Assembly: GCA_902768975.1 (NCBI GenBank) | Contig: CACXMZ010000005.1 | Location: forward strand, 62,001-126,000 | Source of the DNA: an uncultured Coriobacteriaceae bacterium | Lineage (GTDB): Bacteria; Actinomycetota; Coriobacteriia; Coriobacteriales; Eggerthellaceae | Direction: 5' to 3' | DNA: 64,000 bases | Shown here: positions 1-64,000 of the stretch, piece by piece | How positions within the stretch are numbered: the first letter of the stretch is position 1 | Layout of the letters: each line of letters opens with the position of its first letter | The notes under the pieces: generated by a model | Database searches by the model: none | What the model was told of the DNA's origin: nothing | What the model saw: only the letters and a program-made list of their open reading frames with translations | Program-made: the position numbers and the translations under genes

Positions 1-1
1 T

Positions 2-220
2 ATTAAGCAGCGCCAGCTTATGAAATACGGCGAATGCGCCAACTGTGGCTACCCGGTAGAAGCTGACTATGTCATCTGCCCGAATTGCCACCAGCGCCTG
101 AAGAATCTGTGCGCTACCTGCAATCATGCGCTCGACCCCGCCTGGAGCGTGTGCCCCTACTGCGCCACCCCTGTGGGGCAGTCGAGCAGGCGCAGCTCAG
201 GCAGCGGCGGCCGCCACTAA
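2..220 (+). CDS. Zinc-ribbon protein, C-terminal part (truncated by window edge)
   Basis: The reading frame is open to the left edge of the window, so only the last 72 codons are seen. The first ATG at 20 lies inside the frame and need not be the true start. The piece holds two treble-clef zinc ribbons: CxxC pairs at CANC and CPNC, then CATC and CPYC, followed by a Ser/Gly/Arg-rich tail. Double zinc ribbons of this kind (DZR-like) normally sit at the end of larger proteins and bind zinc for protein or nucleic acid contacts. The substrate cannot be told from this fragment. It runs in the same direction as thrS, 111 bp upstream of it. Confidence 0.6.
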   Translation: MKQRQLMKYGECANCGYPVEADYVICPNCHQRLKNLCATCNHALDPAWSVCPYCATPVGQSSRRSSGSGGRH

Positions 221-256
221 GTTTAGGTATAAAGGGCATCCGTTTCGCCCTTAAAC

Positions 257-283
257 CCCTTTGCGAAATCAACCCGCAAAGGG
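257..283 (+). promoter_or_regulatory. Perfect 9-bp stem-loop in the thrS leader
   Basis: CCCTTTGCG (257-265) and CGCAAAGGG (275-283) form a perfect stem with a 9-nt loop, about 48 nt before the thrS start codon. There is no T-run after it and no T-box consensus in the leader. It is either a terminator of the upstream zinc-ribbon gene or a leader structure of thrS; I cannot tell which. Confidence 0.4.
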
Positions 284-331
284 AAGTGTTTGCAGACGCT
301 TTGTATGCGTCCGGGAGACAAGGAGTAAAAC

Positions 332-2248
332 ATGAACGTCATTCTTCCCGATGGTTCAAACAAAGAAGTACAAGAAGGCGCCACGATAGCAGACGTGGCG
401 GCGTCCATTGGTGCGGGCCTTGCCAAGGCTGCGCTTGCGGGCAAGATCGAAGGTGAACTCGTTGACCTTTCGGCCCCCGTTACGGACGGTGCGCATGTCG
501 AAATCGTCACCGACAAGTCGCCTGAAGCCCTCGGCATTTTGCGCCATTCGTGCGCCCACATTATGGCAGAAGCAGTACAGCTGCTTTACCCGGGCGTACA
601 GATTGCCTTTGGTCCTGAAACCGCCGACGGCTTTTTCTACGACTTTGGGCTCGACACGAGCATTTCAAGCGACGACTTCGAAAAGATTGAAGCCAAGATG
701 GCAGAAATCATTGCAGCCGACGCGCCTTTCGTTCGCAAGGTGGTTAGCCGCGAAGAAGCCAAGGCTGTCTTTGGTAACCAGAAGTTTAAGACCGAACACA
801 TCGACGACTTCGCCGAAGATGAAGCAATTAGCATCTACGAGCACGGCACCTTTGCTGACCTGTGTTCCGGCCCCCATATTCCGAGCGCTGGTAAGATTGG
901 CGCCTTCAAGCTTATGAAGGTGGCGGGCGCTTATTGGAAGGGCGACGCCGAAAACGAACAGCTCCAGCGTGTGTATGGTACCGCTTTCTTCAAGCAGAAG
1001 GACTTGGACGAATACCTGCATAATCTGGAAGAAGCCGAAAAGCGCGACCATCGCAAGATTGGCCGCGACCTGGGTATCTTCATGATCGACGACATGGCGG
1101 GCGCGGGCCTTCCCATGTATTTGCCTGCTGGTGGCCGCGTTATTCGCACGCTCCAGGAATGGCTGCGTCGCGAACTGTACCGCCGCGGCTACGAAGAAGT
1201 TATTACCCCGCACATTTACAAGGCTGACGTATGGAAGACGAGTGGCCACTACGGCTTCTATCATGAAAACATGTACTTCTTCGAAATCAATGAAGGTTCC
1301 GACGAAGAGCCTCGTCCCAGTGAATATGGCGTGAAGCCCATGAATTGCCCGGGCCACGTCATGCTGTACAAGAATGCGATTCACAGCTATCGCGAAATGC
1401 CAATTCGTTACTTTGAATTTGGCACGGTGTATAGGCACGAACTTTCGGGCGCAGTCCATGGTCTTATGCGCGCCCGCGGCTTTACCCAAGACGACGCCCA
1501 CGTGTTCTGCCGCGAAGACCAGGTGGTTGAAGAAGTGCTTGCCATTCTGGATTTGGCGGACAATATCATGAGCGAGTTTGGCTTTGAATACGCCGCTGAA
1601 ATTTCTACGCGTCCTGAAAAGAGCATCGGTACCGACGAAATGTGGGAAAAGGCCGAAAGCTTCCTGCGTACCGCCATTGAGCAGCGCGGCATTAGCTACG
1701 AAATCAACCCGGGCGACGGCGCCTTCTATGGTCCTAAGATTGACATTAAGGTGAAGGACGCCATTGGGCGCTGGTGGCAGTGCTCCACGGTGCAGGTGGA
1801 CTTTAACTTGCCCGAGCGTTTCGACATGACCTATCGCACTGCCGAAAATACGGAAGAGCGCCCCTGGATGCTCCATCGCGCACTCTTTGGTTCTATCGAA
1901 CGCTTCTTGGGTATTTTGCTCGAGCATACTTCGGGCAACTTGCCGCTGTGGCTTACGCCCACCCAGGCCGTGGTTGTTCCCATTGCCGACAGACACCTGG
2001 AAGCAGCCGAAGAAATTGCCAGGCAGATCCGCGCGGTCGAAGGACGTGTGGAAGTCTATGAACAAAATGAACCTATGCGCGTAAAGATTGCAAAAGCACA
2101 GGCGGCAAAGATTCCGCTTATGTTGGTAGTTGGCGACAAGGAAATTGAAGATGGCACCGTCAGCTTACGTACCCGTGAAGAAGGGGACAAGGGCAGCGTT
2201 CCCGTGAGCGAAATTATAGGTGTCATCGAGAATGCAAGAGTCCGATAA
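332..2248 (+). CDS. thrS: Threonyl-tRNA synthetase
   Basis: Class II synthetase that charges tRNA-Thr in the cytoplasm. The 638-residue length is normal for the bacterial form. Domains in order: TGS domain (about 1-62), the editing domain with HSCAH (His72, His76) and the later Cys-His pair in LCSGPH, then the catalytic core. The core shows the zinc ligand motif NCPGH, motif 2 around YRHELSGAVHGLMRARGF, and motif 3 in HRALFGSIERF. The C-terminal anticodon-binding domain covers roughly the last 100 residues. AAGGAG at 320-325 lies at good distance from the ATG. The 3' end overlaps the next gene, which suggests co-transcription. Two of its substrate tRNAs, GGT and TGT, are also in this window. 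Confidence 0.97.
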   Translation: MNVILPDGSNKEVQEGATIADVAASIGAGLAKAALAGKIEGELVDLSAPVTDGAHVEIVTDKSPEALGILRHSCAHIMAEAVQLLYPGVQIAFGPETADGFFYDFGLDTSISSDDFEKIEAKMAEIIAADAPFVRKVVSREEAKAVFGNQKFKTEHIDDFAEDEAISIYEHGTFADLCSGPHIPSAGKIGAFKLMKVAGAYWKGDAENEQLQRVYGTAFFKQKDLDEYLHNLEEAEKRDHRKIGRDLGIFMIDDMAGAGLPMYLPAGGRVIRTLQEWLRRELYRRGYEEVITPHIYKADVWKTSGHYGFYHENMYFFEINEGSDEEPRPSEYGVKPMNCPGHVMLYKNAIHSYREMPIRYFEFGTVYRHELSGAVHGLMRARGFTQDDAHVFCREDQVVEEVLAILDLADNIMSEFGFEYAAEISTRPEKSIGTDEMWEKAESFLRTAIEQRGISYEINPGDGAFYGPKIDIKVKDAIGRWWQCSTVQVDFNLPERFDMTYRTAENTEERPWMLHRALFGSIERFLGILLEHTSGNLPLWLTPTQAVVVPIADRHLEAAEEIARQIRAVEGRVEVYEQNEPMRVKIAKAQAAKIPLMLVVGDKEIEDGTVSLRTREEGDKGSVPVSEIIGVIENARVR

Positions 2249-3110
2249 TATTCTTGCCATCGTAGTTGTAAGTGCAGCAGCCGCTGTTGTAGCGGTTGCT
2301 GCTTCTTTACTGGTGCTTGCCGTCTTAGGCATTTCTCTTTTAGATTTCGAAGCCATGAGCGGCGAGGAAAAGGCCAGCATTTCCGCTTCCTCGATGGAGC
2401 AAGATAGCAGTGCTTCAAGTTCAACGAAGCAGAGCAGCACCCGGCCTTCTGCTTCGTCTTCAAAGGCGCCCGAAAACCCGAAGGGTCTCGCTGCGCCCAA
2501 TATAAATGCAAGCATGGCTGAATGCCTTCAATACCCCAATTACCCGGCAGGTTGCGAGTCGGCTTCCATGACGGCGGTGCTTAATGCCCTTGGCTACCAG
2601 GTGGACCTGGGTTCTTTTATAGAGCAGTATGTGCTGAATGTTGAAGGGCCTGCCGACATGGTCCATGCTTTTTCAGGGGACCCAGCTTTCGATGGGGCGG
2701 CCTTTCCGCCCGTTATGGCCCGCGCAGGCAACGCCTATTTACGTGACCAGAATGCGGAGTGGCGCTTCGTTGAGCTTAATGAGGAGCCCTTTGGTCAGGT
2801 GCTTGAAGAAGTGGCTTCGGGCCGCCCCGTTTTGATTTGGACAACCCAGATGGGTGACTATCCTATGCTTTCTGGCATTTTCGCCGAAGGCTACCAGTGG
2901 TATGACAATGAACATTGTGTTGTGCTCTATGGCCAGGCGGAAAACGGCAATTTGCTGGTCATGGACCCCCAGTATGGCTTTGTTGAACGGGAACGCGAAT
3001 TGTTTGAAAGTGTATATGACGCCTGTGGCATGCATGGGCTTACCATAGTCCAGCATAATGTGTTATGGCACGACGCCATCGAAGCTTCGACCGTCCTTAA
3101 AGGAGCTTAA
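2232..3110 (+). CDS. Secreted or membrane-anchored C39-like (papain-fold) peptidase family protein
   Basis: The protein begins with a hydrophobic segment (about residues 6-35, ending ISLL) that should act as an uncleaved signal anchor. A Ser-rich low-complexity linker follows (about 45-85), then an extracellular domain of the Peptidase_C39_2 type. The likely catalytic Cys is in YPAGCESAS, the His in NEHCVVLYG and the Asp/Asn in MDPQYG, in the order expected for this fold. The ATG at 2232 was chosen; a GTG at 2220 is in frame and would add four residues. Either start overlaps the end of thrS. The family occurs in Gram-positive surface proteins, and its substrates are mostly unknown. Whether it cleaves peptide bonds here is inference. 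Confidence 0.75.
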   Translation: MQESDNILAIVVVSAAAAVVAVAASLLVLAVLGISLLDFEAMSGEEKASISASSMEQDSSASSSTKQSSTRPSASSSKAPENPKGLAAPNINASMAECLQYPNYPAGCESASMTAVLNALGYQVDLGSFIEQYVLNVEGPADMVHAFSGDPAFDGAAFPPVMARAGNAYLRDQNAEWRFVELNEEPFGQVLEEVASGRPVLIWTTQMGDYPMLSGIFAEGYQWYDNEHCVVLYGQAENGNLLVMDPQYGFVERERELFESVYDACGMHGLTIVQHNVLWHDAIEASTVLKGA

Positions 3111-3118
3111 GAACGTGA

Positions 3119-3156
3119 AAGCGTGAATGGTGAAGTGTTCTAACATCGCCACGCTT
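3119..3156 (+). terminator. Imperfect stem-loop after the C39-like gene
   Basis: AAGCGTG (3119-3125) pairs with CACGCTT (3150-3156), and the inner arms GGTGAAGTGTT and AACATCGCC extend the stem. It starts 8 nt after the stop codon. There is no T-run, so termination activity is uncertain. The rest of the gap to trxA (3157-3314) shows only a -10-like TAGAAT at 3270-3275 without a clear -35. Confidence 0.35.
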
Positions 3157-3314
3157 GCTTGCCTTATTGCACTTACATTTTCCAGTTAACTTTTTCAGGG
3201 CTATTTGAAGAAGTCATAGACTGTGATTTTGCTACAGATTCCCCCGACAAAAATAACTATAGTCTTTGCTAGAATTAACAACGCAAAAGCGAAGACACGC
3301 GAAAAGGAGTAGCA

Positions 3315-3626
3315 ATGGCAGAACACATTAACATCACGAACTTTGACGAGAAAGTGCTTCAATCGAACAAGCCCGTTTTGGTTGACTTCTTTGCAACCTG
3401 GTGCGGCCCCTGCAAGATGATGAGCCCCGTTATTGACGAACTCGCCACTGAACTTGCTGGTGAAGTTGACGTCTATAAGGTCGACGTCGACGAAAACCCC
3501 GAAGTTGCCCAGCGCTATGGCGTTATGAGCATTCCTACCCTCGTGGTATTTGAAAATGGTCAGGTAAAGAACCAGACCATGGGTGCTCAGCCCAAGACCG
3601 CTCTGCTTCAACTGCTTGGCAAGTAA
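3315..3626 (+). CDS. trxA: Thioredoxin
   Basis: Small cytoplasmic disulfide reductase of 103 residues, the usual length. The active site is WCGPC in the context FFATWCGPCKMMSP, followed by the conserved cis-proline region SIPTLVVFENG. AAAAGGAG sits six bases before the ATG. It stands alone, with a gap of about 200 bp before it and a strong terminator after it, so it is probably a single-gene unit. In an anaerobe it would supply electrons to ribonucleotide reductase, peroxidases and methionine sulfoxide reductases; those partners are not in the window. Confidence 0.96.
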   Translation: MAEHINITNFDEKVLQSNKPVLVDFFATWCGPCKMMSPVIDELATELAGEVDVYKVDVDENPEVAQRYGVMSIPTLVVFENGQVKNQTMGAQPKTALLQLLGK

Positions 3627-3663
3627 CTAAACCCTGCAGGCTGGGTAAGAGCCTGCGCTACTT

Positions 3664-3703
3664 AAGGCAAGGTTGTCCCTTTTGGTGGCAGCCTTGCCTT
3701 TTG
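3664..3703 (+). terminator. Rho-independent terminator after trxA
   Basis: AAGGCAAGGTTG (3664-3675) pairs with CAGCCTTGCCTT (3689-3700), with one G-T pair, followed by T residues. It lies 38 bp after the trxA stop. Confidence 0.8.
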
Positions 3704-3773
3704 CATGGAAGTAAGTCGAGCGTTGGTTTGGCATGGTATTATCCTTGACGCCAAGAAGAGAAAGATACCAGCA

Positions 3774-4847
3774 ATGTTGGAACAGGAAAAACTAGAAAAG
3801 ATTATTAAGGCCTACGAAGACCTGGGCGAACGCTTGGGCGACCCTGCGGTGCTCGCAGACCAAAAGGAATACGTGCGCCTGACCAAGGAATATGCCAACC
3901 AGGGCCCCTTGGCAAGCGCGGCTGCCCAATACGTGCAGGACATGAAGGACCTGGCAGACGCTAAGGAATTGCTTTCCGACGCCGACATGAAGGAATTTGC
4001 CCAGGAAGAAATTGCGCGCATTGAAGCGGGCTTGCCCCAGCTTGAAGAAGACATTAAGTTCATGCTTATTCCTGCTGACCCAGCCGACGACAAGGACATC
4101 ATTGTTGAAATTCGTGCGGCTGCGGGTGGCGACGAGGCAGCCATTTTTGCGGGCGACTTGTACCGCATGTATACCCATTTTGCCGACGACAAAGGCTGGA
4201 AAGTCGAAATGCTTGACGCCCATGCGTCCGACGCGGGTGGCTACAAGGAAATCCAGTTCAAGGTTAAGGGCGACAAGGTTTATTCCGAAATGAAGTTTGA
4301 GTCGGGCGTTCATCGCGTGCAACGCGTTCCTAAGACGGAAAGCCAGGGCCGTATTCATACCTCTACTGCCACGGTGGCCGTCTTGCCCGAAGCCGACGAA
4401 GTTGAAGTGGAAATCAAGCAGGAAGATCTGCGCATCGACGTGTACCGCGCCGGTGGTCCGGGCGGGCAGTGCGTTAACACGACCGACTCTGCGGTGCGTA
4501 TTACCCATTTGCCTACGGGTTTGGTGGTGCAGTCACAGGACCAAAAGTCTCAGCTGCAAAACAAGATTGCAGCCATGAGTGTGTTGCGTGCGCGCCTGTA
4601 CGAAAAGATGCTTGAAGAACAGCGTGCAGCCGAAGGTGCTGAACGCCTGGCTCAGATTGGCACGGGCGACCGCAGCGAAAAGATTCGCACCTACAATGGC
4701 CCGCAGGACCGCGTGACCGACCATCGCATTGGTTACAACGGCACCTACAATGGCGTCTTGCTTTTCAGTGGTGGGGCAGGCCTTGCTGAACTCATTACGG
4801 CACTGCAGGCTGCCGACCGTGCCCGCAAGCTCGAACAAGCTGTGTAA
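3774..4847 (+). CDS. prfA: Peptide chain release factor 1
   Basis: RF1 recognises UAA and UAG stop codons and triggers peptide release on the ribosome. The GGQ loop is seen in [17 protein letters not shown], and the codon-recognition domain precedes it. The ATG at 3774 gives 357 residues starting MLEQEKLEK, the normal RF1 length and N-terminus. An in-frame upstream ATG at 3705 would add 23 unrelated residues that overlap the trxA terminator, so it was rejected. No strong ribosome binding site is present, only AGAAAG. The next gene but for a palindromic element is prmC, which methylates the glutamine of this GGQ motif. Confidence 0.96.
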
Positions 4848-4848
4848 T

Positions 4849-4876
4849 ATTCCGTTGTTCTAGCGAACAACGGAAT
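4849..4876 (+). terminator. Perfect 12-bp hairpin with TAGC loop after prfA
   Basis: ATTCCGTTGTTC (4849-4860), TAGC loop, GAACAACGGAAT (4865-4876). It starts 1 nt after the prfA stop. There is no T-run. It shares the GTTC-TARC-GAAC core with hairpins at 38055 and 58482 and forms the left part of the composite palindrome family (copy A). Confidence 0.6.
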
Positions 4877-4888
4877 ACTCGACGTTGT

Positions 4889-4996
4889 AATTCAATACGG
4901 CTTCACGTTTCGCCCTTCCTTTGTGCCCCGCGTACCCAAGTGCACTTCGGCGCAAAGAGCGAGCGAACTATTTTGCCTTACTGAATTTCGCTGACT
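4889..4996. repeat. Composite palindrome family, copy A (long imperfect hairpin)
   Basis: An outer stem pairs ATTCAATACGGC (about 4889-4900) with GCCTTACTGAAT (about 4975-4986), with two mismatches. Inner arms around CTTTGTGCC and GGCGCAAAG close on the centre CGTACCCAAGTGCAC. The right edge reads TTCGCTGACT. The same architecture recurs at 18990, 19260 and 58521. It fills most of the prfA-prmC gap. Confidence 0.65.
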
Positions 4997-5019
4997 TTGT
5001 TGGACCTATAACTTAAACT
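4991..5019 (+). promoter_or_regulatory. Candidate prmC promoter for a leaderless transcript
   Basis: CTGACT (4991-4996) as -35, a 17-bp spacer, and TAAACT (5014-5019) as -10. The ATG of prmC begins 8 nt after the -10 box and no Shine-Dalgarno precedes it, so transcription would start at or next to the start codon. The -35 lies in the right edge of repeat copy A. Confidence 0.45.
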
Positions 5020-5026
5020 GTATGCC

Positions 5027-6043
5027 ATGAATGATATTTGGACGGTAAAACGAATACTTGACTGGATAGAAGGGTACCTGGCTGAAAAGGGTATTGAAAA
5101 CCCGCGGCTTTCGGCCCAGTGGCTCGTGTCTGACGCGCTTGGGTGTTCGCGCTTGGAACTCTATACAGACCTTGAGCGCCCGCTCACCGACGTGGAACGG
5201 GACGTTTTGCGCGGCTATACCAAACGACGTGGCGAAGGGGAACCCCTTCAATACATTACGGGCAAAACCGACTTTCGCTTTGTGAGCTTGCACATTGAAC
5301 CAGGGGTGTTAATTCCTCGCCCTGAAACAGAAGTGCTCGTAAGCGAAGCGCTTACTGCTCTTAAAGAAGCTCTGCAGGAAGACGACGAGGCTCCTGCAGG
5401 CGGTGCGCTTTTTGAAGGTGCCGAGAGCCCTGCTAGCGAAGAATCCCTGGATGGTGTTGAGGGCCTAGCAGAAAATGCGCTTTCGGAAGACGCTCCCGTG
5501 GAAGTGGTAGTTGAGCCTGAAATTCCGGAGATTAGGGTGGTCGACCTGTGTACGGGCAGCGGCAACATTGCCTGTTCGATTGCCCATGAGCTACCGCATG
5601 CTCGCGTGTATGCGACCGACATTTCTCCTACTGCCTGCGCCCTCGCTGCTCGCAATGCTGAAGCTTTAGGTCTTACTGAAAGGGTTCATGTTTTTGAAGG
5701 CGACCTGGAGCAGGCGCTTCCTTCAGAACTTAAGCACAAGGTTCATCTGCTTATTTCCAACCCGCCCTATATTCCGTCTGCCGTCCTTTCGTCCCTAGAC
5801 GCAGAAGTGACTGAATTCGAGCCAGCTCTTGCCCTCGATGGTGGGGCAGACGGTCTTGATGTTTTCAGGCGAATTCTTCTTGTTGCAGATGAGTATTTAT
5901 GCGAAGGTGGCGTATTGGCCCTGGAGCTTTTTGAAGAGCACCTGGACTCTGCCGCACGTCTTGCTCAAGAGTCTGGTTTTAAGGGTGTCCGTACGGCTTT
6001 CGACCTGGCGGGAAAGCCCCGAATTCTCGTCGCATACAAGTAA
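5027..6043 (+). CDS. prmC: Release factor glutamine methyltransferase (PrmC/HemK), with an acidic insertion
   Basis: SAM-dependent N5-glutamine methyltransferase that modifies the GGQ glutamine of RF1 and RF2. The N-terminal helical domain spans about 1-85. The Rossmann SAM-binding motif is VVDLCTGSGNIACSIA, and the catalytic signature is LLISNPPYIPS. Between the end of the N-terminal region (VLVSEALTAL) and the SAM motif there is an unusual acidic stretch of about 60 residues, rich in Glu, Asp, Ala and Gly, which makes the protein 338 residues against a usual 280-290. No ribosome binding site precedes the ATG, consistent with a leaderless message. Its target RF1 is encoded directly upstream. 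Confidence 0.93.
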   Translation: MNDIWTVKRILDWIEGYLAEKGIENPRLSAQWLVSDALGCSRLELYTDLERPLTDVERDVLRGYTKRRGEGEPLQYITGKTDFRFVSLHIEPGVLIPRPETEVLVSEALTALKEALQEDDEAPAGGALFEGAESPASEESLDGVEGLAENALSEDAPVEVVVEPEIPEIRVVDLCTGSGNIACSIAHELPHARVYATDISPTACALAARNAEALGLTERVHVFEGDLEQALPSELKHKVHLLISNPPYIPSAVLSSLDAEVTEFEPALALDGGADGLDVFRRILLVADEYLCEGGVLALELFEEHLDSAARLAQESGFKGVRTAFDLAGKPRILVAYK

Positions 6044-6139
6044 CTCTTTGACTACATCTATTCTTTACGAGTGCGCTGCTCATGCGTTAATATGTTGAAC
6101 TGTATTTGGCGCAGAAATGGATGATAGTAAGGAGCAGCT

Positions 6140-8053
6140 GTGGCTAATACCGACAAGCCTCAATCTGGAGACGCATCCCTCGAACCGAGTATCCCTTACG
6201 CTTTTTACGTGGTGCGTGAACAGGAAGTTCCGAACAAAGCTGAAGCGACGGAAGCGGCACAAGCGCATCTTGCCGAAAAGGCTGCCCAGGTAGCCCAGCG
6301 CGCTCAGCAGGCGCAGCCTGTGCAACCCGTACAGCCCATTCAGCCGCTTCAACAGGTAGAGGCCGTGCAACCTATACAACCGGTGCAGCAGGTAGAGCCC
6401 GTTCAGCAGCCGGAACCCGTGCAGCCGGTTCCTGCGCCCGCTGAAGTTACCGCTGGGGAGGCTTCCGCGGCCGTCGCTGCGGCAGCTGCCCCTGTAGTTG
6501 CCCCGGGTGCACCCGTTCCGCCGGTTGCTGCATACCCTGTTGTGGGCGAGCCCCCCGTGGCCTCCGCACCAGCTCAGGCACCTACGCCCGTTGCTGCTAA
6601 CGAACCTATTCCTGCTGCCTCTTCGCCGGATCCTATACCTGTTGAAGCTGCTGCAGTTGCTAACCCCGCAGTGCGGCCCGTTACTTTGGGCACCACGGTA
6701 CCCCCGTATACAACACCTACGGGCGCCCCTGCAGAAGAAGACCTTGAAGCGATGAGCGCCTATAAAACAATCGAAGCGCGCCGCAAGCGCAAGCGTCGCA
6801 ACCGCATTATCGCTGCCTGCATCGTTGGCGCCCTTGCCTTGGGCGCGGGTGGCTTTTGGGCTGCCAATAACCTTCTTCCCGGCGCTGCTCCTGTTGAAGA
6901 AGAAAGCTTTGAAGTTGCCTATGCTGCCGTCGACACTTTCGAGCAGAGTGTTTCGGCTTCAGGTGCTATCAAGCCTGTTTCGCAGGTGCTTGTTACCCCT
7001 GAAGTGGACGGTATTATTCAAGAAGTGAAAGTGGCGGAAGGCGACAATGTTCTTAAGGGCGACGTGCTTTTCACGTTGAAAAACGACAAGCTGGACCGCG
7101 ACATTGAAGACGCCGAACAAGCTATTCGGACGGCCGAACATGGCGTTACGACCGCAACCGACACGCTTAACGGCGCTTATAACAAACTCTATGAAGCTCA
7201 GGCGAATTACGACAAGGTCTTTTCCACGCTATATGAAACCCAGGAAATCGCCGACGCGGCAGGCGCTGAAGCAGCCGACTTGCTCAATGCTGCACAAACA
7301 GCCTATGACTCTGCCCAGGGTGGCCTTGAAGAAGCCCAGGCTGCCGTAACGCGCGCCCAAACGACTCTTGAAGACGCCAAGGCAAATGCCGAAAAGCGCA
7401 CGGTGCGTGCCCCTGAAGGTGGTGCCATCGTTACCATGAATGCCGAAGTTGGCGCATCCGTCGGTGCGGGTTCAGGCGCAGGTTCGGGCTCTGGTTCGGG
7501 CTCGGGAGCTTCTTCCTTGATCACCATTGCCGACCTTTCGACCTTGCGCGTTTCGGTCCAGGTGAACGAAGTCGACATTAATAACTTGCAGGAAGGCCAG
7601 AAAGCCGAAGTTACTTTTTCAGCTTTGCCCGACCTGGTATTAAATGCAAGCATCGAACGCATTGCTGCCGTTTCTTCGGGGTCTGGTTCTGAAGGTGCTG
7701 GTGGCGGCATTGTTACCTACGATGTCGACCTCGTGATTAATGAGCCTGACCCCCGGGTTAAACCTGGTATGACCGCGCGGGTCAAGATTATTACCCAGCA
7801 GCTGGAAAACGCGCTTACTATTCCCGTTGCGGCCCTTCAAATGGCCAGCGAAGACAAGGCGACCGTATTTGTTGCCCCGGGCTATACCGGCGAAGGCAAG
7901 CCCGAATTCGAAGAGCGCTCCGTCACGGTATTGGCCCAGGATGCGAGCATGGCCGTGGTTGAAGGCAAGATTGCCGAAGGCGACGCCGTGCAGCTCTTCT
8001 ATGACAATGCGGGCGACGAATCGGGGACTGTGGCTTCTGCAGAAGTAGGGTAG
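6140..8053 (+). CDS. MacA/HlyD-type membrane fusion (adaptor) protein
   Basis: First gene of a three-gene MacAB-like export unit. Start is GTG at 6140 after AAGGAG. Residues 1-210 are cytoplasmic low-complexity sequence, with repeated VQP, IQP and QQVEPV units (about 50-100) and then Ala/Pro/Val-rich sequence. A basic patch (RRKRKRRNR) precedes one membrane span (about 222-240). The external part has a lipoyl-like half motif, a coiled-coil hairpin with an alternating Ala/Glu/Gln pattern (about 315-425), a Gly-Ser linker and a beta-barrel domain ending in ALTIPVAALQ. Family knowledge places such adaptors between an inner membrane ABC transporter and the outside. The substrate (peptide, lipid or drug) is unknown. 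The long N-terminal tail is unusual. Confidence 0.85.
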   Translation: MANTDKPQSGDASLEPSIPYAFYVVREQEVPNKAEATEAAQAHLAEKAAQVAQRAQQAQPVQPVQPIQPLQQVEAVQPIQPVQQVEPVQQPEPVQPVPAPAEVTAGEASAAVAAAAAPVVAPGAPVPPVAAYPVVGEPPVASAPAQAPTPVAANEPIPAASSPDPIPVEAAAVANPAVRPVTLGTTVPPYTTPTGAPAEEDLEAMSAYKTIEARRKRKRRNRIIAACIVGALALGAGGFWAANNLLPGAAPVEEESFEVAYAAVDTFEQSVSASGAIKPVSQVLVTPEVDGIIQEVKVAEGDNVLKGDVLFTLKNDKLDRDIEDAEQAIRTAEHGVTTATDTLNGAYNKLYEAQANYDKVFSTLYETQEIADAAGAEAADLLNAAQTAYDSAQGGLEEAQAAVTRAQTTLEDAKANAEKRTVRAPEGGAIVTMNAEVGASVGAGSGAGSGSGSGSGASSLITIADLSTLRVSVQVNEVDINNLQEGQKAEVTFSALPDLVLNASIERIAAVSSGSGSEGAGGGIVTYDVDLVINEPDPRVKPGMTARVKIITQQLENALTIPVAALQMASEDKATVFVAPGYTGEGKPEFEERSVTVLAQDASMAVVEGKIAEGDAVQLFYDNAGDESGTVASAEVG

Positions 8054-8057
8054 TAGC

Positions 8058-8792
8058 GTGTCGCGTGTATTAGATGTTGTAAATCTACACCGCATTTACG
8101 AAACAAAGGCGGGGCTTACCCATGCTCTTCGCGGAGTTTCCCTCGTGGTTGAACGCGGCGAATTTCTGTGCATCATGGGGCCAAGTGGTTCGGGCAAGTC
8201 TACGCTTATGAACGTGCTTGGCTGCCTCGACAGGCCCACTTCGGGCACTTACCGCCTTGAAGGCCTCGATGTTGCTACGCTTTCAGACGACGACCTTGCT
8301 GAAATTCGTTCAAGCCGCATTGGTTTTGTGTTCCAAAGCTTTAACCTTTTGACGCGTGCCACGGTGCTGCGTAATGTCATGCTGCCCCTGGTATATTCGT
8401 CTACGTGCCCGAAGTCCGAAAGGCTCGAGCGTGCCGTCCGTGCCCTGGTTGCGGTTAATATTCCTGAAGAACTTTTCGACCATCGATCTAATGAACTTTC
8501 GGGTGGGCAAATGCAGCGCGTGGCCATTGCGCGTGCCCTGGTAAACGACCCTGCTCTAATTCTTGCGGACGAACCCACGGGCAATTTGGACTCGGCTACA
8601 AGCGAACGCGTCCTTTCTCTTTTCCGTAAGCTTGCCGACGCGGGCAAGACCGTCGTGCTTATTACCCACGACCCCGAAGTGGCCATGTATGCCGACCGTA
8701 CTATTTATATTCGCGACGGTAAGTCACTCACGGCTGAAGAAGAACAGGCCCACGTGGCGGCCCTTCAGGCAAGGGGGCAGTATGCGAATTAG
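8058..8792 (+). CDS. ABC transporter ATPase, MacB/LolD type
   Basis: Cytoplasmic ATPase of the export unit, 244 residues. Walker A is GPSGSGKST, the signature is LSGGQMQR, and Walker B with the catalytic Glu is [13 protein letters not shown]. The switch His is in [10 protein letters not shown]. Sequence type matches the MacB/LolD/FtsE group, which power mechanotransmission rather than classical transport. GTG start at 8058, 4 nt after the adaptor's stop; the 3' end overlaps the permease gene by 11 nt, so the three genes are translationally coupled. Confidence 0.93.
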
Positions 8793-10011
8793 CGACCTGC
8801 TCTACGAAACCTGGTCGGCGCTTATGGCGAACAAGGGCCGTACGATGCTTACTATTCTGGGTATCGTTATTGGCATTTCGGCTGTTATTGCCATGACTTC
8901 GCTCATTGACGGCGTGAAGAATTCGCTTGTTTCCCAGCTGGGCCTGGACCAGTCCCGCGTGGTTTATATCTATTACTGGAATGGCTCGGAAACGCGTGCG
9001 GAAGACTTAACCACCATCCAGGAAGGCGTGGAAGGCTACGAATTCATTACGGGTATGCAGTCGGGTTATGGTAAGGCAAGTACGGACGTAAAGCAGGCCG
9101 ACACGTCCGTCATGGGTGTGAGCAAAGGCTTCTTTAGTGCGCTTGGTATGAAGCTCACGGACGGTCGCATGCTTACTGACGCGGAGCTAAATAGCGACGC
9201 CATGGTGGTGGTCATCGACTCGTCCTTGGCGCGGTCTTTGTTTGGTGAAGATGTAAGCCCCGTGGGGGAACAGATTGAAATTGGCAACGACCGCTACAGC
9301 GTGATTGGCGTGGTCGAGGCAAGTAGTATGTTCGCATCTCAGGGGACGGTATATATGCCCTGGCAGACCTGTTCAATTCGCGTAACGGGTTCCACGAGCT
9401 TTGACCAGATTGTTGGTTATGCCCTCGAAGGTGAAGACATGGAAAGCCTGGTGCAGCGTACGGAAAGCTTTATTCGCCAGCGCTTCAATATTGCGGAAGA
9501 AGACGACACCGAAGGCCAGGGCTATGTATACGTCCAGTCGATTGCGTCCATCCAGGAAGAATTGAACACCACGCTTTTGTCCTTCCAGATGCTTATGACG
9601 GCAGTGGCGGGCATTTCGCTTTTGGTGGGCGGTATTGGCATTATGAACATGATGCTTACCAATGTCACCGAACGTATTCGCGAAATCGGCCTGCGCAAGG
9701 CACTCGGTGCTCACCGCAGCGACATTACCGCTCAGTTCCTCATGGAATCTGTTGCCATCTGTTTGGTGGGCGGTATTATTGGCTTCCTTTTGGGGGTCGC
9801 TGCCGCATGGGTGCTCGCGGCTGCTTCGGCAGGTGCCTTGGGTGGCATGGTGTCTGTTAATGGCGAATCCGCTGCGGTTACGCCCTACGTTTCAGGCACG
9901 ACTGTCCTTACGGCCATTGGCATTTGCGCGGGCATTGGTGTTCTTTTCGGCTTCTGGCCCGCGTATCGCGCCGCCAAGCTTGATCCCGTTGAGTCCTTGC
10001 GCCACCAATAG
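8782..10011 (+). CDS. MacB-type ABC transporter permease (FtsX family)
   Basis: 409 residues starting [11 protein letters not shown]. One membrane span follows the N-terminal amphipathic helix (about 22-42, ILGIVIGISAVIAM). A large external MacB periplasmic-core domain (about 45-275) comes next, then three spans near the C-terminus with the FtsX motif MMLTNVTERIREIGLRKALGA between the first two. The ATG at 8782 overlaps the ATPase gene and fits the family N-terminus. Reading further upstream in the same frame would run through the ATPase gene and was rejected. It ends in CAATAG, the first unit of the decamer array. Confidence 0.92.
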   Translation: MRISDLLYETWSALMANKGRTMLTILGIVIGISAVIAMTSLIDGVKNSLVSQLGLDQSRVVYIYYWNGSETRAEDLTTIQEGVEGYEFITGMQSGYGKASTDVKQADTSVMGVSKGFFSALGMKLTDGRMLTDAELNSDAMVVVIDSSLARSLFGEDVSPVGEQIEIGNDRYSVIGVVEASSMFASQGTVYMPWQTCSIRVTGSTSFDQIVGYALEGEDMESLVQRTESFIRQRFNIAEEDDTEGQGYVYVQSIASIQEELNTTLLSFQMLMTAVAGISLLVGGIGIMNMMLTNVTERIREIGLRKALGAHRSDITAQFLMESVAICLVGGIIGFLLGVAAAWVLAAASAGALGGMVSVNGESAAVTPYVSGTTVLTAIGICAGIGVLFGFWPAYRAAKLDPVESLRHQ

Positions 10012-10103
10012 GCTGCAATATTCCCACTAGGTCGCAATAAGCCCCAACGGACCTCAATAGAACTCAATACGCCCAATAGGCTCCAATAGGTCCCCGGGTA
10101 TTG
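10001..10103. repeat. Array of degenerate, helically phased decamers (NNNNNCAATA)
   Basis: CAATA starts at 10006, 10016, 10035, 10055, 10065, 10074 and 10084, so spacing is about 10 or 20 bp. The missing steps are filled by related CACTA (10025) and CAACG (10045). An inverted TATTG follows at 10099. The first unit contains the permease stop codon. It occupies most of the gap before the FMN dehydrogenase gene. See the finding. Confidence 0.7.
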
Positions 10104-10189
10104 CGCCCTTGGCCCACTTCTTATTAATTCACGTTACAATTAACAAGACGAGATTGTGCTCATTGTCCCTGCGACCAAAGGACTGAACT

Positions 10190-11215
10190 ATGACCTACGA
10201 AGAAGTCTTGCAGAAAGCAGCCGAAGTTCTGAAGCCAAAGTGCCGGGTGTGCAAGGAATGCAATGGCATTGCCTGCCGGGGTGAAATACCTGGCGTTGGT
10301 GCCGCAGGCGACGCTTCGTCTTTCACCCTGTGCCGCGACTACTTTTCGAAGATCCGTTTGCACATGGATGCCGTCCATGAACATTTCGAAGCAGATACAT
10401 CCCTTGAACTTTTTGGCTGTACGCTCGCGGGCCCGGTGATGGTTGCGCCGATTGGCGGCATGCCATTTAACTATACGAACGTCCTTACTGAAACTGAATA
10501 CTGTGAAGCGGTGGTCTTTGGTGCCAACGAAGCAGGCATTATTGCCTTTACGGGCGACGGGCCACTCGACGACTATTTCCCGTCCACGCTTCCCGTTATC
10601 AATGCCGCCGAAGGGCGGGGGATTCCCACCATTAAGCCCTGGGGAAAAGAAAAGCTTTTTGATCGGATTAAGGACATTAGCGCCACGAACTGCCCCGCCT
10701 TTGCCATGGACATAGATTCAGCAGCGCTCGTGAATTTGAAACTCCAAGGGAAGCCCGCTTACGCGAAGTCCGAAGAAGAAATTCGCGAAATTGTTCAGGA
10801 GGCGGGGCGTCCCTTCATTGTTAAGGGCGTCATGACGGCCGAGTCGGCACTCCGCTGCGCTCGTGCTGGTGCCTATGCCATCGTTGTATCTAACCATGGC
10901 GGCCGCATCATGCAGGATGCGCTTCCGCCTATTTCGGTCTTGCGCGAAATCAAGGACGCAGTTGGCGACCAAATGAAAGTATTGGTAGACGGCGGCATCC
11001 GCAGCGGGTCGGACGTCTTTAAGTGCTTGGCGCTGGGTGCGGACGCAGTGCTCATTGGGCGCCCGTATGCGATTGCAGCCCATGGGGGCGGCGCGGAAGG
11101 TGTGGCGCTGTATACGGAAAAGATCCTTCAAGAATTGAAGGAAACCATGCTCATGACCGACTGCCCAAGGCTTGCAGATATCACGCAAGACAAGATTCGC
11201 ATGTACCCTGCGTAA
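10190..11215 (+). CDS. FMN-dependent alpha-hydroxy-acid dehydrogenase/oxidase family protein
   Basis: TIM-barrel flavoprotein of the lactate oxidase / glycolate oxidase superfamily, 341 residues. The catalytic His and the substrate-binding Arg are in VVSNHGGR. The FMN phosphate site is VDGGIRSGSDVF followed by ALGADAVLIGRP. The N-terminus carries four cysteines (18, 21, 24 and 29, CRVCKECNGIAC), which could hold an Fe-S cluster or zinc; this is an inference from spacing. Likely substrates are L-lactate or a related 2-hydroxy acid, with electrons passed to a carrier rather than oxygen in an anaerobe. AAAGGA precedes the ATG by 8 nt. It appears monocistronic. Confidence 0.85.
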   Translation: MTYEEVLQKAAEVLKPKCRVCKECNGIACRGEIPGVGAAGDASSFTLCRDYFSKIRLHMDAVHEHFEADTSLELFGCTLAGPVMVAPIGGMPFNYTNVLTETEYCEAVVFGANEAGIIAFTGDGPLDDYFPSTLPVINAAEGRGIPTIKPWGKEKLFDRIKDISATNCPAFAMDIDSAALVNLKLQGKPAYAKSEEEIREIVQEAGRPFIVKGVMTAESALRCARAGAYAIVVSNHGGRIMQDALPPISVLREIKDAVGDQMKVLVDGGIRSGSDVFKCLALGADAVLIGRPYAIAAHGGGAEGVALYTEKILQELKETMLMTDCPRLADITQDKIRMYPA

Positions 11216-11254
11216 TTGCTTGGTTTATCACGGGCGAGATTGTGGCAGCGGGCA

Positions 11255-11267
11255 GGGGGACCGTCCC
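11255..11267. repeat. REP-like palindrome (GGGGACGGTCCCC type)
   Basis: GGGGGACCGTCCCC begins at 11254, flanked by a second CCCCGTT downstream. On the minus strand it reads AACGGGGACGGTCCCC, a motif of the GGGACGG type often seen as dispersed REP-like palindromes in bacterial genomes. It lies between the convergent FMN dehydrogenase and aminotransferase genes, where it could also act as a weak terminator. Confidence 0.45.
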
Positions 11268-11289
11268 CGTTACACCCCGTTGCACGGCG

Positions 11290-12522
11290 TTACTGTTTTT
11301 CTGCTACCGCGAGCTTAATGCACAGGACTAAAACGTCGAGGGCCTGCTCGAGTTCTTCCAGAGGTGGCAGGGTAGGCGCAATGCGGATATTAGAGTCCTT
11401 TGGCTCGTTGCCGTAGGGCCACGTGGCACCTGCACCCGTTAAGACCACGCCCGCTTCCTTGCAGAGGGCAACCACGCGCTTAGCGCAGCCCGCAGGAACA
11501 TCGAGGGAAACAAAGTAACCACCGCGCGGTGCTGTCCAGCGGCAACCCTCCACTTCGGCCAAGCCTTCTTCGAACTTCCGCAATACTAGCTCGAACTTGG
11601 GGCGCAGGATGGCGGCATGCTTTTTCATGTGTTCGGCAATGCCTTCACCGTCGCGCAGGAAACGCACGTGGCGCAGCTGGTTAAGCTTGTCGTGGCCAAT
11701 AGCCTGGATGCCTATGCGCGCACGGGCTTCTTCCATATTTGCAGGGCTTGCCGCAAAGGCGGAAATGCCCGCGCCAGGAAGGGTGACCTTGCTGGTGGAA
11801 GCAAACTTAATATAGCGGTCGGGGTTGCCCGCTTCTTCGCAGGCGGTTTTAATATCCAGAACTTGGTCTTGGTTTTCAACTTCGTCGTAGAGGTGGTGTA
11901 CGCAGTACGCGTTGTCCCACATAATGCGGAAGTCGGCGGCTGCTACAGGCATGGAAGCCAGGCGGCGCACCACGTCTTCGGAATAGCTCGCACCACTGGG
12001 GTTGGAATACTTGGGCACGCACCAGATGCCTTTAACGCTTTCGTCGTGGGCAACCAGTTGCTCGACTTCGTCCATATTGATGCCAGAGTCGTTCATAGAA
12101 ATAGGAATCATTTCGTAGCCGAAGGCTTCAGTAATGGCGAAGTGGCGGTCGTAGCCGGGAACGGGGCAGAGCCATTTTACATTGGGCAGCTGGTTCCAAG
12201 GGGTAGACCCAAGTGCACCAAAGCTATGGAAGCGCGCAATGGTGTCGTACATAAGCGTGAGGCTTGCGTTGCCACCAACGAAAACATTTTCAGCTTCGTC
12301 GTCGAGCATGAAAGCCATGAGGCGCTTGGCTTCTGGAATGCCATCAAGCACGCCGTAGTTGCAACAGTCGGTGCCGTCTTCAGCAACGGGGTTTTCAAGA
12401 GCACCCAGAATGCCGGCAGAAAGCGCCAGTTGGTCGGCCCCTGGTTTGCCGCGCGCCATATTAAGCGCAAGCCCCCGGGCCTTTACTTCTTCATATTCCT
12501 GTTGCAGTTGCTCAAGCGTCAT
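11290..12522 (-). CDS. Aminotransferase, MocR-like type (probable aspartate aminotransferase)
   Basis: PLP-dependent fold-type I aminotransferase of 410 residues, close to the Aminotran_MocR group that includes actinobacterial aspartate aminotransferases. The PLP lysine is in STSKVTLPGAG. Other active-site elements are KYSNPSGASYS and the Asp of MWDNAYCVHHL. C-terminal FAASP and GGYFVSLDVP fit the family. It would convert aspartate and 2-oxoglutarate to oxaloacetate and glutamate; specificity is inferred. ATG start after AAAGGA. It lies 14 bp downstream of the symporter gene in the same direction, so the pair probably forms an operon for amino acid uptake and transamination. Confidence 0.87.
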   Translation of the reverse strand: MTLEQLQQEYEEVKARGLALNMARGKPGADQLALSAGILGALENPVAEDGTDCCNYGVLDGIPEAKRLMAFMLDDEAENVFVGGNASLTLMYDTIARFHSFGALGSTPWNQLPNVKWLCPVPGYDRHFAITEAFGYEMIPISMNDSGINMDEVEQLVAHDESVKGIWCVPKYSNPSGASYSEDVVRRLASMPVAAADFRIMWDNAYCVHHLYDEVENQDQVLDIKTACEEAGNPDRYIKFASTSKVTLPGAGISAFAASPANMEEARARIGIQAIGHDKLNQLRHVRFLRDGEGIAEHMKKHAAILRPKFELVLRKFEEGLAEVEGCRWTAPRGGYFVSLDVPAGCAKRVVALCKEAGVVLTGAGATWPYGNEPKDSNIRIAPTLPPLEELEQALDVLVLCIKLAVAEKQ

Positions 12523-12536
12523 TTGCGTTCCTTTGC

Positions 12537-14186
12537 TTAGTCAGCGGCGGTTGCCATGATGTGGGTGTCGACGTCGTCGATAAGCAGGCTGTCTTCAAGC
12601 ACTTCTTCAATGTTCTTTTCAACATTGGTGCTTTCGTCCATGTAGTGGTCGAATTCGTCGAGCACTGCCTTTTCAGGTTCAGGGGTAAGCAGCGAAACGA
12701 CATAGATTGCAAGGGCGCTAAACAGGAAGGCGGGCAGCAATTCGTAGATGCCAAACACGCCACCCATGGGGCGAATGAGGTTGTGCCAAATAAGCACCAT
12801 GGAAGCGCCGGCAATCATGCCAGCAATAGCGCCTTGTTTGGTGGTGCGGCGCCAGTAGAGGCTAAAGAGGGTGAGGGGGCCAAAGCTCGCACCAAGACCT
12901 GCCCAGGCGTAAGACACCACGGCAAAGATAACGGAATTTTCGTCCCAGGCCACCGCAATACCGAAGAGCAGCACAGCGGCCAGCGTAATGCGCGAAACAA
13001 TGAGGACCTGTTCGTCGGTGGCGTCCTTCTTAAAGACGGCACGGAAGATGTTTTCGGCAACCGAAGAACCAGTAATAAGCAGGTAGCTGGAAGCCGAAGA
13101 CATGGAAGCAGCCAGAATGCCTGAAACCACCAAGCCGCACAAGAGGCTTGGCAGCATCATCTGCGAAAGCACGATAAAGATGGTTTCAGCCGAAGACTGG
13201 GTAAGCAGCTGGGCAGGAATAATGTAGCGGCCAATAATACCAATCATTACTGCAGCAAACATAGAAATAACTACCCAAACGATGGCGATAATGCGCGACT
13301 GGCGTACTTCTTCGTCAGAGCGAATGCCCATGAAGCGCACGAGCACCTGGGGCATACCGAAGTAACCCAGGCCCCAGCTCATGGTAGAGATAACCGTAAG
13401 CAAACCATATTCAGCAGGCACGTCGAAGAGGGGCTGGCCGTTCTGGACTATTTGCATGCCGTCTTCGCCCATGGCAGGAACCGCCATGGAAGTCATGGAA
13501 AGGAAGCCGGGGATGTCGGAGAGGAATTCGGCCATATTGCCCATGCCGCTTGCCATGGTAATGGAACCTAGGACAACAATAATCAGTGCAAAGAACATGA
13601 GCGTGCCCTGTACAAAGTCGGTTGCCACAACGGAAAGGTAGCCACCTACCATGGTGTAGAGGAATACAATCATGGCGCCAAAGACCATCATGATGGAATA
13701 GTCCCAGCCGAACAGACTGTTAAACAGGCGCCCGCAGGTTACAAAGCAGCTGCCGCAGTACACGCAGAAGAAGATAAGAATAATGATGGCAGCAATCGTG
13801 CCAATGACGTTCTTGCGGTCGTGGAAGCGGTTTGAATAAAACGCAGGGAGGGTAATGGAGTCGTTGGCTTTTACCGAATAGCGGCGCAGGCGCTTGGCAA
13901 CCAGGAGCCAATTAAGGTAGGTGCCTATGGCCAAGCCAATGGCTGTCCAGCCTACGTCGGAAGCGCCACAGAAGTAGGCGAGGCCGGGAAGACCCATGAG
14001 CAGGTAGCCGCTCATGTCGGACGCTTCGGCGGAAAGGGCGGTAAACCAGGGGCCCACCTTGCGCCCGCCGAGGAAGTATTCTGAAGTTGAAGAATTTGAG
14101 CGCTTTGCGTAAATAAAGCCGATGGTTAGAACCACAATAAAGTAGATAAGTATGGCAAGTACCACCATTGCGTCGCCTGATTGCAT
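12537..14186 (-). CDS. putP: Sodium/solute symporter, PutP (proline) type
   Basis: Sodium:solute symporter family protein with about 13 membrane spans, 549 residues starting MQSGDAMVVLAIL. The family signature FLGGRKVGPWFTALSAEASDMSGYL is seen near residues 40-65 in PutP-like form, with AEASDMSG as in proline permeases. The C-terminus is an acidic tail of about 45 residues. ATG at 14186 was chosen because AAGGGGG stands about 5 nt before it; an upstream ATG at 14225 lacks such support. It imports proline or a related amino acid with sodium. It is the first gene of the minus-strand unit with the aminotransferase. Confidence 0.88.
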   Translation of the reverse strand: MQSGDAMVVLAILIYFIVVLTIGFIYAKRSNSSTSEYFLGGRKVGPWFTALSAEASDMSGYLLMGLPGLAYFCGASDVGWTAIGLAIGTYLNWLLVAKRLRRYSVKANDSITLPAFYSNRFHDRKNVIGTIAAIIILIFFCVYCGSCFVTCGRLFNSLFGWDYSIMMVFGAMIVFLYTMVGGYLSVVATDFVQGTLMFFALIIVVLGSITMASGMGNMAEFLSDIPGFLSMTSMAVPAMGEDGMQIVQNGQPLFDVPAEYGLLTVISTMSWGLGYFGMPQVLVRFMGIRSDEEVRQSRIIAIVWVVISMFAAVMIGIIGRYIIPAQLLTQSSAETIFIVLSQMMLPSLLCGLVVSGILAASMSSASSYLLITGSSVAENIFRAVFKKDATDEQVLIVSRITLAAVLLFGIAVAWDENSVIFAVVSYAWAGLGASFGPLTLFSLYWRRTTKQGAIAGMIAGASMVLIWHNLIRPMGGVFGIYELLPAFLFSALAIYVVSLLTPEPEKAVLDEFDHYMDESTNVEKNIEEVLEDSLLIDDVDTHIMATAAD

Positions 14187-14251
14187 GTATCCCCCTTGCA
14201 TAATAAGCATTTCGTTCTGCAGCACTTTTGCGTGCTAAAGCGTAATGAAAC

Positions 14252-14257
14252 ATTATA
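14252..14257 (-). promoter_or_regulatory. Possible -10 box of the symporter operon
   Basis: TATAAT reads on the minus strand at 14257-14252, about 65 nt before the symporter start. No convincing -35 lies 16-18 bp upstream. The remaining part of the 340-bp gap (14258-14417) to the divergent tRNA promoter shows nothing else I can name. Confidence 0.35.
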
Positions 14258-14417
14258 GCCATAGTTTGTGCTTTAGGTTTTTTGTGAGTTTAAAAACTTC
14301 GCATTTGTCCATTAAATGGAGGGAAGAAGGCCTTAAGCGGCTTTCAAAGCCCGTTTGTCCACGTCATGAGCGAAAAGGGGAGAAATAATGTAGAAACGCC
14401 CGGGGGCGTGTAAGCAA

Positions 14418-14446
14418 TTGACAGAGGTGCGACACTCGCGTATTAT
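14418..14446 (+). promoter_or_regulatory. Strong promoter of the tRNA-tuf operon
   Basis: Consensus TTGACA (14418-14423), 17-bp spacer, TATTAT (14441-14446). It lies 82 bp before tRNA-Tyr and is the best sigma-70-type promoter in the window, as expected for a stable RNA and EF-Tu unit. Confidence 0.85.
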
Positions 14447-14527
14447 CACTCTGCTCACCTGTTGAAACAACTTGTTTTACAGGGGGCAGGCAGCTTGAAA
14501 AATACATGACGTTTAAGCACTAACTAT

Positions 14528-14612
14528 GGGAGTGTGCCCGAGTGGCTAAAGGGGACGGGCTGTAAACCCGTTGGCTATGCCTACCTAGGTTCGAATCCTA
14601 GCGCTCCCACCA
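14528..14612 (+). tRNA. tRNA-Tyr (GTA)
   Basis: Type II tRNA with a long variable arm. Acceptor GGGAGTG pairs with CGCTCCC; the anticodon loop CTGTAAA gives GTA; the T-loop is GGTTCGAATCC. CCA is encoded. First gene of the Tyr-Thr-Met-tuf cluster. Confidence 0.96.
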
Positions 14613-14617
14613 CCCAC

Positions 14618-14693
14618 GCCCGTGTAGCTCAGTCGGTAGAGCACTTCGTTGGTAACGAAGAGGTCACCGGTTCAAGTCCGGTCGCGGGCTCCA
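14618..14693 (+). tRNA. tRNA-Thr (GGT)
   Basis: Acceptor GCCCGTG pairs with CGCGGGC; anticodon loop TTGGTAA gives GGT; T-loop GGTTCAAGTCC; CCA encoded. It lies 5 nt after tRNA-Tyr. Confidence 0.96.
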
Positions 14694-14700
14694 CCTTTAT

Positions 14701-14777
14701 GGCGGCGTAGCTCAGTTGGTCAGAGCACACGGTTCATACCCGTGGCGTCACTGGTTCAAATCCAGTCGCCGCTACCA
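14701..14777 (+). tRNA. tRNA-Met (CAT), probably elongator
   Basis: Acceptor GGCGGCG pairs with CGCCGCT (one G-T at the end); anticodon loop TTCATAC gives CAT; CCA encoded. The first acceptor pair is not the C-A mismatch typical of initiator tRNA and the anticodon stem lacks three G-C pairs in a row, so an elongator identity is likely. Confidence 0.9.
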
Positions 14778-14868
14778 TTTGAAAATTCTCATTGCCCCTG
14801 GTGGCAATGCAACTTTGTTTCTATTTTTGTATGCGCCGAACAAGGCGCATTCATGTAAGGAGGATAGT

Positions 14869-16071
14869 ATGTCCAAGGAAAAGTTTGAGCGTACTAAGCC
14901 GCATGTGAATATCGGCACCATCGGTCACGTTGACCATGGCAAGACGACGCTCACCGCTGCAATCACCAAGACCCTGTCTGAAAACGACGGTTCTCACGGT
15001 TCTGCGAATGCTGACTTTACGGCATTTGAAAACATCGACAAGGCTCCTGAAGAGCGCGAACGTGGTATCACGATCTCCATCGCTCACGTTGAGTATGAAA
15101 CCGACACTCGTCACTATGCTCACGTAGACTGCCCCGGTCACGCTGACTATGTTAAGAATATGATCACCGGTGCTGCTCAGATGGACGGTGCCATTCTGGT
15201 TATCGCCGCTTCTGACGGTCCTATGGCTCAGACCCGCGAACACATCCTGCTCGCTCGCCAGGTAGGCGTGCCCTACATCGTGGTCTTCCTGAACAAGATC
15301 GACCAGGTTGAAGACGAAGAACTCATCGAACTGGTTGAAATGGAAATCCGCGAACTGCTGAATTCCTACGAATTCCCCGGAGACGACACCCCGATTATCC
15401 GCGGTTCTGCTCTGGCAGTTCTCGAAGGCGACAAGGCTGCTCAGGACGCTATCTGGCAGCTCATGGACGCTGTCGACTCCTGGATTCCTACTCCGGAGCG
15501 CGACACCGACAAGCCCTTCCTGATGGCTGTTGAAGACACCATGACCATTACCGGCCGCGGCACCGTTGCTACTGGCCGTGTGGAGCGTGGCGTGCTGCAT
15601 GTAAACGACGAACTGGAAATCGTTGGTATCAAGGAAACCCAGAAGACCGTTTGCACCGGCGTCGAAATGTTCCGCAAGCTGCTTGACGAAGCCGAAGCTG
15701 GCGACAACATCGGTTGTCTGCTCCGCGGCATCAAGCGCGAAGAAATCGTACGTGGCCAGGTACTTTGCAAGCCGGGTAGCGTTACCCCGCACACCAAGTT
15801 CACCGGCCAGGTTTACGTTCTTACCAAGGACGAAGGCGGTCGCCACACCCCATTCTTCGATGGCTATCGTCCTCAGTTCTACTTCCGCACCACCGACATC
15901 ACCGGTGTTGCACACCTTCCTGAAGGCACCGAGATGGTTATGCCTGGCGACAACGTAGAAATCACCGCCGAGCTTATCCACCCCATCGCCATGGAAGAGG
16001 GCCTGAAGTTCGCTATCCGCGAGGGTGGCCGCACGGTAGGCTCTGGCCGCGTTACCACGATCATCGAATAA
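14869..16071 (+). CDS. tuf: Elongation factor Tu
   Basis: GTPase that delivers aminoacyl-tRNA to the ribosome, 400 residues. G1 is [10 protein letters not shown]3 is DCPGHADY, and G4 is NKID in [10 protein letters not shown]. Domains II and III follow in standard form to the C-terminus SGRVTTIIE. The start is [14 protein letters not shown] after AAGGAGG at 14857-14863. An in-frame extension from 14716 would run through tRNA-Met and was rejected. Codon use is more biased than in neighbours (GAA, GTT, GGT, CGC), as expected for a highly expressed gene. Co-transcribed with the three upstream tRNAs from the 14418 promoter. Confidence 0.98.
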
Positions 16072-16090
16072 CGCACACTTTGTAATGAAC

Positions 16091-16120
16091 GCGGGGTTGG
16101 CGCTCCTGTGCCAGCCCCGC
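16091..16120 (+). terminator. Strong 11-bp hairpin after tuf
   Basis: GCGGGGTTGGC (16091-16101) pairs with GCCAGCCCCGC (16110-16120), one G-T pair. There is no T-run, so it may attenuate rather than fully stop transcription into rpmG. Confidence 0.55.
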
Positions 16121-16182
16121 TTCGCGCGCTTAAACGTATGTATTTCACAGCTGAAATGGAATGAAACTAGGAGTAATAAAAG

Positions 16183-16332
16183 ATGCGAACTTTGGTCACT
16201 TTGGCGTGCACAGAATGCAAGCGCCGCAACTATACGACCAAAAAGAACAAGCAGACGACGCCGGACCGCGTGGAACTGAAGAAGTACTGCAAGTGGTGCG
16301 GGCATCATACCCTTCATAGGGAAACCCGTTAG
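16183..16332 (+). CDS. rpmG: 50S ribosomal protein L33 (zinc-binding form)
   Basis: Small 49-residue protein of the large ribosomal subunit. It reads [17 protein letters not shown] at the start and carries two CxxC pairs, CTEC and CKWC, so it is the zinc-containing (C+) paralogue. Length and the basic middle section fit L33. ATG at 16183 follows a modest AGGAG about 11 nt upstream. The gene order tuf, rpmG, tRNA-Trp, secE, nusG, rplK, rplA is a classical bacterial cluster, which supports the call. Confidence 0.95.
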
Positions 16333-16352
16333 GAGTTGTTTGTAAGGTATAC

Positions 16353-16428
16353 AGGCCAGTAGTTCAATTGGTAGAGCGCCGGTCTCCAAAACCGGAAGTT
16401 GAGGGTTCAAGTCCTTCCTGGCCTGCCA
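16353..16428 (+). tRNA. tRNA-Trp (CCA)
   Basis: Acceptor AGGCCAG pairs with CTGGCCT; anticodon loop CTCCAAA gives CCA; T-loop GGTTCAAGTCC; discriminator G and CCA encoded. Located between rpmG and secE, the common place for this tRNA. Confidence 0.96.
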
Positions 16429-16441
16429 GCTTGTTTGAGGT

Positions 16442-16465
16442 CAAGCAGCTTATATGAGCTGCTTG
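16442..16465 (+). terminator. Hairpin between tRNA-Trp and secE
   Basis: CAAGCAGCT (16442-16450), 6-nt loop, AGCTGCTTG (16457-16465), a perfect 9-bp stem. No T-run. It could be a processing or attenuation site between the tRNA and the secE message. Confidence 0.4.
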
Positions 16466-16514
16466 CTTGGCGTTATAAGTACCTACGATTTGTTTTGATT
16501 TGAGAAGGTAAGAG

Positions 16515-16925
16515 ATGGCAAAGAAGTCAAAAACGCAGAGGGCGAAAGCTTCCGCAAGACGTGCTGAAAAGCGCGAAGCGGTTGAAGAAGTAGTTGAATC
16601 TGCAGAAGGTGTAGAAGAATCTGAAAAGTCTTCTGTGAGTGCTGCCAAGAAGATCCTTTCCAAGGAAAGCACGACTGAACCTGCGCTGACTAAGAGCAGT
16701 TCTGCTGCACAAAAGCCCAAGAAGGAAAGTTCGATAGTAACCTTCCTGAAGGGTGTGCGCAGCGAAATGAAGCGTGTTACCTGGCCAACCCGTACCGACG
16801 TTATTCGTTGGAGCGGCGTGGTGGTAGGCGCTCTGCTGTTCTTCGGCGTATTTGTGTTCATTTTGGACAACATCTTCCCGCAGCTGCTCATTCTTATCGA
16901 CTCTATCAATTCTACGGGGGCATAA
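16515..16925 (+). CDS. secE: Preprotein translocase subunit SecE
   Basis: Essential small subunit of the SecYEG translocon. The C-terminal 60 residues hold the family core: the amphipathic helix FLKGVRSEMKRVTWPTR and one membrane span (about 98-120, VVVGALLFFGVFVFIL). The first 70 residues are a charged Lys/Glu/Ser/Ala-rich extension, longer than in single-span SecE of most bacteria but seen in Actinobacteria. ATG follows GAAGGTAAG. It is 3 nt upstream of nusG and is co-transcribed with it. Confidence 0.95.
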   Translation: MAKKSKTQRAKASARRAEKREAVEEVVESAEGVEESEKSSVSAAKKILSKESTTEPALTKSSSAAQKPKKESSIVTFLKGVRSEMKRVTWPTRTDVIRWSGVVVGALLFFGVFVFILDNIFPQLLILIDSINSTGA

Positions 16926-16928
16926 GTT

Positions 16929-17459
16929 ATGGCGCGCAAGTGGTATGTTCTTCATACCTATTCAGGGTATGAAAACAAGGTAAAGAAGAATCTTGAAAGC
17001 CGCATTGAAACTATGGGGCTTGAAAACAACGTGTTTGCTATCGAGATTCCTACCGAAACGGTTACTGAAATTAAAGACGGTGGCCGTCGTGTTGAAAGCG
17101 AAAAGAAGGTTTTCCCAGGCTATGTGCTCGTTCGCATGGAACTGGACGACCGTAGTTGGGCTGCTGTGCGCAACACACCCGGTGTTACCGGTTTTGTGGG
17201 CGCCCAAGGTAAGCCCGAACCGCTTACCCGCGACGAATACAACAAGATTATGAAGCGTACGAGCCACGAAGCTCCGCGCAAGACCGCAACCAATTTGGAA
17301 GTGGGCCAGTCCGTGAAGGTAGTTTCCGGGCCTTTGGCCGACTTCGATGGTGTGGTTTCGGAAGTGACACCAGAAGCCAATAAGGTGAAGGTGCTCGTTT
17401 CCATCTTTGGGCGCGAAACGCCCGTTGAACTTGGCTTTGACCAAGTGGCGCGCATTTAG
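16929..17459 (+). CDS. nusG: Transcription termination/antitermination protein NusG
   Basis: 176 residues. NGN domain from [19 protein letters not shown] to about residue 115, with FPGYVLVRM in its usual place; KOW domain in the last 55 residues around [13 protein letters not shown]. It binds RNA polymerase to modulate pausing and couples to S10 or Rho. It follows secE by 3 nt and precedes rplK, the standard arrangement. Confidence 0.97.
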
Positions 17460-17517
17460 TGCGCTGCGTCTGTGAGTGAAGCTGCAGGCGCGTATAGTTT
17501 GAAAACAGTGCACGTTC

Positions 17518-17555
17518 TTGTCGTGCCCGCGTGGACTCGGGGCTTCTCACGACAA
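17518..17555 (+). promoter_or_regulatory. Stem-loop in the rplK leader
   Basis: TTGTCGTG (17518-17525) pairs with CACGACAA (17548-17555) across a 22-nt loop, about 50 nt before rplK. L1 commonly represses its own operon by binding a leader structure in front of L11, so this is a candidate, but I do not see enough L1-site detail to claim it. Confidence 0.35.
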
Positions 17556-17605
17556 AAGAAAGTGCTTGTTGAATAGTAAAAAGATGAGTTTTAGGAGCAA
17601 TTCTC

Positions 17606-18175
17606 ATGGCTGATAAGAAGGCAACTGGTTTTATTAAGTTGCAAATCCAGGCAGGGCAGGCAAACCCTGCACCCCCTGTTGGCCCAGCACTTGGTGCCCA
17701 GGGCGTCAACATTATGCAGTTCTGCCAGGCGTTTAACGCTGAAACCAAGGACAAGGGTAACACCATCATCCCGGTTGAAATTACCGTGTATGAAGACAAG
17801 TCCTTCAGCTTTATTTGCAAGACGCCTCCGGCGGCAGTTCTTATTAAGGAAAAGCTGCGTCTGAACAGCGGTTCTGGCATTCCTCATGTTAAGAAGGTTG
17901 GCCAGCTGACTGAACAGCAGCTGCGCGAAATCGCTGAAGTGAAGATGCCGGACCTGAACGCTAACACCATTGAAGCCGCGATGGAAATTGTGGCTGGTAC
18001 GGCTCGTTCCATGGGTGTTACCATTGAAGGTCGCGCACCTAAGACAGAATACGTCATTACCAAGAAGCTTGCTGCTCTGCTTTCTGGCAAGAGTGCAGAA
18101 GAAGCTGAAATGGCTGCTGCACCTGCTCCTGCTCAGGATGATGCTGGTGCTGCCGAAGAAGAGGCTGCTGAATAG
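17606..18175 (+). CDS. rplK: 50S ribosomal protein L11, with acidic C-terminal extension
   Basis: Ribosomal stalk-base protein that contacts 23S rRNA and translational GTPases. Residues 1-141 are canonical ([29 protein letters not shown], later [24 protein letters not shown]). Typical L11 ends there; this one carries on for about 45 residues with an Ala/Glu/Pro-rich acidic tail ending EEEAAE, giving 189 residues. AGGAG precedes the ATG. rplA follows after a gap with a 7-bp hairpin. The tail resembles the acidic, flexible character of L7/L12 only in composition. Confidence 0.96.
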
Positions 18176-18182
18176 TTTATGT

Positions 18183-18203
18183 GTTCGCGTAAGGTGCGCG
18201 AAC
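18183..18203 (+). other. Short hairpin between rplK and rplA
   Basis: GTTCGCG (18183-18189) pairs with CGCGAAC (18197-18203). It sits 8 nt after the rplK stop; likely an mRNA stability or attenuation element. Confidence 0.35.
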
Positions 18204-18253
18204 TTTAAGGTGGGAGGGCGCACGCCCGTTAGCACCACGAAAGGATGATTTAA

Positions 18254-18976
18254 ATGGCAAAAATGACAAAGAAGCAGAAGGCTGCGGTAGAAAAGATCGA
18301 AGAGGGCAAGCTGTATGCTCCCATCGAGGCTTTTACCCTCATGAAGGAAATCTCTTCCGCTAACTTCGACGAAACGGTTGAAGGCCACTTCCGCCTGGGT
18401 ATCGACACGCGCCAGGCCGACCAGCAACTCCGTGGCATGATTAGCCTGCCCAATGGCAGTGGTAAGACGGTACGTGTTGCTGTGTTTGCTGAAGGCGACG
18501 CTGCCAAGGCTGCTGAAGCTGCCGGCGCCGACATCGTTGGTTCCGACGACCTTATTCAGGACATTCAAAACGGTATGCTTGACTTCGACGCTACCGTTGC
18601 TACGCCCGACCAAATGCCCAAGGTTGGTAAGTTGGGCAAGATTCTGGGTACGCGTGGCCTCATGCCTAACCCCAAGCTGGGTACTGTTACCACCGACGTG
18701 GAAAAGGCTATCGCAGACCTCAAGGGTGGTAAGGTTGAATATCGCGCCGACCGTTTTGGTATTTGCCATGTGGTACTTGGCAAGACGAGCTTTACGGCTG
18801 AACAGCTGGCTGAAAACTATGGTGTTGTCTATGACGAAATCCTGCGTGTAAAGCCCGCAGCAGCCAAGGGCCGTTATGTTAAGAGCGTGACAGTTGCTTC
18901 TACCATGGGTGTTGGTATCCCGGTAGACAGCAGCGTTAACCGCGCCTACACTGAAACTGTTGAACCGTCTGCCTAA
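18254..18976 (+). CDS. rplA: 50S ribosomal protein L1
   Basis: 240 residues, the usual size. It binds 23S rRNA at the L1 stalk and often its own mRNA leader. Family signatures include the L1 fold with [15 protein letters not shown] near residue 135. Start ATG with AAAGGATGATTTAA upstream. rplJ and rplL do not follow; instead a palindromic element and tRNA-Gln come next. The stop codon TAA lies in the loop of a perfect terminator-like hairpin. Confidence 0.97.
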
Positions 18977-18986
18977 CGGCAGACGG
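18965..18986 (+). terminator. Perfect 9-bp hairpin whose loop holds the rplA stop codon
   Basis: CCGTCTGCC (18965-18973), loop TAAC (18974-18977, containing the stop TAA), GGCAGACGG (18978-18986). No T-run. Left part of composite palindrome copy C. Confidence 0.55.
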
Positions 18987-18995
18987 CAGTGTCGA

Positions 18996-19110
18996 CGCTG
19001 CAAACCCACAGCGCTTTACTCTAGCCCCTTCTTTTTCTTTTCGTGTACCAAAGTACACTTCAAAGAAAAGGCGGGGCTATAGTTTTGTGCTGAGGGTTTT
19101 CGCTGACGTG
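18996..19110. repeat. Composite palindrome family, copy C
   Basis: After a spacer reading GTCGACGCTG, an outer stem pairs AACCCACAGCGC with GTGCTGAGGGTT. Inner arms are TCTAGCCCC with GGGGCTATAG and CTTTTC with GAAAAG. The centre is GTGTACCAAAGTACAC. The right edge is TTCGCTGACG, which serves as -35 of the tRNA-Gln promoter. Confidence 0.65.
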
Positions 19111-19130
19111 TAGGCTACCTATGGTAAAAT
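19103..19130 (+). promoter_or_regulatory. Candidate tRNA-Gln promoter
   Basis: CTGACG (19103-19108), 16-bp spacer, TAAAAT (19125-19130), 12 nt before the tRNA. The -35 is the right edge of repeat copy C. Confidence 0.55.
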
Positions 19131-19142
19131 CTATTTTCATGC

Positions 19143-19216
19143 TGGGCCATCGTCCAATGGCAGGACTCTGGTTTTTGGTGCCAGCTATGTAGGTTCGAAT
19201 CCTGCTGGCCCAGCCA
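19143..19216 (+). tRNA. tRNA-Gln (TTG)
   Basis: Acceptor TGGGCCA pairs with TGGCCCA; anticodon loop TTTTGGT gives TTG; T-loop GGTTCGAATCC; CCA encoded. Discriminator is G. Followed 8 nt later by a terminator. Confidence 0.94.
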
Positions 19217-19224
19217 TTCAAATT

Positions 19225-19251
19225 ACGCCGTTCTGCCGAACGGCGTTTTTT
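19225..19251 (+). terminator. Rho-independent terminator after tRNA-Gln
   Basis: ACGCCGTTC (19225-19233), TGCC loop, GAACGGCGT (19238-19246), then six T. It is also the left part of composite palindrome copy D. Confidence 0.88.
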
Positions 19252-19261
19252 CATACCATAC

Positions 19262-19382
19262 GTCCTGACGCTGCGCGCGTATCTGGTGGCACCCTAAGCC
19301 CTACCTTCGCTTGCGCGTACGAAGTACAGCGCTGCGCTAGGAGCGGGCTTATTGCGCTCACCAGATGCGCGCTCGCTGTTTC
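19262..19382. repeat. Composite palindrome family, copy D
   Basis: Starts with TCCTGACGCTGC. Outer stem GCGCGTATCTGGTG pairs with CACCAGATGCGCGC; inner arms are TAAGCCC with GGGCTTA; the centre is CGCGTACGAAGTACAGCG. The right edge is GCTCGCTGTTTC. It lies between tRNA-Gln and map. Confidence 0.6.
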
Positions 19383-19424
19383 ACCATGGGCGACCGAGGA
19401 GTTTAGGGGTTTTCTTTTTATAAT

Positions 19425-19445
19425 GGCCTGCAGGATTCGAACCTG
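19425..19445 (-). other. tRNA 3'-end-like fragment
   Basis: On the minus strand it reads CAGGTTCGAATCCTGCAGGC, that is a perfect T-arm (CAGG, TTCGAAT, CCTG) and the start of an acceptor 3' half. No D-arm, anticodon arm or CCA accompanies it. Fifteen bases match the T-arm of tRNA-Gln 210 bp away, in opposite orientation. Confidence 0.5.
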
Positions 19446-19513
19446 TTCTTATGGATGTTAACTCTTTCAAACTTGCTTAGTGGTACACTTTCAGTAAACG
19501 AAAGAAGGCATGA

Positions 19514-20293
19514 ATGGCTGTTATAAAGAAAAGCAAAGCTGAAATTGAAGCAATGAAAGAAGCGGGTCGCGTTTCTGCGAAAGTACTGCGCGAAGTGGGT
19601 GCTCGTGTTGAACCGGGTATTTCCACTCTTGAACTCGACCGCATGTGTGAAATGCTCATACGACTTGAAGGGGGCGTGCCTGCCTTTAAGGGCTATATGG
19701 GCTTCCCAGGCTCCATTTGTGCTTCCGTGAACGACGCCATTGTGCACGGCATCCCAAGTGCCGACGTTATCCTGCAAGAAGGCGACATCATTTCCATTGA
19801 TACCGGCGCCATTGTGGACGGCTGGGTGGGCGACAATGCCTGGACCTTTGCCGTTGGGTCCATCAGCCCCGAAAAGCAAAAGCTGCTCGAAGTGACCGAG
19901 CAATGCATGTGGGCGGGCCTCGACGCTATGCAGGAAGGTAACCGCTTAAACGACATAGGACGTGCCGTGCAAACTATCGCTGAAAACAATGGCTTCGGTG
20001 TGGTCCGTGAATACGTGGGCCATGGCGTGGGTCGGAGCATGCATGAAGACCCAAACGTGCCTAACTACTTTATTCGTACCAACAGGATGCCTTTGGAAGT
20101 GGGCATGGTTTTTGCCATTGAGCCCATGATTAATATGGGTACCTATAAAACACGTCAGGGTGACGACGGTTGGATTGTTTACACCGCAGACGGCCTGCCT
20201 TCTGCGCATTTCGAAAAGATGGTTGCTATTACCGAAGATGGCCCCATTATCTTGACCACCGAGCCCGACCACAGGCGCCCCGTTAACGACTAG
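19514..20293 (+). CDS. map: Methionine aminopeptidase, type I
   Basis: Metalloprotease that removes the initiator Met from new proteins. 259 residues, the type Ia length without an N-terminal zinc finger. Metal ligands are seen in order: Asp in ISIDTGAIVDGWVGDNAWTF (two Asp), His in YVGHGVGRSMHEDP, Glu in FAIEPMIN, and a final Glu in the C-terminal ITEDGP. The substrate-gating His is in NDAIVHGIP. ATG at 19514 follows AGAAGG. A -10-like TACACT lies at 19484-19489. It ends convergent with nadK. Confidence 0.95.
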   Translation: MAVIKKSKAEIEAMKEAGRVSAKVLREVGARVEPGISTLELDRMCEMLIRLEGGVPAFKGYMGFPGSICASVNDAIVHGIPSADVILQEGDIISIDTGAIVDGWVGDNAWTFAVGSISPEKQKLLEVTEQCMWAGLDAMQEGNRLNDIGRAVQTIAENNGFGVVREYVGHGVGRSMHEDPNVPNYFIRTNRMPLEVGMVFAIEPMINMGTYKTRQGDDGWIVYTADGLPSAHFEKMVAITEDGPIILTTEPDHRRPVND

Positions 20294-20356
20294 GGCAAGC
20301 CATTACCTTCCACTCTATAATGGAAGCGGTCGCGGTTTCAGGACCTGCTCTTCGTT

Positions 20357-21229
20357 CTAGAACTTAAAGAAGGTTTCACTAATGTGCTTGTAGAAGGGCG
20401 CACGGTTGAAGCGCAAAAGCGTCGTGGGCACTTCGCCGCGGCGTATGCGGAGGCGGTGCATGGGCGCTTCGAACTGAATGCGATTCCCGTCCATAAAGAG
20501 TTCAGCTTCACGGGTTGAAGAATTGTCACCCATAATTATTTCGATAATGTCATTCGGGTCGGTAAGAATGGCACGCGCGATAAGCGTATGGGGCGCAAGC
20601 GGAACCATGATTAAACCTTTGAAGCCAGGTGCCACCAAAGGCCCGCCAGCAGAAAGGGCATAGGCGGTCGAGCCTGTTGCTGTTGCCACCACCAGGCCGT
20701 CGCCGCGCATATTAGCAACCGAAGAACCCGAAACTTCAATACCAAAGTCGATGACTTTACCGGCAGAACCACGGGTGATTGCCGCTTCGTTCAGGGCAAA
20801 GAACATGCGGTTTGAATTGTTGTCGAAGGGCCCGTGAAAGCGCGCTTCGAAGTCTTCGTCTTCGTCGCCGTCAATCTTGACGTCGATGCGCAGATTGGTT
20901 CGCTCTTCGCGGATAGTTTCACCGGCAAGGGCGGCAGCCATGGCAGCCACCACTCCGTCGCTGGTTGAATTGGTCAAAAAGCCCAAATGCCCATAGTTAA
21001 TGCCAAGGATTGGAATAGCTTCTTCGCCCACCAGGTGCGCGGTGCGCAGGATGGTACCATCACCGCCAAGGGCTACGACCATGTCATAGTCGTCAGCGGT
21101 AAATTGGACGGGTTCAAGCGAATCGATAGAATCGTAGCTTATTCCTTCAGAACTTAGGTAAGCACCTAAGACCAAGGCTGCTTCATTAGCCTGGGCGTTG
21201 CTGCTGTTTCGCGCTATAAGAATATGCAT
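20357..21229 (-). CDS. nadK: NAD kinase
   Basis: ATP-dependent NAD phosphorylation to NADP. 290 residues. The GGDG motif is in VALGGDGTILRTAHL, followed by GINYGHLGFLTN; the second NAD-site region TATGSTAYALSAGGPLV is also present. ATG at 21229 follows AAAGG at about 8 nt. It is divergent from murJ across a 56-bp gap and convergent with map. Confidence 0.94.
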   Translation of the reverse strand: MHILIARNSSNAQANEAALVLGAYLSSEGISYDSIDSLEPVQFTADDYDMVVALGGDGTILRTAHLVGEEAIPILGINYGHLGFLTNSTSDGVVAAMAAALAGETIREERTNLRIDVKIDGDEDEDFEARFHGPFDNNSNRMFFALNEAAITRGSAGKVIDFGIEVSGSSVANMRGDGLVVATATGSTAYALSAGGPLVAPGFKGLIMVPLAPHTLIARAILTDPNDIIEIIMGDNSSTREAELFMDGNRIQFEAPMHRLRIRRGEVPTTLLRFNRAPFYKHISETFFKF

Positions 21230-21274
21230 GCGTGTAGCCTTTCAAGGGATTACCTGCACAAACTTGCTTTCAAG

Positions 21275-21280
21275 TATACT
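21275..21280 (+). promoter_or_regulatory. -10 box directly before murJ (leaderless candidate)
   Basis: TATACT at 21275-21280 ends 5 nt before the murJ ATG, and there is no Shine-Dalgarno in this gap. Transcription would start at or near the ATG. The -35 region (TTACCT) is weak. Confidence 0.45.
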
Positions 21281-21285
21281 ATTTC

Positions 21286-22965
21286 ATGTCGTTTATACCG
21301 CTAATCGAGGCAGATTTGGACGAAGAGCAAACAGAATATCAAACAAAGCCACTAGATGAAAAAGCCCCTGTGCAAGGCGAAGGCACTGCGCAGGACCTAG
21401 AACGTTCGGTGGTAAAAAGCACGGCCGGCATGACGCTTGCCACGCTTATTTCGCGTGTGACGGGCCTTATTCGCACTTGGGCCATGGCTTTTGCTCTTGG
21501 TAACACCTTGCTCACTTCGGCGTACCAGGTGGCAAACAATCTTCCTAATGTCATCTATGACCTGGTGGCTGGCGGGCTGCTTGCAGCGGCTTTTTTGCCT
21601 GTTCTGGTCCAAGAATTGGAGCGGAAAGGGCAGGATGGCTTTAATCGCTTTGGGTCAAACATCCTCAACATATGCTTGGTGCTCCTGGGCATACTTTCCT
21701 TGTTATGCATCGCCTTTGCGGGCCCCATTGTGTTTACGCAGACCTTTACCGTCGACCAAAGTGGGGAAGTGGCCACGATCGCAACGCGTTTCTTCCAGAT
21801 TTTCGCCATACAGCTCTTGTTCTATGGGCTAGGCGGGGTTATTACCGGTATTTTGAATTCGCAGCGTTCGTATTTCCTTACGTCAATTGCACCCGCATTG
21901 AATAACGTGTGCGTCATTATTGGCTTTTTTGCCTACGTTCCTTTGAGCACTTCCAACCCTGACTTGGCTATTTTGGTCTTGGCGGTTTTGACCACGCTTG
22001 GCGTAGCAGTTCAATTTGTTATTCAGATTCCCGCCTTACGCAAGGTTGGTTTCAGCTGGCAGCGCGTTCTTGACTTCCGCGATCCTGCCTTGGTCAGAAC
22101 GCTTCACATTGCCATTCCCACGCTCATTTTCATCGTGGGTAACCTCGTCGCCTTCAGCTGCCGGAATGCCTTCAGCCTGCTTTCGGGCGACGAAGGCCCG
22201 TCCATGCTGTCCTATGCGTGGATGTGGTTCCAACTTCCCTATGGCGTGGTGGCGGTGAGCCTTTCACGTGCCATGTTTACCGAACAGAGCCACGCGGTCG
22301 CCAAAGAAGACTGGGACTCCCTGCGCCGTTATGTCACACGTGGGCTACGTGGCACTTTGTTCTTGATTATTCCGCTTGCGGGGCTTATGTATGGCTTGTG
22401 CGACCCCATTATTGGCGTGTTCCGTGCAGGCGCCTTTACTGCAGACGACGTGGTGCGGGTTGCCGACGTTTTGCGGATTTGGGTGCTCGGGCTTCCCCTG
22501 TATGCGGTCTATATGTACATGTATAACACCTTTGCGAGCATCCACCGTTTCATGCCCTTTGCCATTTTGAACTGCGTCCTTGTGGTGGTCCAGATTGCCC
22601 TCTATGCCTTATTAAGCAGGCCGGAAGTCCTTGGCATTATTGGCATTCCACTCGCCGACATTTCTTACTACCTGCTTGGTGCCGTACTTTCGCTCGTGCT
22701 TTTGCAACGTATGGTGGGCGCTATCGAACTCAAGAGTTTGCTCGTCGTTTCGGTGAAGTCCGTGATCGCTGCCGTTGCAAGCATGTTTACGGCCTTGCTG
22801 GTTTCGGCCTTGCTGCCCTTCAATTCCATTAATACCGCGTATGCCATTTTGGAAATATGCGTAGGGGGGATTGCGGGCCTTGCCGTGTTTTTCGTTGCTG
22901 CAAAGCTTCTTCGCATCGAAGAAATGAGTGTCGTCAACAACATCCTCGCCCGCTTTATGCGTTAA
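21286..22965 (+). CDS. murJ: Lipid II flippase MurJ
   Basis: Polytopic MOP-superfamily protein of 559 residues with about 14 membrane spans. It flips lipid-linked peptidoglycan precursor across the membrane. The N-terminal 45 residues are a soluble acidic extension; the family core starts with AGMTLATLISRVTGLIRTWAMAFALG, and NLPNVIYDLVAGGLLAAAFLPVL matches the MurJ/MviN pattern. Residues 46-559 appear complete. The message may be leaderless. It ends before an inverted-repeat-bounded intergenic element. Confidence 0.92.
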   Translation: MSFIPLIEADLDEEQTEYQTKPLDEKAPVQGEGTAQDLERSVVKSTAGMTLATLISRVTGLIRTWAMAFALGNTLLTSAYQVANNLPNVIYDLVAGGLLAAAFLPVLVQELERKGQDGFNRFGSNILNICLVLLGILSLLCIAFAGPIVFTQTFTVDQSGEVATIATRFFQIFAIQLLFYGLGGVITGILNSQRSYFLTSIAPALNNVCVIIGFFAYVPLSTSNPDLAILVLAVLTTLGVAVQFVIQIPALRKVGFSWQRVLDFRDPALVRTLHIAIPTLIFIVGNLVAFSCRNAFSLLSGDEGPSMLSYAWMWFQLPYGVVAVSLSRAMFTEQSHAVAKEDWDSLRRYVTRGLRGTLFLIIPLAGLMYGLCDPIIGVFRAGAFTADDVVRVADVLRIWVLGLPLYAVYMYMYNTFASIHRFMPFAILNCVLVVVQIALYALLSRPEVLGIIGIPLADISYYLLGAVLSLVLLQRMVGAIELKSLLVVSVKSVIAAVASMFTALLVSALLPFNSINTAYAILEICVGGIAGLAVFFVAAKLLRIEEMSVVNNILARFMR

Positions 22966-22989
22966 GTAACAAAGAGAGGTATATGCATG

Positions 22990-23262
22990 CTGGTAGTGCT
23001 AAATCGCGACCGCTTCCGCTGTTCGTGAAAACAATTCACTGGGCTATGCGCTCAGCTTCGCTGAGCTGCATGCTCCCTCTCGGTCGCCTAGTTTGTACTA
23101 AACAAGCCATTTAGGCTTGTTTACCATGCGCTCTCGCTTGACGCTCGTTCACTTAGTTAAGTGCAATTTTCGGCAACAGCGAAAATTGCGATATTTGAAC
23201 TCACGACATCGCTTTTAGCACTACCAGCAAGCACATAACTGGTCGCGATTTAGCTCTACCAG
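22990..23262. repeat. 273-bp element bounded by 22-bp inverted repeats (MITE-like)
   Basis: Left end CTGGTAGTGCTAAATCGCGA plus CC (22990-23011) and right end 23241-23262 are inverted copies with one mismatch. A second partial inverted copy lies at about 23210-23228. Inside are perfect hairpins: CTCAGC/GCTGAG (23051-23065), AAACAAGCC/GGCTTGTTT (23100-23122) and GCAATTTTCG/CGAAAATTGC (23163-23189). No open reading frame for a transposase is present and no clear target duplication is seen. It fills the gap between the convergent murJ and DUF1846 genes. Confidence 0.6.
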
Positions 23263-23273
23263 AAAATATCTAG

Positions 23274-24752
23274 CTACTTATGATAGTAGCGCTGGAGTTC
23301 GTATTTAGGCTCGCAGCATACGTTGATCCCGAGCGCTTTGTAAATGCGTTCGTCGGTGGGCCCAATTATTACGCTGAAGAAGGCGTCGCAGCCACGAAGC
23401 TGGTCGGCGCAGTCAAGGATTTGCGCGGCGAGTGGGTCCGTCGCTGAACTAATGGAAAGCGCAATGAGAGTTTCATCTGAATGAAGGCGCGGGTTGCGGT
23501 GGTGGAGGTGGTCGGTCTTTAGATGGCAGATGGGTTCGATGACCGCGTCGGTAATCACGTCAACGTCGCCCACACCCGCCAAGGCCTTCAGTGCATTCAT
23601 AAGCAGGGAAGACGCGCAGCCTAGCAAGGTTGACGTCTTACCCGTAACTACGGTGCCGTCGGGCAAGACCATGGCAGCTGCAGGGTTACCCGTTGCTTCT
23701 TCCTTGAGAAGTGCTGCGCTTCGTGCGGGGGACTGGTTGGGCGTGGCGTCCACCTGCTGCATGAGGAATTCAAGCTTTTCAACTTGGTCTTCACCCGTGC
23801 CCGTGCGTTTGGCATTGACGGCGGCATGGAAATAGCGCCGTACGACTTCCATGGTTGCCGCTTCACAGACCGCAGCGTCGTCTACGATGGCGTTGCCTGC
23901 CATATTGACCCCCATGTCGGTGGGGCTGGCATAGGGGCTTTCACCCAGGATGCGCTCCATCATATTCTTCAGCACGGGGAAGATTTCAATATCTCGGTTG
24001 TAATTAACGGTTGTTTCGCCATAGGCTTCCAGGTGGAAGGGGTCGATAGCATTGCTGTCGTCCAGGTCGGCCGTGGCGGCTTCATAAGCCACATTGACGG
24101 GGTGGCGCAGCGGAAGGTTCCACACAGGGAAGGTTTCATATTTGGCATAGCCCGCTGCTACACCACGCTTGTGTTCGTGGTAGAGCTGGGAAAGGCAGGT
24201 TGCCATCTTGCCCGAACCAGGGCCAGGCGCTGTTACTACCACCAAGGGGCGCGTGGTTTCTACGAATTCATTTTTGCCATAGCCTTCTTCGGAAACAATA
24301 TGTTCAATGTCGGTTGGGTAGCCTGCAATGGTGTAATGCAAGTAGCTCTTGATGCCCAGTTCGTCGAGGCGGTGGCGGAAGGCGTCGGCGTCGGGCTGGG
24401 CTGCGTATTGGGTTATGACCACAGCGCTTGCATAAAAGCCCAGGTTACGGAAGATGTCCATAAGGCGCAGCACGTCCTGGTCGTAGGTTATGCCGAGGTC
24501 GCCGCGTACCTTGCTCTTTTCAATATGGTTCGCATTGACTACCACAATGATTTCAACGTCGTCGGCAATACTTTTGAGCATACGAATTTTCGAGTCTGGC
24601 TCAAAGCCGGGCAGGACACGTGCGGCATGGTAGTCGTCAAAAATCTTTCCGCCAAACTCCAGGTAGAGTTTGCCGCCAAATTGTTCGATGCGTTGCTGGA
24701 TGTGTGCAGCTTGAAGTTCAATATACTTCGCGTTGTCAAAACCTTGTTTCAT
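23274..24752 (-). CDS. DUF1846 family protein (UPF0371)
   Basis: 492-residue soluble protein of the DUF1846 family, known mainly from Firmicutes and Actinobacteria and of unestablished function. The N-terminus reads MKQGFDNAKYIELQ. A glycine-rich nucleotide-binding-like loop APGPGSGKMATCLSQLYHEHKRG lies near residues 180-200, which suggests a P-loop-related site, but the protein is not a standard kinase. Only weak AGGGG before the ATG. It is divergent from xerD and convergent with murJ. Family membership is clear from conserved blocks; no function is assigned. Confidence 0.85.
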   Translation of the reverse strand: MKQGFDNAKYIELQAAHIQQRIEQFGGKLYLEFGGKIFDDYHAARVLPGFEPDSKIRMLKSIADDVEIIVVVNANHIEKSKVRGDLGITYDQDVLRLMDIFRNLGFYASAVVITQYAAQPDADAFRHRLDELGIKSYLHYTIAGYPTDIEHIVSEEGYGKNEFVETTRPLVVVTAPGPGSGKMATCLSQLYHEHKRGVAAGYAKYETFPVWNLPLRHPVNVAYEAATADLDDSNAIDPFHLEAYGETTVNYNRDIEIFPVLKNMMERILGESPYASPTDMGVNMAGNAIVDDAAVCEAATMEVVRRYFHAAVNAKRTGTGEDQVEKLEFLMQQVDATPNQSPARSAALLKEEATGNPAAAMVLPDGTVVTGKTSTLLGCASSLLMNALKALAGVGDVDVITDAVIEPICHLKTDHLHHRNPRLHSDETLIALSISSATDPLAAQILDCADQLRGCDAFFSVIIGPTDERIYKALGINVCCEPKYELQRYYHK

Positions 24753-24880
24753 GCCTGCCCCTGTATTGTTATTAATGGTTCGTTCCAGGGGCTACAATTT
24801 TGGCTGCCCTTTTCGATTATAGCGGCATTTTTGCTTAAGAGTTGTTTCTTCTTTGTGAAGATTCGTGAGACAATTGTCCC

Positions 24881-25810
24881 ATGGAAGACATGATTAACGA
24901 ATACTTGTCGCATTTAAGCGTGGAGCGTGGGTCTTCGCCTTTGACCGTTAAGGCCTATGCGCATGACCTGGAATACTACTACGACTTCTTGTCCCATCCT
25001 GAGCTTGGTTTTAGTCGCGCACCGCTTACTTCCTTTCGCGACGTTCGCCGTTCAGACATTATTGAGTTTGAAGAATACCTCCTTAACGAAAAGAATTACG
25101 CACCTTCGAGTTTGGCGCGTGCCATTTCTTGCCTGAAAAGTTTTCACAAGTTTTTGGTCCGAGAAAACTTTTGCGAAGAAAACCCCACGTCGTCTATTAC
25201 GCTTCCCCGTAAGGCCCAGAACCTTCCCGATGTACTTTCCGTTGAACAGGTTTCGCGGCTCATAGACGGCATAACGGGCGACGACCCTTTAAAGCTGCGC
25301 GATCGGGCGATTTTGGAAATGCTTTATGGTTGCGGTTTGCGCGTCAGTGAACTTTGCGGCCTCGACATCGACCGCTTGGATTCACACGAAGGCTTCATTA
25401 TCGTCTTTGGCAAGGGCGGCAAGGAACGTATCGTGCCCTTTTCTGGTGCGGCTGAACGTGCCACGAGGCGTTATTTAGAAGAGGGACGCCCTAGCTTGGT
25501 AAAGGGAGCTGCTTCTTCGGCTGTGTTCCTGAACAGCCGCGGGGGGCGCCTTTCGCGCCAAAGCGTTTTTAAGATGGTGCAGGCGGCGGGCCTTTCTATT
25601 GGCGTGAAAAACCTTCACCCGCATTCCTTGCGTCATTCCTGCGCGACCCACATGCTCGAAGGTGGAGCTGACCTGCGCATTATCCAGGACATGTTGGGCC
25701 ATTCAGATATTTCTACGACGCAAATTTATACTCATGTGCAACGTAGCCACATTCGTGAAGAATACCTAAATGCTCATCCTCGTGCTAAAGAGCAGCCTTT
25801 CGAACAGTAA
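24881..25810 (+). CDS. xerD: Site-specific tyrosine recombinase XerD
   Basis: 309 residues. An N-terminal SAM-like core-binding domain (about 1-90) is followed by the catalytic domain. The catalytic set is seen: Arg in GCGLRVSELCGLD, Lys in GKGGKERIVP, HxxR in HPHSLRHSCATHMLEGG, a later His in LGHSDISTTQIYTHV and Tyr in the same segment. It resolves chromosome dimers at dif with XerC; no dif site is seen here. It sits among housekeeping genes without att repeats, so it is not a phage integrase. No Shine-Dalgarno before the ATG; GACAAT ends 6 nt upstream. Confidence 0.93.
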   Translation: MEDMINEYLSHLSVERGSSPLTVKAYAHDLEYYYDFLSHPELGFSRAPLTSFRDVRRSDIIEFEEYLLNEKNYAPSSLARAISCLKSFHKFLVRENFCEENPTSSITLPRKAQNLPDVLSVEQVSRLIDGITGDDPLKLRDRAILEMLYGCGLRVSELCGLDIDRLDSHEGFIIVFGKGGKERIVPFSGAAERATRRYLEEGRPSLVKGAASSAVFLNSRGGRLSRQSVFKMVQAAGLSIGVKNLHPHSLRHSCATHMLEGGADLRIIQDMLGHSDISTTQIYTHVQRSHIREEYLNAHPRAKEQPFEQ

Positions 25811-25822
25811 AATAGTATTGAT

Positions 25823-27667
25823 ATGAGAGTTTTTAAGTACCTAGCAGCCCATTGGCGCACCATTTTGGTTATTGTGGTGCTCCTGCTTATACAAGCTTTT
25901 TGTGACCTCGCTTTACCGCGCTACACTGCCGGCATTGTCGACGTTGGCATTCTCCAGTTTGGTATCGAAGACATTAGCGAAGGCCAGGCGGAGCAATTTG
26001 CGCGCGCTATTGCGAACCAGGATTATTCGACCCTTGGCTTCGACCCGCAGCAAACCCAGCTGAACTATCTTTTGAGCGTGGGAGCGCAAATGCTTGGCAT
26101 AACCGCCCTTGGTGCTCTTGCGGCCATTGCCATTTCTTTCCTTGCTTCGCGCACGGCCGCCACCATTGCCCACGATCTGCGCCAGCGCCTTTTCGAACGC
26201 GTCGTTTCCTTTTCCGACGCAGAAGTCCAGCACTTTTCAGCCGCTTCGTTGATTACACGTTCCACCAACGACGTTCAGCAAATTCAACAAACGTGCATGA
26301 TAGCCATGCGTATGGTGCTCTTTGCGCCCATGATGGCCATCGGCGGCATTATCATGGTGCTTTCGACCGACGTTTCCATGAGTTGGATTATCGTCCTCGC
26401 CATCGTGGTGGTTATTGCAAGCATTGGCACGCTTATGGCCATTGCCATGCCCAAGTTCAAAATCATGCAGACCCTTATCGACAAGGTGAATCTTGTCGCC
26501 CGTGAAATTATTACCGGCCTTCCTGTTATACGAGCTTTTAACCGCCAGGACTACGAAAAGAAGCGCTTCGACGAAGCAAGCACAAAGCTTATGCGTACCC
26601 AGCTTTTTACCACACGTACCATGACTATCATGATGCCTGTGGTCCAGCTGGTCATGAATGGCGTGTCGGCCTTAATCGTGTGGACGGCAGCGGGCTACAT
26701 CGATGCGGGCGTTATGCAAACGGGTGAAATGATCGCCTTCATTAACTATGCGACCGTTATTATTACGAGCTTCATGATGATGTCCATGGTGGCCATCATG
26801 CTTCCTCGTGCCGATATTTCGGCAGCCCGTATTGACGAAGTTTTGGCATGCCATTCTTCAATTCAGGACCCCGAAACACCCCAGGACGACGCCTTGCCCA
26901 CAACGGGTGGTGCAGCTATTGAATTCGACCAGGTAACTTTTGCCTATGACGACGCCTCTGAACCCGTCCTCGGCGACGTGAGTTTTACTATTGCTCCTGG
27001 TTCTTCGACCGCCATCGTGGGGGCGACTGGCTCGGGCAAAACAACGGTCCTTAAGCTTCTCATGCGTTTCTATGACGTCTGTTCTGGCGCCGTGCGCGTA
27101 GACGGCGTCGACGTGCGTCAGGTAAGCCAGCGGGCCCTTCATAAGCAGTTTGGCTATGTGCCCCAGCATTCATATTTGTTCAGTGGGCCGATAGCCGAAA
27201 CCATTGGCTATGCGCACGAAGGCATCGACGAAGTTGGCATGGAGCGCATTGCGCAAACGGCTCAGGCTATGGACTTCATTAGTGAAAAAGAAGGCGGCCT
27301 TTCCTTTGAACTAAGCCAGGGTGGCACCAATGTTTCCGGTGGGCAGCGCCAGCGTTTGGCTATCGCGCGTGCCTTAGCCCAGCCAGAAGCGCGTGCTTTC
27401 CTCTTCGACGACAGTTTTAGCGCTCTTGACTATGCGACGGATGCGGCTCTGCGTCGTTCGCTTCGTGAAGACTTAGCGGGTAAAACGGTTTTGATCGTGG
27501 CTCAGCGTGTGGCAACCATCCGCGACTGCGACAATATTATTGTTCTGGACGGTGGGCGCGTTGTGGGGCAGGGTACGCATGCGGAACTGCTTGAGTCTTG
27601 CACGGTCTATAAGGAAATCGCCCAGTCCCAGCTTTCCGAATTAGAACTCGGGGGTGGTGCCGCATGA
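25823..27667 (+). CDS. Heterodimeric ABC exporter, first half (degenerate ATP site)
   Basis: 614 residues, six membrane spans (about 15-310) fused to an ATPase domain. Walker A is GATGSGKTT, the signature VSGGQRQRLAIARAL, and Walker B LFDDSFSALD. The residue after the Walker B Asp is Asp rather than the catalytic Glu, the mark of the non-catalytic half of heterodimeric exporters such as BmrCD or TM287/288. Its partner is encoded by the next gene with a 4-nt overlap. A -10-like TAGTAT ends just before the ATG and no ribosome binding site is present. Substrate unknown; drugs, lipids or peptides are possible. Confidence 0.92.
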   Translation: MRVFKYLAAHWRTILVIVVLLLIQAFCDLALPRYTAGIVDVGILQFGIEDISEGQAEQFARAIANQDYSTLGFDPQQTQLNYLLSVGAQMLGITALGALAAIAISFLASRTAATIAHDLRQRLFERVVSFSDAEVQHFSAASLITRSTNDVQQIQQTCMIAMRMVLFAPMMAIGGIIMVLSTDVSMSWIIVLAIVVVIASIGTLMAIAMPKFKIMQTLIDKVNLVAREIITGLPVIRAFNRQDYEKKRFDEASTKLMRTQLFTTRTMTIMMPVVQLVMNGVSALIVWTAAGYIDAGVMQTGEMIAFINYATVIITSFMMMSMVAIMLPRADISAARIDEVLACHSSIQDPETPQDDALPTTGGAAIEFDQVTFAYDDASEPVLGDVSFTIAPGSSTAIVGATGSGKTTVLKLLMRFYDVCSGAVRVDGVDVRQVSQRALHKQFGYVPQHSYLFSGPIAETIGYAHEGIDEVGMERIAQTAQAMDFISEKEGGLSFELSQGGTNVSGGQRQRLAIARALAQPEARAFLFDDSFSALDYATDAALRRSLREDLAGKTVLIVAQRVATIRDCDNIIVLDGGRVVGQGTHAELLESCTVYKEIAQSQLSELELGGGAA

Positions 27668-29502
27668 GCGCCGCACCAGCTCCACGTGCCAATATGGGTG
27701 GGGGCCACCCTTCACAAGCTGCTCGTATGGGCCTCGACAAGCCCATGGACTTCAAGGGGACCATTCGTAAGGTCTGGGCATACTTGGCTCCGTTTAGGGT
27801 TCACCTGGTAGTTGTGGCTATATTTGCCATCGCTTCAACTCTGTTCAACGTAATTGGACCCAAGGTTCTTTCACTTGCAACGACCGAACTCTTTGAAGGT
27901 TCAGCAGCGCGCATGGCAGGCACGGGTGGTATCGACTTTAACCGTATTGCTACTATCTTGATAATGACCTTAAGCCTCTATGGCATTTCAGCCTTCTGTG
28001 GTTTTATTCAGTCGTGGATAATGGCGGGCGTTTCCCAGAAGGTTTGTTATTCCTTGCGCCGCGATATTGAAGCAAAGATAGACCGTATGCCCTTTGCTTA
28101 TTTCGAACGAACTTCAACGGGTGACGTTCTTTCGCGTATAACCAACGACGTGGACACCCTTGGCCAGACCCTTGCGCAAAGCCTTACAACCCTGGTTACC
28201 TCTATCATCACGCTTGTCGGCGTCTTCATCATGATGATGGCCATTTCGCCTTTGCTGACACTGGTAAGCCTTGTCATGATTCCTGTCACCTTCGTCCTGG
28301 TGCAATTCGTGGTGAAGAAGAGCCAAAAGTATTACCGTTCGCAGCAGGAAATGCTGGGCAAGATTAACGGCACAGTTGAAGAAACCTTTTCGGGGCATGT
28401 GGTTGTGCGTGCCTTCTGCCAGGAAGCGAAGAGCATAGAGGGCTTCACGGGCGCGAACAAGGCTCTTTATAATGCAGCGTGGAAGTCGCAATTCATTACG
28501 TCGCTCATGATGCCCATCATGAATTTTATTACGAATGCTGGCTATGTCCTCGTTGCCGTGCTGGGCGGCGCGCTCGCCTTACAAAGGGTTATTACCGTGG
28601 GCGACATTCAGGCATTCATTCAGTATGTGCGTGAATTTACGCGCCCCATCCAGCAGTTAAGCCAGGTAGCCAATGTGCTCCAGTCCATGGCCGCTGCTGC
28701 TGAACGTGTATTCAACTTCCTGGACGAAGACGAAATTGCAGACCCCCAGGCCAACGCTCACATAAGTAAGGTTGAAGGCAAGGTTGAATTCGACCACGTA
28801 CGCTTCGGGTATGAAGCAGACAAGCCGGTTATCAAAGACTTCAATGCCAAGGTTGAACCCGGCCAGACGGTAGCCCTGGTGGGCAAGACGGGGGCGGGGA
28901 AGACCACCATGGTGAAACTCCTCATGCGCTTCTACGACGTAGACAGCGGTGCTATTCGCATAGACGGTACCGACATTCGTGACTTCGATCGCTCTGAATT
29001 ACGCAGTCTCTTTGCCATGGTCTTGCAGGAAACCTGGTTATTCAATGGAAGCATTCGTGAAAATATTCGCTATGGCAATTTGGATGCGAGCGACGAAGAG
29101 GTGGAAGAGGCGGCCAAGGCGGCCCATGCCCACAGGTTCATTACTACGCTGCCCGGTGGTTACGACATGGAAATTAACGAAGATGCCACCAATATTAGTG
29201 CAGGCCAGCGCCAGCTTATTACTATCGCACGTGCTATTTTGGCAAATAAGCGAATGCTTATACTCGACGAAGCCACGTCTTCGGTCGACACGCGTACCGA
29301 AGAAATAATTCAGCAAGCCATGGACAACCTTATGCGCAACCGTACCAGTTTTGTTATAGCGCACCGTCTTTCAACCATTCGTAATGCCGACCTAATCCTG
29401 TGTATGAAAGATGGCGATATTGTTGAGCAGGGCAACCATGAAGAATTGCTTGCCCTTGGCGGCTTCTATGCCGAACTGTATAATTCTCAATTTAGTGGGT
29501 AG
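27664..29502 (+). CDS. Heterodimeric ABC exporter, second half (catalytic)
   Basis: 612 residues. A soluble N-terminus of about 35 residues, then six spans and an ATPase domain. Walker A is GKTGAGKTT, the signature is ISAGQRQLITIARAI, and Walker B LILDEATSSVDTRTE has the catalytic Glu. The switch His is in VIAHRLSTIRNAD. It pairs with the preceding protein, which lacks the catalytic Glu. Start ATG overlaps the previous stop (ATGA). A HAD phosphatase gene follows 18 bp later and may be co-transcribed. Confidence 0.93.
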   Translation: MSAAPAPRANMGGGHPSQAARMGLDKPMDFKGTIRKVWAYLAPFRVHLVVVAIFAIASTLFNVIGPKVLSLATTELFEGSAARMAGTGGIDFNRIATILIMTLSLYGISAFCGFIQSWIMAGVSQKVCYSLRRDIEAKIDRMPFAYFERTSTGDVLSRITNDVDTLGQTLAQSLTTLVTSIITLVGVFIMMMAISPLLTLVSLVMIPVTFVLVQFVVKKSQKYYRSQQEMLGKINGTVEETFSGHVVVRAFCQEAKSIEGFTGANKALYNAAWKSQFITSLMMPIMNFITNAGYVLVAVLGGALALQRVITVGDIQAFIQYVREFTRPIQQLSQVANVLQSMAAAAERVFNFLDEDEIADPQANAHISKVEGKVEFDHVRFGYEADKPVIKDFNAKVEPGQTVALVGKTGAGKTTMVKLLMRFYDVDSGAIRIDGTDIRDFDRSELRSLFAMVLQETWLFNGSIRENIRYGNLDASDEEVEEAAKAAHAHRFITTLPGGYDMEINEDATNISAGQRQLITIARAILANKRMLILDEATSSVDTRTEEIIQQAMDNLMRNRTSFVIAHRLSTIRNADLILCMKDGDIVEQGNHEELLALGGFYAELYNSQFSG

Positions 29503-29520
29503 ATTGAAGGTATTAGCTCG

Positions 29521-30240
29521 ATGAACGATTCTGCGCCCCAGGGCACAGTTAAAGAAACTGAAACTCAGCGCGCCGCCAAGGCGCGTCTTGCCGTTTACGA
29601 CTTTGACGGTACCTGTATTACGGGTAATTCACCCGTTATGTTGGTAAAGCATCTGTTCCGCGACGACTTACTGAGCGTGAAGCAAGCTCTCGACATTAGC
29701 CTGTGGGCCCTTCGTTACAAGTTCCGTCTTCCGCAAAACGAAAGTTCGGTGCGTGCCAAAGTCTTTAGGCCCTTCGAAGGCCGTTCCAAGGCCGACGTCG
29801 ATGAATATCTGCGTTTGTTCTACGACGAAGTGGTCAGCCCACGGTGGCGCCCCGCGGCGGTAGCAAGCATGCGTGAGCGCAAGGCCGAAGGCTGCCACGT
29901 CATGGTAGTTTCTGCTTCCTGGCAAGCCATTGTGGACCGCGCGCGTGAAGAATATGGCTTCGACTGCGCCCTGGCCACCAATATGGTAGTTGACCATGTT
30001 GGAAACTATACGCGCCAAGTCGACGGCCTTCCCGTTGAAGGGGGAGAAAAGCTTCGTGTTATCCAGCGCTATGCCGACGAACGCTTTGGCCCCGGGAATT
30101 GGGAACTGGCCTACGCCTACGGCGACCACCATTCCGACCGTGCTCTCTTGGCTGCTGCGGCTCATCCCTTTGCCGTGACTCCCGACAAGCCTCTTTCACG
30201 CACGGCCCGTTCTTGCAATTGGCCCATTCTTGACTGGTAG
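29521..30240 (+). CDS. HAD-superfamily phosphatase, subfamily IB (SerB-like)
   Basis: 239 residues. Motif I is YDFDGTCITGNS with the nucleophilic Asp; motif II is in MVVSASWQAIVDR; motif III and the acidic pair follow in AYAYGDHHSDRALLAAA. Subfamily IB includes phosphoserine phosphatases and lipid phosphate phosphatases; the substrate here is not clear. ATG at 29521 follows GAAGG. The stop codon falls inside a 7-bp palindrome (GACTGGT/ACCAGTC, 30232-30250). Confidence 0.82.
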   Translation: MNDSAPQGTVKETETQRAAKARLAVYDFDGTCITGNSPVMLVKHLFRDDLLSVKQALDISLWALRYKFRLPQNESSVRAKVFRPFEGRSKADVDEYLRLFYDEVVSPRWRPAAVASMRERKAEGCHVMVVSASWQAIVDRAREEYGFDCALATNMVVDHVGNYTRQVDGLPVEGGEKLRVIQRYADERFGPGNWELAYAYGDHHSDRALLAAAAHPFAVTPDKPLSRTARSCNWPILDW

Positions 30241-30405
30241 GGAACCAGTCTGCTGGCACCTCTTAGGCGCGCCATATCTACCGTTCGCATGACTAGACTA
30301 TGACAAATTAGAAAACTTTGCCATTTTGCCCTGTGCATTTCCTACTAATAGGTAAAATGATACCCAAAGCATGTCAATCAACGTAGTATTAAGGAGGTGG
30401 GCTGC

Positions 30406-31893
30406 ATGTTTGGAAAAGACCATGGTTCGTTTGGCCCACCAAGTTCAAACGACGAATTATTCGACTCTTGTTCAAACATTTTAGAGCTTGCTGAACAGGC
30501 TCTTTCCGAAGGCGACCTGGCTCAGGCAAGCCATCTATACTTGGCGGCATTCGACGCGTCTGAAAATATTGGAACGGGTGCCTACCAGCCTGCCATCGAC
30601 GGCCTTCGCAAGGCCTGGGACGCAGCCTGCACACTTAAAGACCGCGCCTTGGCGGAACATATTTTTGAAAAGCTCGAACCATTTTCAACGAGTGAAGAAG
30701 TGGCTGAACACGCCGAAGCGTTGCAGCGTCTTGCTTTGGACAAGCTTGAAGAATTTGGTTTTTCACGCGAAGACCTTCAAGACATGGCCGACATGGTTTC
30801 CGAAGACTTCATTGGGGCGTTTAAGGAAAACCAAGGTCCTGAAGCGGTGGTTGCTCAGGTTCTTTCTGTTGGAAAGAACGAGATTCGGCCCCTTAAGAGC
30901 CCGCTTTCATGGCCTCATGCCTCTCAGGCATCTGAGCAGGAAATAGGCCAGGAAGGTCCTGGGGCGCCACAGAATCCCGAAGACTTTACCTATGCTGACC
31001 TTATTGGCTTTGACCATGCCATCGACGCTATGAACAAGCGCGGTATTGGTCTTGCGGGCGACGAAAAGTTCGACGAATTCATGAATACGCTCAGCCGTCG
31101 TCATGGCATCAGTTCGCTTCCCGCCTTTGAAACCTTGCTCTTCCGTTCGCCTTCGCGTGAAGACGCGAACCAGTTCATGCTTTCTACGTCTAAAGAAATT
31201 GGCGTGCCTTCGGTTCGCATGTACATGGAAGAAACTCCCATGGGTTTCCCCGTTCTTTGCATATTGACCACGCCCGACTTTAAGATGAACCCCATTCGTG
31301 GCGGCTTTGGTGGCCCCGGCATTCTTATGCTTGAAGACATAGACATTTGGGGTATGCCATTTTCTAACTCCATCGAAGAAGCGGAAGGCATGCCGTACCA
31401 TATGCAGCTTTCCCGCGGGGCGCGCGAGGCGGTTATGTTTATTCGTTCGGCGGTCGAAAACCCCGAAGTCCAAGTTATGGCCACCTGTTCTTCGCATGTG
31501 GAACTCGACGAATTCTTCGCCGAATTGCTTCACCCGGTAGACGCATTTGAACTGGCCTTGCCCGACGAAGAAGAACGCGCAGCGATTTTCGAAGACATCT
31601 ATAGCCTTTACCCGTCCATGCGCCTTCTGAAAAGCGACGATCTAATTCGCCTGACGGCCAACCTTTCGCGTTTTGACCTTTATATGACGGCACGCGAAGC
31701 GGTCGACGAAGCCTTTAAGAGCAGCGTTGAAAAGCGCGCATATGTACCGGTTACTCGCGACAACTTCTATAACAAAATTGCCGCTTATCAGCCCCTCGAT
31801 TCGGCTGAGTATTTGGAACTTGAAGAACGTGCCGTTGAAAGCCTGCGTCATGACCTTGAAAGCGTTGACGACCTTTTGAAAGGAAACGAATAA
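30406..31893 (+). CDS. AAA+-like protein without a Walker A motif, with a TPR-like N-terminus
   Basis: 495 residues, not recognised as a named family. ATG at 30406 has AAGGAGG 8 nt upstream; a GTG at 30397 lies inside that site. Residues 10-110 look helical and TPR-like (SNILELAEQALSEGDLAQASHLYL). After an acidic linker, residues about 190-450 follow an AAA+ layout: FTYADLIGFDHAIDAM entry, a segment in the Walker A place (FETLLFRSPSREDANQFM) with no GxxGxGK, a Walker B-like ILMLEDIDIW near 306, a sensor-1-like VQVMATCSSH near 355, and FELALPDEEERAAIF as after sensor 1 in AAA ATPases. It should not hydrolyse ATP in the usual way; a scaffold or sensing role is inference. The Rrf2 gene starts right at its stop. 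Confidence 0.6.
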   Translation: MFGKDHGSFGPPSSNDELFDSCSNILELAEQALSEGDLAQASHLYLAAFDASENIGTGAYQPAIDGLRKAWDAACTLKDRALAEHIFEKLEPFSTSEEVAEHAEALQRLALDKLEEFGFSREDLQDMADMVSEDFIGAFKENQGPEAVVAQVLSVGKNEIRPLKSPLSWPHASQASEQEIGQEGPGAPQNPEDFTYADLIGFDHAIDAMNKRGIGLAGDEKFDEFMNTLSRRHGISSLPAFETLLFRSPSREDANQFMLSTSKEIGVPSVRMYMEETPMGFPVLCILTTPDFKMNPIRGGFGGPGILMLEDIDIWGMPFSNSIEEAEGMPYHMQLSRGAREAVMFIRSAVENPEVQVMATCSSHVELDEFFAELLHPVDAFELALPDEEERAAIFEDIYSLYPSMRLLKSDDLIRLTANLSRFDLYMTAREAVDEAFKSSVEKRAYVPVTRDNFYNKIAAYQPLDSAEYLELEERAVESLRHDLESVDDLLKGNE

Positions 31894-32427
31894 ATGGAAC
31901 TGACTCGCCGTTGTGACTACGCCTGTCGTATTTTGCGTTCTGCCTATCGTCATGGCGACGACTACGTGTCGATTGCCGACGTGTCTGAAGAAGAAGAAAT
32001 TCCCTACGCTTTTGCGCGTACTATCCAGCACGACTTGGCTACCGCAGGTTTTGTGAAAACCGTACGTGGCGCCCATGGGGGGCTTGCTCTTTCTATTGAC
32101 CCTGCCGACACGACCATCCTAGACGTACTCCGTGCCTTGCAAGGCCCCGTTACCGTGGCGCCCTGCGCGGTCGACCCCGAAACCTGTTCACTTTCTGACG
32201 GCTGCACCTTTAATCGCGTGTGGATTGCCGCCGACCAAGCCCTCGAAACCTTGTTCGGGTCTATCACGCTTAAAGATGTTTTCGACGGTTCGCCAGATGG
32301 GGCGTTTCTAGACGAAGCCCGCGAAGCAACGTCTTCCCATGTTCTTGCCAGCATAGACGAATTGCTTTCAGGTAAATCTCCCATTTCCTGTGCGCAATTT
32401 CAAACCGAGTCTTCCATTGCCCAATAA
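31894..32427 (+). CDS. Rrf2 family transcriptional regulator
   Basis: 177 residues. Winged helix-turn-helix from residues 1-75 (MELTRRCDYACRILRSAY, later FVKTVRGAHGGLALS), which is the standard Rrf2 start and wing. The sensing loop holds three Cys with Fe-S-type spacing (PCAVDPETCSLSDGC, residues about 91-105), so it probably senses iron, redox or NO through an Fe-S cluster. ATG directly follows the stop of the AAA+-like gene, so the pair is co-transcribed. The hydrogenase and rubrerythrin genes downstream are plausible targets; that is inference. Confidence 0.88.
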   Translation: MELTRRCDYACRILRSAYRHGDDYVSIADVSEEEEIPYAFARTIQHDLATAGFVKTVRGAHGGLALSIDPADTTILDVLRALQGPVTVAPCAVDPETCSLSDGCTFNRVWIAADQALETLFGSITLKDVFDGSPDGAFLDEAREATSSHVLASIDELLSGKSPISCAQFQTESSIAQ

Positions 32428-32443
32428 AGGGAACAATACTGCT

Positions 32444-33301
32444 TTGAAGGCCTTCGAACGGGAGGCCTTTATTTCGCTTGTGTGGGAAATGGGGAAGGCC
32501 CATGCGCGCAACGACTTGCCCTGGCGCTATATTGGCGACCCGTACGCAGTGTATGTTTCCGAAGTCATGCTCCAGCAAACCCAGGTTACGCGCGTGCTTA
32601 AGTTTTGGCCCGCCTGGATGAAGGCTTTCCCCACTATCGATGCCTTGGCAGCTGCCAGTACGGCGGACGTTCTTGAGCGTTGGCAGGGGCTTGGTTATAA
32701 CCGCCGTGCCCTCAGCTTGAAACGCTCGGCTGAAATATGTGCAGCCGAATATGCAGGCAGCATGCCACAGAGCCAGCAAGAGCTTGAAGCGCTCCCAGGC
32801 GTTGGCCCTGCAACGGCGGCTGGTATACAGGCATTTGCTTATGAAAAGCCTGCGGTGTATATCGAAACCAATGTCCGTGCCGTTTTCATTCACCATTTCT
32901 TTGCGGAAGGCGCTGAAAAGGTAAGTGACAAGCAGCTCTACCCACTGGTGGAAGCTACCTGTAGTAGGGAAGAGCCGCGTGCTTGGTATTACGCACTCCT
33001 TGACTATGGCGCGCATCTTAAAAAGTCAATTCCCAACCCAAGCCGTCGCGCCGCTGCCTATTCGCGCCAAAGTGCTTTTGAGGGTAGTGTGCGACAAAAG
33101 CGGTCCTTCCTGCTTCGTGAAGTCCTGGCCCATCCTGGCATTAGCTGTGCGGCCCTTGAAGACTTGCTCAACACAGAAGAACGTGCTGCGGGGAGGGAAG
33201 AGCTCGACTCTGCTTCCGTGCTCGACCTACTCAAACAGCTTGAATGTGAAGGATTTTTCACAATTACTGACAATATCTGCATGATAGACCCCAATTATTA
33301 G
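32444..33301 (+). CDS. mutY: MutY-like A/G-specific adenine glycosylase lacking the Fe-S cysteines
   Basis: HhH-GPD superfamily base-excision enzyme, 285 residues from TTG 32444. The catalytic helix shows SEVMLQQTQVTRVLKFWPAW with the conserved Glu, the helix-hairpin-helix is LEALPGVGPATAAGIQAFAY, and VYIETNVRAVFIHHFF holds the second catalytic acid equivalent. Normal MutY ends this domain with four cysteines around a 4Fe-4S cluster; here YALLDYGAHLKKSIPNPSRR is followed by no Cys. A short C-terminal domain (about 60 residues) replaces the usual MutT-like part. A GTG at 32390 is an alternative start overlapping the Rrf2 gene. Confidence 0.8.
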   Translation: MKAFEREAFISLVWEMGKAHARNDLPWRYIGDPYAVYVSEVMLQQTQVTRVLKFWPAWMKAFPTIDALAAASTADVLERWQGLGYNRRALSLKRSAEICAAEYAGSMPQSQQELEALPGVGPATAAGIQAFAYEKPAVYIETNVRAVFIHHFFAEGAEKVSDKQLYPLVEATCSREEPRAWYYALLDYGAHLKKSIPNPSRRAAAYSRQSAFEGSVRQKRSFLLREVLAHPGISCAALEDLLNTEERAAGREELDSASVLDLLKQLECEGFFTITDNICMIDPNY

Positions 33302-33363
33302 TACTATCTTCCACGATTATCCTATTTTCTTGTCTTTTGGAGCAGCTTTTAGCTCGCAGGGCA

Positions 33364-33369
33364 TATAAT
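33364..33369 (+). promoter_or_regulatory. Consensus -10 box before rubrerythrin
   Basis: TATAAT at 33364-33369, about 40 nt before the rubrerythrin ATG. A -35 at the right distance is poor (GAGCAG or AGCAGC), which suggests activator help. Confidence 0.5.
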
Positions 33370-33409
33370 GGGTTACATCGTTTCGCAGACGCATGAGAAA
33401 GGAGCTTCC

Positions 33410-33949
33410 ATGGAACTTGCAGGAAGCAAAACTGAGCAGAATTTGCAGACCGCATTTGCTGGTGAATCGCAGGCTCACACTAAGTATTTGTACTATGCGA
33501 GCCAGGCCAAGAAGGAAGGCTACGTACAAATCCAGGCCATTTTTGAAGAAACTGCCAAGAATGAAAAAGAACATGCCAAGCTGTGGTTCAAGCAGCTTCA
33601 TGGTGGCGCAGTGCCCGAGACGCTGGAAAACCTTGCCGACGCCGCTGGTGGCGAAAACTATGAGTGGACAGACATGTATGCTGAATTCGCTGCTACCGCT
33701 CGCGAAGAAGGCTTCGAAAGCCTCGCTGAATTGTTTGACGGCGTTGCTGCTGTTGAAAAAGAACATGAAGAGCGTTATCGCAAGCTTATTGAACGCATCA
33801 ACGCTGGTGAAGTCTTTAAGCGCGACGGCGTAGTTGCCTGGAAGTGCAACAACTGTGGCCATATCCACATTGCCACTGAAGCTCCTATTGTGTGCCCCGT
33901 ATGCGCTCATCCGCAAGCCTACTTTGAAGTACGCTGCGAAAACTACTAG
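33410..33949 (+). CDS. rbr: Rubrerythrin
   Basis: 179-residue peroxide-scavenging protein. The N-terminal diiron four-helix domain has ExxH-type ligands ([28 protein letters not shown], later [11 protein letters not shown] and VEKEHEERY). The C-terminal rubredoxin-like domain has two CxxC pairs, CNNC and CPVC. In anaerobes it reduces H2O2 using electrons from rubredoxin or NADH dehydrogenases. ATG at 33410 has AAAGGAG at good distance; an in-frame ATG at 33368 overlaps the -10 box and was rejected. A strong terminator follows. Confidence 0.95.
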
Positions 33950-33978
33950 TTTTTGAGGTCATTAGACTCGTTATTCGT

Positions 33979-34008
33979 GAACCCCTTTCTTCAGAGAGGG
34001 GTTCTTTA
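33979..34008 (+). terminator. Rho-independent terminator after rubrerythrin
   Basis: GAACCCCTTTC (33979-33989), TTCA loop, GAGAGGGGTTC (33994-34004), followed by TTT. It separates rubrerythrin from the hydrogenase operon. Confidence 0.85.
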
Positions 34009-34053
34009 CCGTTTACGCCATATACGTCTCGTTAAGCTTTTTCTTCTGCTTAA

Positions 34054-34101
34054 TTGCGACTGACTATATGACAATTTATAGCAAGATCTTAGATAGCTAA
34101 G
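34054..34101 (+). promoter_or_regulatory. Candidate hydrogenase promoter with a downstream palindrome
   Basis: TTGCGA (34054-34059), 17-bp spacer, TATAGC (34077-34082). Directly downstream is CTTAG-ATAG-CTAAG (34088-34101), a palindrome placed where a repressor would block transcription. The boxes are imperfect. Confidence 0.35.
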
Positions 34102-34121
34102 GTAAATAAGGAGGTGCACAG

Positions 34122-35651
34122 ATGGACGAGAAGGTCCTCTCGACGGAATTCGAAGAATTGCTTTCTTCGCGTGGGGTAACGCGTCGCGGGTTTTTGCAGT
34201 TGTGCGGAACCATTGCGGCGGCAACGGGTTTGGCCCATATTACGGTGCCCGACGTAGCCCATGCGATCGAAGACTCCGTCATTGGTGCTGCGGAAGGTAA
34301 TTTGTTCCCCGTCATTTGGATAGAGGGTGCTTCCTGCACAGGTTGTACAGAGGCTTTTGCTCAGATTGACGAACCCGACCCTGCAACAGTTGTCCTGGAA
34401 ATGATTTCGTGTAACTACAACGAAACCCTTTCCTTTGCTGCCGGCCATTCAGTTGAAGAAGCTAAGGCACAAACCATTAAGCAGTGTGCAGGCAAGTACG
34501 TGCTGGTGTATGAAGGCGCCCTGCTTGAAGGCTGGGACGGCTGGGCTTTGCGCGTAGCTGAAGAAACTGGTGTAAATGCCTTCCTGGAAGCAGCTGAAAA
34601 TGCCTTCGGTGTCGTTGCTCTGGGTAGTTGCGCTGTTAATGGTGGCTGGATGGGTTCGAAGAAAACGCCCGCAGGCGCTATTGGCTGCCAGGCTCTTATG
34701 GCCAAGCACGGCATTACCACTCCTGTTATTAATATTCCTGGCTGTCCCGCCAATCCCGAATGGCTCGTTGCTGTTTTGGTCGACGTGGTCATGATGGGTG
34801 TTCTTCCTGAACTTAATATCGACAACAAGCCTGCTCTCATTTTTGAACAGGCAATTCATGAAAACTGCCAGCGCCGTGGCCACTTCGAAAACGGCGAATT
34901 TGTTTACAAGTTCGGCAGCGAAGAAGAAAAGATGGGCTTCTGCCTCTATGCTATGGGTTGCCGTGGCCCTCAAACCAAGGCTAACTGCGGCATCGTGCGC
35001 TATAACCGCCGTCGCAGCTGGTGTGTCGAAGCCGGCTCGCCCTGCATTGGTTGTTGCGAAGCGAACCCCATGGACTCGTCACACAACTGGGTCGACGTGA
35101 ATGCTTCATTCCACGAGCGCCATCGCGACCTGCGCATTGGCAATTGGGTAGTGCAACCCCGCACCATAGGTCTTGCAGCTATCGGCATCGTTACCGCTGC
35201 AGTCATTATTCATGGCTTTGGCATGAAGGCTTCCAAGCGCCTGGACGGTGCCATTCGCTTCGAATCGCAGCGTGAATGGGACGCCAAGCATCCTAATGAA
35301 GCTATTGGTTATTATGGCGCCGACCGTACCATCATTCACGAAGATGGCACCAAGGAAGTTATTTCTGCGGAAGAATTCGAAGAAAGAGTACAGGCCGACT
35401 ACGAAAGCACGCTCAAAAAACTCGGAGCTGCGGCCGCAAGTGCGGTAGCTGGCGGCGTCAAAGCAGCTGAAGAAGCTACCGAAGCCACCGCAGAAGAAGC
35501 TCAGGCTGAAACCGTAGAACCGGTTGAAGAAGCTGAAACTGAAGTAGTTGAAGCCCCTGAAGAAACTGAAGCCGAAGCAGTGGAAGCGGCCGAAGAAGCC
35601 GAAGACGCTGTTGAAGAAGAAAACGAAGAATCGAAGGGAGGCCAGGAATAA
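34122..35651 (+). CDS. hyaA: [NiFe] hydrogenase small subunit, Tat-exported, with acidic C-terminal tail
   Basis: Fe-S subunit of a group 1 membrane-bound uptake hydrogenase. The Tat signal has RRGFLQ (residues 21-26) and a probable cleavage near AHA (46-48). Proximal cluster cysteines include ASCTGC (72, 75), GSCAVNGGW and PGCPANPEW; the distal and medial clusters use HENC and GFCLYAMGC, ANC, WCVEAGSPCIGC. A membrane anchor lies at about 348-368. Beyond it about 140 residues extend inside the cell, the last 80 very rich in Glu and Ala; this tail is far longer than in known HyaA/HynB proteins. AAGGAGGTG precedes the ATG. hyaB overlaps by one base. Confidence 0.95.
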   Translation: MDEKVLSTEFEELLSSRGVTRRGFLQLCGTIAAATGLAHITVPDVAHAIEDSVIGAAEGNLFPVIWIEGASCTGCTEAFAQIDEPDPATVVLEMISCNYNETLSFAAGHSVEEAKAQTIKQCAGKYVLVYEGALLEGWDGWALRVAEETGVNAFLEAAENAFGVVALGSCAVNGGWMGSKKTPAGAIGCQALMAKHGITTPVINIPGCPANPEWLVAVLVDVVMMGVLPELNIDNKPALIFEQAIHENCQRRGHFENGEFVYKFGSEEEKMGFCLYAMGCRGPQTKANCGIVRYNRRRSWCVEAGSPCIGCCEANPMDSSHNWVDVNASFHERHRDLRIGNWVVQPRTIGLAAIGIVTAAVIIHGFGMKASKRLDGAIRFESQREWDAKHPNEAIGYYGADRTIIHEDGTKEVISAEEFEERVQADYESTLKKLGAAAASAVAGGVKAAEEATEATAEEAQAETVEPVEEAETEVVEAPEETEAEAVEAAEEAEDAVEEENEESKGGQE

Positions 35652-37306
35652 TGACACGTTCAACTATTGACCCGGTAACACGTATTGAAGGCCACCTTCG
35701 CATTGAAATGGAAGTCGAAAATGGCGTAGTTGCCGACGCTTGGGTTTCTGGCGGTTGTTTCCGCGGTATGGAATTGGTTCTTGAAGACCGCACGCCGGCC
35801 GACGCAGCCATGATTGCACAGCGTATTTGCGGAGTGTGCCCTGTTTCTCATGCCCAGTCTGCTTCCATTGCGGGCGAAAAGGCCATGGGTATTACCATTC
35901 CTAACAATGCTCGTATTATTCGTAACCTGCTTGAAGGCGCTCAGTTCCTTCACAGCCACATTTTGTGGTTCTATAACTTGGCAGCACCCGACTACGTGAA
36001 CCCCATCAATGCACTTAAGGCAAGTGCGGCCGACGCTCACGACCTGGCTGTTGCTGCTGGTACGTCCACCAATACCGACTTGAAGGCCTTGCAAGAGCGC
36101 CTCACGAAATTTGCCAATAATGGGCAGCTTTCAATCTTTAGTGGTAACTGGTTTGACTCCGAAGGCGGTCAGGGCTACAAGCTTCCGCCCGAGCTCGACC
36201 TTATTTGCACGGCGCACTACCTTGAAGCATTAACCATGCAAGCCAAGGCTTCTGAAATTTCTGGCCTGCTTGGTGGCAAGATGCCTCATATTATGACCAT
36301 GGTTCCTGGTGGCACCATGTTTGTGCCGACAGAAGAAAAGCTCGACGACCTGTGGTCGCTCGTTAACGAACTCTATGACTGGGTTTCTTCGACCATGGTC
36401 CAGGACACCATCGCTCTTGTGCCCTTCTACAAGGACGCTCTGAACTGGGGCGGCGGCTGCAAGCGCTATGTGGCTTGGGGTGTATTTGAAGACGCAAGCT
36501 TCGAAATGAACAACCGTTATCTGCCTGCGGGCGTTCTGAAAGACGGTTTGGCTCTCGAAGACGTCAACGAAGACCTTATCAAGGAATACACGGGCCATTC
36601 CTGGTACGAACCCGACGACGTAGAACTGCGCAACCCGCGCGACGAAGGTCTTACCAAGCCGCTCTATACCGAATACAACGTTGAAGACCGTTACAGCTGG
36701 TGCAAGTCCCCGTCTTACGACGGTCAGTGCATGGAAGCTGGTGGCTTGTCTCGTTTGCTCGTTGCATACAAGCGTGGCGTTCCCTTCATCGTTGAACAAA
36801 TCGACGGCTTGCTTGCTACCTTGGGTGTACCGGGCCGCATTGACGTGCTCCAGTCTACGCTCGGTCGTACGGGTGCACGCCAGATTGAAACCCTCTATGT
36901 TGCAACGCTCATGAAGGAATGGGTGGCTGAACTTATTGAAGCTCTGAAGGGTGGCGACTCTGAATTCTTCCGCGATCCTACCACCACGACCGGCGACGGC
37001 ACGGGCTTCTGGGAAGCACCGCGTGGCGCCCTGTATCACACTGAACATGTGAAGGACGGCAGGATTACGGGTTACCAGATTATTATCCCGACCACCTGGA
37101 ATATTGCTCCGCGCGGCCACGATGGCGAACCTGGTCCTATGGAGCAGTCCCTCATTGGTGTTCCCGTCAACGACGTCGAAAAGCCGATCAATGCTCTTCG
37201 TACGGTTCACAGCTTTGACCCCTGTACAGCATGTGCGGTACACATTAGCGAGCCGTCTACGGGTAAGCATTTTGAAACCGTTACGAATCCTTGGGGGGTG
37301 AAGTAA
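35651..37306 (+). CDS. hyaB: [NiFe] hydrogenase large subunit
   Basis: 551 residues. The active-site cysteines are in the L1 motif RICGVCPVSH (Cys60, Cys63) and in the C-terminal DPCTACAVH (Cys525, Cys528). Twenty residues after His531 form the tail cut off by the maturation protease once nickel is in place. No own signal peptide, so it is carried out of the cell by its Tat-signal partner. ATG overlaps the hyaA stop. It would oxidise H2 outside the membrane and pass electrons through the small subunit to cytochrome b. Confidence 0.97.
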   Translation: MTRSTIDPVTRIEGHLRIEMEVENGVVADAWVSGGCFRGMELVLEDRTPADAAMIAQRICGVCPVSHAQSASIAGEKAMGITIPNNARIIRNLLEGAQFLHSHILWFYNLAAPDYVNPINALKASAADAHDLAVAAGTSTNTDLKALQERLTKFANNGQLSIFSGNWFDSEGGQGYKLPPELDLICTAHYLEALTMQAKASEISGLLGGKMPHIMTMVPGGTMFVPTEEKLDDLWSLVNELYDWVSSTMVQDTIALVPFYKDALNWGGGCKRYVAWGVFEDASFEMNNRYLPAGVLKDGLALEDVNEDLIKEYTGHSWYEPDDVELRNPRDEGLTKPLYTEYNVEDRYSWCKSPSYDGQCMEAGGLSRLLVAYKRGVPFIVEQIDGLLATLGVPGRIDVLQSTLGRTGARQIETLYVATLMKEWVAELIEALKGGDSEFFRDPTTTTGDGTGFWEAPRGALYHTEHVKDGRITGYQIIIPTTWNIAPRGHDGEPGPMEQSLIGVPVNDVEKPINALRTVHSFDPCTACAVHISEPSTGKHFETVTNPWGVK

Positions 37307-37307
37307 G

Positions 37308-38012
37308 ATGGCCCATTTTGCACAATACCGTGAAGCGCATCCGCTGCCGTTTATTATCTTCCACTACATTAATTTGGGCGCTTTTCTCACGCTTTTGATT
37401 TCGGGTATTTTTATCCATTACCCCTGGTTGCCTATGGTTATGGGCATGGCACGTGGCGCTCATATTACGGCCGCTATCGTGCTTCTTATTAACCTCTTTA
37501 TTCGTATTTTCCTCGCTCTGTTTGTGTGCACGGCTACTTCGCCCGGTACGCGCCAAATGGAAAGGGAAATCAAGGCTTGGCTGCCTCAGCCCGAAAACAG
37601 GCACCAGTTTATTCCGTGGCTTAAGTATTACCTGTTCATGAAGAAGGAGCATCCTCTTACGGCAAAGTTTAATCCTGTTCAGAAACTTGCCTACATGTTC
37701 TTGCCCTTCTCGTTCCTCTTTATGGCCATCACTGGCTTTGCTATGTGGGGGCCTACGATGAACTGGGTTATTTGCGAAGCGTTTACTAACCTGGTGGGCG
37801 GCCTGATGAATGTACGTATCATTCATTACGCCATGATGATCGTGAATATCATCTTCCTTATCATTCACCTTTACATGGTAATTACCGAAGGTGGTATCCC
37901 GCTCATTAAGCTTATGTTCCTTCAGAGGGAACACGGTGGCTACACCTACGACATCGAAACGCATGCAATTTCTGGTAAGGACGAAAAAGAGTATCCGAAG
38001 TTGTTGTCATAA
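37308..38012 (+). CDS. hyaC: [NiFe] hydrogenase cytochrome b subunit
   Basis: 234-residue membrane protein with four main spans (roughly 18-38, 50-72, 128-148, 175-198). Candidate haem His residues are in EAHPLPFIIFHYINLG, MARGAHITAA, RIIHYAMMI and IHLYMV. It links the external hydrogenase to the menaquinone pool. Start one base after the hyaB stop; ends before two tandem terminators. An additional loop between spans 2 and 3 is longer than in enterobacterial HyaC. Confidence 0.9.
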   Translation: MAHFAQYREAHPLPFIIFHYINLGAFLTLLISGIFIHYPWLPMVMGMARGAHITAAIVLLINLFIRIFLALFVCTATSPGTRQMEREIKAWLPQPENRHQFIPWLKYYLFMKKEHPLTAKFNPVQKLAYMFLPFSFLFMAITGFAMWGPTMNWVICEAFTNLVGGLMNVRIIHYAMMIVNIIFLIIHLYMVITEGGIPLIKLMFLQREHGGYTYDIETHAISGKDEKEYPKLLS

Positions 38013-38020
38013 CCGTTTAG

Positions 38021-38050
38021 AAAAGGCCCGCTCGCGCGGGCCTTTTCTTT
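38021..38050 (+). terminator. Rho-independent terminator after hyaC
   Basis: AAAAGGCCCGC (38021-38031), TCGC loop, GCGGGCCTTTT (38036-38046), then T-rich. Strong. Confidence 0.92.
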
Positions 38051-38054
38051 ATTT

Positions 38055-38080
38055 ACGCTGTTCTAACGAACAGCGTTTTT
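38055..38080 (+). terminator. Second tandem terminator, GTTC-TAAC-GAAC core
   Basis: ACGCTGTTC (38055-38063), TAAC loop, GAACAGCGT (38068-38076), then TTTTT. Its core is shared with the hairpins of the composite palindrome family, but no long hairpin follows here. Confidence 0.85.
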
Positions 38081-38113
38081 CTCATGCGTTATATACTCTG
38101 TTACTATAGAGGC

Positions 38114-38668
38114 ATGAAAAAGCAGGACCACATTGCGGTTTTTTGCGTAGGCAATAAGCTCATGTACGACGACGGCCTTGGCGTGGCAGTCTACGAGCAG
38201 CTGCAGGCCTATGAATTCCCTGAAAATGTTGAACTATTTGATTTGGGGTGCCTTACTTTAGACCGCATTAATGACGTGCGCGACTTTGACCTTATTGTGA
38301 CGGTGGACGCTGTTGACGGCACCGAAGAGCCCGTGGGCACGCTCTTTCGCTATTCTCCTAAAGACATGGCTCAGCGCAGTTTCGGGGCGCAGTCCTTGCA
38401 CGACCTCAAACTGTCCGACTTATTTAATTCTGCTGCTTTGCTTGGCTATGAATGTGAAGGTGTTTGCCTTGGCATGCAGGTTGAAAACCCCTTCCCTGAA
38501 GAAGTTCAGGTGGGCCTAAGCCCCCGCGTTGCTGAAGCGCTTCCCAATCTGGTGGATTTGGTATTGGCTGAACTCGTGAACAGGGGAGTGGAAGTTGTCG
38601 AGCGGAGCACGAATAAGCCCGTTAGCCCTGGTTTTCACCACGAAATGACGGACACAAGTCCCCAATAA
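38114..38668 (+). CDS. hyaD: Hydrogenase maturation protease (HyaD/HybD type)
   Basis: 184 residues from ATG 38114 (MKKQDHIAVFCVGNKL). It is the endopeptidase that trims the large-subunit C-terminus after Ni insertion. The family motif GNxLxxDDGxG appears as GNKLMYDDGLGVAV; a second acidic residue follows in VTVDAVDG. GAGG lies 5 nt before the ATG; TACTAT ends 6 nt before it, so the message might also be leaderless. Two terminators separate it from hyaABC, so it has its own promoter. Its 3' end overlaps the convergent nth gene by 47 bp. Other hyp genes are not in the window. Confidence 0.88.
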   Translation: MKKQDHIAVFCVGNKLMYDDGLGVAVYEQLQAYEFPENVELFDLGCLTLDRINDVRDFDLIVTVDAVDGTEEPVGTLFRYSPKDMAQRSFGAQSLHDLKLSDLFNSAALLGYECEGVCLGMQVENPFPEEVQVGLSPRVAEALPNLVDLVLAELVNRGVEVVERSTNKPVSPGFHHEMTDTSPQ

Positions 38669-39293
38669 TGCAGTCTGCGCAGCGCGGGCGCTGGGCGCGG
38701 CAAAACTCACGACCAAAGTGTACCCATTGATGGTTTATGAAAAGCCAGTCCTTTTGAGGATAGATGCTAAGGAGCGCCTTTTCGGTTTTGTCGGGCGTGT
38801 CGGCCGAAGGGCCCGCAAACCTCAGCCGGTGGGCAATGCGATAGACGTGCGTGTCGACCGCGATACCCTGGGCATTGCGGAATGCTTCGCACATAACCAC
38901 GTTGGCGGTCTTGCGCCCCACGCCAGGAAGCTTTTGGAGTTCTTCTAGGTCGTTGGGCACGACACCCGCAAAGTCACTGACGAGCATTTGAGAAAGCTTA
39001 ACCAGGTTGGCAGCCTTGCTGCGGAAAAAGCCCAGAGAGTGGATTATCTTTTCGACATCTTTAAGTTTGGCCTGCGCGAGGTCATAGCAGCTGGGGTATT
39101 TTTCAAAGAGGGCAGGCGTTACCTTGTTAACTGCTGCGTCGGTACACTGGGCAGAAAGTACGACGGCACAAACCAGGCGAAACGGGTCGTTTTCATAGTC
39201 GAGCGAACATTCACCTTCGCCATAGTGGGCAAGCATGCGCTCTTCTATTGCTTCGGCACGCGCTATCTTTGCTGCCTTTATTTCGCGGGGCAT
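38622..39293 (-). CDS. nth: Endonuclease III
   Basis: DNA glycosylase/AP lyase for oxidised pyrimidines. 223 residues from ATG 39293, which has AAGGAG 6 nt upstream; a longer start at 39332 lacks one. Helix-hairpin-helix LQKLPGVGRKTANVV with the catalytic Lys, catalytic Asp in AVDTHVYRIAHRL, and the 4Fe-4S ligands CRAQRPRCADCIIGDLC. It contrasts with the MutY-like protein in this window, which lacks these cysteines. A -10-like TACACT on the minus strand lies near 39336. Convergent overlap with hyaD. Confidence 0.95.
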   Translation of the reverse strand: MPREIKAAKIARAEAIEERMLAHYGEGECSLDYENDPFRLVCAVVLSAQCTDAAVNKVTPALFEKYPSCYDLAQAKLKDVEKIIHSLGFFRSKAANLVKLSQMLVSDFAGVVPNDLEELQKLPGVGRKTANVVMCEAFRNAQGIAVDTHVYRIAHRLRFAGPSADTPDKTEKALLSIYPQKDWLFINHQWVHFGREFCRAQRPRCADCIIGDLCPSFRGENQG

Positions 39294-39442
39294 GGGCCAC
39301 TCCTTGTACATAGATTCCGTTTCTCTTGCCATGTTAGTGTACTAAAATAAAGGGCGTGTAGGGTGCACAAGAGCGCCTTACAGAGCCAGGTGCCGCAATT
39401 TCGCGGCTCTTTGTGCTGCGCAGAAGGGAACTTTGCCACCAT

Positions 39443-42400
39443 ATGCTCATAGAAGCGCTCACATATCCGCTTCAAAACTGCGAAGACCTGCAGCCTTTTT
39501 GGGCGCGGCTTGATGCGGGCGAGGACGCAACGTGCGGCATTGCTCAGTCGGCACGTCCTTTCATGGTGGCAGCACGCTTTGTGCGTACGCCGCAGCCTAC
39601 GTTGGTGGTTGTTCCAGGTGAATCTGGTGCGCTTGATTTTATTCGTCAGCTCCGTTCATATGTGGGTGAAGAGTCCGTCTTGCATTTCCCCCTGAAGACC
39701 TGTACGCCCTGGGACGACCGTCCTGAAGACCCTGTGTGTGTGGCAAAACGCTTTGAAGCGCTCTATGCTTTGACGCAATCGCAAGACATTATTGTGGTTG
39801 CTTCAGCTCAGGCTCTTTTGCATAAATTGCCCCCACAGAGTGCCGAAGCCTTTACGCCGCTATTGTTTGAACAAGGCCTTGGCCTGCCCCGTGGTGTTGA
39901 ACAGTATGAAGACCTGCGACTGCGTCTTGAAGTCTCAGGCGGGTACCATCGACATTTTTCCTGGCAACTTGCCATACCCGGTACGTCTCGATTTCTTCGG
40001 CGACGAACTCGACGATATTCGACGCATAGTTCCGAGCACGGGTCAAACCATCCAGAAACTTGAAAAAGTCGCCCTTTTCCCCGTGCGCGAGCTGCGTCCT
40101 TCTAAGCGTGCCTTGGCTCATGCGCGTGACGTGCTTCATAATCCTGCCAAAACGAACCCTGTTTTACGCGAAATGCTTGAAAAGCTTGAAACGGGAACTT
40201 CGAAGGGTGTAGAGGACGCCTTGCTTCCATACCTGTATAAGAAGCTTGAAGGTGTGGGGGATTACTTGGGCGAAGACGCCCTTACGGTGCTCATTGAACC
40301 ACGCTCACTTATTGACGACGCCTTGCATGCGGCCGACGAGTTGAATGCGCGTTCTGAAGGTACTAGTATCCCCGTTGACGGGATCTATTTCGAAGCATCC
40401 AAGCTTGATTTCGGGAACAACCAGCGGGCCATGTTCCAGTCGATTATGAGCGTGGGGGCTAGCCTCGATGCTGAAATGCCCGTTAAGCGTACCGACGTAG
40501 CTGGCGACCCAGAAAAACTATTTGGCAAGTTACGTAATTTGGTCGAAGCGGGCTTTACCGTAGTGCTGTGCGCGCCCCATTTGCGGGCACGAGAAGAAGT
40601 GAAGCTCGAACTGGTCGACCGGAGCATTCCCATCGTTGAACACCTGGATGCTATAGACGGGGCGGCTGGACCGCTCAAACACGGAGTCGTAAACATAAGC
40701 GACGTAGATATTCCGATTGGTTTTATTCTTCCAAAAGCAAAACTTGCGCTTATTAGCCTGGCCGACACCCAGGGCTCAGGGGCAATTAAGTCCCATAAGC
40801 GCGTTGATGTGACCGATATCACCTTCCCGTATGCACCCGGTGACTATGTAGTGCACGCTTCCCATGGCGTGGCGTTTTTCCGTGAGCTTGCACGCAGGAA
40901 TGTCGACGGAGTAGAGCGCGACTACTTGCTCCTTGAATATGCCGAAGACGACAAGCTGTTTGTGCCAGTTGAACAATTTGACCGCGTAACGCGTTACGTA
41001 GGCCCTGAAGGCGGCGCGCCCCGCCTGACGCGCTTGAATACGAGCGACTGGTCGCGCGCGCTCAATAAGGCGCGTAAGGCCACGCGTAAACTCGCCTTCG
41101 ACCTGGTCGATGTGTATGCACGTCGCGCTGCAAGCCGTGGTTTTGCTTTTTCTGCTGACACGCTGTGGCAAAAGCAGATGGAAGAAGATTTTCCCTATAG
41201 CGAAACTCCCGACCAGCTTGCTGCAATTGCTGACGTAAAGGCAGACATGCAGGCGGCTCGACCCATGGATAGGCTTATTTGTGGCGACGTCGGCTTTGGC
41301 AAAACTGAAGTGGCGCTTCGTGCTGCGTTTAAGGCTACTCAGGACGCCAAACAGGTTATGGTGCTGTGCCCGACCACCATTTTGGCACAGCAGCACTACA
41401 CCACCTTTACGGACCGTTTTGAGCCCTATGGTGTTGAAGTCGAAGTCCTTTCGCGTTTTCGCACGCCCGCGCAGCAGGCTGCAGCTCTTGAAGGTTTTGC
41501 CGATGGCAAGGTCGATGTGTTAATTGGAACGCATCGTTTGCTTTCGCGTGACGTAAACCCCCATGACTTAGGCTTGGTTATTATCGACGAAGAGCAGCGT
41601 TTTGGCGTGGGGCACAAGGAACAACTGAAGAACTTGCGTGAATCCATTGACGTGCTCACCCTTTCGGCGACGCCCATTCCACGCACCATGCAAATGGGCC
41701 TTTCGGGCGTGCGCGACATGAGTCTTATCCTTACGCCACCCGACGATCGCTTGCCGGTAGAGGTCCATGTGGGCGAATGGGACCCCGATGTAATCAGCGA
41801 TGCCATTGGGCGCGAATTGCACCGGGGCGGGCAGGTGTATTATGTGAGCAACCGCGTACGGAGCATGAATGACGCTCTCGAGCGCGTTTCAGCGGCAGCA
41901 CCAACGGCACGCGTTGCGGTAGCCCATGGCCAGATGAGCAAGGACGAACTTGAACGCGTCATGGAAGACTTCGCTGCAGGTGCCATCGACGTGTTGGTAG
42001 CTACCACCATTATTGAAAGTGGTATCGACAACCCCCATACCAACACGCTTATAATCGAAGACTCTCAGCGTCTTGGATTGGCGCAGATGTACCAGCTCAA
42101 GGGCCGTGTGGGGCGCAGCAACCGCCAGGCTTACGCGTACTTTTTATTCCCTGAACAGGTCAATCTTACCGAAGAAGCCATGGCACGCTTGCTTGCCATC
42201 GACGAACACCAGGACCTGGGCAGCGGCATGCGGGTGGCCATGCGCGACCTTGAAATTCGTGGTGCCGGTACGCTTTTGGGCGCCGAACAAAGTGGCAACA
42301 TGAGTGCCGTCGGTTTTGACCTCTTTGCAAGCATGCTTGCAACTGCCGTTCAGGCAACGCGTGAAGGTAAGGCCGATGTGGTAGATGTACTGCCGCCTGC

Positions 42401-42836
42401 GCTTTCAGACATTACGGTGAACGTTCCCGAACATGCCTATATTCCTGAAGACTATATACGCGACACCGATGAACGCGTCCTTTTGTACCGAAAGGTGGCA
42501 AGCGCAGAATCTACCGCAGAAGTAAAGCGTCTGCAAAATGAAGCTATGGCGCGCCATGGTGCCATGCCTCAGGCCTGCGTAAATTACTTCATGAAGGCAG
42601 ATGTTAAGGCCTTGGCACACGAAGCGCATATTAAGGTCATAAGCGTGGTGGCAGGCAAGCTCAATATTGAACCGATTGCCCAACCTACGGGCGAAACCTG
42701 GGCAGACCTGCGCTGCATGAAAGCGCGCTATATTTCTAGCACGAAAAAGCTGCAAATTCCTTTGAAGTATTTTGCCTTGGAAGAAGACGGTAGCTTACTT
42801 GAAGCTATTCGCGATTTTCTGCTTGCTCTGGCTTAA
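39443..42836 (+). pseudogene. mfd: Transcription-repair coupling factor Mfd, reading frame disrupted
   Basis: Two overlapping frames make up one Mfd. Frame one runs from ATG 39443 (MLIEALTYPLQN) to about 39945 and covers the UvrB-like N-terminal part. The second frame resumes at about 39943 with GTIDIFPGNLPYPVRLDFFGD and runs to the end. It holds the RNA polymerase interaction domain (YAPGDYVVHASHGVAFF), Walker A GDVGFGKTEVAL, DEEQ box, and the TRG motif region. By alignment with known Mfd, about 16 residues between GGY and the GTIDIFP block are missing, together with the frame change, so a deletion of roughly 50 nt is likely rather than a one-base sequencing slip. The second frame could still give an N-truncated product of up to 1014 residues. 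Confidence 0.8.
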
Positions 42837-43872
42837 GGTAGATTTCTGCCGTAGCTTCTTCAATGCTACAGGCGCCTTCTTCGCACACGTCAACACAAAT
42901 ACCGCAGCCCACGCATAGTCGCGGCTCAAGCTGCAAGGCATTGTCTTTTAAGAAGCGCGCACCGGTGGGGCAAGAACGAACGCAGTCATGCGCATTGGTG
43001 CAAAGGCTAAGGTCGGTTTCAGAAAGAGCGACGGGAATGTGGGGTGCCAAGTCGGGCCGGGCATCGACGGTTTCTAACACGAGCTGCTGCTTGGGAAACA
43101 TAAGGCGTCGGCCACTTTCAGGCGCGAAGTCTTTGTAGGGGTTTTCGCTTGCCAAGTGAAGGCGCATTGCTGCACGCTGGCGTTCCTTGCGCTCGTAGTA
43201 GTCTTTGAGCACGCTCGAATTGCGCAGACGGCGCTTGCCTGAAGCGATATTGGCGGCATCTGCGGCGAAGCCTTCAAACATGGCGCGTCGTTCCGTGGTT
43301 TCATTTTGGGCATACTGGTCAAGAATCTTTTGCTTTTCTGGAATCCTGAACGTGAAGAGGACTTTTTCACCCGTACGCTCTTCGGCCAGTGCTATGGCAT
43401 GGCTAAATAGTTCGCCACCTAATTCGCCCCCACGGTCGCAGCCTTCGCAATACTTGAGGTCGCAGGCTATGGTCACGCGGATTCCTTCGGAAAGAATAAG
43501 CGTCCACATTTCTGGCGACATCATAGAAAGGCAGGGAAGGACGACCACATGGTTGTCGACTTCAAAACCGGGGAAGACATTTTCCTTGCAGGTAAGGTAG
43601 GCGCGCTGGCCACCTTCCGCAATACGACGTATGCGCGCATGAAGATCGAACATGGTCATCCGCGTGGAAGCAAAGGCGTCGCAAATGCCAAAGCAGATGC
43701 CACAGCCGTTACAGAGGCTGTGGTCAACCGTTGGTGCCCCTGCTTCCTCGGGTACGCTAATGGCGTCTTTGGGGCAGCAGTAAGCACAGCGCATGCAGTC
43801 GGAGCCTGCAGCGTGGGTGCAGAATTCGCTCGCAACCACCAGCTTTTGCTTGGGGCGTTCGGGGGCAGGCAT
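42805..43872 (-). CDS. 4Fe-4S binding protein with two ferredoxin-like domains
   Basis: 355 residues from ATG 43872 (MPAPERPKQK), chosen for AAGGA 9 nt upstream. The N-terminus has a dicluster ferredoxin-like set (CMRCAYCCP and CNGCGICFGIC), and the C-terminus a second set (CTNAHDCVRSCP and CVGCGICVDVC). Between them lies a region with YLTCKENVFPG, VVLPCLSMMSPE and IACDLKYCEGCDRGG, which resembles a Cys-rich electron transfer subunit but is not recognised as a named family. It likely moves electrons between soluble carriers. It is 13 nt downstream of gltX on the same strand and overlaps the end of the convergent mfd gene by 32 bp. Confidence 0.75.
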   Translation of the reverse strand: MPAPERPKQKLVVASEFCTHAAGSDCMRCAYCCPKDAISVPEEAGAPTVDHSLCNGCGICFGICDAFASTRMTMFDLHARIRRIAEGGQRAYLTCKENVFPGFEVDNHVVVLPCLSMMSPEMWTLILSEGIRVTIACDLKYCEGCDRGGELGGELFSHAIALAEERTGEKVLFTFRIPEKQKILDQYAQNETTERRAMFEGFAADAANIASGKRRLRNSSVLKDYYERKERQRAAMRLHLASENPYKDFAPESGRRLMFPKQQLVLETVDARPDLAPHIPVALSETDLSLCTNAHDCVRSCPTGARFLKDNALQLEPRLCVGCGICVDVCEEGACSIEEATAEIYLKPEQAENRE

Positions 43873-43885
43873 GTTTGGCGTTTCC

Positions 43886-45463
43886 TTAGCCACCAAATAC
43901 CTCGGAAAGCGCAAAGTCGATGCGTGCGAGGACGTCTTCGCGCTTCATGAGTTCGATGCTTTCAAACAAAGGCGGCGAAACCATATTCCCGCACACGGCA
44001 ACACGCAATGGCTGGAAGAGGTTCTTGGGTTTAATGTCGAGGGGTTCGCACAGAGCCTTGCAGGCGTCTTGCAAAGGGTCGCATGACCAGGGGATACTTT
44101 CATCTGCCAAAACGTCCCGACACGCACGAAGCGCTTCGTCGGCGCGGGCACCCTCCTTGCGCAGGACCTTATTGACGCTTGCTTCGTCGAGGAGGACAGC
44201 AGGACCCCAGAACATATACGCCAGTTTATCTTCGGCTTCATTAAGCGTCGTTTCACGTTCTGCCACCAAGGGGTAAAGGGCTTCGTAGAATGCGGGGTTA
44301 GCACGGTAGCTGTCGTCAAAGGCAGCCAGCTGTTCTTCGTTCAGGGCATCACGAACACGTTCTTCGCCTTGCTCTGGCGTAGGAACGAGTGCGCTTTGCA
44401 CGTAGGGGTAACCCGCGGCATGGGCGCGCGCCAGCCAGGGGCGCGAAGCCTCCACCCAATTCTGGGGCCCAAGAGCCTGAATATACTGGCCGTTCATCCA
44501 GTCGAGCTTCGCTTCGTCAAATACCGCGTCTTTTTTGGTTACGCGCTCGAGGCTGAATTCGCGGCAGAGGGTTTCGCGGTCGATGATGGTGGTTTCGCCG
44601 TCGAGGCTCCAGCCGAGCAGGGCGAGGAAATTCACCATACAGTCGCTTAAATAACCGGCGTCCTTGTATTCTTCAACGCTGGTGGCTCCATGGCGCTTCG
44701 AAAGTTTTTTGCCGTCCGAGCCCAGAATCATAGACAGGTGCGCAAAGGTTGGAATGGGCGCACCGAGGGCTTCGTAGATAAGAACTTGCCGCGGCGTGTT
44801 AGACAGGTGGTCGTCGCCGCGTATTACGTGGGTAATGGCCATGTTTACGTCGTCGCAGACCACAGCGAAGTTGTAAGTGGGGCTTCCATCGCTGCGGACC
44901 AAGATCATGTCGTCCATAACTTCGGCGGGGAAGCTCATGTGGCCATAGACGGCGTCAATAAATTCAATCGGCCCATGGTTTTCGGGCACCTTTAGGCGCC
45001 AAACATGGCTTTCACCAGCATCAATACGCGCCTGGGCTTCTTCAGGGCTTAAGTTACGGCAGGTGCGGTCGTAGCCCGAATATGCTTCACCAGCGGCTTC
45101 GCGCTTTGCGTCGAGTTCTTCCTTGGTGCAGAAGCAGGGGTATGCCGCGCCCCGTTCTTTCAATGTTTCAAGGGCGGCAGTGTAGGTGTCCATACGTTGC
45201 ATTTGGAAGTAGGGGCCATAGTCGCCACCCACTTCGGGCCCTTCGTCCCAGTCGAGGCCGAGCCAGCGCATGGCACGCAGAATTATCTGCGTGTTTTCTT
45301 CGGTTGAACGTTCGGGGTCCGTGTCTTCAATGCGCAAGACAAAGGTGCCGCCCGTAGCGCGGGCAAAAGCCCAGTTATAAATAGCCGTGCGTGCGCCACC
45401 TACATGAAGCATGCCCGTAGGGGACGGCGCAAAACGCACGCGAGTTGTACCTTTGGTATTCAA
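43886..45463 (-). CDS. gltX: Glutamyl-tRNA synthetase
   Basis: Class I synthetase, 525 residues. The HIGH-type motif is in FAPSPTGMLHVGGARTA and the KMSKS-type motif is GKKLSKRHG. The C-terminal half is the helical anticodon-binding domain of the bacterial type. Start is TTG at 45463, preceded by AAGGAG; no ATG is close. tRNA-Gln is also in the window, and in organisms lacking GlnRS this enzyme also mischarges tRNA-Gln for GatCAB; whether that applies here cannot be seen. Confidence 0.95.
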   Translation of the reverse strand: MNTKGTTRVRFAPSPTGMLHVGGARTAIYNWAFARATGGTFVLRIEDTDPERSTEENTQIILRAMRWLGLDWDEGPEVGGDYGPYFQMQRMDTYTAALETLKERGAAYPCFCTKEELDAKREAAGEAYSGYDRTCRNLSPEEAQARIDAGESHVWRLKVPENHGPIEFIDAVYGHMSFPAEVMDDMILVRSDGSPTYNFAVVCDDVNMAITHVIRGDDHLSNTPRQVLIYEALGAPIPTFAHLSMILGSDGKKLSKRHGATSVEEYKDAGYLSDCMVNFLALLGWSLDGETTIIDRETLCREFSLERVTKKDAVFDEAKLDWMNGQYIQALGPQNWVEASRPWLARAHAAGYPYVQSALVPTPEQGEERVRDALNEEQLAAFDDSYRANPAFYEALYPLVAERETTLNEAEDKLAYMFWGPAVLLDEASVNKVLRKEGARADEALRACRDVLADESIPWSCDPLQDACKALCEPLDIKPKNLFQPLRVAVCGNMVSPPLFESIELMKREDVLARIDFALSEVFGG

Positions 45464-45491
45464 ATCAAACTCCTTATTTCATTCGTATGGC

Positions 45492-46328
45492 TTAATTATA
45501 CGCGCGTGAAAGCCTTCGACCAATGAAGACGGAAAGAATCGAAAGAGTAATAGTAATAAACGCCCATATGGCTACCATACCAACCCAAAAAGCCGTGGGT
45601 AGCATGCAGATAAGGAGGCTGTCGGCCGGGAAAGTCCAGTTGCCTTGCGGGAAGAAGACGCCATGGAAGGCGCTAAAGAAGGCATTGAAGTCTACTATGG
45701 CCCAGACGCCCAGGCCCACCATGGCCAAGAGCAAAACGGCTGGTGCAGCAATAAGGGCATGGCCCAAGGCGCGCCTTCCGCAGCTCGCCCCAAGAATAAT
45801 GCCTAAGATGAGCGCAAGCGCCGCAATGACAATGAGCACGGGGACCGCTATGCGAATTATCTTGTTACAGTCTTGCAGGTGACTAATTTCGTCGGGCCCG
45901 AGGGAATAGGCATGGTGCGTTTTTGCGAGGGCATACATTTGCTCCGTGGCCGTTCCCGTAGTGGGAAGCGTAATGGTGCGCCACAGCGTTGCCTTTGGGG
46001 AATCTTGCGCCGAAGAACGCGCCGCGGCATCCATAACCTTGTGAGCAAGCACTTCGGTCGCGGCTGCTTCACCCGAACTGTAACTTTCGACGGTATAGTC
46101 GCGTGTAGCAACAGCGAGCTCGGTGGTGTCTTCAGGTAAGTATACGCTTAAGTTGAAGTTCGTGAACAGGCGTGAAAGCGTTGCGGTGGTAGCAGGAAGG
46201 GTGTCAACGGCAAAGCCGGCGGCAAAAAAACTTATGGCGAGGGTAATTGAAAAGAAGGTGCCCAGCAGAACCGAACGTACGCTCGGACGGTAATGCGATG
46301 AGCTTTGTTTTCCTGCATGTTCTGCCAA
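45492..46328 (-). CDS. Integral membrane protein, DUF1461 (TIGR01906) type
   Basis: 278 residues. One N-terminal span (about 20-42), an external domain of about 110 residues, then three spans (about 160-182, 192-212, 245-270). The conserved segment AFHGVFFPQGNWTFPADSLLICMLPTAFW matches the DUF1461 pattern. TTG start at 46328 with AAAGGGA upstream. The function of the family is unknown. It lies 28 bp upstream of gltX in the same direction. Confidence 0.75.
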   Translation of the reverse strand: MAEHAGKQSSSHYRPSVRSVLLGTFFSITLAISFFAAGFAVDTLPATTATLSRLFTNFNLSVYLPEDTTELAVATRDYTVESYSSGEAAATEVLAHKVMDAAARSSAQDSPKATLWRTITLPTTGTATEQMYALAKTHHAYSLGPDEISHLQDCNKIIRIAVPVLIVIAALALILGIILGASCGRRALGHALIAAPAVLLLAMVGLGVWAIVDFNAFFSAFHGVFFPQGNWTFPADSLLICMLPTAFWVGMVAIWAFITITLSILSVFIGRRLSRAYN

Positions 46329-46479
46329 AAGAATCTTCCCTTTATGCCGTAAAACCCCGATTTCACTACATCAAATAGTGTAATCATGGATACCTTCAAT
46401 GTGAATAAGTCTTTTGCGTGTATTATGGGTCAGGAAAGCGAAGTTGGCTAGTACTTACATGAATTAACAAGGGGTAGAA

Positions 46480-47748
46480 ATGGCAGACAATACGACAACT
46501 AAGAGTTTCCTTTTTACGAGCGAATCGGTTACTGAAGGCCACCCAGACAAGATGTGTGACCAGATTTCCGACGCCATTCTGGACGCCATTTTTGAAAAGG
46601 AAGCAGCTCTTGAAGCCGACGGCTATGTTTCTCCGCAGAGCAAAACTCCTGCCTGCGTAGACGATGTGCGCTGCGCCATTGAAACCTTTACGACCACGGG
46701 CATTATCACCGTCATGGGTGAAGTGCGCACTCAGGCTTATGTTGACGTAGACGCCATCGTGCGTGACGTGGTGCGCGAAATTGGCTACACGGGTTCTGAA
46801 ATGGGCTTTGATGCTGAAACCTGTGCGGTGGCAAACTATATGCACCCCCAGTCGCCCGACATTGCCAGAGGCGTGGACGAAAGCCACGAATCTAAGCATG
46901 GCCAGTCCGAAGAAGGGGACCCTTACGATCGCATTGGTGCGGGGGACCAGGGGGTCATGTTTGGGTATGCCTGCAACGAAACAAGTGCGCTTATGCCCAT
47001 GCCTATTTATTTAGCCCATCGTCTGGCTGAGCGCTTGACTAAGGTTCGCAAGGACACAACGCTGCCTTACCTGCGCCCCGACGGCAAGACGCAAGTCACC
47101 GTGCGCTACGAAGACGACAAGCCGGTTGCGGTCGAAAAGATTCTCATTTCGACCCAGCATGCAGCCGATGTTGAACTTGCGCAAATCAGGGCAGACTTGA
47201 TTGAGCATGTCATTACGCCCGTCTTTGCCGAAGAAGGCGTTTCTTGGGAAGATGCCGAAATCTTCGTGAACCCCACTGGCCGCTTTGTTGTTGGCGGCCC
47301 CATGGGCGACACGGGCCTCACAGGCCGCAAGATTATCGTAGACACCTATGGCGGCATGGGTCGCCATGGCGGCGGTGCCTTTAGTGGCAAGGACGCTACC
47401 AAGGTGGACCGCTCGGCTGCTTATGCGGCTCGTTGGGTTGCCAAAAACATTGTGGCTGCTGGCTTGGCCGACCGTGCTGAAGTGCAATTCGCCTACGCCA
47501 TTGGCGTGGCTCGTCCGCTTTCACTCTTGGTTGAAACCTTTGGAACGGAAAAGGTTCCGGTCGAAAAGATTGAAGCCGCGGTGCGTGAAGTCTTCGACCT
47601 ACGCCCTGGGGCTATTATCGATGCCCTCGACCTGCGCAGGCCCATCTACCGCAAAACGGCTGCCTACGGGCACTTCGGGCGCGAGCTCCCCGAATTCACC
47701 TGGGAACGCACCGACCGCGTCGACGCCCTCAAAGCTGCCATCCAATAA
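46480..47748 (+). CDS. metK: S-adenosylmethionine synthetase
   Basis: Makes SAM from Met and ATP; 422 residues. Signatures: [24 protein letters not shown] at the start, [13 protein letters not shown], and the P-loop-like [30 protein letters not shown] precedes the ATG. A -10-like TATTAT is at 46421-46426 without a good -35. I looked for a SAM riboswitch in the 150-bp leader and see none. Its product serves PrmC, among others, in this window. Confidence 0.96.
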
Positions 47749-47750
47749 AC

Positions 47751-47888
47751 TGGAACAGGGGACGGGTTTTTGTTCCAATTTTTCTTGTGCTTCCAAGAAT
47801 TAGGGCAAGGATATTCCTTTCACTTCGCGGACTCGCGCTTAACGGCAGAGAAGCGCAAAAGTGGAACAAAAACCCGTCCCCTGTTCCA
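47751..47888. repeat. REP-like double palindrome with perfect 27-bp inverted arms
   Basis: The left arm (47751-47777) starts TGGAACAGGGGACGGG and ends TGTTCCA; the right arm (47862-47888) is its exact reverse complement. Each arm is itself a small hairpin through TGGAACA and TGTTCCA. The middle 84 bp contain CTTCGCGGACTCGCG. It lies between the convergent metK and priA genes and may double as a bidirectional terminator. The GGGGACGGG core is like REP elements associated with RAYT transposases, but no transposase gene is here. Confidence 0.75.
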
Positions 47889-47890
47889 AA

Positions 47891-50200
47891 TCAAAGGAGG
47901 GATGTGGGGTCGATGTCGATGCTGACGTTGACTGTCTTGTTGGTTTTGCGACCGCGGAAGATGGGCTCGAGCGAGCCACCGAGGTCGGCTTCGAGCGGTG
48001 CCTTAATGGTGATGTGATAGCGCCAGGCGTTGTGAAGGCGTGAAAGGACACAGGGGGTAGGCGGCAGTATTATCCACTCCGACCCAAGCTGGTCCCTGAT
48101 ATGTTTTTCAAGAGCGGCATAGACCGTCTGCGCTTCCGCTTGAACTTCGCTTTCGTTCTTTCCCCAAATGAGCACGTCGGCTAAACGCACGTAGGGTGGG
48201 TACTTGAGCTGCTTGCGTTTGGGTAGTTCTTCCTTTAAGAAGCCCGCTCGATCATAATGTGCAGCTGCCTGAATGGGCGTGGAATGGGCCTGGTAGCTTT
48301 GAACGATTACCTTGCCGTCGAGTTCAGCACGTCCTGCGCGCCCTGCGACCTGCTCAATAAGGTTAAAGGTGCGTTCACCTGCACGGAAATCGGGCAAGTG
48401 CAGTTGCGTGTCGGCATTAATGACGCCCACCAGCGTTACGTCGTCAAAGTCGAGGCCCTTTGCAATCATTTGCGTTCCCAGAAGGACGGCGGCTTCGGCT
48501 GAAGCGAATTGCTCAAGCAAGGCCTGGTGGGCTCCTTTGCCCTTTGTTGTGTCGGCGTCCATGCGAATTACGGGCGCATGAACGTTAGGGAAGGACTCGA
48601 TAAGCGCAAGAAGTTCGGCTTCCACGCGCTGCGTTCCCGCGCCATATAGCTTCAGATAAGGGCTGCCGCAGGCAGGGCAGGTGGCTGGGGTTGCTGCCGT
48701 GTAGCCACAATGATGGCAGACAAGCTTGTGCCCCTTCTCGTGGTAGGTAAGCGAAGTCGAACAGTTGGGGCATTCGGGGACAAAACCACATTCGCGGCAG
48801 AGCAAGAATTTGGCAAAGCCGCGTTGGTTCAGCAGAAGTACAGCCTTATTTCCCGCTTCAAGGGTTTCCCGCAACGCCGTAGTAAGGCGCGGCGAAAACA
48901 TGGACGTTTCGCCTTTGCTGAATTCTGCCGCACGGTCGACCACTTCGATTTCGGGCATGGGGCGCCCATTGGCGCGTTCGGGGAGGTCTACCTTGGTCCA
49001 GGTTTCCCGTTTGGCAACGTTATAGAGGGCTTCAATGGAAGGCGTTGCGGAACCGAGCACCACGCAGGCTTCTGCCTGTTGGGCCATCCATTCGGCAACG
49101 TCACGCGAAACATAACGGGGGGCACTGTCCTGTTTGTAAGAGCTTTCGTGCTCTTCGTCTATGACGATAAGCCCCAGGTTTTCCAAGGGCGCAAACAGGG
49201 CAGAGCGGGCCCCTATGACCACACGAGCGGCCCCGCTGCGTATATAGTCCCACTGGTCGTAGCGTTCGCCGTCGCTCATGCGCGAATGAAGGACGGCTAT
49301 CATGTCGCCGAAGCGCCCGCGGAATCGCGCCACCGTTTGGGGCGTGAGCGAAATTTCAGGCACAAGCACAATGGCTGTTTGCCCAGCACTGACGACCTTT
49401 TCAATGGCGCGCAAATACACTTCCGTCTTACCCGATCCGGTAACGCCGTCAACCACAACGACGTGGCCTGCATGGGCTTCGTAGGCTCGTGTAATTTCAT
49501 TCAGCGCTGCCTGCTGGCCTTCAGTTAATTCGGGTTTTGCAATGCCGCCAAAGTTGAAGGTGGCATATTCAGATGGATGGTTCGAAAGGTCTTTGACCAT
49601 GCCACGCATACGCCTGCGGTGCTCAATTTGTATAGCCCCATGTTTTTCAAGGGCCTTGAGTGTCGAAGAAATAGCACCATATTCAGCATTGAGTTCTGCC
49701 ACGCGCAGTTCGCCATTTGCCAGGGCGTTCAAGATGGCAATTTGCTTTGCGGCATTTGCCTTAGGCTTGAAGTCGCTGCCCGGAACAAGGCTGACCCAAC
49801 GGTCATCAACTTCACCTACTGTTGGCTGTTCAACCGAATAGGCATAACCGTTCTTCTTGATGCGCGGTACGCCACCAGGGGGTGTAAAGAGGCGCACACA
49901 GCGGGAAAGGGGCGCTAAATAGCGATGGGCCAGGAAGTCAATGCATTCAGCTGCGCGGTCGTTGAAGTACGACTTTGAAAGCACGTCTTTTATAGGCTTG
50001 AGTTTTTCAAGAGGGAAGTCGAGTTGAATTTCTTCCGCTTCATGAAGCTGCGTAACAAAACCGATCTGCACCTGCCTGCCAAAAGGCACTAGTACGGCGC
50101 AACCAACTTCAATTTCATTCAAATCATCAGGCACGGCATAGGTATAGGCGCTGTCGAGCGCTTGAGTATCTATGTCGAGAATGACCGAAGCTATGCGCAT
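47891..50200 (-). CDS. priA: Primosomal protein N' (replication restart helicase PriA)
   Basis: 769 residues. N-terminal 3'-end-binding domain (about 1-105), superfamily 2 helicase domains with Walker A DGVTGSGKTEVYLRAIE, DEEH box and the SAT motif (VLGSATPSIEA). Zinc-binding cysteine pairs CRECGFVPECPNC and CHHCGYTAATPATCPAC lie between the helicase lobes. ATG at 50200 after AAGGCG. It restarts stalled forks. Its stop lies only 3 bp from the REP-like palindrome. Confidence 0.94.
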   Translation of the reverse strand: MRIASVILDIDTQALDSAYTYAVPDDLNEIEVGCAVLVPFGRQVQIGFVTQLHEAEEIQLDFPLEKLKPIKDVLSKSYFNDRAAECIDFLAHRYLAPLSRCVRLFTPPGGVPRIKKNGYAYSVEQPTVGEVDDRWVSLVPGSDFKPKANAAKQIAILNALANGELRVAELNAEYGAISSTLKALEKHGAIQIEHRRRMRGMVKDLSNHPSEYATFNFGGIAKPELTEGQQAALNEITRAYEAHAGHVVVVDGVTGSGKTEVYLRAIEKVVSAGQTAIVLVPEISLTPQTVARFRGRFGDMIAVLHSRMSDGERYDQWDYIRSGAARVVIGARSALFAPLENLGLIVIDEEHESSYKQDSAPRYVSRDVAEWMAQQAEACVVLGSATPSIEALYNVAKRETWTKVDLPERANGRPMPEIEVVDRAAEFSKGETSMFSPRLTTALRETLEAGNKAVLLLNQRGFAKFLLCRECGFVPECPNCSTSLTYHEKGHKLVCHHCGYTAATPATCPACGSPYLKLYGAGTQRVEAELLALIESFPNVHAPVIRMDADTTKGKGAHQALLEQFASAEAAVLLGTQMIAKGLDFDDVTLVGVINADTQLHLPDFRAGERTFNLIEQVAGRAGRAELDGKVIVQSYQAHSTPIQAAAHYDRAGFLKEELPKRKQLKYPPYVRLADVLIWGKNESEVQAEAQTVYAALEKHIRDQLGSEWIILPPTPCVLSRLHNAWRYHITIKAPLEADLGGSLEPIFRGRKTNKTVNVSIDIDPTSLL

Positions 50201-50208
50201 GATTCGCC

Positions 50209-50245
50209 TTAAAGCGCCCCACGATCTTTAAGATTCATGGGGCGC
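50209..50245 (-). terminator. Terminator after the Ldh-type dehydrogenase gene
   Basis: On the minus strand GCGCCCCA pairs with TGGGGCGC (50245-50238 and 50221-50214), followed by TTT. It lies 12 bp after the dehydrogenase stop, in front of priA. Confidence 0.65.
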
Positions 50246-50256
50246 AGTTTTAGCAA

Positions 50257-51381
50257 TTAGTCTTCGAAGGGGAAGTGATAGTCCAGGCCCAGTGCGTCGC
50301 GCACTTCGATAAGTTCCTTTTGCACCGCTTCGCCAACGGGAACGCCCTTGTCCTTGCGATCTTGCCAGGCCAGGTATTCCTTTTCGCCGGCGGTGTAGAT
50401 ATGGTCGTAGCCCGGTGCTTTTTGGGAGGCACGTAGGGCACGGCAGATGTCGCCTGCAACTTTACGGAATTCGTCTTGGCCAATGAAGGCGTCGGGGTCG
50501 ACCACAAAGAAGAAGTGCCCGAGGTGGTACATCTGGGGGCTGCCGTCTTCGGCCACACCCGTAAGAGCCTTCATGAATTCACCGCCTGCGAGCGCCGCAG
50601 AAAGAATTTCTACCACGGCTGCGTAACCATAGCCCTTATAGCCACCCGTTTCGTCGCCGGGGCCGCCACCCAAAGGAGCCAGGGCAGCTTGCTTGTTCAC
50701 GAGCATTTCAAGGATCTGAGCGCTGTCGGTGAGATCGGAACCGTCGCGGGCAACAACCATACCAGCGGGGGTGTCCTTGCCTTCGCGTGCCCAGTATTCA
50801 ATCTTGCCGCGCTGGACTGTTGAAGTTGCGCAGTCCAGGCAGAAGGGGAATTCTTCGTCGGTTGGAATCGAGAAAGTAAGTGGGTTGGTGCCCATCATGT
50901 TTTCAACGCCAAAGGTGGGCGCGATGGACGGGCGAGCGTTTGTGCCTGAAATGCCAATCATGCCTTCGTCGGCCGCCATGCCGGTCCAATAACCGGCAAT
51001 GCCATAGTGCGTAGAATTACGAATGGCGCCACCAGCCATGCCATAGGTCTTGGCCTTTTCGATCAGCATCTTCATAACATGGTAGCTGGCTACCATGCCC
51101 ATGCCGTCGTGGGCGTCGGCCACCACGGTGGTCGGGGTTTCTTTGATGATTTCCAAATTCGTGACAGGCAGGAGTGTGCCGCGCTCAATGCGGTCGATGT
51201 AGATGGGCTTAAAGCGATTGCAACCATGGCTTTCAATACCGCGGCGGTCGGACTCCATAAGTACGTCTGCACAGATTTCAGCGTCTTCACGTGGTACGCC
51301 ATAACCAACGAAGGCATCAACCATGAAGTTGCCTATCATTTCCCAGGGTACGTAAGGCCTTGTTTCTACTTGCTGTTCCAT
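50257..51381 (-). CDS. Ldh-family NAD(P)-dependent oxidoreductase (malate/L-lactate dehydrogenase type)
   Basis: 374 residues of the Ldh_2 family, a fold unrelated to classic lactate dehydrogenases. Conserved blocks: DRRGIESHGCNRF with the catalytic His, NSTHYGIAGYW, NPLTFSIPTDEEFPFCLDCATSTV and GYKGYGYAAVVEILSAALAGG. Family members reduce oxaloacetate, pyruvate, ureidoglycolate derivatives or sulfolactate; the substrate here is not decided by sequence. ATG after AAGGGGGG. It stands alone between terminators. Confidence 0.87.
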   Translation of the reverse strand: MEQQVETRPYVPWEMIGNFMVDAFVGYGVPREDAEICADVLMESDRRGIESHGCNRFKPIYIDRIERGTLLPVTNLEIIKETPTTVVADAHDGMGMVASYHVMKMLIEKAKTYGMAGGAIRNSTHYGIAGYWTGMAADEGMIGISGTNARPSIAPTFGVENMMGTNPLTFSIPTDEEFPFCLDCATSTVQRGKIEYWAREGKDTPAGMVVARDGSDLTDSAQILEMLVNKQAALAPLGGGPGDETGGYKGYGYAAVVEILSAALAGGEFMKALTGVAEDGSPQMYHLGHFFFVVDPDAFIGQDEFRKVAGDICRALRASQKAPGYDHIYTAGEKEYLAWQDRKDKGVPVGEAVQKELIEVRDALGLDYHFPFED

Positions 51382-51426
51382 TGTTCCCCCCTTGTCTTTT
51401 GGCTGCGGAATGGAGCGCGTATTGCT

Positions 51427-51453
51427 AAAAAGGCTGCTGCAAACGCAGCAGCC
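51427..51453 (-). terminator. Terminator of tRNA-Thr (TGT)
   Basis: On the minus strand GGCTGCTGC, GTTT loop, GCAGCAGCC, then TTTTT. It lies 10 nt after the tRNA. Confidence 0.88.
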
Positions 51454-51462
51454 CTACATTCG

Positions 51463-51538
51463 TGGTGCCGCCAGCAGGACTTGAACCCGCAACCCACTGA
51501 TTACAAATCAGTTGCGCTACCAATTGCGCCATGGCGGC
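51463..51538 (-). tRNA. tRNA-Thr (TGT)
   Basis: On the minus strand acceptor GCCGCCA pairs with TGGCGGC; the anticodon stem ACTGA/TCAGT encloses TTTGTAA, giving TGT; T-loop GGTTCAAGTCC; CCA encoded. Decodes ACA and ACG. Confidence 0.95.
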
Positions 51539-51636
51539 ATGGATTTCATTATAGAAGAAGTCAACCCCAATGCTGCTGTAAAGTTTGTGAAATGCAGGCA
51601 GCTTCGGAAAGTTATATACAAGTATTGCAGACTTAC

Positions 51637-52596
51637 TTACTTGGTGTAGCGTTCGTAGGCGCCAATAACGTCAAGCTCGTATTCTTTGCGGTAGCCCTTG
51701 ACTGTGGTGTCTAGAATCAAGCCGCATACCAGGCTTAACAGGCCGCAACCCACCAATGCAGTAGCCAGCACAGCCGTGGGGAAGCGCGGCACCAAACCCG
51801 TTTGCATGTATTCGACAATAACGGGGAGGGCAACAATCAAGCCAATGATGACAAAGATAATGGCAACCCAGGTAAACAGGGCCAAGGGGCGATAGTCTTT
51901 AAAGAGGCTCGCAATGCAAAGGAGCACTTTGTAGCCGTCGCTGATGGTTGAAAGTTTGCTTTCAGAACCTTCAGGGCGGTCGCGATATTCAACGGGCACT
52001 TCAAAGATGCGCCATTTCTTGTCGACGGCATGGATGGACAGCTCGGTTTCGATTTCAAAACCGTCAGAAAGTACTGGAATAGTCTTCGCAAAAACCTTAT
52101 TGAAGGCGCGATAGCCAGACATTACGTCATGGTATTCGTATTTGTAAAGTACCTTAATAAGCCAACGCACCAGGTTGTTTCCAAAGCCGTGGAAGGCGCG
52201 GTCATTTTCGTTTCCGTAACTTCCGTTGGAAATGCGGTCGCCCACGACCATGTCGGCTTCGTCACGCATTAAGGGCTCGAGCAAGGCAGGAGCGGCTTCG
52301 GCGGGGTAGGTGTCGTCGCCGTCGACCATAATGTAGTAGTCGGCGTCGATTTCGCGCAGCATCTGGCGGAATACATTCCCCTTGCCCTGGCGTGGTTCCT
52401 TGCGGACAATGGCGCCATGTTCGGCGGCAATCTCAGCCGTTCCGTCGGAAGAATTGTTGTCGTAAACGTATATGGCCGCTTCGGGCAGCGCGTTCTTAAA
52501 GTCGTCAACAACTTTGCCAATGGTGATGGCTTCGTTGTAACAGGGGATAAGCACAGCAACGGTGCCTGTATTACTTTGTTTGATTTCTGTACTCAT
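51637..52596 (-). CDS. Glycosyltransferase family 2 with two C-terminal membrane spans
   Basis: 319 residues. GT-A domain at 15-225 with VLIPCYNEAITIGKVV at the start and the metal-binding DGD in YIMVDGDDTYPAEA. Two spans follow (about 236-260 and 275-300). The pattern fits dolichol-phosphate mannosyltransferase-like (DPM1/GtrB) enzymes that transfer a sugar to polyprenyl phosphate. The final acceptor, such as cell wall or glycoprotein, is unknown. ATG after AAAGGGC. No neighbouring polysaccharide genes. Confidence 0.86.
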   Translation of the reverse strand: MSTEIKQSNTGTVAVLIPCYNEAITIGKVVDDFKNALPEAAIYVYDNNSSDGTAEIAAEHGAIVRKEPRQGKGNVFRQMLREIDADYYIMVDGDDTYPAEAAPALLEPLMRDEADMVVGDRISNGSYGNENDRAFHGFGNNLVRWLIKVLYKYEYHDVMSGYRAFNKVFAKTIPVLSDGFEIETELSIHAVDKKWRIFEVPVEYRDRPEGSESKLSTISDGYKVLLCIASLFKDYRPLALFTWVAIIFVIIGLIVALPVIVEYMQTGLVPRFPTAVLATALVGCGLLSLVCGLILDTTVKGYRKEYELDVIGAYERYTK

Positions 52597-52698
52597 AATG
52601 CCCTTTCCAATGTAGTGCTATTGTAACGCAATATGTAGGTATTGGCAGCACTCTTGGGCATTCTACCTGGTAAAATTGCTCAATACAAAGGAGGCGCC

Positions 52699-53400
52699 AT
52701 GGCGTTTGTTGAATTCAGAGATGTACGCAAGGTCTACCACATGGGCGAAGTTGAAGTCGCTGCAGTTGACGGGATGAATTTTGCCATCGAGCAAGGTGAA
52801 TTTGTCGTGGTGGTTGGGCCTTCAGGCGCGGGGAAAACAACGGTCCTCAATATTCTGGGCGGCATAGACACGGCAACGTCGGGGCAGGTGTTTTTGGACG
52901 ACGAAGAAATTAGCGCCTACAACGAACAACAGCTCACGCAGTATAGGCGCCACGACATAGGTTTTGTTTTTCAGTTCTATAACCTCGTTCAGAATTTAAC
53001 GGCTCTTGAAAATGTCGAACTTGCAAGCCAGATTTGTAGCGACCCGCTCGACCCTGCGGAGGCTCTGGCTGCCGTTGGCCTTGCGGAACGCATGGATAAT
53101 TTCCCTGGTCAGCTTTCGGGCGGCGAACAGCAGCGCGTGGCCATTGCGCGTGCCCTTGCCAAAAACCCCAAGCTGCTCCTGTGCGACGAACCAACTGGCG
53201 CCCTGGACTACCAAACGGGTAAGGCCATCCTGAAGCTTCTTCAAAATAGCAGCAAGGAAAACGGGCGTACCGTGGTGCTGATTACGCATAATTCGGCATT
53301 CTGCGCTATGGCTGACCGCGTTATTCGTGTCCGCGAAGGCAGGGCTTCTTCTATCGAAATCAATGAAGCACCCGTTTCGGCAGAAAGCATTGAATGGTAG
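52699..53400 (+). CDS. ABC transporter ATPase, LolD type, partner of the coiled-coil permease
   Basis: 233 residues from ATG 52699, which has AAAGGAGG 6 nt upstream; an in-frame upstream ATG at 52642 has none. Walker [10 protein letters not shown], signature [16 protein letters not shown], Walker [17 protein letters not shown], His in [10 protein letters not shown]. It powers the giant FtsX permease of the next gene, 6 nt downstream. Confidence 0.93.
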
Positions 53401-53406
53401 TAGCGC

Positions 53407-56400
53407 TTGGATGCATTTAAGACATCTCTTGTGCGTTCAATTCGCGATTCCTTGGGTCGCTTTTTAGCGATTGCGGCCATCGTGGCGCTTGGTTGCGGCT
53501 TTTATGGTGGCCTGCGCATGACGGGCCCGGATATGCGTATTGCGGCCGATCGCTTTTACGACGGCACCCACCTTTACGACATTCGCTTGCTTTCAACGCT
53601 TGGGTATTCCGACTCCCAGATAGGTGAAGTGAAAGCCGTCGAAGGTGTTGCTGCTGTCATGCCTTCAAAGTCGACCGATGTCATGGGGCAAATTAACGAA
53701 GAACAATATGCGATGCGTATCAGTACCTTGCCCATAAAAGCCTTAAATGAAAGTACGTGCGAAGACGGCTGCAATGTTGAATCGAGTGATGCTTCGTATC
53801 TTAACCGCCTTATCCTCGCAAAAGGGCGTTGGCCCCAGCGCTCTGGTGAATGCGTCATTTCGGCCGACCGTGTCGCTGGTGTTCCTTTTGAAATGGGTGA
53901 CAAACTGACGGTCCTGTATGCTTCGCAGGACCTTGACGGAGTACTGAGCACGCGTGAATTCACTATTGTGGGCACCGTGCATTCTTCAAACTTTGTTTCT
54001 TCGGTCACTATGGGTGCAACTTCATTAGGCAGCGGCTCTATTCAGCAATTCGCCTATGTTTCTGAAGACAATTTCGACGCTGACTGCCCTTACACGGAAC
54101 TCTTTATTGAAGTTGAGGGGGCGAGTGAACTCTTTTCTGGGAGTGACGAATACCAGGCCCATGTTCAAGTTGTGGCAGACCGTTTTGAGGGTATGGCGGA
54201 CGCTCTTGCGCTGAGCCGTCTTAATGACATTAAGGCGGAAGCCCAGGAAGAGCTTGACGATGAAAATGCCAAATATGAAGAAGAAAAAGCCGACGCCTTA
54301 GAAAAACTTGACGACGCCAAACAGGAATTGGACGACGCTTCAACAAAACTTGATGACGCTCAGAACAAAATTGACAGTGGGCAAAGCGACATAGATTCAG
54401 GCTGGGCGCAGCTAAATTCTGGCTGGTCGCAATATTACACCCAGCGCAACGACGCCCTTGCCAAACTCGCTTCGGGCAAGGCCGAACTTGAAGCTAATCA
54501 GAAGAAGCTCGACGAAGCGGCTCGTGAACTTGAAGCTGGCCGTGCTGGCTATGAAAAAGCAAAAGAAAATAAACCGGGTGTCGAAGAACAGCTTTCCCAG
54601 GCACGGGACGGACTTGCTCAGGCAGAGGCAGGTCTCCCTGCTGTTCAGGATGGAATTGCTCAGGTAGAGGAGGGAATAGCTGGGCTTGAAGCGCAAATTG
54701 CCCTACTCCCTGAAGGTGACCCAACGCGTAAGGCTCTGGAGCAGGAGCTTGAAGGCCTTCGAATGAAATTGGCTGGACTTCAAAATCAAGAGTCTGAATT
54801 GAACAAAACCATTACGGAGCTTACCGCTGCCATTCCCCAGCTTGAAGCCGCTCTTACCCAGATAGAAGAGGGTATTGAGCAGTTTGAAGCGGGTGAAGCC
54901 GAACTAGCGGCAGGGAAGAAGCAGCTTGAAGCGGGCTGGAAAGAATACTATGCCCAGGAGGCCAACGCCTATGCTCAGCTTTCGGCGGCTGAAAACCAGC
55001 TCTATGCATCTGAGCAGCAGCTTATTGACTCTCAGCAGCAAATCCGCGATTCGCAGGCGGAAGTAAACGACGGCCGCGAAGAGCTTGAAGAAGGCAAGCA
55101 AGAATACGAAAAGGAGCGCAAGAAGGCCCTTGATGAACTTGCCGACGCAGCCCAGCTTATTGCCGACGCGCAAAAAGACATCGACGATCTTGAAGCGCCA
55201 GACATCTACGTTCTTGACCGCACCAAAAACTATGGTGTTGAAAGCCAAGTTGCCGACAGCGAACGTATTGACAATATTGCGCGCGTGTTTCCCTTTATTT
55301 TCTTCTTAGTTGCCGCCCTCGTAGCCCTAACTACGATGACGCGCATGGTCGACGAAGACCGCGTCGTCATTGGTACTTATAAAGCCTTGGGCTACAGCAA
55401 GGCTCGTATTACGGGGCGCTATTTAATTTATGCAGGGCTTGCAAGTACGGTGGGTGCTATTGTCGGTCTTGCCCTTCTTGCGCAGGTCCTGCCGTTTACC
55501 ATCTCGAAGGCCTATGCCATCATCTATAACATTCCCGACTACCCGCTACCCATGCCTTTCGACTGGAAGCTGGGGCTTTTGTCGGGCGGCCTTGGCGTGG
55601 GCATTACCTTGCTCGCAACCTTTGGAGCCGCGGTTGCAACCTTACGTGAACAACCTGCCCAGCTCATGTTGCCGCGTGCGCCTAAGGCTGGTAAGCGTAT
55701 TTTGCTCGAACGAATCGCTCCGCTTTGGAAGCGTGTCAGTTTTTCATGGAAGGTAACCTTCCGTAATCTCTTCCGCTACAAAAAGCGCATGTTCATGACC
55801 GTGGTTGGCATCGCGGGCTGTACGGCTTTGCTGCTCACTGGTTGGGGTTTGCACGACTCGATTTGGGACATTATCGACAAGCAATTTGGGCCTGTGGTGA
55901 ATTACAACGTCATTACCAAGCTGGATGAAGATGTGAGCGAATCGCAGATTGTTTCCGTTGAAACCTATATGCGCGACAAAGGTGAAACCGAAGACATTAC
56001 GCGCGTACAAAGTTCAAACATGCAAGTGGGAAGTTCAAGCCATAACCCTATAGGTGTCGAAGTGGTTGTTCCAGAAAAGGTGAACGAATTTGCCGACCTG
56101 CTCACCATGAAAGAACGTATTGGCCAAGTCCCCATTGTCTTTGACGACCATTCAGTGGTGCTAACCGAAAAGCTTGCCAAGAAGCTCGGGCTTTCCGTGG
56201 GCGACACCTTGCTGCTCTATGACCAAGACGACATTGGCAATGCGGTGGGGAGCGGTTATGAGCTTACGCTTACAGGCATCATGGAAAACTATATTGGGAG
56301 TCGAGCTTATATTGGCCGAGACTCCTACCAGCAGGCCACGGGCGACTCATGTTCCTTCACGACCTTGTACGGCCGCTGCAATGAAGGGGTGGATGAACGT

Positions 56401-56898
56401 CTTACTTTTACCGAAGGACTTCATGAAATTGAAGGGGTTCGCACGGTAACTTACAACGACGAAACCATAGACAGTTATCGCACCATGCTTACAAGCGTAG
56501 ACATGATCGTGGTGGTCTTGGTGGTTTCGGCAGCAGCGCTTGCCTTTATCGTGCTGTATAACCTTACCAATATCAACATTACGGAACGAAGGCGCGAAAT
56601 CGCCAGCTTGAAGGTACTGGGCTTTACCAAGCGCGAAGTGTATGCCTATATCTTCCGTGAAATCATTTTGCTAAGTATCTTGGGTGCCCTCTTTGGCCTT
56701 GTGCTTGGAACCTTCCTCGAATCTTTTGTCTGTGTGACCGCAGAAGTGGACTACGTCATGTTTGGGCGCGACATTCACACAACAAGCTATGTAATTTCCT
56801 TTGTGATGACACTCGTATTTACCGCCTTCGTTATGCTATCTATGCGTAAGAAATTGACGACGGTCGACATGGTAGAAAGCTTGAAGAGCGTTGACTAA
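53407..56898 (+). CDS. Large FtsX-family ABC permease with an extracellular coiled-coil domain
   Basis: 1163 residues from TTG 53407 (no nearby ATG fits the family start). An N-terminal span lies at about 18-38. An external domain of about 200 residues is followed by about 330 residues of coiled coil (about 270-600) built from repeats such as LDDAKQELDDASTKLDDAQ and ELAAGKKQLEAG. Two FtsX modules follow: spans at about 625-760 with MVDEDRVVIGTYKALGYSK, and at about 1035-1155 with ERRREIASLKVLGFTKREV. Such proteins in Gram-positive bacteria are mechanotransmitters or lipid/peptide exporters (YhgE/ABC permease type). Substrate unknown. It ends overlapping rnhA by 8 nt. Confidence 0.9.
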   Translation: MDAFKTSLVRSIRDSLGRFLAIAAIVALGCGFYGGLRMTGPDMRIAADRFYDGTHLYDIRLLSTLGYSDSQIGEVKAVEGVAAVMPSKSTDVMGQINEEQYAMRISTLPIKALNESTCEDGCNVESSDASYLNRLILAKGRWPQRSGECVISADRVAGVPFEMGDKLTVLYASQDLDGVLSTREFTIVGTVHSSNFVSSVTMGATSLGSGSIQQFAYVSEDNFDADCPYTELFIEVEGASELFSGSDEYQAHVQVVADRFEGMADALALSRLNDIKAEAQEELDDENAKYEEEKADALEKLDDAKQELDDASTKLDDAQNKIDSGQSDIDSGWAQLNSGWSQYYTQRNDALAKLASGKAELEANQKKLDEAARELEAGRAGYEKAKENKPGVEEQLSQARDGLAQAEAGLPAVQDGIAQVEEGIAGLEAQIALLPEGDPTRKALEQELEGLRMKLAGLQNQESELNKTITELTAAIPQLEAALTQIEEGIEQFEAGEAELAAGKKQLEAGWKEYYAQEANAYAQLSAAENQLYASEQQLIDSQQQIRDSQAEVNDGREELEEGKQEYEKERKKALDELADAAQLIADAQKDIDDLEAPDIYVLDRTKNYGVESQVADSERIDNIARVFPFIFFLVAALVALTTMTRMVDEDRVVIGTYKALGYSKARITGRYLIYAGLASTVGAIVGLALLAQVLPFTISKAYAIIYNIPDYPLPMPFDWKLGLLSGGLGVGITLLATFGAAVATLREQPAQLMLPRAPKAGKRILLERIAPLWKRVSFSWKVTFRNLFRYKKRMFMTVVGIAGCTALLLTGWGLHDSIWDIIDKQFGPVVNYNVITKLDEDVSESQIVSVETYMRDKGETEDITRVQSSNMQVGSSSHNPIGVEVVVPEKVNEFADLLTMKERIGQVPIVFDDHSVVLTEKLAKKLGLSVGDTLLLYDQDDIGNAVGSGYELTLTGIMENYIGSRAYIGRDSYQQATGDSCSFTTLYGRCNEGVDERLTFTEGLHEIEGVRTVTYNDETIDSYRTMLTSVDMIVVVLVVSAAALAFIVLYNLTNINITERRREIASLKVLGFTKREVYAYIFREIILLSILGALFGLVLGTFLESFVCVTAEVDYVMFGRDIHTTSYVISFVMTLVFTAFVMLSMRKKLTTVDMVESLKSVD

Positions 56899-57346
56899 AC
56901 GGCTTGAAATATATTGTGACGGCGGCTGCCGCGGTAACCAGCAGGACGAAAACGTTGGTGGTTGGGGCGCCTACCTGGTATGGGGCGAATTTGAAAAACG
57001 CCTTCACGGTGGGGAAGCGAACACCACCAACAACAAGATGGAGCTGACAGCTGCCATTGAAGGCCTGCGCGCCGTCCAAGACAAGACGGTGCCCACCGAC
57101 GTGTTTCTGGATTCGGCCTATGTCCTGGGTGGCATTACCGACTGGATTTATGGCTGGATGAAAAAGGGTTGGAAGAACGCCAAGAAAGAACCTGTGGCGA
57201 ACAAAGAACTGTGGCTTGAACTATTGGCCGAAAAGGAAAAATTTACCGACATTAGTTTTCATAAGGTCAAGGGCCATGCCGACAATGTGGGCAACAATAT
57301 TGCCGACGAACTTGCCAACCTAGGCATGGACGAAGTTTCTCGCTGA
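56891..57346 (+). CDS. rnhA: Ribonuclease HI
   Basis: 151 residues. The DEDD set is seen: Asp in IYCDGGCRGN, Glu in NNKMELTAAIEGL, Asp in FLDSAYVL and Asp in KGHADNVGNNIADELA. It removes RNA from RNA-DNA hybrids. TTG start at 56891 overlapping the permease gene, so it is translated by coupling; the alternative would be a start well inside the fold. Ends 32 bp before tRNA-Arg. Confidence 0.93.
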   Translation: MTKRLEIYCDGGCRGNQQDENVGGWGAYLVWGEFEKRLHGGEANTTNNKMELTAAIEGLRAVQDKTVPTDVFLDSAYVLGGITDWIYGWMKKGWKNAKKEPVANKELWLELLAEKEKFTDISFHKVKGHADNVGNNIADELANLGMDEVSR

Positions 57347-57378
57347 CTTGTTTAAACCTATGAGATAATTCTTTTTAC

Positions 57379-57454
57379 GCGCCCGTGGCTCAACGGATAG
57401 AGCATCGGACTTCTAATCCGACGGTTGCAGGTTCGATTCCTGCCGGGCGCGCCA
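57379..57454 (+). tRNA. tRNA-Arg (TCT)
   Basis: Acceptor GCGCCCG pairs with CGGGCGC; anticodon stem TCGGA/TCCGA encloses CTTCTAA, giving TCT; T-loop GGTTCGATTCC; CCA encoded. GATAAT at 57364-57369 ends 9 nt before it as a likely -10. Decodes AGA and AGG. Confidence 0.95.
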
Positions 57455-57492
57455 TTCTTTATTGAGTATTTGCCCGGATGGAGAGAACCAAA

Positions 57493-58485
57493 ATGACCGC
57501 ACCACTTGCAGGACGTGACTTTTTAAAGCTTTTGGACTTTAGTCCTGAAGAAATCACCTATCTCATAGACCTTTCAGCCGATCTTAAGGCAAAAAAGAAG
57601 GCGGGGGAGCCGCACCGTTACCACGAGGGCAAGAACATTGTCCTGCTTTTCGAAAAGACTTCAACCCGTACCCGCTGTGCCTTTGAAGTGGGCGCCATGG
57701 ATTTAGGTATGGGGGTTACCTACCTTGACCCTGGTGCAAGCCAGATGGGTAAGAAAGAGTCCATTGAAGATACCGCACGGGTGCTTTCGCGTATGTATGA
57801 CGGCATTGAGTATCGTGGTTTTGCTCAAGAAAAAGTAGAGACCTTGGCCGAATACTCCAGCGTGCCCGTTTGGAATGGTTTGACCACGGAAGCGCACCCC
57901 ACTCAGATGATTGCCGACATGCTTACCATCCGCGAACACTTGGGTGAATTGCGCGGTCTGAACCTGACCTTCTTTGGCGACGCCCAGAACAACGTGGCTA
58001 ATTCCCTTATGGTAGCTTGCGCTAAGCTCGGTGTGAACTTTACGGCCTGTGGCCCCAAGGAACAGATGCCCGAAGCCAGTTTGGTTGAAACTTGTACGCA
58101 GATTGCCCAGGAGCAGGGGTCTACCGTGCGCCTGACCGAAGACGTGGCTGAGGGAGCTCGTGGGGCGCATGTGCTTTATACCGACATTTGGGTTTCCATG
58201 GGCGAACCTGACGACATTTGGGCAGAACGCATTCGCCTGCTTGAGCCGTATCGCGTAACCGAAGAACTCATGGCACTGGCGGCACCCAACGCCATCTTCA
58301 TGCATTGCTTGCCAAGCTTCCACGACACCAAGACTACCGTGGGCGCGGAAATTGCCGCCATGTTTGGTATTGAAGAAATGGAAGTGGCTGATTCCGTATT
58401 TGAAGGCCCTCAGTCGGTTGTTTTTGATGAAGCAGAAAACCGCATGCACACCATCAAGGCGGTTATGCATGCCACTTTGCTGTAG
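57493..58485 (+). CDS. argF: Ornithine carbamoyltransferase
   Basis: Catalyses carbamoyl phosphate + ornithine to citrulline (or the reverse in the arginine deiminase pathway). 330 residues from ATG 57493, with GGAGAG 7 nt before it; the upstream ATG at 57478 is part of that site. The carbamoyl phosphate motif is FEKTSTRTRCAFE, and the ornithine motif is FMHCLPSFHD, with Ser where Ala is usual. In arginine-fermenting Coriobacteriia the enzyme can be catabolic (arcB); no arcA or arcC is near, so the role is open. The stop codon lies in a perfect palindrome. Confidence 0.94.
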   Translation: MTAPLAGRDFLKLLDFSPEEITYLIDLSADLKAKKKAGEPHRYHEGKNIVLLFEKTSTRTRCAFEVGAMDLGMGVTYLDPGASQMGKKESIEDTARVLSRMYDGIEYRGFAQEKVETLAEYSSVPVWNGLTTEAHPTQMIADMLTIREHLGELRGLNLTFFGDAQNNVANSLMVACAKLGVNFTACGPKEQMPEASLVETCTQIAQEQGSTVRLTEDVAEGARGAHVLYTDIWVSMGEPDDIWAERIRLLEPYRVTEELMALAAPNAIFMHCLPSFHDTKTTVGAEIAAMFGIEEMEVADSVFEGPQSVVFDEAENRMHTIKAVMHATLL

Positions 58486-58505
58486 TCGTTCTAACGAACG
58501 ACTAC
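58482..58505 (+). terminator. Perfect 10-bp hairpin containing the argF stop codon
   Basis: GTAGTCGTTC (58482-58491, includes the stop TAG at 58483-58485), TAAC loop, GAACGACTAC (58496-58505). No T-run. Left part of composite palindrome copy B. Confidence 0.55.
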
Positions 58506-58520
58506 ATTGTTGATGCTGCG

Positions 58521-58628
58521 ATTCAATAACGCTTGACACTTTGCCCTACTACGGCTTGGCCCGTAACGAAGTACGGGCACCGCGCCGAGAGCGGGCAAAT
58601 TGTTTTGCGTTATTGAATCTCGCTGACT
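58521..58628. repeat. Composite palindrome family, copy B
   Basis: Outer stem ATTCAATAACGC (about 58521-58532) pairs perfectly with GCGTTATTGAAT (about 58608-58619). Inner arms are CACTTTGCCC with GGGCAAATTG; the centre is a perfect GCCCGTA/TACGGGC around ACGAAG. The right edge TCGCTGACTTTGTT is identical in core to that of copy A. It lies between argF and argS. Confidence 0.7.
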
Positions 58629-58670
58629 TTGTTTTAACATATGATTCGTTAGTTATTGAAAGGCTATCTT

Positions 58671-60314
58671 TTGCTAATACGAGAAGAACTTGAACAGATT
58701 GTAAAGGCTGCCATTCAGGCTGCTATAGACGACGGTGCACTTGCCATGGAAGAAGTGCCTGACTGTGCGCTTGAACGCCCGCGTGACGAAGGCCACGGCG
58801 ACTGGGCTTCAACGGTTGCTATGCGTGCTGCTAAGGCAGCGGGAAAGAACCCGCGTGACATTGCGCAAATCATTGTCGACCATCTACCGCAGGACTCTAT
58901 TATTTCCCAGTGCGAAATTGCCGGGCCTGGGTTTATTAATTTCACGCTTAAAAACGAAGGTAAAGGCTCTATCCCCGAAGGCATGCGGAAGGTCAATATC
59001 GAATATATTTCGGCGAACCCTACCGGTCCCTTCCACGTAGGGCATGGGCGTTGGGCGGCCTTGGGTGACGCAACGGCGCGCGTAATGCGCCATGCGGGCT
59101 ACGACATTTATGAAGAGTTTTATATTAACGACAACGGCAAGCAAATGGACGTGTTTGCTGAATCGGTCGTGGTGCGCTACCTGCAGCTTTTGGGGCAGAA
59201 GGTAGAACTGCCTGAAGATTGCTATGCGGGTGCCTACGTGAAAGACATCGCTCAGGCTATTATTGACGAAGACGGGGACGCCTGGGTTAACGCAGACGAA
59301 GCTGAACGCCTTGTAAATTTCCGCGAACGTGCCTATGCCTACGAACTGGCAGAGCAACATCGTATTTGCGACACCTTTGGCACAACTTTCGACCTCTGGT
59401 TTTCAGAACGAACACTGTATGAACCAGGCGAAGACGGAAAAAGTGCCATCGACGCGGCGCTTGAAGCCATGGACAAGGCGGGCTACCTCTACGAAAAGGA
59501 AGGGGCCCTGTGGTTTAGGAGTACCGACTTCAAAGACGACAAGGACCGCGTGCTGCGCAAGTCCGACGGTGCTTACACCTATTTCATGAGCGACATGGCC
59601 TACCACTACAACAAGATGCAACGTGGTTTCGACCATTTAATAGACATCTGGGGTGCCGACCACCATGGCTATATAGCGCGTTGTCAGGCCATGCTGGCTG
59701 CCTGGGGTTATGAAGGTGCACTTGAAGTTATGTTGGGGCAGCTCGTTAACCTCTTCCGCGATGGCAAACCCGTGCGCATGAGTAAGCGTACCGGTGAAAT
59801 GGTGACCTTCGAAGAGCTTATGGACGAAGTGGGCGTAGACGCGACGCGCTGGATTATGCTTTCGCGCAGTGCCGACCAAATGGTGGACTTCGATATTGAA
59901 GTGGCCAAGAAGCAGGACGCCACCAACCCCGTGTATTACGTCCAGTATGCGCATGCGCGTATTTGCTCAATTTTGCGTAAGGCCGCTGGCAACGAAGAAG
60001 CTATGCTGGACTCAGTGGCTCCCGCCGAAGTTGACCTTGGGCTCCTTACCCATGAAAGCGAACTTGCCCTTATGCGCAAGATGGACGTGTTCCCTGAATT
60101 GGTTGAACAGGCAGCGCGTGACCGTGCGGCCTTCCGCTTTACCCATTATGCGCAGGAACTGGCGGCACTCTTCCATGCCTTCTATACCCAGTGCCATGTG
60201 ATGACCGAAGATGCTGAACTTACCAATGCGCGCCTGGCGCTTTGCGACGCCGTGCGTACCGTTCTGGCGCTTTCGCTTTCCCTTCTGGGGATTTCAGCAC
60301 CCGAAAGGATGTAA
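58671..60314 (+). CDS. argS: Arginyl-tRNA synthetase
   Basis: Class I synthetase. TTG at 58671 was chosen because GAAAGG ends 7 nt before it; another TTG at 58656 is also in frame. The N-terminal tRNA D-loop domain (Add-1) spans about 1-80. The HIGH-type motif is in NPTGPFHVGHGRWAALGD, and the KMSKS-like motif is RMSKRTGEMVTF. The linker between FINFTL and VNIEYISANPTG is about 12-25 residues shorter than in most bacterial ArgRS. Length is 547. Next to argF, but the joint theme of arginine may be chance. Confidence 0.95.
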   Translation: MLIREELEQIVKAAIQAAIDDGALAMEEVPDCALERPRDEGHGDWASTVAMRAAKAAGKNPRDIAQIIVDHLPQDSIISQCEIAGPGFINFTLKNEGKGSIPEGMRKVNIEYISANPTGPFHVGHGRWAALGDATARVMRHAGYDIYEEFYINDNGKQMDVFAESVVVRYLQLLGQKVELPEDCYAGAYVKDIAQAIIDEDGDAWVNADEAERLVNFRERAYAYELAEQHRICDTFGTTFDLWFSERTLYEPGEDGKSAIDAALEAMDKAGYLYEKEGALWFRSTDFKDDKDRVLRKSDGAYTYFMSDMAYHYNKMQRGFDHLIDIWGADHHGYIARCQAMLAAWGYEGALEVMLGQLVNLFRDGKPVRMSKRTGEMVTFEELMDEVGVDATRWIMLSRSADQMVDFDIEVAKKQDATNPVYYVQYAHARICSILRKAAGNEEAMLDSVAPAEVDLGLLTHESELALMRKMDVFPELVEQAARDRAAFRFTHYAQELAALFHAFYTQCHVMTEDAELTNARLALCDAVRTVLALSLSLLGISAPERM

Positions 60315-60346
60315 AATTAGGCAAAGCCTTGTTGAAAGGAGCATTC

Positions 60347-60778
60347 ATGGCTGACGTAAACGAAAAAGATGTACAAAACATTCTTGAAGCGAGCGCCGCT
60401 AAGGCCGAAGCCCTCTTGGGCGACCCTGGCAAAATTGACGATCTGTTGGCCCAGGTAAAGACCAACGTGGCCGACCTTCCGCAGGCTGCTGCGGGCGCCC
60501 TGCAGAACATTCCTTTGATGGCTTCCATGATTAAAGGCTATGTTACTCAGCAGTACACTAATGTGTCGCCTAAGGTTGTAGCTAGTGTTCTTGGGTCTCT
60601 TTTGTACCTGGTCAAAGGCAAGGACCTCATTCCTGACTCTATTCCTGTGCTTGGTTTGGTGGACGACGTTGCTGTGGTGGCTCTTGCCATGAAGTTGAAT
60701 GAAAAGGAAATCGAAGAATTCAAGCAGTGGCAGGAAGACCAGCCCCAGATTGGTGAAGCTGGCACAGCGCAAGCCTAA
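60347..60778 (+). CDS. DUF1232 (YkvA-like) family protein
   Basis: 143 residues from ATG 60347 with GAAAGGAG upstream. The DUF1232 core is in the second half: LLYLVKGKDLIPDSIPVLGLVDDVAVVALAM, which contains a short hydrophobic segment. The first half is Ala-rich and helical. The family is common in bacteria and uncharacterised; a membrane-associated role is inferred. The reading frame extends upstream into argS, but nothing supports an earlier start. A terminator follows. Confidence 0.8.
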   Translation: MADVNEKDVQNILEASAAKAEALLGDPGKIDDLLAQVKTNVADLPQAAAGALQNIPLMASMIKGYVTQQYTNVSPKVVASVLGSLLYLVKGKDLIPDSIPVLGLVDDVAVVALAMKLNEKEIEEFKQWQEDQPQIGEAGTAQA

Positions 60779-60802
60779 GGTACTTCTACAAATCAAATTA
60801 AC

Positions 60803-60830
60803 AAAGGCCGCCTGCAGAGGCGGTCTTTTT
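60803..60830. terminator. Bidirectional terminator
   Basis: GGCCGCCT (60806-60813), GCAG, AGGCGGTC (60818-60825), then TTTTT; AAA precedes it, so it can serve both the DUF1232 gene and the minus-strand TDT gene that ends at 60829. Confidence 0.75.
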
Positions 60831-61758
60831 ACTTTTCGGGTTTCACGATGAATGCAAGGAAGCGCACAAGTACATACAGAACGATGGCAAGTGCAATAGC
60901 AAGTTGGGCGAAGGCGTACAGGTTCACCAGGCTTGCAAGCATGCCTTCTGGTAAAAACTGCGCGATTTTAAATGATGCCGTGGCGCAAATGACAAAGGGA
61001 AAAGTCATAGCTGAATACGTGGGGAAGAAGGGGAGTCGTAGGCAAGAAAGCATGACCATGAATCCTGCTATAAAGAGCACGATGGCGAGCACGTAAAGCA
61101 CGGCAAGCAAAAGAGGCGATGGATTTTCAAAGCAACTCAAATAAGCAGTGGTACACATGCTCGCAGGGGCCGCATAAATACAAAGCAAGGGCAGCTGTGG
61201 CTTGGGCAGTGCGTTGCCGTGCACAAATCGAATACTTACAAGTACAAGCAGTATGAAGGTCAAAGCGAGGCAAAGCCAAAATAGGCCGCGGCCTACCGCC
61301 TGCATACCAAAGAGTGGGGACGTGTTGGCGGCAAGCAGTATGGGTATGTATACGATGAAGTAAGCAGGTGTAATCTCGTCGATTGGTGTCTTAATTGCAA
61401 ATTTAAAGGTGAAGCGAAGCATGATAAGCACGTAGAGCGCCAAAGCTATACCCCAGAGGGCAAAGCCTGCAACATGATGAACATGATTAAAGTAGGGCAC
61501 GAAGCCAAAGAGCATCATGGGAAAGGTGCCTACGACGGCAGATGCAAGCGGCTCTTCAAGTTCTTCGGCAATGGCGCCAGAGAAGAGGACTATTTTCGCC
61601 ACAATAGCGGCAAAAAGCAGGAAAGCAATGGTGCCCAAAAGGTAGTGTGCCCAAGGTGCTATAGATTCGAAGAGGGTCCCCAGAGAAGCAATTGAAACAA
61701 CAACACCACACAGGGGAATAGGTATGCGCTTGATTATCTTGTGAAAGCTTTCTGCCAT
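60829..61758 (-). CDS. TDT family transporter (TehA/malate permease-like)
   Basis: 309 residues with ten predicted membrane spans, typical of the tellurite-resistance/dicarboxylate transporter family that also includes plant SLAC1 anion channels. N-terminal IPIPLCGVVVSIASLGTLFE and the later FPMMLFGFVPYF and MTFPFVICATASFKIA agree with it. Substrate could be a C4-dicarboxylate, nitrite or another anion. ATG at 61758; no clear ribosome binding site. Its start is 22 bp from tRNA-Lys, same strand. Confidence 0.8.
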   Translation of the reverse strand: MAESFHKIIKRIPIPLCGVVVSIASLGTLFESIAPWAHYLLGTIAFLLFAAIVAKIVLFSGAIAEELEEPLASAVVGTFPMMLFGFVPYFNHVHHVAGFALWGIALALYVLIMLRFTFKFAIKTPIDEITPAYFIVYIPILLAANTSPLFGMQAVGRGLFWLCLALTFILLVLVSIRFVHGNALPKPQLPLLCIYAAPASMCTTAYLSCFENPSPLLLAVLYVLAIVLFIAGFMVMLSCLRLPFFPTYSAMTFPFVICATASFKIAQFLPEGMLASLVNLYAFAQLAIALAIVLYVLVRFLAFIVKPEK

Positions 61759-61780
61759 AGGGAAAGGGGAGAACTAAAAC

Positions 61781-61856
61781 TGGTGGACCGGCGGGGACTC
61801 GAACCCCGGACCTTGGGATTAAGAGTCCCCTGCTCTACCAACTAAGCTACCGGTCC
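61781..61856 (-). tRNA. tRNA-Lys (CTT)
   Basis: On the minus strand acceptor GGACCGG pairs with CCGGTCC; anticodon stem GGGGA/TCCCA encloses CTCTTAA, giving CTT; T-loop GGTTCGAGTCC; CCA encoded. Confidence 0.94.
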
Positions 61857-61950
61857 ATGGTAATTGCTTGCAAAAAGCACGTTTGGCTATTGTAGCCAAC
61901 CTGCTCAAACGCTGCAAGGCGAAATTGCAAGCTACATTTTCAATGCGCGC

Positions 61951-62028
61951 TGGGGTGGATGAAGGGACTTGAACCCTCGATCTCCAGAGCCACAATCTGG
62001 CGCCTTAGCCAACTAGGCCACATCCACC
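61951..62028 (-). tRNA. tRNA-His (GTG)
   Basis: On the minus strand an extra 5' G precedes GTGGATG, which pairs with CATCCAC; anticodon stem CCAGA/TCTGG encloses TTGTGGC, giving GTG; discriminator C and CCA encoded. The G-1 and C73 are the identity marks of tRNA-His. Confidence 0.95.
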
Positions 62029-62110
62029 AAGCGCAAGGAAGAAGTATATGCGGTATTCTTATTAGGTGCAAGCAATTCTTAAAATCTAGAGAATGAGAAG
62101 GGAAAAGCCT

Positions 62111-62686
62111 ATGAAAACAATCACTAAAACGCTCTTGTTTTTTGCGGGCTGCCTTTTGCTATTAGGAATAGGTTTTTATGGGGGCATGAATTACACGCCT
62201 CCCGGGGCACCTGAAGTGGACGCTGCTACCCTTGAAGCCCAGATTGCCGACTGTAGTGACCTTACTACCAGTAAACTTACTTACACGGGCTTCGTCAGTT
62301 ATGAAGAAGGCACCATTCCGCTCATAAATAAGAAGGCCTTTTCCATGAAATACGTTGCTGAAGCGCGGGCGGGAGTGGACCTTTCAAAGGCCAAGGTCAC
62401 GCTTTCTGAAGGCACTATTACGGTGAAGTTGCCTAAAGCAGAAACTCAAGTGATTGCCATTGATCCCAATTCGCTCGAGTTTTTCGACGAACAGCGCGCC
62501 TTATTTAACTGGCAAGACCGCACTGATTCGGCAACCGCCCTTGAAGCGGCTGAAGCCGACGTTGAAACCAAGATTGACCAAACAGCCTTAATTGAAGAAG
62601 CAAATAAGCAGGCGCATAAGGTTATTGAAGAGCTCCTTGCGCCCTTTACCGAAGAACCATATAGCTACACCCTCGTTGTTGAATAG
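62111..62686 (+). CDS. DUF4230 family membrane-anchored protein
   Basis: 191 residues from ATG 62111, preceded by AAGGGA; a start at 62093 (six more residues) has a -10-like TAAAAT ending 7 nt upstream and would be leaderless. One N-terminal span (about 5-24) then an external domain. The segment FSMKYVAEARAGVDLSKAKVTLSEGTITVKLPKA is the DUF4230 pattern. Function unknown. The metallo-hydrolase gene starts 9 nt after its stop, so the two probably form an operon. Confidence 0.75.
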   Translation: MKTITKTLLFFAGCLLLLGIGFYGGMNYTPPGAPEVDAATLEAQIADCSDLTTSKLTYTGFVSYEEGTIPLINKKAFSMKYVAEARAGVDLSKAKVTLSEGTITVKLPKAETQVIAIDPNSLEFFDEQRALFNWQDRTDSATALEAAEADVETKIDQTALIEEANKQAHKVIEELLAPFTEEPYSYTLVVE

Positions 62687-62695
62687 GAGGCACGC

Positions 62696-63328
62696 ATGAC
62701 AAAAATGCTGTACCAGGGTCACGGTTCCTATCGGTTTGTTTTAAACGATGGCACAGTAGTCTATGTTGACCCATTCGCAGGGGATGGCTACGATCTTCCG
62801 GCTGACCTTATTCTTTCGACCCACGAACATTTTGATCATACCGGCTTCGAAAAGATGCCCCATGCACCTGGCTGCACCATCATTCGTGCGAAGGACTTGC
62901 ATCCTTCGATTGACGACTATAGTGAAAGCCTTGAATCCCACGGCGTTTACATTACGTCCGTGCAGGCTTACAACAGTAACCACCCCAAGGCTGAATGCGT
63001 GGGCTATCTGCTCGATTTCGACAATGTGCGATTCTACGCTTCTGGCGACACAAGTGCCACGGAAGACATGGAGTCGGGCTTTTTGGCAGACATGTACATT
63101 GATTATGCGGTCTTTCCCTGCGACGGCTTGTATAACATGGACCGCGCCGAAGCGAGCCGCTGTGCCGCGCTCGTAAAAGCACGCCATAGCATTCCCATAC
63201 ACATGGTGCCCATGAGCGACCCTACTAACCCAAGCCAGCTCTTTGACCGCACCCGTGCTGAAGAGTTTCAAGCCCCAGGGCGTATTATCCTAGCTCCGGG
63301 TGAAGAACTGGAGCTTGTACATTCTTAG
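62696..63328 (+). CDS. Metallo-beta-lactamase-fold hydrolase (UlaG-like)
   Basis: 210 residues. Metal-binding motif STHEHFDHTG near residue 42, further ligands in YASGDTSA and the C-terminal IPIHMVPMSDP. It lacks the long insertions of RNase J or glyoxalase II and matches the short UPF0173/UlaG-like group. The substrate may be a lactone or phosphodiester; not decided. AGGAGG precedes the ATG by 6 nt. Confidence 0.85.
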   Translation: MTKMLYQGHGSYRFVLNDGTVVYVDPFAGDGYDLPADLILSTHEHFDHTGFEKMPHAPGCTIIRAKDLHPSIDDYSESLESHGVYITSVQAYNSNHPKAECVGYLLDFDNVRFYASGDTSATEDMESGFLADMYIDYAVFPCDGLYNMDRAEASRCAALVKARHSIPIHMVPMSDPTNPSQLFDRTRAEEFQAPGRIILAPGEELELVHS

Positions 63329-63415
63329 GGGATTATTGGCTCACAAGTCGCATAATTTGCGTGAAGTAATTTAGCCGACTATAGCTTATGAGTACCAAGC
63401 TGGTATTTTATAGGC

Positions 63416-64000
63416 ATGGACACTTTCGAACTCATACTTTTGCTCTTTGCGGCGGTGCTTCTTTCCGCTGTACTTGAGCAGATTATTCCCAAGGTTTCGC
63501 TTCCGCTTATTCAAGCGGGCCTGGGCGTGGCCCTTGCCATTTTCACGACTCAGCCCATTACTATTTCATTTAACCCTGAATTCTTCTTGCTGGTATTTAT
63601 CGCACCACTTTTGTTCCACGACGCCAAACATGCCGACAAGCTTGGTATGTGGCGCAATAAAAACTATATCTTCTGCCTTGCTATCGGCCTGGTTGTAGCA
63701 ATTATGCTTATCGTGGGCTTTGCAGTGCATGCCATTATTCCCTCCATTCCGCTTGCAGCTGCCTTTGCCCTGGGGGCCGCCTTGGGGCCAACCGATGCAG
63801 TTGCCGTGTTAGCCTTGAAGAAGGTAGCCCACGTACAGCGCCGTGAAAGCGCACTTTTGGCAGGGGAGTGCTTGCTCAATGATGCTTCTGGCGTTGTGGC
63901 ATTTCAGTTTGCCATTGCTGCAGCCGTTACTGGCTCATTTACCGTCCTGGAGTCGGGCCTTGCCTTTGTAATTTCATTTTTCGGCGGCATTATCCTGGGT
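63416..64000 (+). CDS. Na+/H+ antiporter, CPA1 (NhaP/NhaK) type, 5' part only
   Basis: The first 195 codons are seen; the gene runs off the window. Five or six membrane spans are visible. Family marks are AFALGAALGPTDAVAVLALKK and GECLLNDASGVVAFQFA, the ion-binding Asp and ND motifs of CPA1 antiporters. ATG at 63416 has no good ribosome binding site; TATTTT ends 6 nt before it. It would exchange Na+ or K+ for protons to keep pH balance. Confidence 0.88.
   Translation, partial: MDTFELILLLFAAVLLSAVLEQIIPKVSLPLIQAGLGVALAIFTTQPITISFNPEFFLLVFIAPLLFHDAKHADKLGMWRNKNYIFCLAIGLVVAIMLIVGFAVHAIIPSIPLAAAFALGAALGPTDAVAVLALKKVAHVQRRESALLAGECLLNDASGVVAFQFAIAAAVTGSFTVLESGLAFVISFFGGIILG

What the first reader, a model, noticed from the sequence alone, without database searches (positions are those of the whole stretch)
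4849..5019. A family of four composite palindromes at gene borders
Four intergenic spots share one design: a perfect hairpin with a 4-nt TAAC/TAGC/TGCC loop right at or within the upstream gene's end, a 12-20 nt spacer often ending GACGCTG, a 90-110 nt imperfect hairpin whose centre reads GTAC-N-AAGTAC, and a right edge TCGCTG(AC). Copies: 4849-4996 (prfA/prmC), 18965-19110 (rplA/tRNA-Gln), 19225-19382 (tRNA-Gln/map) and 58482-58628 (argF/argS). Arm sequences differ between copies while pairing is kept, which implies selection on structure. It is not a known REP or BOX element that I recognise. It could be a stacked terminator, a mobile MITE or a small RNA source.
Basis: seen in the sequence. 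Interest (0 to 1): 0.72.

Follow-up and report, generated by a model that had tools for sequence, protein, structure and literature searches.

The report
Protein-invading mobile palindromes of Coriobacteriia
The four hairpins in the window belong to a family of about 150-nucleotide mobile palindromes found throughout the gut Actinobacteria class Coriobacteriia; they sit directly behind stop codons and sometimes lie in frame inside housekeeping genes, adding a peptide of about 50 amino acids, as Rickettsia palindromic elements do in an unrelated phylum.

Summary
A covariance model of HP2 (the long hairpin) and its edges finds about 47 copies in the 1.9 Mb host genome, in all five other genomes of the genus, and in 129 of 398 genomes of the class. 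All listed named hits are Coriobacteriia; Rfam, phage, plasmid and viral collections gave none.

It is best read as a non-autonomous mobile palindrome. (1) Orthologous sites are filled in some species and empty in others (rsmA/ksgA, dxr, rplA/tRNA-Gln). (2) Copies lie in frame inside at least ten housekeeping genes. (3) At orthologous positions HP2 is often a different subfamily although the flanking hairpin can stay orthologous, so cores are replaced. (4) Most copies follow a stop codon by 20-40 nt, sense-oriented (61/107 versus 9/107 mirror control).

Pairing covaries massively, but G-U (1.4%) is rarer than A-C (2.6%), against 7.2% G-U in tRNAs. Pairing is therefore probably kept on DNA or on both strands, not for a sense-strand RNA fold. 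The closest known kind is the Rickettsia palindromic element. The mobilising enzyme is unknown. I found no earlier description in the papers available.

The parts
4848..4877 (+). copy 1, first hairpin (HP1), 13 bp, loop TAGC, directly after the prfA stop codon (4845-4847)
4880..4887 (+). copy 1, left edge CGACGTTG
4888..4987 (+). copy 1, long hairpin (HP2)
   Evidence: 113.4 bits
4988..5007 (+). copy 1, right edge TCGCTGAC and tail TTTGTTGGACCT
18965..18986 (+). copy 2, HP1, 9 bp, loop TAAC whose TAA is the rplA stop codon; left arm is rplA coding sequence
18993..19000 (+). copy 2, left edge CGACGCTG
19001..19099 (+). copy 2, HP2; the site is filled in G001 and empty in G004 and G005
   Evidence: (126.4 bits)
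19100..19120 (+). copy 2, right edge TCGCTGAC and tail
19225..19251 (+). copy 3, HP1 with T-run: a terminator-like hairpin after tRNA-Gln
19267..19273 (+). copy 3, left edge GACGCTG
19274..19372 (+). copy 3, HP2; absent in sister genome G001, which keeps only a left edge
   Evidence: (91.6 bits)
19373..19395 (+). copy 3, right edge TCGCTG and tRNA-type tail TTTCACCATGGGCGACC
58481..58506 (+). copy 4, HP1, 11 bp, loop TAAC; the argF stop codon (58483-58485) lies in its left arm
58512..58518 (+). copy 4, left edge GATGCTG
58519..58619 (+). copy 4, HP2
   Evidence: 114.4 bits
58620..58640 (+). copy 4, right edge TCGCTGAC and tail TTTGTTTTAACAT

Best explanation
The four spots are copies of a class-wide, non-autonomous mobile palindromic element. 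Its core is a hairpin cassette of about 115 nt bounded by CGACGCTGC and CTCGCTGAC. It normally lies a few bases 3' of a short perfect hairpin (HP1) at the end of a gene, in the sense orientation, and is followed by a semi-conserved tail. Shown: dispersal, filled and empty orthologous sites, in-frame copies inside housekeeping genes (in the own genome all in one orientation and reading frame), and replacement of the core at fixed sites. Inferred: the element is placed by an enzyme or replication event that recognises a DNA hairpin at the gene end. HP1 would then be the recognised hairpin, at least sometimes the host gene's own terminator stem. The arms would be kept complementary at the DNA level, by hairpin-templated correction or because the DNA hairpin is the substrate of movement. 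Copies survive where they do no harm: after stop codons, and in frame inside loops or linkers. The mobilising enzyme is unknown. The element works like Rickettsia palindromic elements but is not shown to be related to them.
For: About 47 copies in the genome. Present in all five other genomes of the genus and in many other genera of the class. In-frame inserts in Dxr, PcrA, SecDF and a CoA activase in the own genome and in RsmA, DnaX, PriA, MurD, HypF and RlmD elsewhere. Dxr insert in 2 of the 30 proteins aligned, both of the same genus. rsmA insert only in G102, with ten relatives empty, two of them about 90% identical around the site. rplA/tRNA-Gln site filled in G000 and G001, empty in G004 and G005. 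Core replaced at 8 of 11 orthologous positions, with identity among recent copies ending at the CGACGCTGC edge on the left and at or shortly beyond CTCGCTGAC on the right. 61/107 v 9/107 position bias behind stop codons. Covariation 0.636 v 0.159 shuffled with strand-symmetric mismatches.
Against: No transposition was observed and no enzyme was found: Y1 transposases and reverse transcriptases are missing from several element-rich genomes. No ordinary target-site duplication. HP1 is not copied together with HP2 in recent pairs, yet it is present inside genes whose empty relatives lack it, so whether HP1 is target or part of the element is unresolved. Strand symmetry of mismatches would also result from selection on both RNA strands. 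Several genomes are draft metagenome bins. The in-frame copies outside the own genome were found with a peptide query and so are biased to that frame.
Confidence: 0.78

Rival explanations
1. Transcription terminators, attenuators or mRNA 3'-end stabilisers kept by selection on the RNA fold; the two hairpins act as stacked terminators.
For: Position directly behind stop codons in sense orientation; very stable folds; some HP1 are true T-run terminators; the empty rplA site in G004 has a terminator-like hairpin at the same place.
Against: G-U no commoner than A-C; copies inside open reading frames; an HP2-only copy in the groES-side spacer; most HP1 lack a T-run; unrelated core subfamilies at the same orthologous site.
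Confidence: 0.17
2. REP-like or MITE derivative of an IS200/IS605-type or RAYT Y1 transposase that acts on single-strand hairpins.
For: Two hairpins, orientation-specific placement, no ordinary target-site duplication.
Against: No Y1 transposase in G000, G106, G102, G229 or G022, all of which carry copies; presence of the gene does not follow presence of copies.
Confidence: 0.08
3. Element moved by reverse transcription into terminator hairpins, in the manner of group IIC introns.
For: Placement 3' of hairpins; right ends alone, in tandem, or directly after a stop codon, as truncated copies would look.
Against: No reverse transcriptase in G000, G106 or G229; the unit is not an intron (about 150 nt, no group II match in Rfam).
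Confidence: 0.06
4. Old, immobile repeat kept alike by gene conversion; apparent gains are losses in relatives.
For: Core replacement at fixed sites needs conversion or exchange in any case.
Against: Inserts in dxr and rsmA occur only in one lineage among many empty relatives, so loss elsewhere would need many in-frame deletions.
Confidence: 0.08
5. Source of a small RNA.
For: Stable intergenic hairpins.
Against: No promoter evidence was sought; no Rfam match; strand-symmetric mismatches.
Confidence: 0.03

Closest known systems
Rickettsia palindromic elements (RPE; Ogata et al. 2000 and 2002, as summarised in PMC10969869)
   Same: About 150 bp, palindromic, many copies, between genes and in frame inside unrelated housekeeping genes, with a conserved reading frame and peptide; enzyme unknown in my recollection.
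   Different: Other phylum; two-hairpin design with fixed edges CGACGCTGC and CTCGCTGAC; strong preference for the position behind stop codons; core cassette replaced at fixed sites. Sequence relation to RPE was not tested.
REP/BIME elements and RAYT-linked palindromes
   Same: Intergenic palindromes 3' of genes, tens of copies per genome.
   Different: Longer hairpin, no GTAG-type motif seen, no consistent Y1 transposase, in-frame copies in genes.
Bacterial MITEs such as ERIC, RUP, Correia (from memory and PMC10969869)
   Same: Short non-autonomous repeats, long inverted repeats, occasional gene fusions.
   Different: No clear target-site duplication, arms vary while pairing is kept, no parent insertion sequence found.
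Integron attC sites
   Same: Imperfect DNA hairpins with variable arms and conserved edges; cassette-like exchange.
   Different: Edges are CGACGCTGC and CTCGCTGAC, not the attC core GTTRRRY/RYYYAAC (from memory); no cassette arrays seen; no integrase was sought.

Membership tests
Rickettsia palindromic element (RPE) | palindromic repeat of about 100-150 bp in many copies | tested here: met
Rickettsia palindromic element (RPE) | in-frame insertion in unrelated protein genes with a common reading frame | tested here: met
Rickettsia palindromic element (RPE) | sequence relation to one of the RPE families | not tested
   no RPE sequence was at hand; the only listed named hits are Coriobacteriia
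REP element mobilised by a RAYT (Y1 transposase) | Y1 transposase in genomes rich in copies | tested here: not met
   none in G000, G106, G102, G229, G022
MITE of a DDE transposase | terminal inverted repeats | tested here: inconclusive
   HP2 is one long inverted repeat, but its edges GACGCTGC and CTCGCTGAC are direct rather than inverted
MITE of a DDE transposase | target-site duplication | tested here: not met
   a different, hairpin-arm repeat is seen in a few copies
MITE of a DDE transposase | parent insertion sequence with the same ends | tested here: inconclusive
   none in plasmid, phage or viral collections; chromosomes not searched for it
Integron attC site | core GTTRRRY/RYYYAAC at the ends of the hairpin | tested here: not met
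   edges
Known structured RNA family | match to an Rfam model | tested here: not met
Intrinsic terminator | hairpin followed by a T-run | tested here: inconclusive
   met for the copy at 19225-19251 and a few others, not for most copies
Group IIC intron-like element | reverse transcriptase encoded by the element or the genome | tested here: not met
   none in G000, G106, G229

The most novel reading that the evidence does not exclude
A hairpin-targeting mobile element of a new kind: it enters the 3' arm of a DNA hairpin at gene ends, duplicating that arm (12-19 nt direct repeats of the HP1 3' arm beyond the tail in a few copies), swaps its own hairpin core between sites through two short edges, and keeps its arms complementary by DNA-level correction, all through an enzyme not yet recognised. 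In doing so it adds peptides of about 50 residues to conserved proteins across a class of gut bacteria.
Probability: 0.3. Interest if true: 0.82.

Novelty: new variant of a known kind. Interest (0 to 1): 0.66.

Why it matters
Protein-invading palindromes have been regarded as a peculiarity of Rickettsia and relatives. This family shows the same behaviour in an unrelated phylum, in genera that live in the human gut and can be grown (Gordonibacter, Adlercreutzia, Eggerthella, Collinsella). How such elements move, and how proteins tolerate them, could therefore be tested in free-living bacteria. The near-absence of G-U pairs despite massive covariation is also a warning: compensatory changes alone do not prove a conserved RNA.

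Tried and rejected
Rfam at gathering and relaxed thresholds: nothing beyond tRNA and chance matches. Viral contigs, phage and plasmid records: no member; the single plasmid-collection hit (Nonomuraea, a third of the query at 78%) is taken as chance. Y1 transposase and reverse transcriptase as mobilisers: not linked. Ordinary target-site duplication: mean shared word no longer than in re-paired flanks at three of four border choices; the fourth (4.39 v 4.07) led to the hairpin-arm repeats. Tandem Repeats Finder on three loci with adjacent copies found only one of the arrays (L120, period 176), the copies being too different. Counting changes in ortholog pairs by folding one member was spoilt by core replacement, so only the identity comparison is used. 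Seven literature searches gave no description in Coriobacteriia. Considered and dropped: attC/integron (edges differ), small RNA (no evidence). Structure prediction of host proteins was left out because the rules for admissible sequences would not cover the best examples.

Full report
WHAT IS THERE. Each has four modules: HP1, a perfect 9-13 bp hairpin with a four-base loop; the left edge (C)GACGCTG(C); HP2, a hairpin of about 100 nt with conserved bulges and the centre GTAC-(1-3)-AAGTAC; and the right edge TCGCTG(AC), followed by a semi-conserved tail. Distances from left edge to centre and from centre to right edge are nearly fixed in the genome copies. Neighbouring genes were checked with NCBIfam: prfA, prmC, rplA, map, argF, argS. 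In copy 2 the stop codon of rplA is the loop of HP1; in copy 4 the argF stop lies in the left arm; in copy 1 HP1 follows the prfA stop directly.

CHANCE. Folding energies are 4.5 to 10.8 standard deviations below dinucleotide shuffles. Ten copies of the same genome give a consensus with 31 pairs, 24 of them with changes on both sides; none of 500 shuffles reaches the observed covariation, 0.626 against 0.200. In the alignment of 131 matches fitted to the model the value is 0.636 against 0.159.

DISTRIBUTION. The model built from ten copies finds 49 rows, about 47 separate places, in the host genome of 1.89 Mb. A sample of relatives has it in all five other genomes of the genus (12 to 55 copies) and in eight other genera of the family. 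In a sample of the class 129 of 398 genomes have at least one; there only eight candidates per genome were scored, so counts are floors. Viral contigs, phages and plasmids hold none.

IT INVADES PROTEIN GENES. Four of the 47 copies in the own genome lie in frame inside genes: dxr, pcrA, secDF and a CoA-dehydratase activase gene (families). All four have the same orientation and the same reading frame, giving peptides such as DAAASAGTQSAAAASGSPTEVGFASADSAILGTSETLADF. A search with the Dxr insert found about a hundred places in 12 of 16 genomes tried. Clear cases in recognisable proteins are RsmA/KsgA, DnaX, PriA, MurD, HypF and RlmD. In GC-rich genomes some of the other open frames around copies are surely accidental. 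In the Dxr proteins aligned, the insert is present in G000 and G001 only; the others have a much shorter linker at that place. In rsmA the insert is present in G102 and absent from ten relatives, two of which are about 90% identical on both sides. The chromosome length of G102, 3,632,260, is that of Eggerthella lenta DSM 2243 from memory; G371 and G106 match by length the named records Gordonibacter pamelaeae 7-10-1-b and Gordonibacter sp. Marseille-P2775.

SITES ARE FILLED AND EMPTY. The rplA/tRNA-Gln element of the window is filled in G001. G004 and G005 run from the rplA stop codon to the tRNA in a few tens of bases. The second window element at this locus (19225-19395) lacks HP2 in G001, which keeps the terminator and a left edge. 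Of the 47 host copies only about 11 have a counterpart at the same place among the G001 copies fetched. G001 is a fragmented assembly and not all its copies were fetched, so this understates sharing.

CORES ARE REPLACED. At 8 of those 11 shared places the HP2 sequences are no more alike (0.58-0.71) than any two copies in the genome (0.66, s.d. 0.07), and the G001 core is closer to a copy elsewhere in G000, up to 0.98. In at least two cases HP1 remains recognisably orthologous while HP2 belongs to another subfamily or variant (C5:319982 with L377, C5:317966 with L365). Recent pairs of copies (0.93-0.99) share sequence from CGACGCTGC to CTCGCTGAC and often into the tail, while HP1 differs. The unit that spreads or is converted is thus the cassette between the two edges; HP1 stays with the site.

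PLACEMENT. Of 107 copies with enough context, 61 have a stop codon of a long same-strand open frame 20 to 40 nt upstream of the model start (median 30); the mirror control gives 9. This is a sense-oriented position just behind genes, with HP1 filling the gap. Some HP1 are ordinary T-run terminators (19225-19251), and hairpins with the same loop type occur without HP2, both as T-run terminators (window 38056-38077, L204) and without a clear T-run (L206, L209). The empty rplA site of G004 shows a terminator-like stem whose left arm is the end of the gene, as in the filled sites. HP1 may therefore be the recognised target in many cases. Against this, the rsmA insert carries a perfect HP1 that its relatives lack.

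WHY THE PAIRING IS PROBABLY NOT ABOUT RNA. Sense-strand RNA selection tolerates G-U but not A-C. In the 22 best pairs of the alignment there are 39 G-U and 73 A-C cells among 2838. In 25 tRNAs from the same records there are 39 G-U (7.2%) and no A-C among 541 pairs. The tRNA finder itself disfavours mismatches, so the A-C figure of that control is soft; the G-U figure is not. About a tenth of the aligned rows are the same palindromes read on the other strand, which makes the element counts somewhat more symmetric but cannot create the shortage of G-U. Pairing inside genes points the same way. The explanation I favour is DNA-level maintenance, either hairpin-templated correction of quasi-palindromes or a requirement of the mobilising reaction. 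Selection on both RNA strands is the alternative.

HOW IT MAY MOVE. Not shown. Y1 transposases and reverse transcriptases are absent from element-rich genomes, and ordinary target duplications are absent. A few copies carry a direct repeat of 12-19 nt of the HP1 3' arm beyond the tail (L121 twice, L154, L364; 6 cases of 12 nt or more, counting tandem units and one tRNA-linked terminator repeat, against 0.66 in re-paired controls, highest 4 in 300 re-pairings). This would fit entry into the 3' arm of a hairpin, but tandem arrays contribute to it and I give it about one chance in three.

COMPARISON. The behaviour is that of Rickettsia palindromic elements: about 150 bp, palindromic, in and between genes, in frame, conserved peptide (PMC10969869). 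Sequence kinship to them was not tested, and the modular two-hairpin design, the position behind stop codons and the core replacement are not features I know for them. No paper in the library describes such an element in Coriobacteriia; most subscription papers are not held there.

Noticed in passing
window 38025-38085: Two terminator-like hairpins in a row; the second has the GTTCTAACGAAC loop of HP1 with a T-run and no HP2 behind it, an apparently unoccupied site.
   Followed up: partly
L207 (G000:C5 about 131166): A mini-element with left edge GACGCTGCG and right edge CTCGCTGTTTCACCATGGGCGACC but almost no HP2 between them.
   Followed up: no
L008/L013, L039, L065, L213: The right edge with its tail is repeated two or three times in tandem behind a full copy; in L212 it stands alone directly after a stop codon.
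   Followed up: partly
L203, window 19373-19395, L067, L070, L076: A separate tail type, TTTCACCATGGGCGACCTGCG, goes with copies after tRNA genes or terminators; near a tRNA gene in L203 CCATGGGCGACCTGC follows the terminator without any element.
   Followed up: no
L257, L285, L266: HypF carries in-frame inserts at two different positions in different genera.
   Followed up: no
L254: An open frame that appears to join HisZ-like and HisG-like parts in G366, with a divergent insert at the junction.
   Followed up: no
L121, L119, L120: Two complete elements in tandem with different cores (period about 150-176 nt), sharing edges and tail.
   Followed up: partly
G000:C8:60120 (L068) and G000:C4:11920 (L077): HP2-only copies whose left arm is the end of the upstream gene and whose right arm is its reverse complement.
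   Followed up: partly

Follow-up and report, generated by a model that had tools for sequence, protein, structure and literature searches.

The locus considered here raises the question of what a protein with the layout of an AAA+ ATPase, and without a Walker A motif, does beside a regulator of the Rrf2 family. The window, that is, the whole stretch of DNA that was analysed (64,000 nucleotides), comes from an uncultured Coriobacteriaceae bacterium. A first-pass annotation, made from the letters only, had proposed that the dead AAA+ module and the regulator form one regulatory device. The protein is a member of a real, well-conserved and unannotated family of pseudo-ATPases, and is referred to below as the pseudo-AAA protein.

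Gene arrangement and domain structure

The pseudo-AAA gene encodes 495 residues and spans 30406–31893 on the + strand, with the ATG at 30406 and an alignment of 75 ortholog rows behind this assignment. A ribosome-binding site, AAGGAGGTG (30391–30399, +), is read from the sequence 6 bases 5′ of this ATG, and a −10-like promoter element, TAAAAT (30353–30358, +), was read by eye and is unscored. The neighbourhood has the + strand gene order ABC-ABC-HAD-(495-aa gene)-Rrf2-MutY-rubrerythrin-hydrogenase. Here, the upstream gene encodes a HAD-family phosphatase (29521–30240, +), a neighbour conserved in 65/79 loci. Downstream, the TAA stop codon (31891–31893) is followed directly, without overlap, by the ATG of the Rrf2-family regulator (177 aa; 31894–32427, +), as had been claimed. 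Next come a MutY-like adenine glycosylase without a 4-Cys Fe–S motif (32390–33301, +), which is usually the next gene when Rrf2 is absent, and then the rubrerythrin (33368–33949) and hydrogenase subunit genes (34122–37306) that had been reported nearby. The two motifs on which the earlier reading was built are also in place, with ILMLEDIDIW at residues 306–315 and PDEEERAAIF at residues 386–395.

Searches of Pfam and NCBIfam with the protein give nothing at E ≤ 1, and its regions are defined by structure prediction, fold searches and alignment. A six-helix, TPR-like N-domain comprises residues 18–140 (30457–30825, +) and is followed by a linker, residues 141–189 (30826–30972, +), and by a degenerate classic-AAA core plus lid, residues 190–465 (30973–31800, +), the lid beginning at PDEEERAAIF (31561–31590, +). 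The AlphaFold2 model, built from 75 sequences, has a mean pLDDT of 83.3 and a pTM of 0.65; most core blocks exceed 90, and the linker is mostly below 60. There is no membrane segment in the protein, the maximum 19-residue hydropathy being 0.8.

Support for the AAA fold comes from both sequence profiles and the model. A profile of 40 homologs matches p97/Cdc48 chains with a best E of 2.8e-15, and the best Foldseek match of the model is Cdc48 (4.1e-7). When approximately residues 190–465 of the model were compared using VIA-align, p97 gave a Z of 13.4 (4.0 Å, 221 residues) and FtsH (1lv7) a Z of 12.9 (3.8 Å, 225 residues), results that, for core and N-domain alike, bear on the fold families listed among the comparisons. 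Residues 190–465 are a classic AAA fold by descent, and the AAA+-like layout previously read from motifs is upheld by a structure prediction that could have returned a non-AAA fold. The best VIA-align matches of the N-domain are mostly TPR chains (top Z 12.4 over 89 residues), so that the modelled N-domain is likely, if unproven, to be TPR-like, in agreement with the first-pass annotation. Foldseek matches of this domain to TPR are weak (E of 0.027 and poorer), and Pfam TPR_12 is found in 1/68 rows, as a weak match at 0.039.

Loss of the ATPase site

The register of the ATPase motifs was set by hhalign to an intact relative, L160, whose GPPGCGKT aligns without gaps to SPSREDAN, the former P-loop of the window protein (residues 248–255; 31147–31170, +). 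All 75 aligned orthologs have an SPAREDAN-like sequence at this site, and GxxxxGK[ST] is present there in none of them. This alignment omits five of the 79 loci: L073 for an in-frame stop, L118 and L148 as truncated, L123 for exceeding 720 aa and L133 for unknown bases. The position of the Walker A Lys is occupied by Ala in 72/75 rows and by Lys in 0/75, there is no Lys at residues 250–258 in the 75 rows, and charged residues occupy the former Gly positions of the P-loop. An intact P-loop in relatives, which was sought because it could have refuted the earlier reading, is rejected. Away from the site, the window protein has no GxxxxGK[ST] either; a chance match occurs in the linker of L147 and another in the N-domain in 1/40 rows of the wider homolog set A1, which omits L033 (in-frame stop).

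The loss of Walker A had been claimed before, and the alignment both confirms and extends it. In the Walker B remnant, ILMLEDIDIW (31321–31350, +), the canonical DE is replaced by ED: the D position is E in 68/75 rows and D in 4/75, and the E position is D in 71/75 and E in 1/75. The sensor-1 position carries Asn or Thr in 8/75 rows, all of them Thr, with Ser in 36 and Ala in 22. The former arginine-finger region (residues 369–384; 31510–31557, +) has no Arg in 75/75 rows, the same being true of residues 368–384, and its finger positions are acidic, residue 373 being D/E in 70/75 and residue 376 being E in 51/75. Walker A, the Walker B order, the sensor-1 Asn and the arginine fingers are shown by these counts to be lost together. 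In the model, a helix (251–265) is predicted to begin almost directly after the first strand, and a predicted strand (282–288) takes the place where the usual AAA order has helix 2 and the pore loop. E252, D253, D313, W315 and P318 are invariant in 75/75 rows. Since the residues that replace the ATPase motifs are themselves conserved, the nucleotide site is, as judged from the aligned sequences, rebuilt under selection and not merely lost.

The fold of residues 190–465, the lid and the order of motifs are shared with p97/Cdc48 and FtsH. The pseudo-AAA protein differs from both in lacking the Walker A Lys, the sensor-1 Asn and the arginine finger, in having ED for DE, and in that a strand replaces helix 2. 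Two TPR-like plus intact AAA proteins of family f23 in the same class, L160 (5269–6570) and L165, have a helical N-part, a linker and an AAA module in like order and retain the GPPGCGKT, DE, N and Arg residues that the pseudo-AAA protein lacks. L160 matches PF00004 at 2.3e-36, and hhalign pairs it with the pseudo-AAA family at 96.6% and an E of 5e-10 over the AAA part, leaving the N-parts of L160/L165 and of the pseudo-AAA protein unaligned to each other. These proteins are possibly relatives of the dead family's ancestor, and an intact TPR–AAA relative in the same class offers a before-and-after comparison of a motor becoming a scaffold.

Degenerate AAA modules are already known. LonC, as reported (PMC3391209), shares with the pseudo-AAA protein a bacterial degenerate AAA module, which in LonC is without ATPase activity; it differs in its Walker-A-like GK, its nucleotide binding and its protease domain. 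The chloroplast FtsHi proteins (PMC8197885) are likewise inactive AAA-family members that have been kept. These are membrane-located pseudo-proteases in which the protease motif is lost, whereas the pseudo-AAA protein has lost the ATPase site and has no membrane segment. The EccC5 DUF also combines a bacterial ATPase fold with a degenerate site, but it lies within a type VII secretion ATPase chain and, in the part of the source consulted (PMC11154593), no TPR-like domain is seen, whereas the pseudo-AAA protein is likely to have one.

Distribution of the gene and its linkage with Rrf2

The pseudo-AAA gene is present in 35/36 genomes of its own family, the one lacking it being 70% complete, and in 42/60 relatives overall; 74 Eggerthellaceae orthologs align over their full length. 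At 1e-10, matches were found in 54/120 genomes of the order sample (26/26 in f1, 24 in f5, 2 in f3 and 2 in f9), with none in families f2, f4, f6, f7, f8 and f10. The class sample holds the full-length protein in 16/119 genomes and matches to the AAA region alone in 12 more, L160 (2.7e-20) among them. At the level of the phylum, 17/296 genomes match at 1e-10, of which 10 belong to the own family; the other seven matches (7.5e-12 to 9.9e-11) are confined to the AAA region and are taken as ordinary AAA ATPases, so that outside the own family no match in the 296 genomes extends beyond the AAA region at this threshold. Within the genomes searched, the gene is shown to be restricted to a small number of families within a single order.

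The protein is under strong purifying selection, as shown by pN/pS values against the nearest ortholog of 0.075 for the N-domain and 0.114 for the AAA core (0.075–0.134 outside the linker, 0.60 within it), and 23 positions are invariant across the 75 rows. A chance ORF was rejected given the full-length orthologs and low pN/pS, a mobile or phage gene given that there was no match in phages or plasmids, and an anti-phage defence protein given that PADLOC returned 0 families at E ≤ 1. Two loci depart from the usual form. In the small genome G013, the frame of the family protein (L058, 6492–7622) is only 384 aa, without the TPR-like domain, and sits elsewhere, beside an endonuclease-III-like gene. 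In a metagenome-assembled genome (L073, 4166–5632), there is one in-frame stop, TAG, near residue 326 of the match, which may be an assembly error.

The Rrf2 protein matches PF02082 with 99.2 bits against a cut-off of 30 (E 2.6e-28). It had been described as having three Cys; the total is six, and what stands is a trio, C91-X6-C98-X5-C104 (32164–32205, +), conserved in 62/62 rows. These residues are putative Fe–S ligands, and by this conserved trio the regulator is assigned to the Fe–S type. The curated NCBIfam cut-offs of the IscR, NsrR, RirA and CymR equivalogs are not reached by the window Rrf2, the best equivalog being suf_reg_Xantho at 68.3 bits against a cut-off of 110.65, with IscR at 58.4 against 207.55. 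The additional Cys 7, 11 and 166 are present in 35, 36 and 28 of 43 family rows and, among the rows listed, are not at these positions in 19 outgroup Rrf2 rows. A literature search, with most subscription journals outside its scope, returned no Rrf2 in Eggerthella lenta or Coriobacteri*, no link of Coriobacteriia with AAA ATPase and tetratricopeptide, and nothing relevant joining Rrf2 with rubrerythrin and MutY.

Neighbouring genes at the 79 named Eggerthellaceae loci were identified by tblastn. Rrf2 adjoins the pseudo-AAA gene in 42 of these, and in 38/41 measurable loci its start lies between −1 and +18 bases of the pseudo-AAA stop. It is absent downstream in 36 loci, where at least 1.7 kb of downstream sequence was covered, one further locus (L148) ending too early to score, and in 31 of the 36 MutY is the next gene. 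When 21 of the 36 Rrf2-less genomes were searched whole, a close Rrf2 was found elsewhere in none, the matches being paralogs of 23–31% identity with a best E of 4.9e-15, and nothing was found in two. The 120 order genomes divide into 44 with both genes, 10 with the pseudo-AAA gene alone, 47 with Rrf2 alone and 19 with neither, Rrf2 being counted at E ≤ 1e-24, the analyst's own cut-off. In f5, 18/24 AAA-holding genomes have Rrf2 within 300 bases and a further genome has it at a distance of 479 bases, and in both f1 and f5 the pseudo-AAA gene is found between HAD and Rrf2. Rubrerythrin is present in only 4/79 loci (about 6 kb or less covered on each side). In families without the pseudo-AAA gene, Rrf2 is beside MutY in 12/12 loci (L166–L176, L180), 11 of which have rubrerythrin and 8 the HAD gene. 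From these loci and the genome counts, it follows that the HAD-Rrf2-MutY-rubrerythrin order is wider than the pseudo-AAA gene. The linkage expected between the two genes therefore recurs widely and is shown to be common, but not obligate, each gene also being found alone. Their action as a single device, the main proposal of the first-pass annotation, is not established.

The constraint on the pseudo-AAA protein is much the same whether Rrf2 is there or not. Mean column entropy in Rrf2-plus versus Rrf2-less rows is 1.38 versus 1.37 for the N-domain and 1.37 versus 1.43 and 1.15 versus 1.09 for the two halves of the core. Of 90 columns that are at least 95% conserved in Rrf2-linked rows, 83 stay at 85% or more in Rrf2-less rows; the remaining seven, R247, R251 and E310 among them, show weaker conservation there, in a comparison that ignores kinship. 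On a quick tree the Rrf2-plus label changes 7 times, with 3 changes forced by the starred branches. In a mirror-tree analysis the partial correlation was 0.546 for MutY, the highest of three neighbours tested, and 0.260 for Rrf2. As this covers 30 loci with non-independent pairs and no significance value attached, it is weakly suggestive of MutY over Rrf2.

Function of the pseudo-AAA protein

Because all ATP-handling parts have been replaced, a passive scaffold is probable. The best explanation, to which a probability of roughly 0.6 is given, is a pseudo-ATPase scaffold consisting of a TPR-like domain, a flexible linker and a rebuilt classic-AAA module, with Rrf2 as its likely regulator. Such a protein would neither hydrolyse ATP nor act as a motor. 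Instead, the AAA module would be a fixed platform for protein binding, and the TPR-like domain, probably peptide-binding, would recruit the client. Rrf2 would regulate transcription of the pseudo-AAA/Rrf2/MutY unit, and lineages that have lost Rrf2 would keep the scaffold under other control. A TAAAAT/TAGAAT element is seen by eye at a like position upstream of many orthologs, and in the window an inverted repeat, GGTA-N6-TACC, lies over TAAAAT, which by eye is not general among orthologs. No conserved Rrf2 operator was seen in the sequences read by eye upstream of the orthologs, so the regulatory step is drawn from gene order. The Rrf2 Cys trio, MutY and the rubrerythrin found in other families suggest an oxidative or iron-stress setting, in which the scaffold and a repair enzyme for oxidised guanine could be produced together.

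Other explanations turn on the same evidence. A direct complex, in which the dead AAA protein binds Rrf2 and sets its activity by redox state, would account for the near-overlapping genes, the adjacency in f5 and the partial correlation of 0.26. Such a complex could exist, but as a main function we consider it quite unlikely, the evidence tending the other way: 36/79 loci are without Rrf2 and none of the 21 searched genomes holds a close copy, 47/120 order genomes have Rrf2 without the pseudo-AAA gene, constraint is unchanged without Rrf2, and the MutY correlation is higher, at 0.55. That correlation, together with MutY being the next gene in most Rrf2-less loci, would suit a protein that assists another enzyme as its accessory or adaptor, the enzyme being either MutY or FtsH. 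The window's genome (G000) has a single 769-aa AAA frame (L160 as query, E ≤ 1e-20), apparently FtsH by its length and likeness to FtsH frames. An adaptor role is nevertheless improbable, given the limits of the mirror tree, the families that hold MutY without the pseudo-AAA gene and the protein's lack of a membrane segment.

A switch gated by nucleotide or another phosphorylated ligand in the rebuilt pocket is a rather doubtful reading. The five invariant residues suit such a pocket and, according to PMC3391209, the degenerate module of LonC binds nucleotide, a point that also stands against the best explanation. However, LonC retains GK in its Walker-A-like motif, and the pseudo-AAA family has no GK, no Lys at 250–258 and charged residues at the P-loop Gly positions. 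In a more speculative scheme, something of a long shot, a bacterial classic-AAA module would have become an ATP-free scaffold for signalling or repair, tied to an Fe–S regulator and to a MutY without an Fe–S motif of its own. The conserved REDA and EDxDxWxxP residues of the former nucleotide site would then recognise either a protein or a redox-state ligand, and the TPR–AAA protein would pass on the iron or oxidative status, to MutY or to the transcription that Rrf2 controls. Functionless decay of an ATPase gene would explain why every ATPase motif is gone, but its probability is next to nil: it is refuted by a presence in 35/36 own-family genomes, a pN/pS near 0.1 and the 23 invariant positions.

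The gene is near-universal and unannotated in a common gut family, and its whole AAA ATPase site has been swapped for other conserved residues. In addition, the Rrf2-plus and Rrf2-minus lineages constitute a natural test of the importance of a neighbouring sensor.

Two minor observations concern cysteines. C-X6-C-X2-C-X5-C, which we take to be the MutY Fe–S motif, is present in 0/71 family rows of the MutY-like protein and in 2/88 rows overall. In the pseudo-AAA family, Cys75 (30628–30630) and Cys285 (31258–31260) are near-invariant, in 68/75 and 71/75 rows, and position 102 is Cys in 61 rows and His in the window protein.
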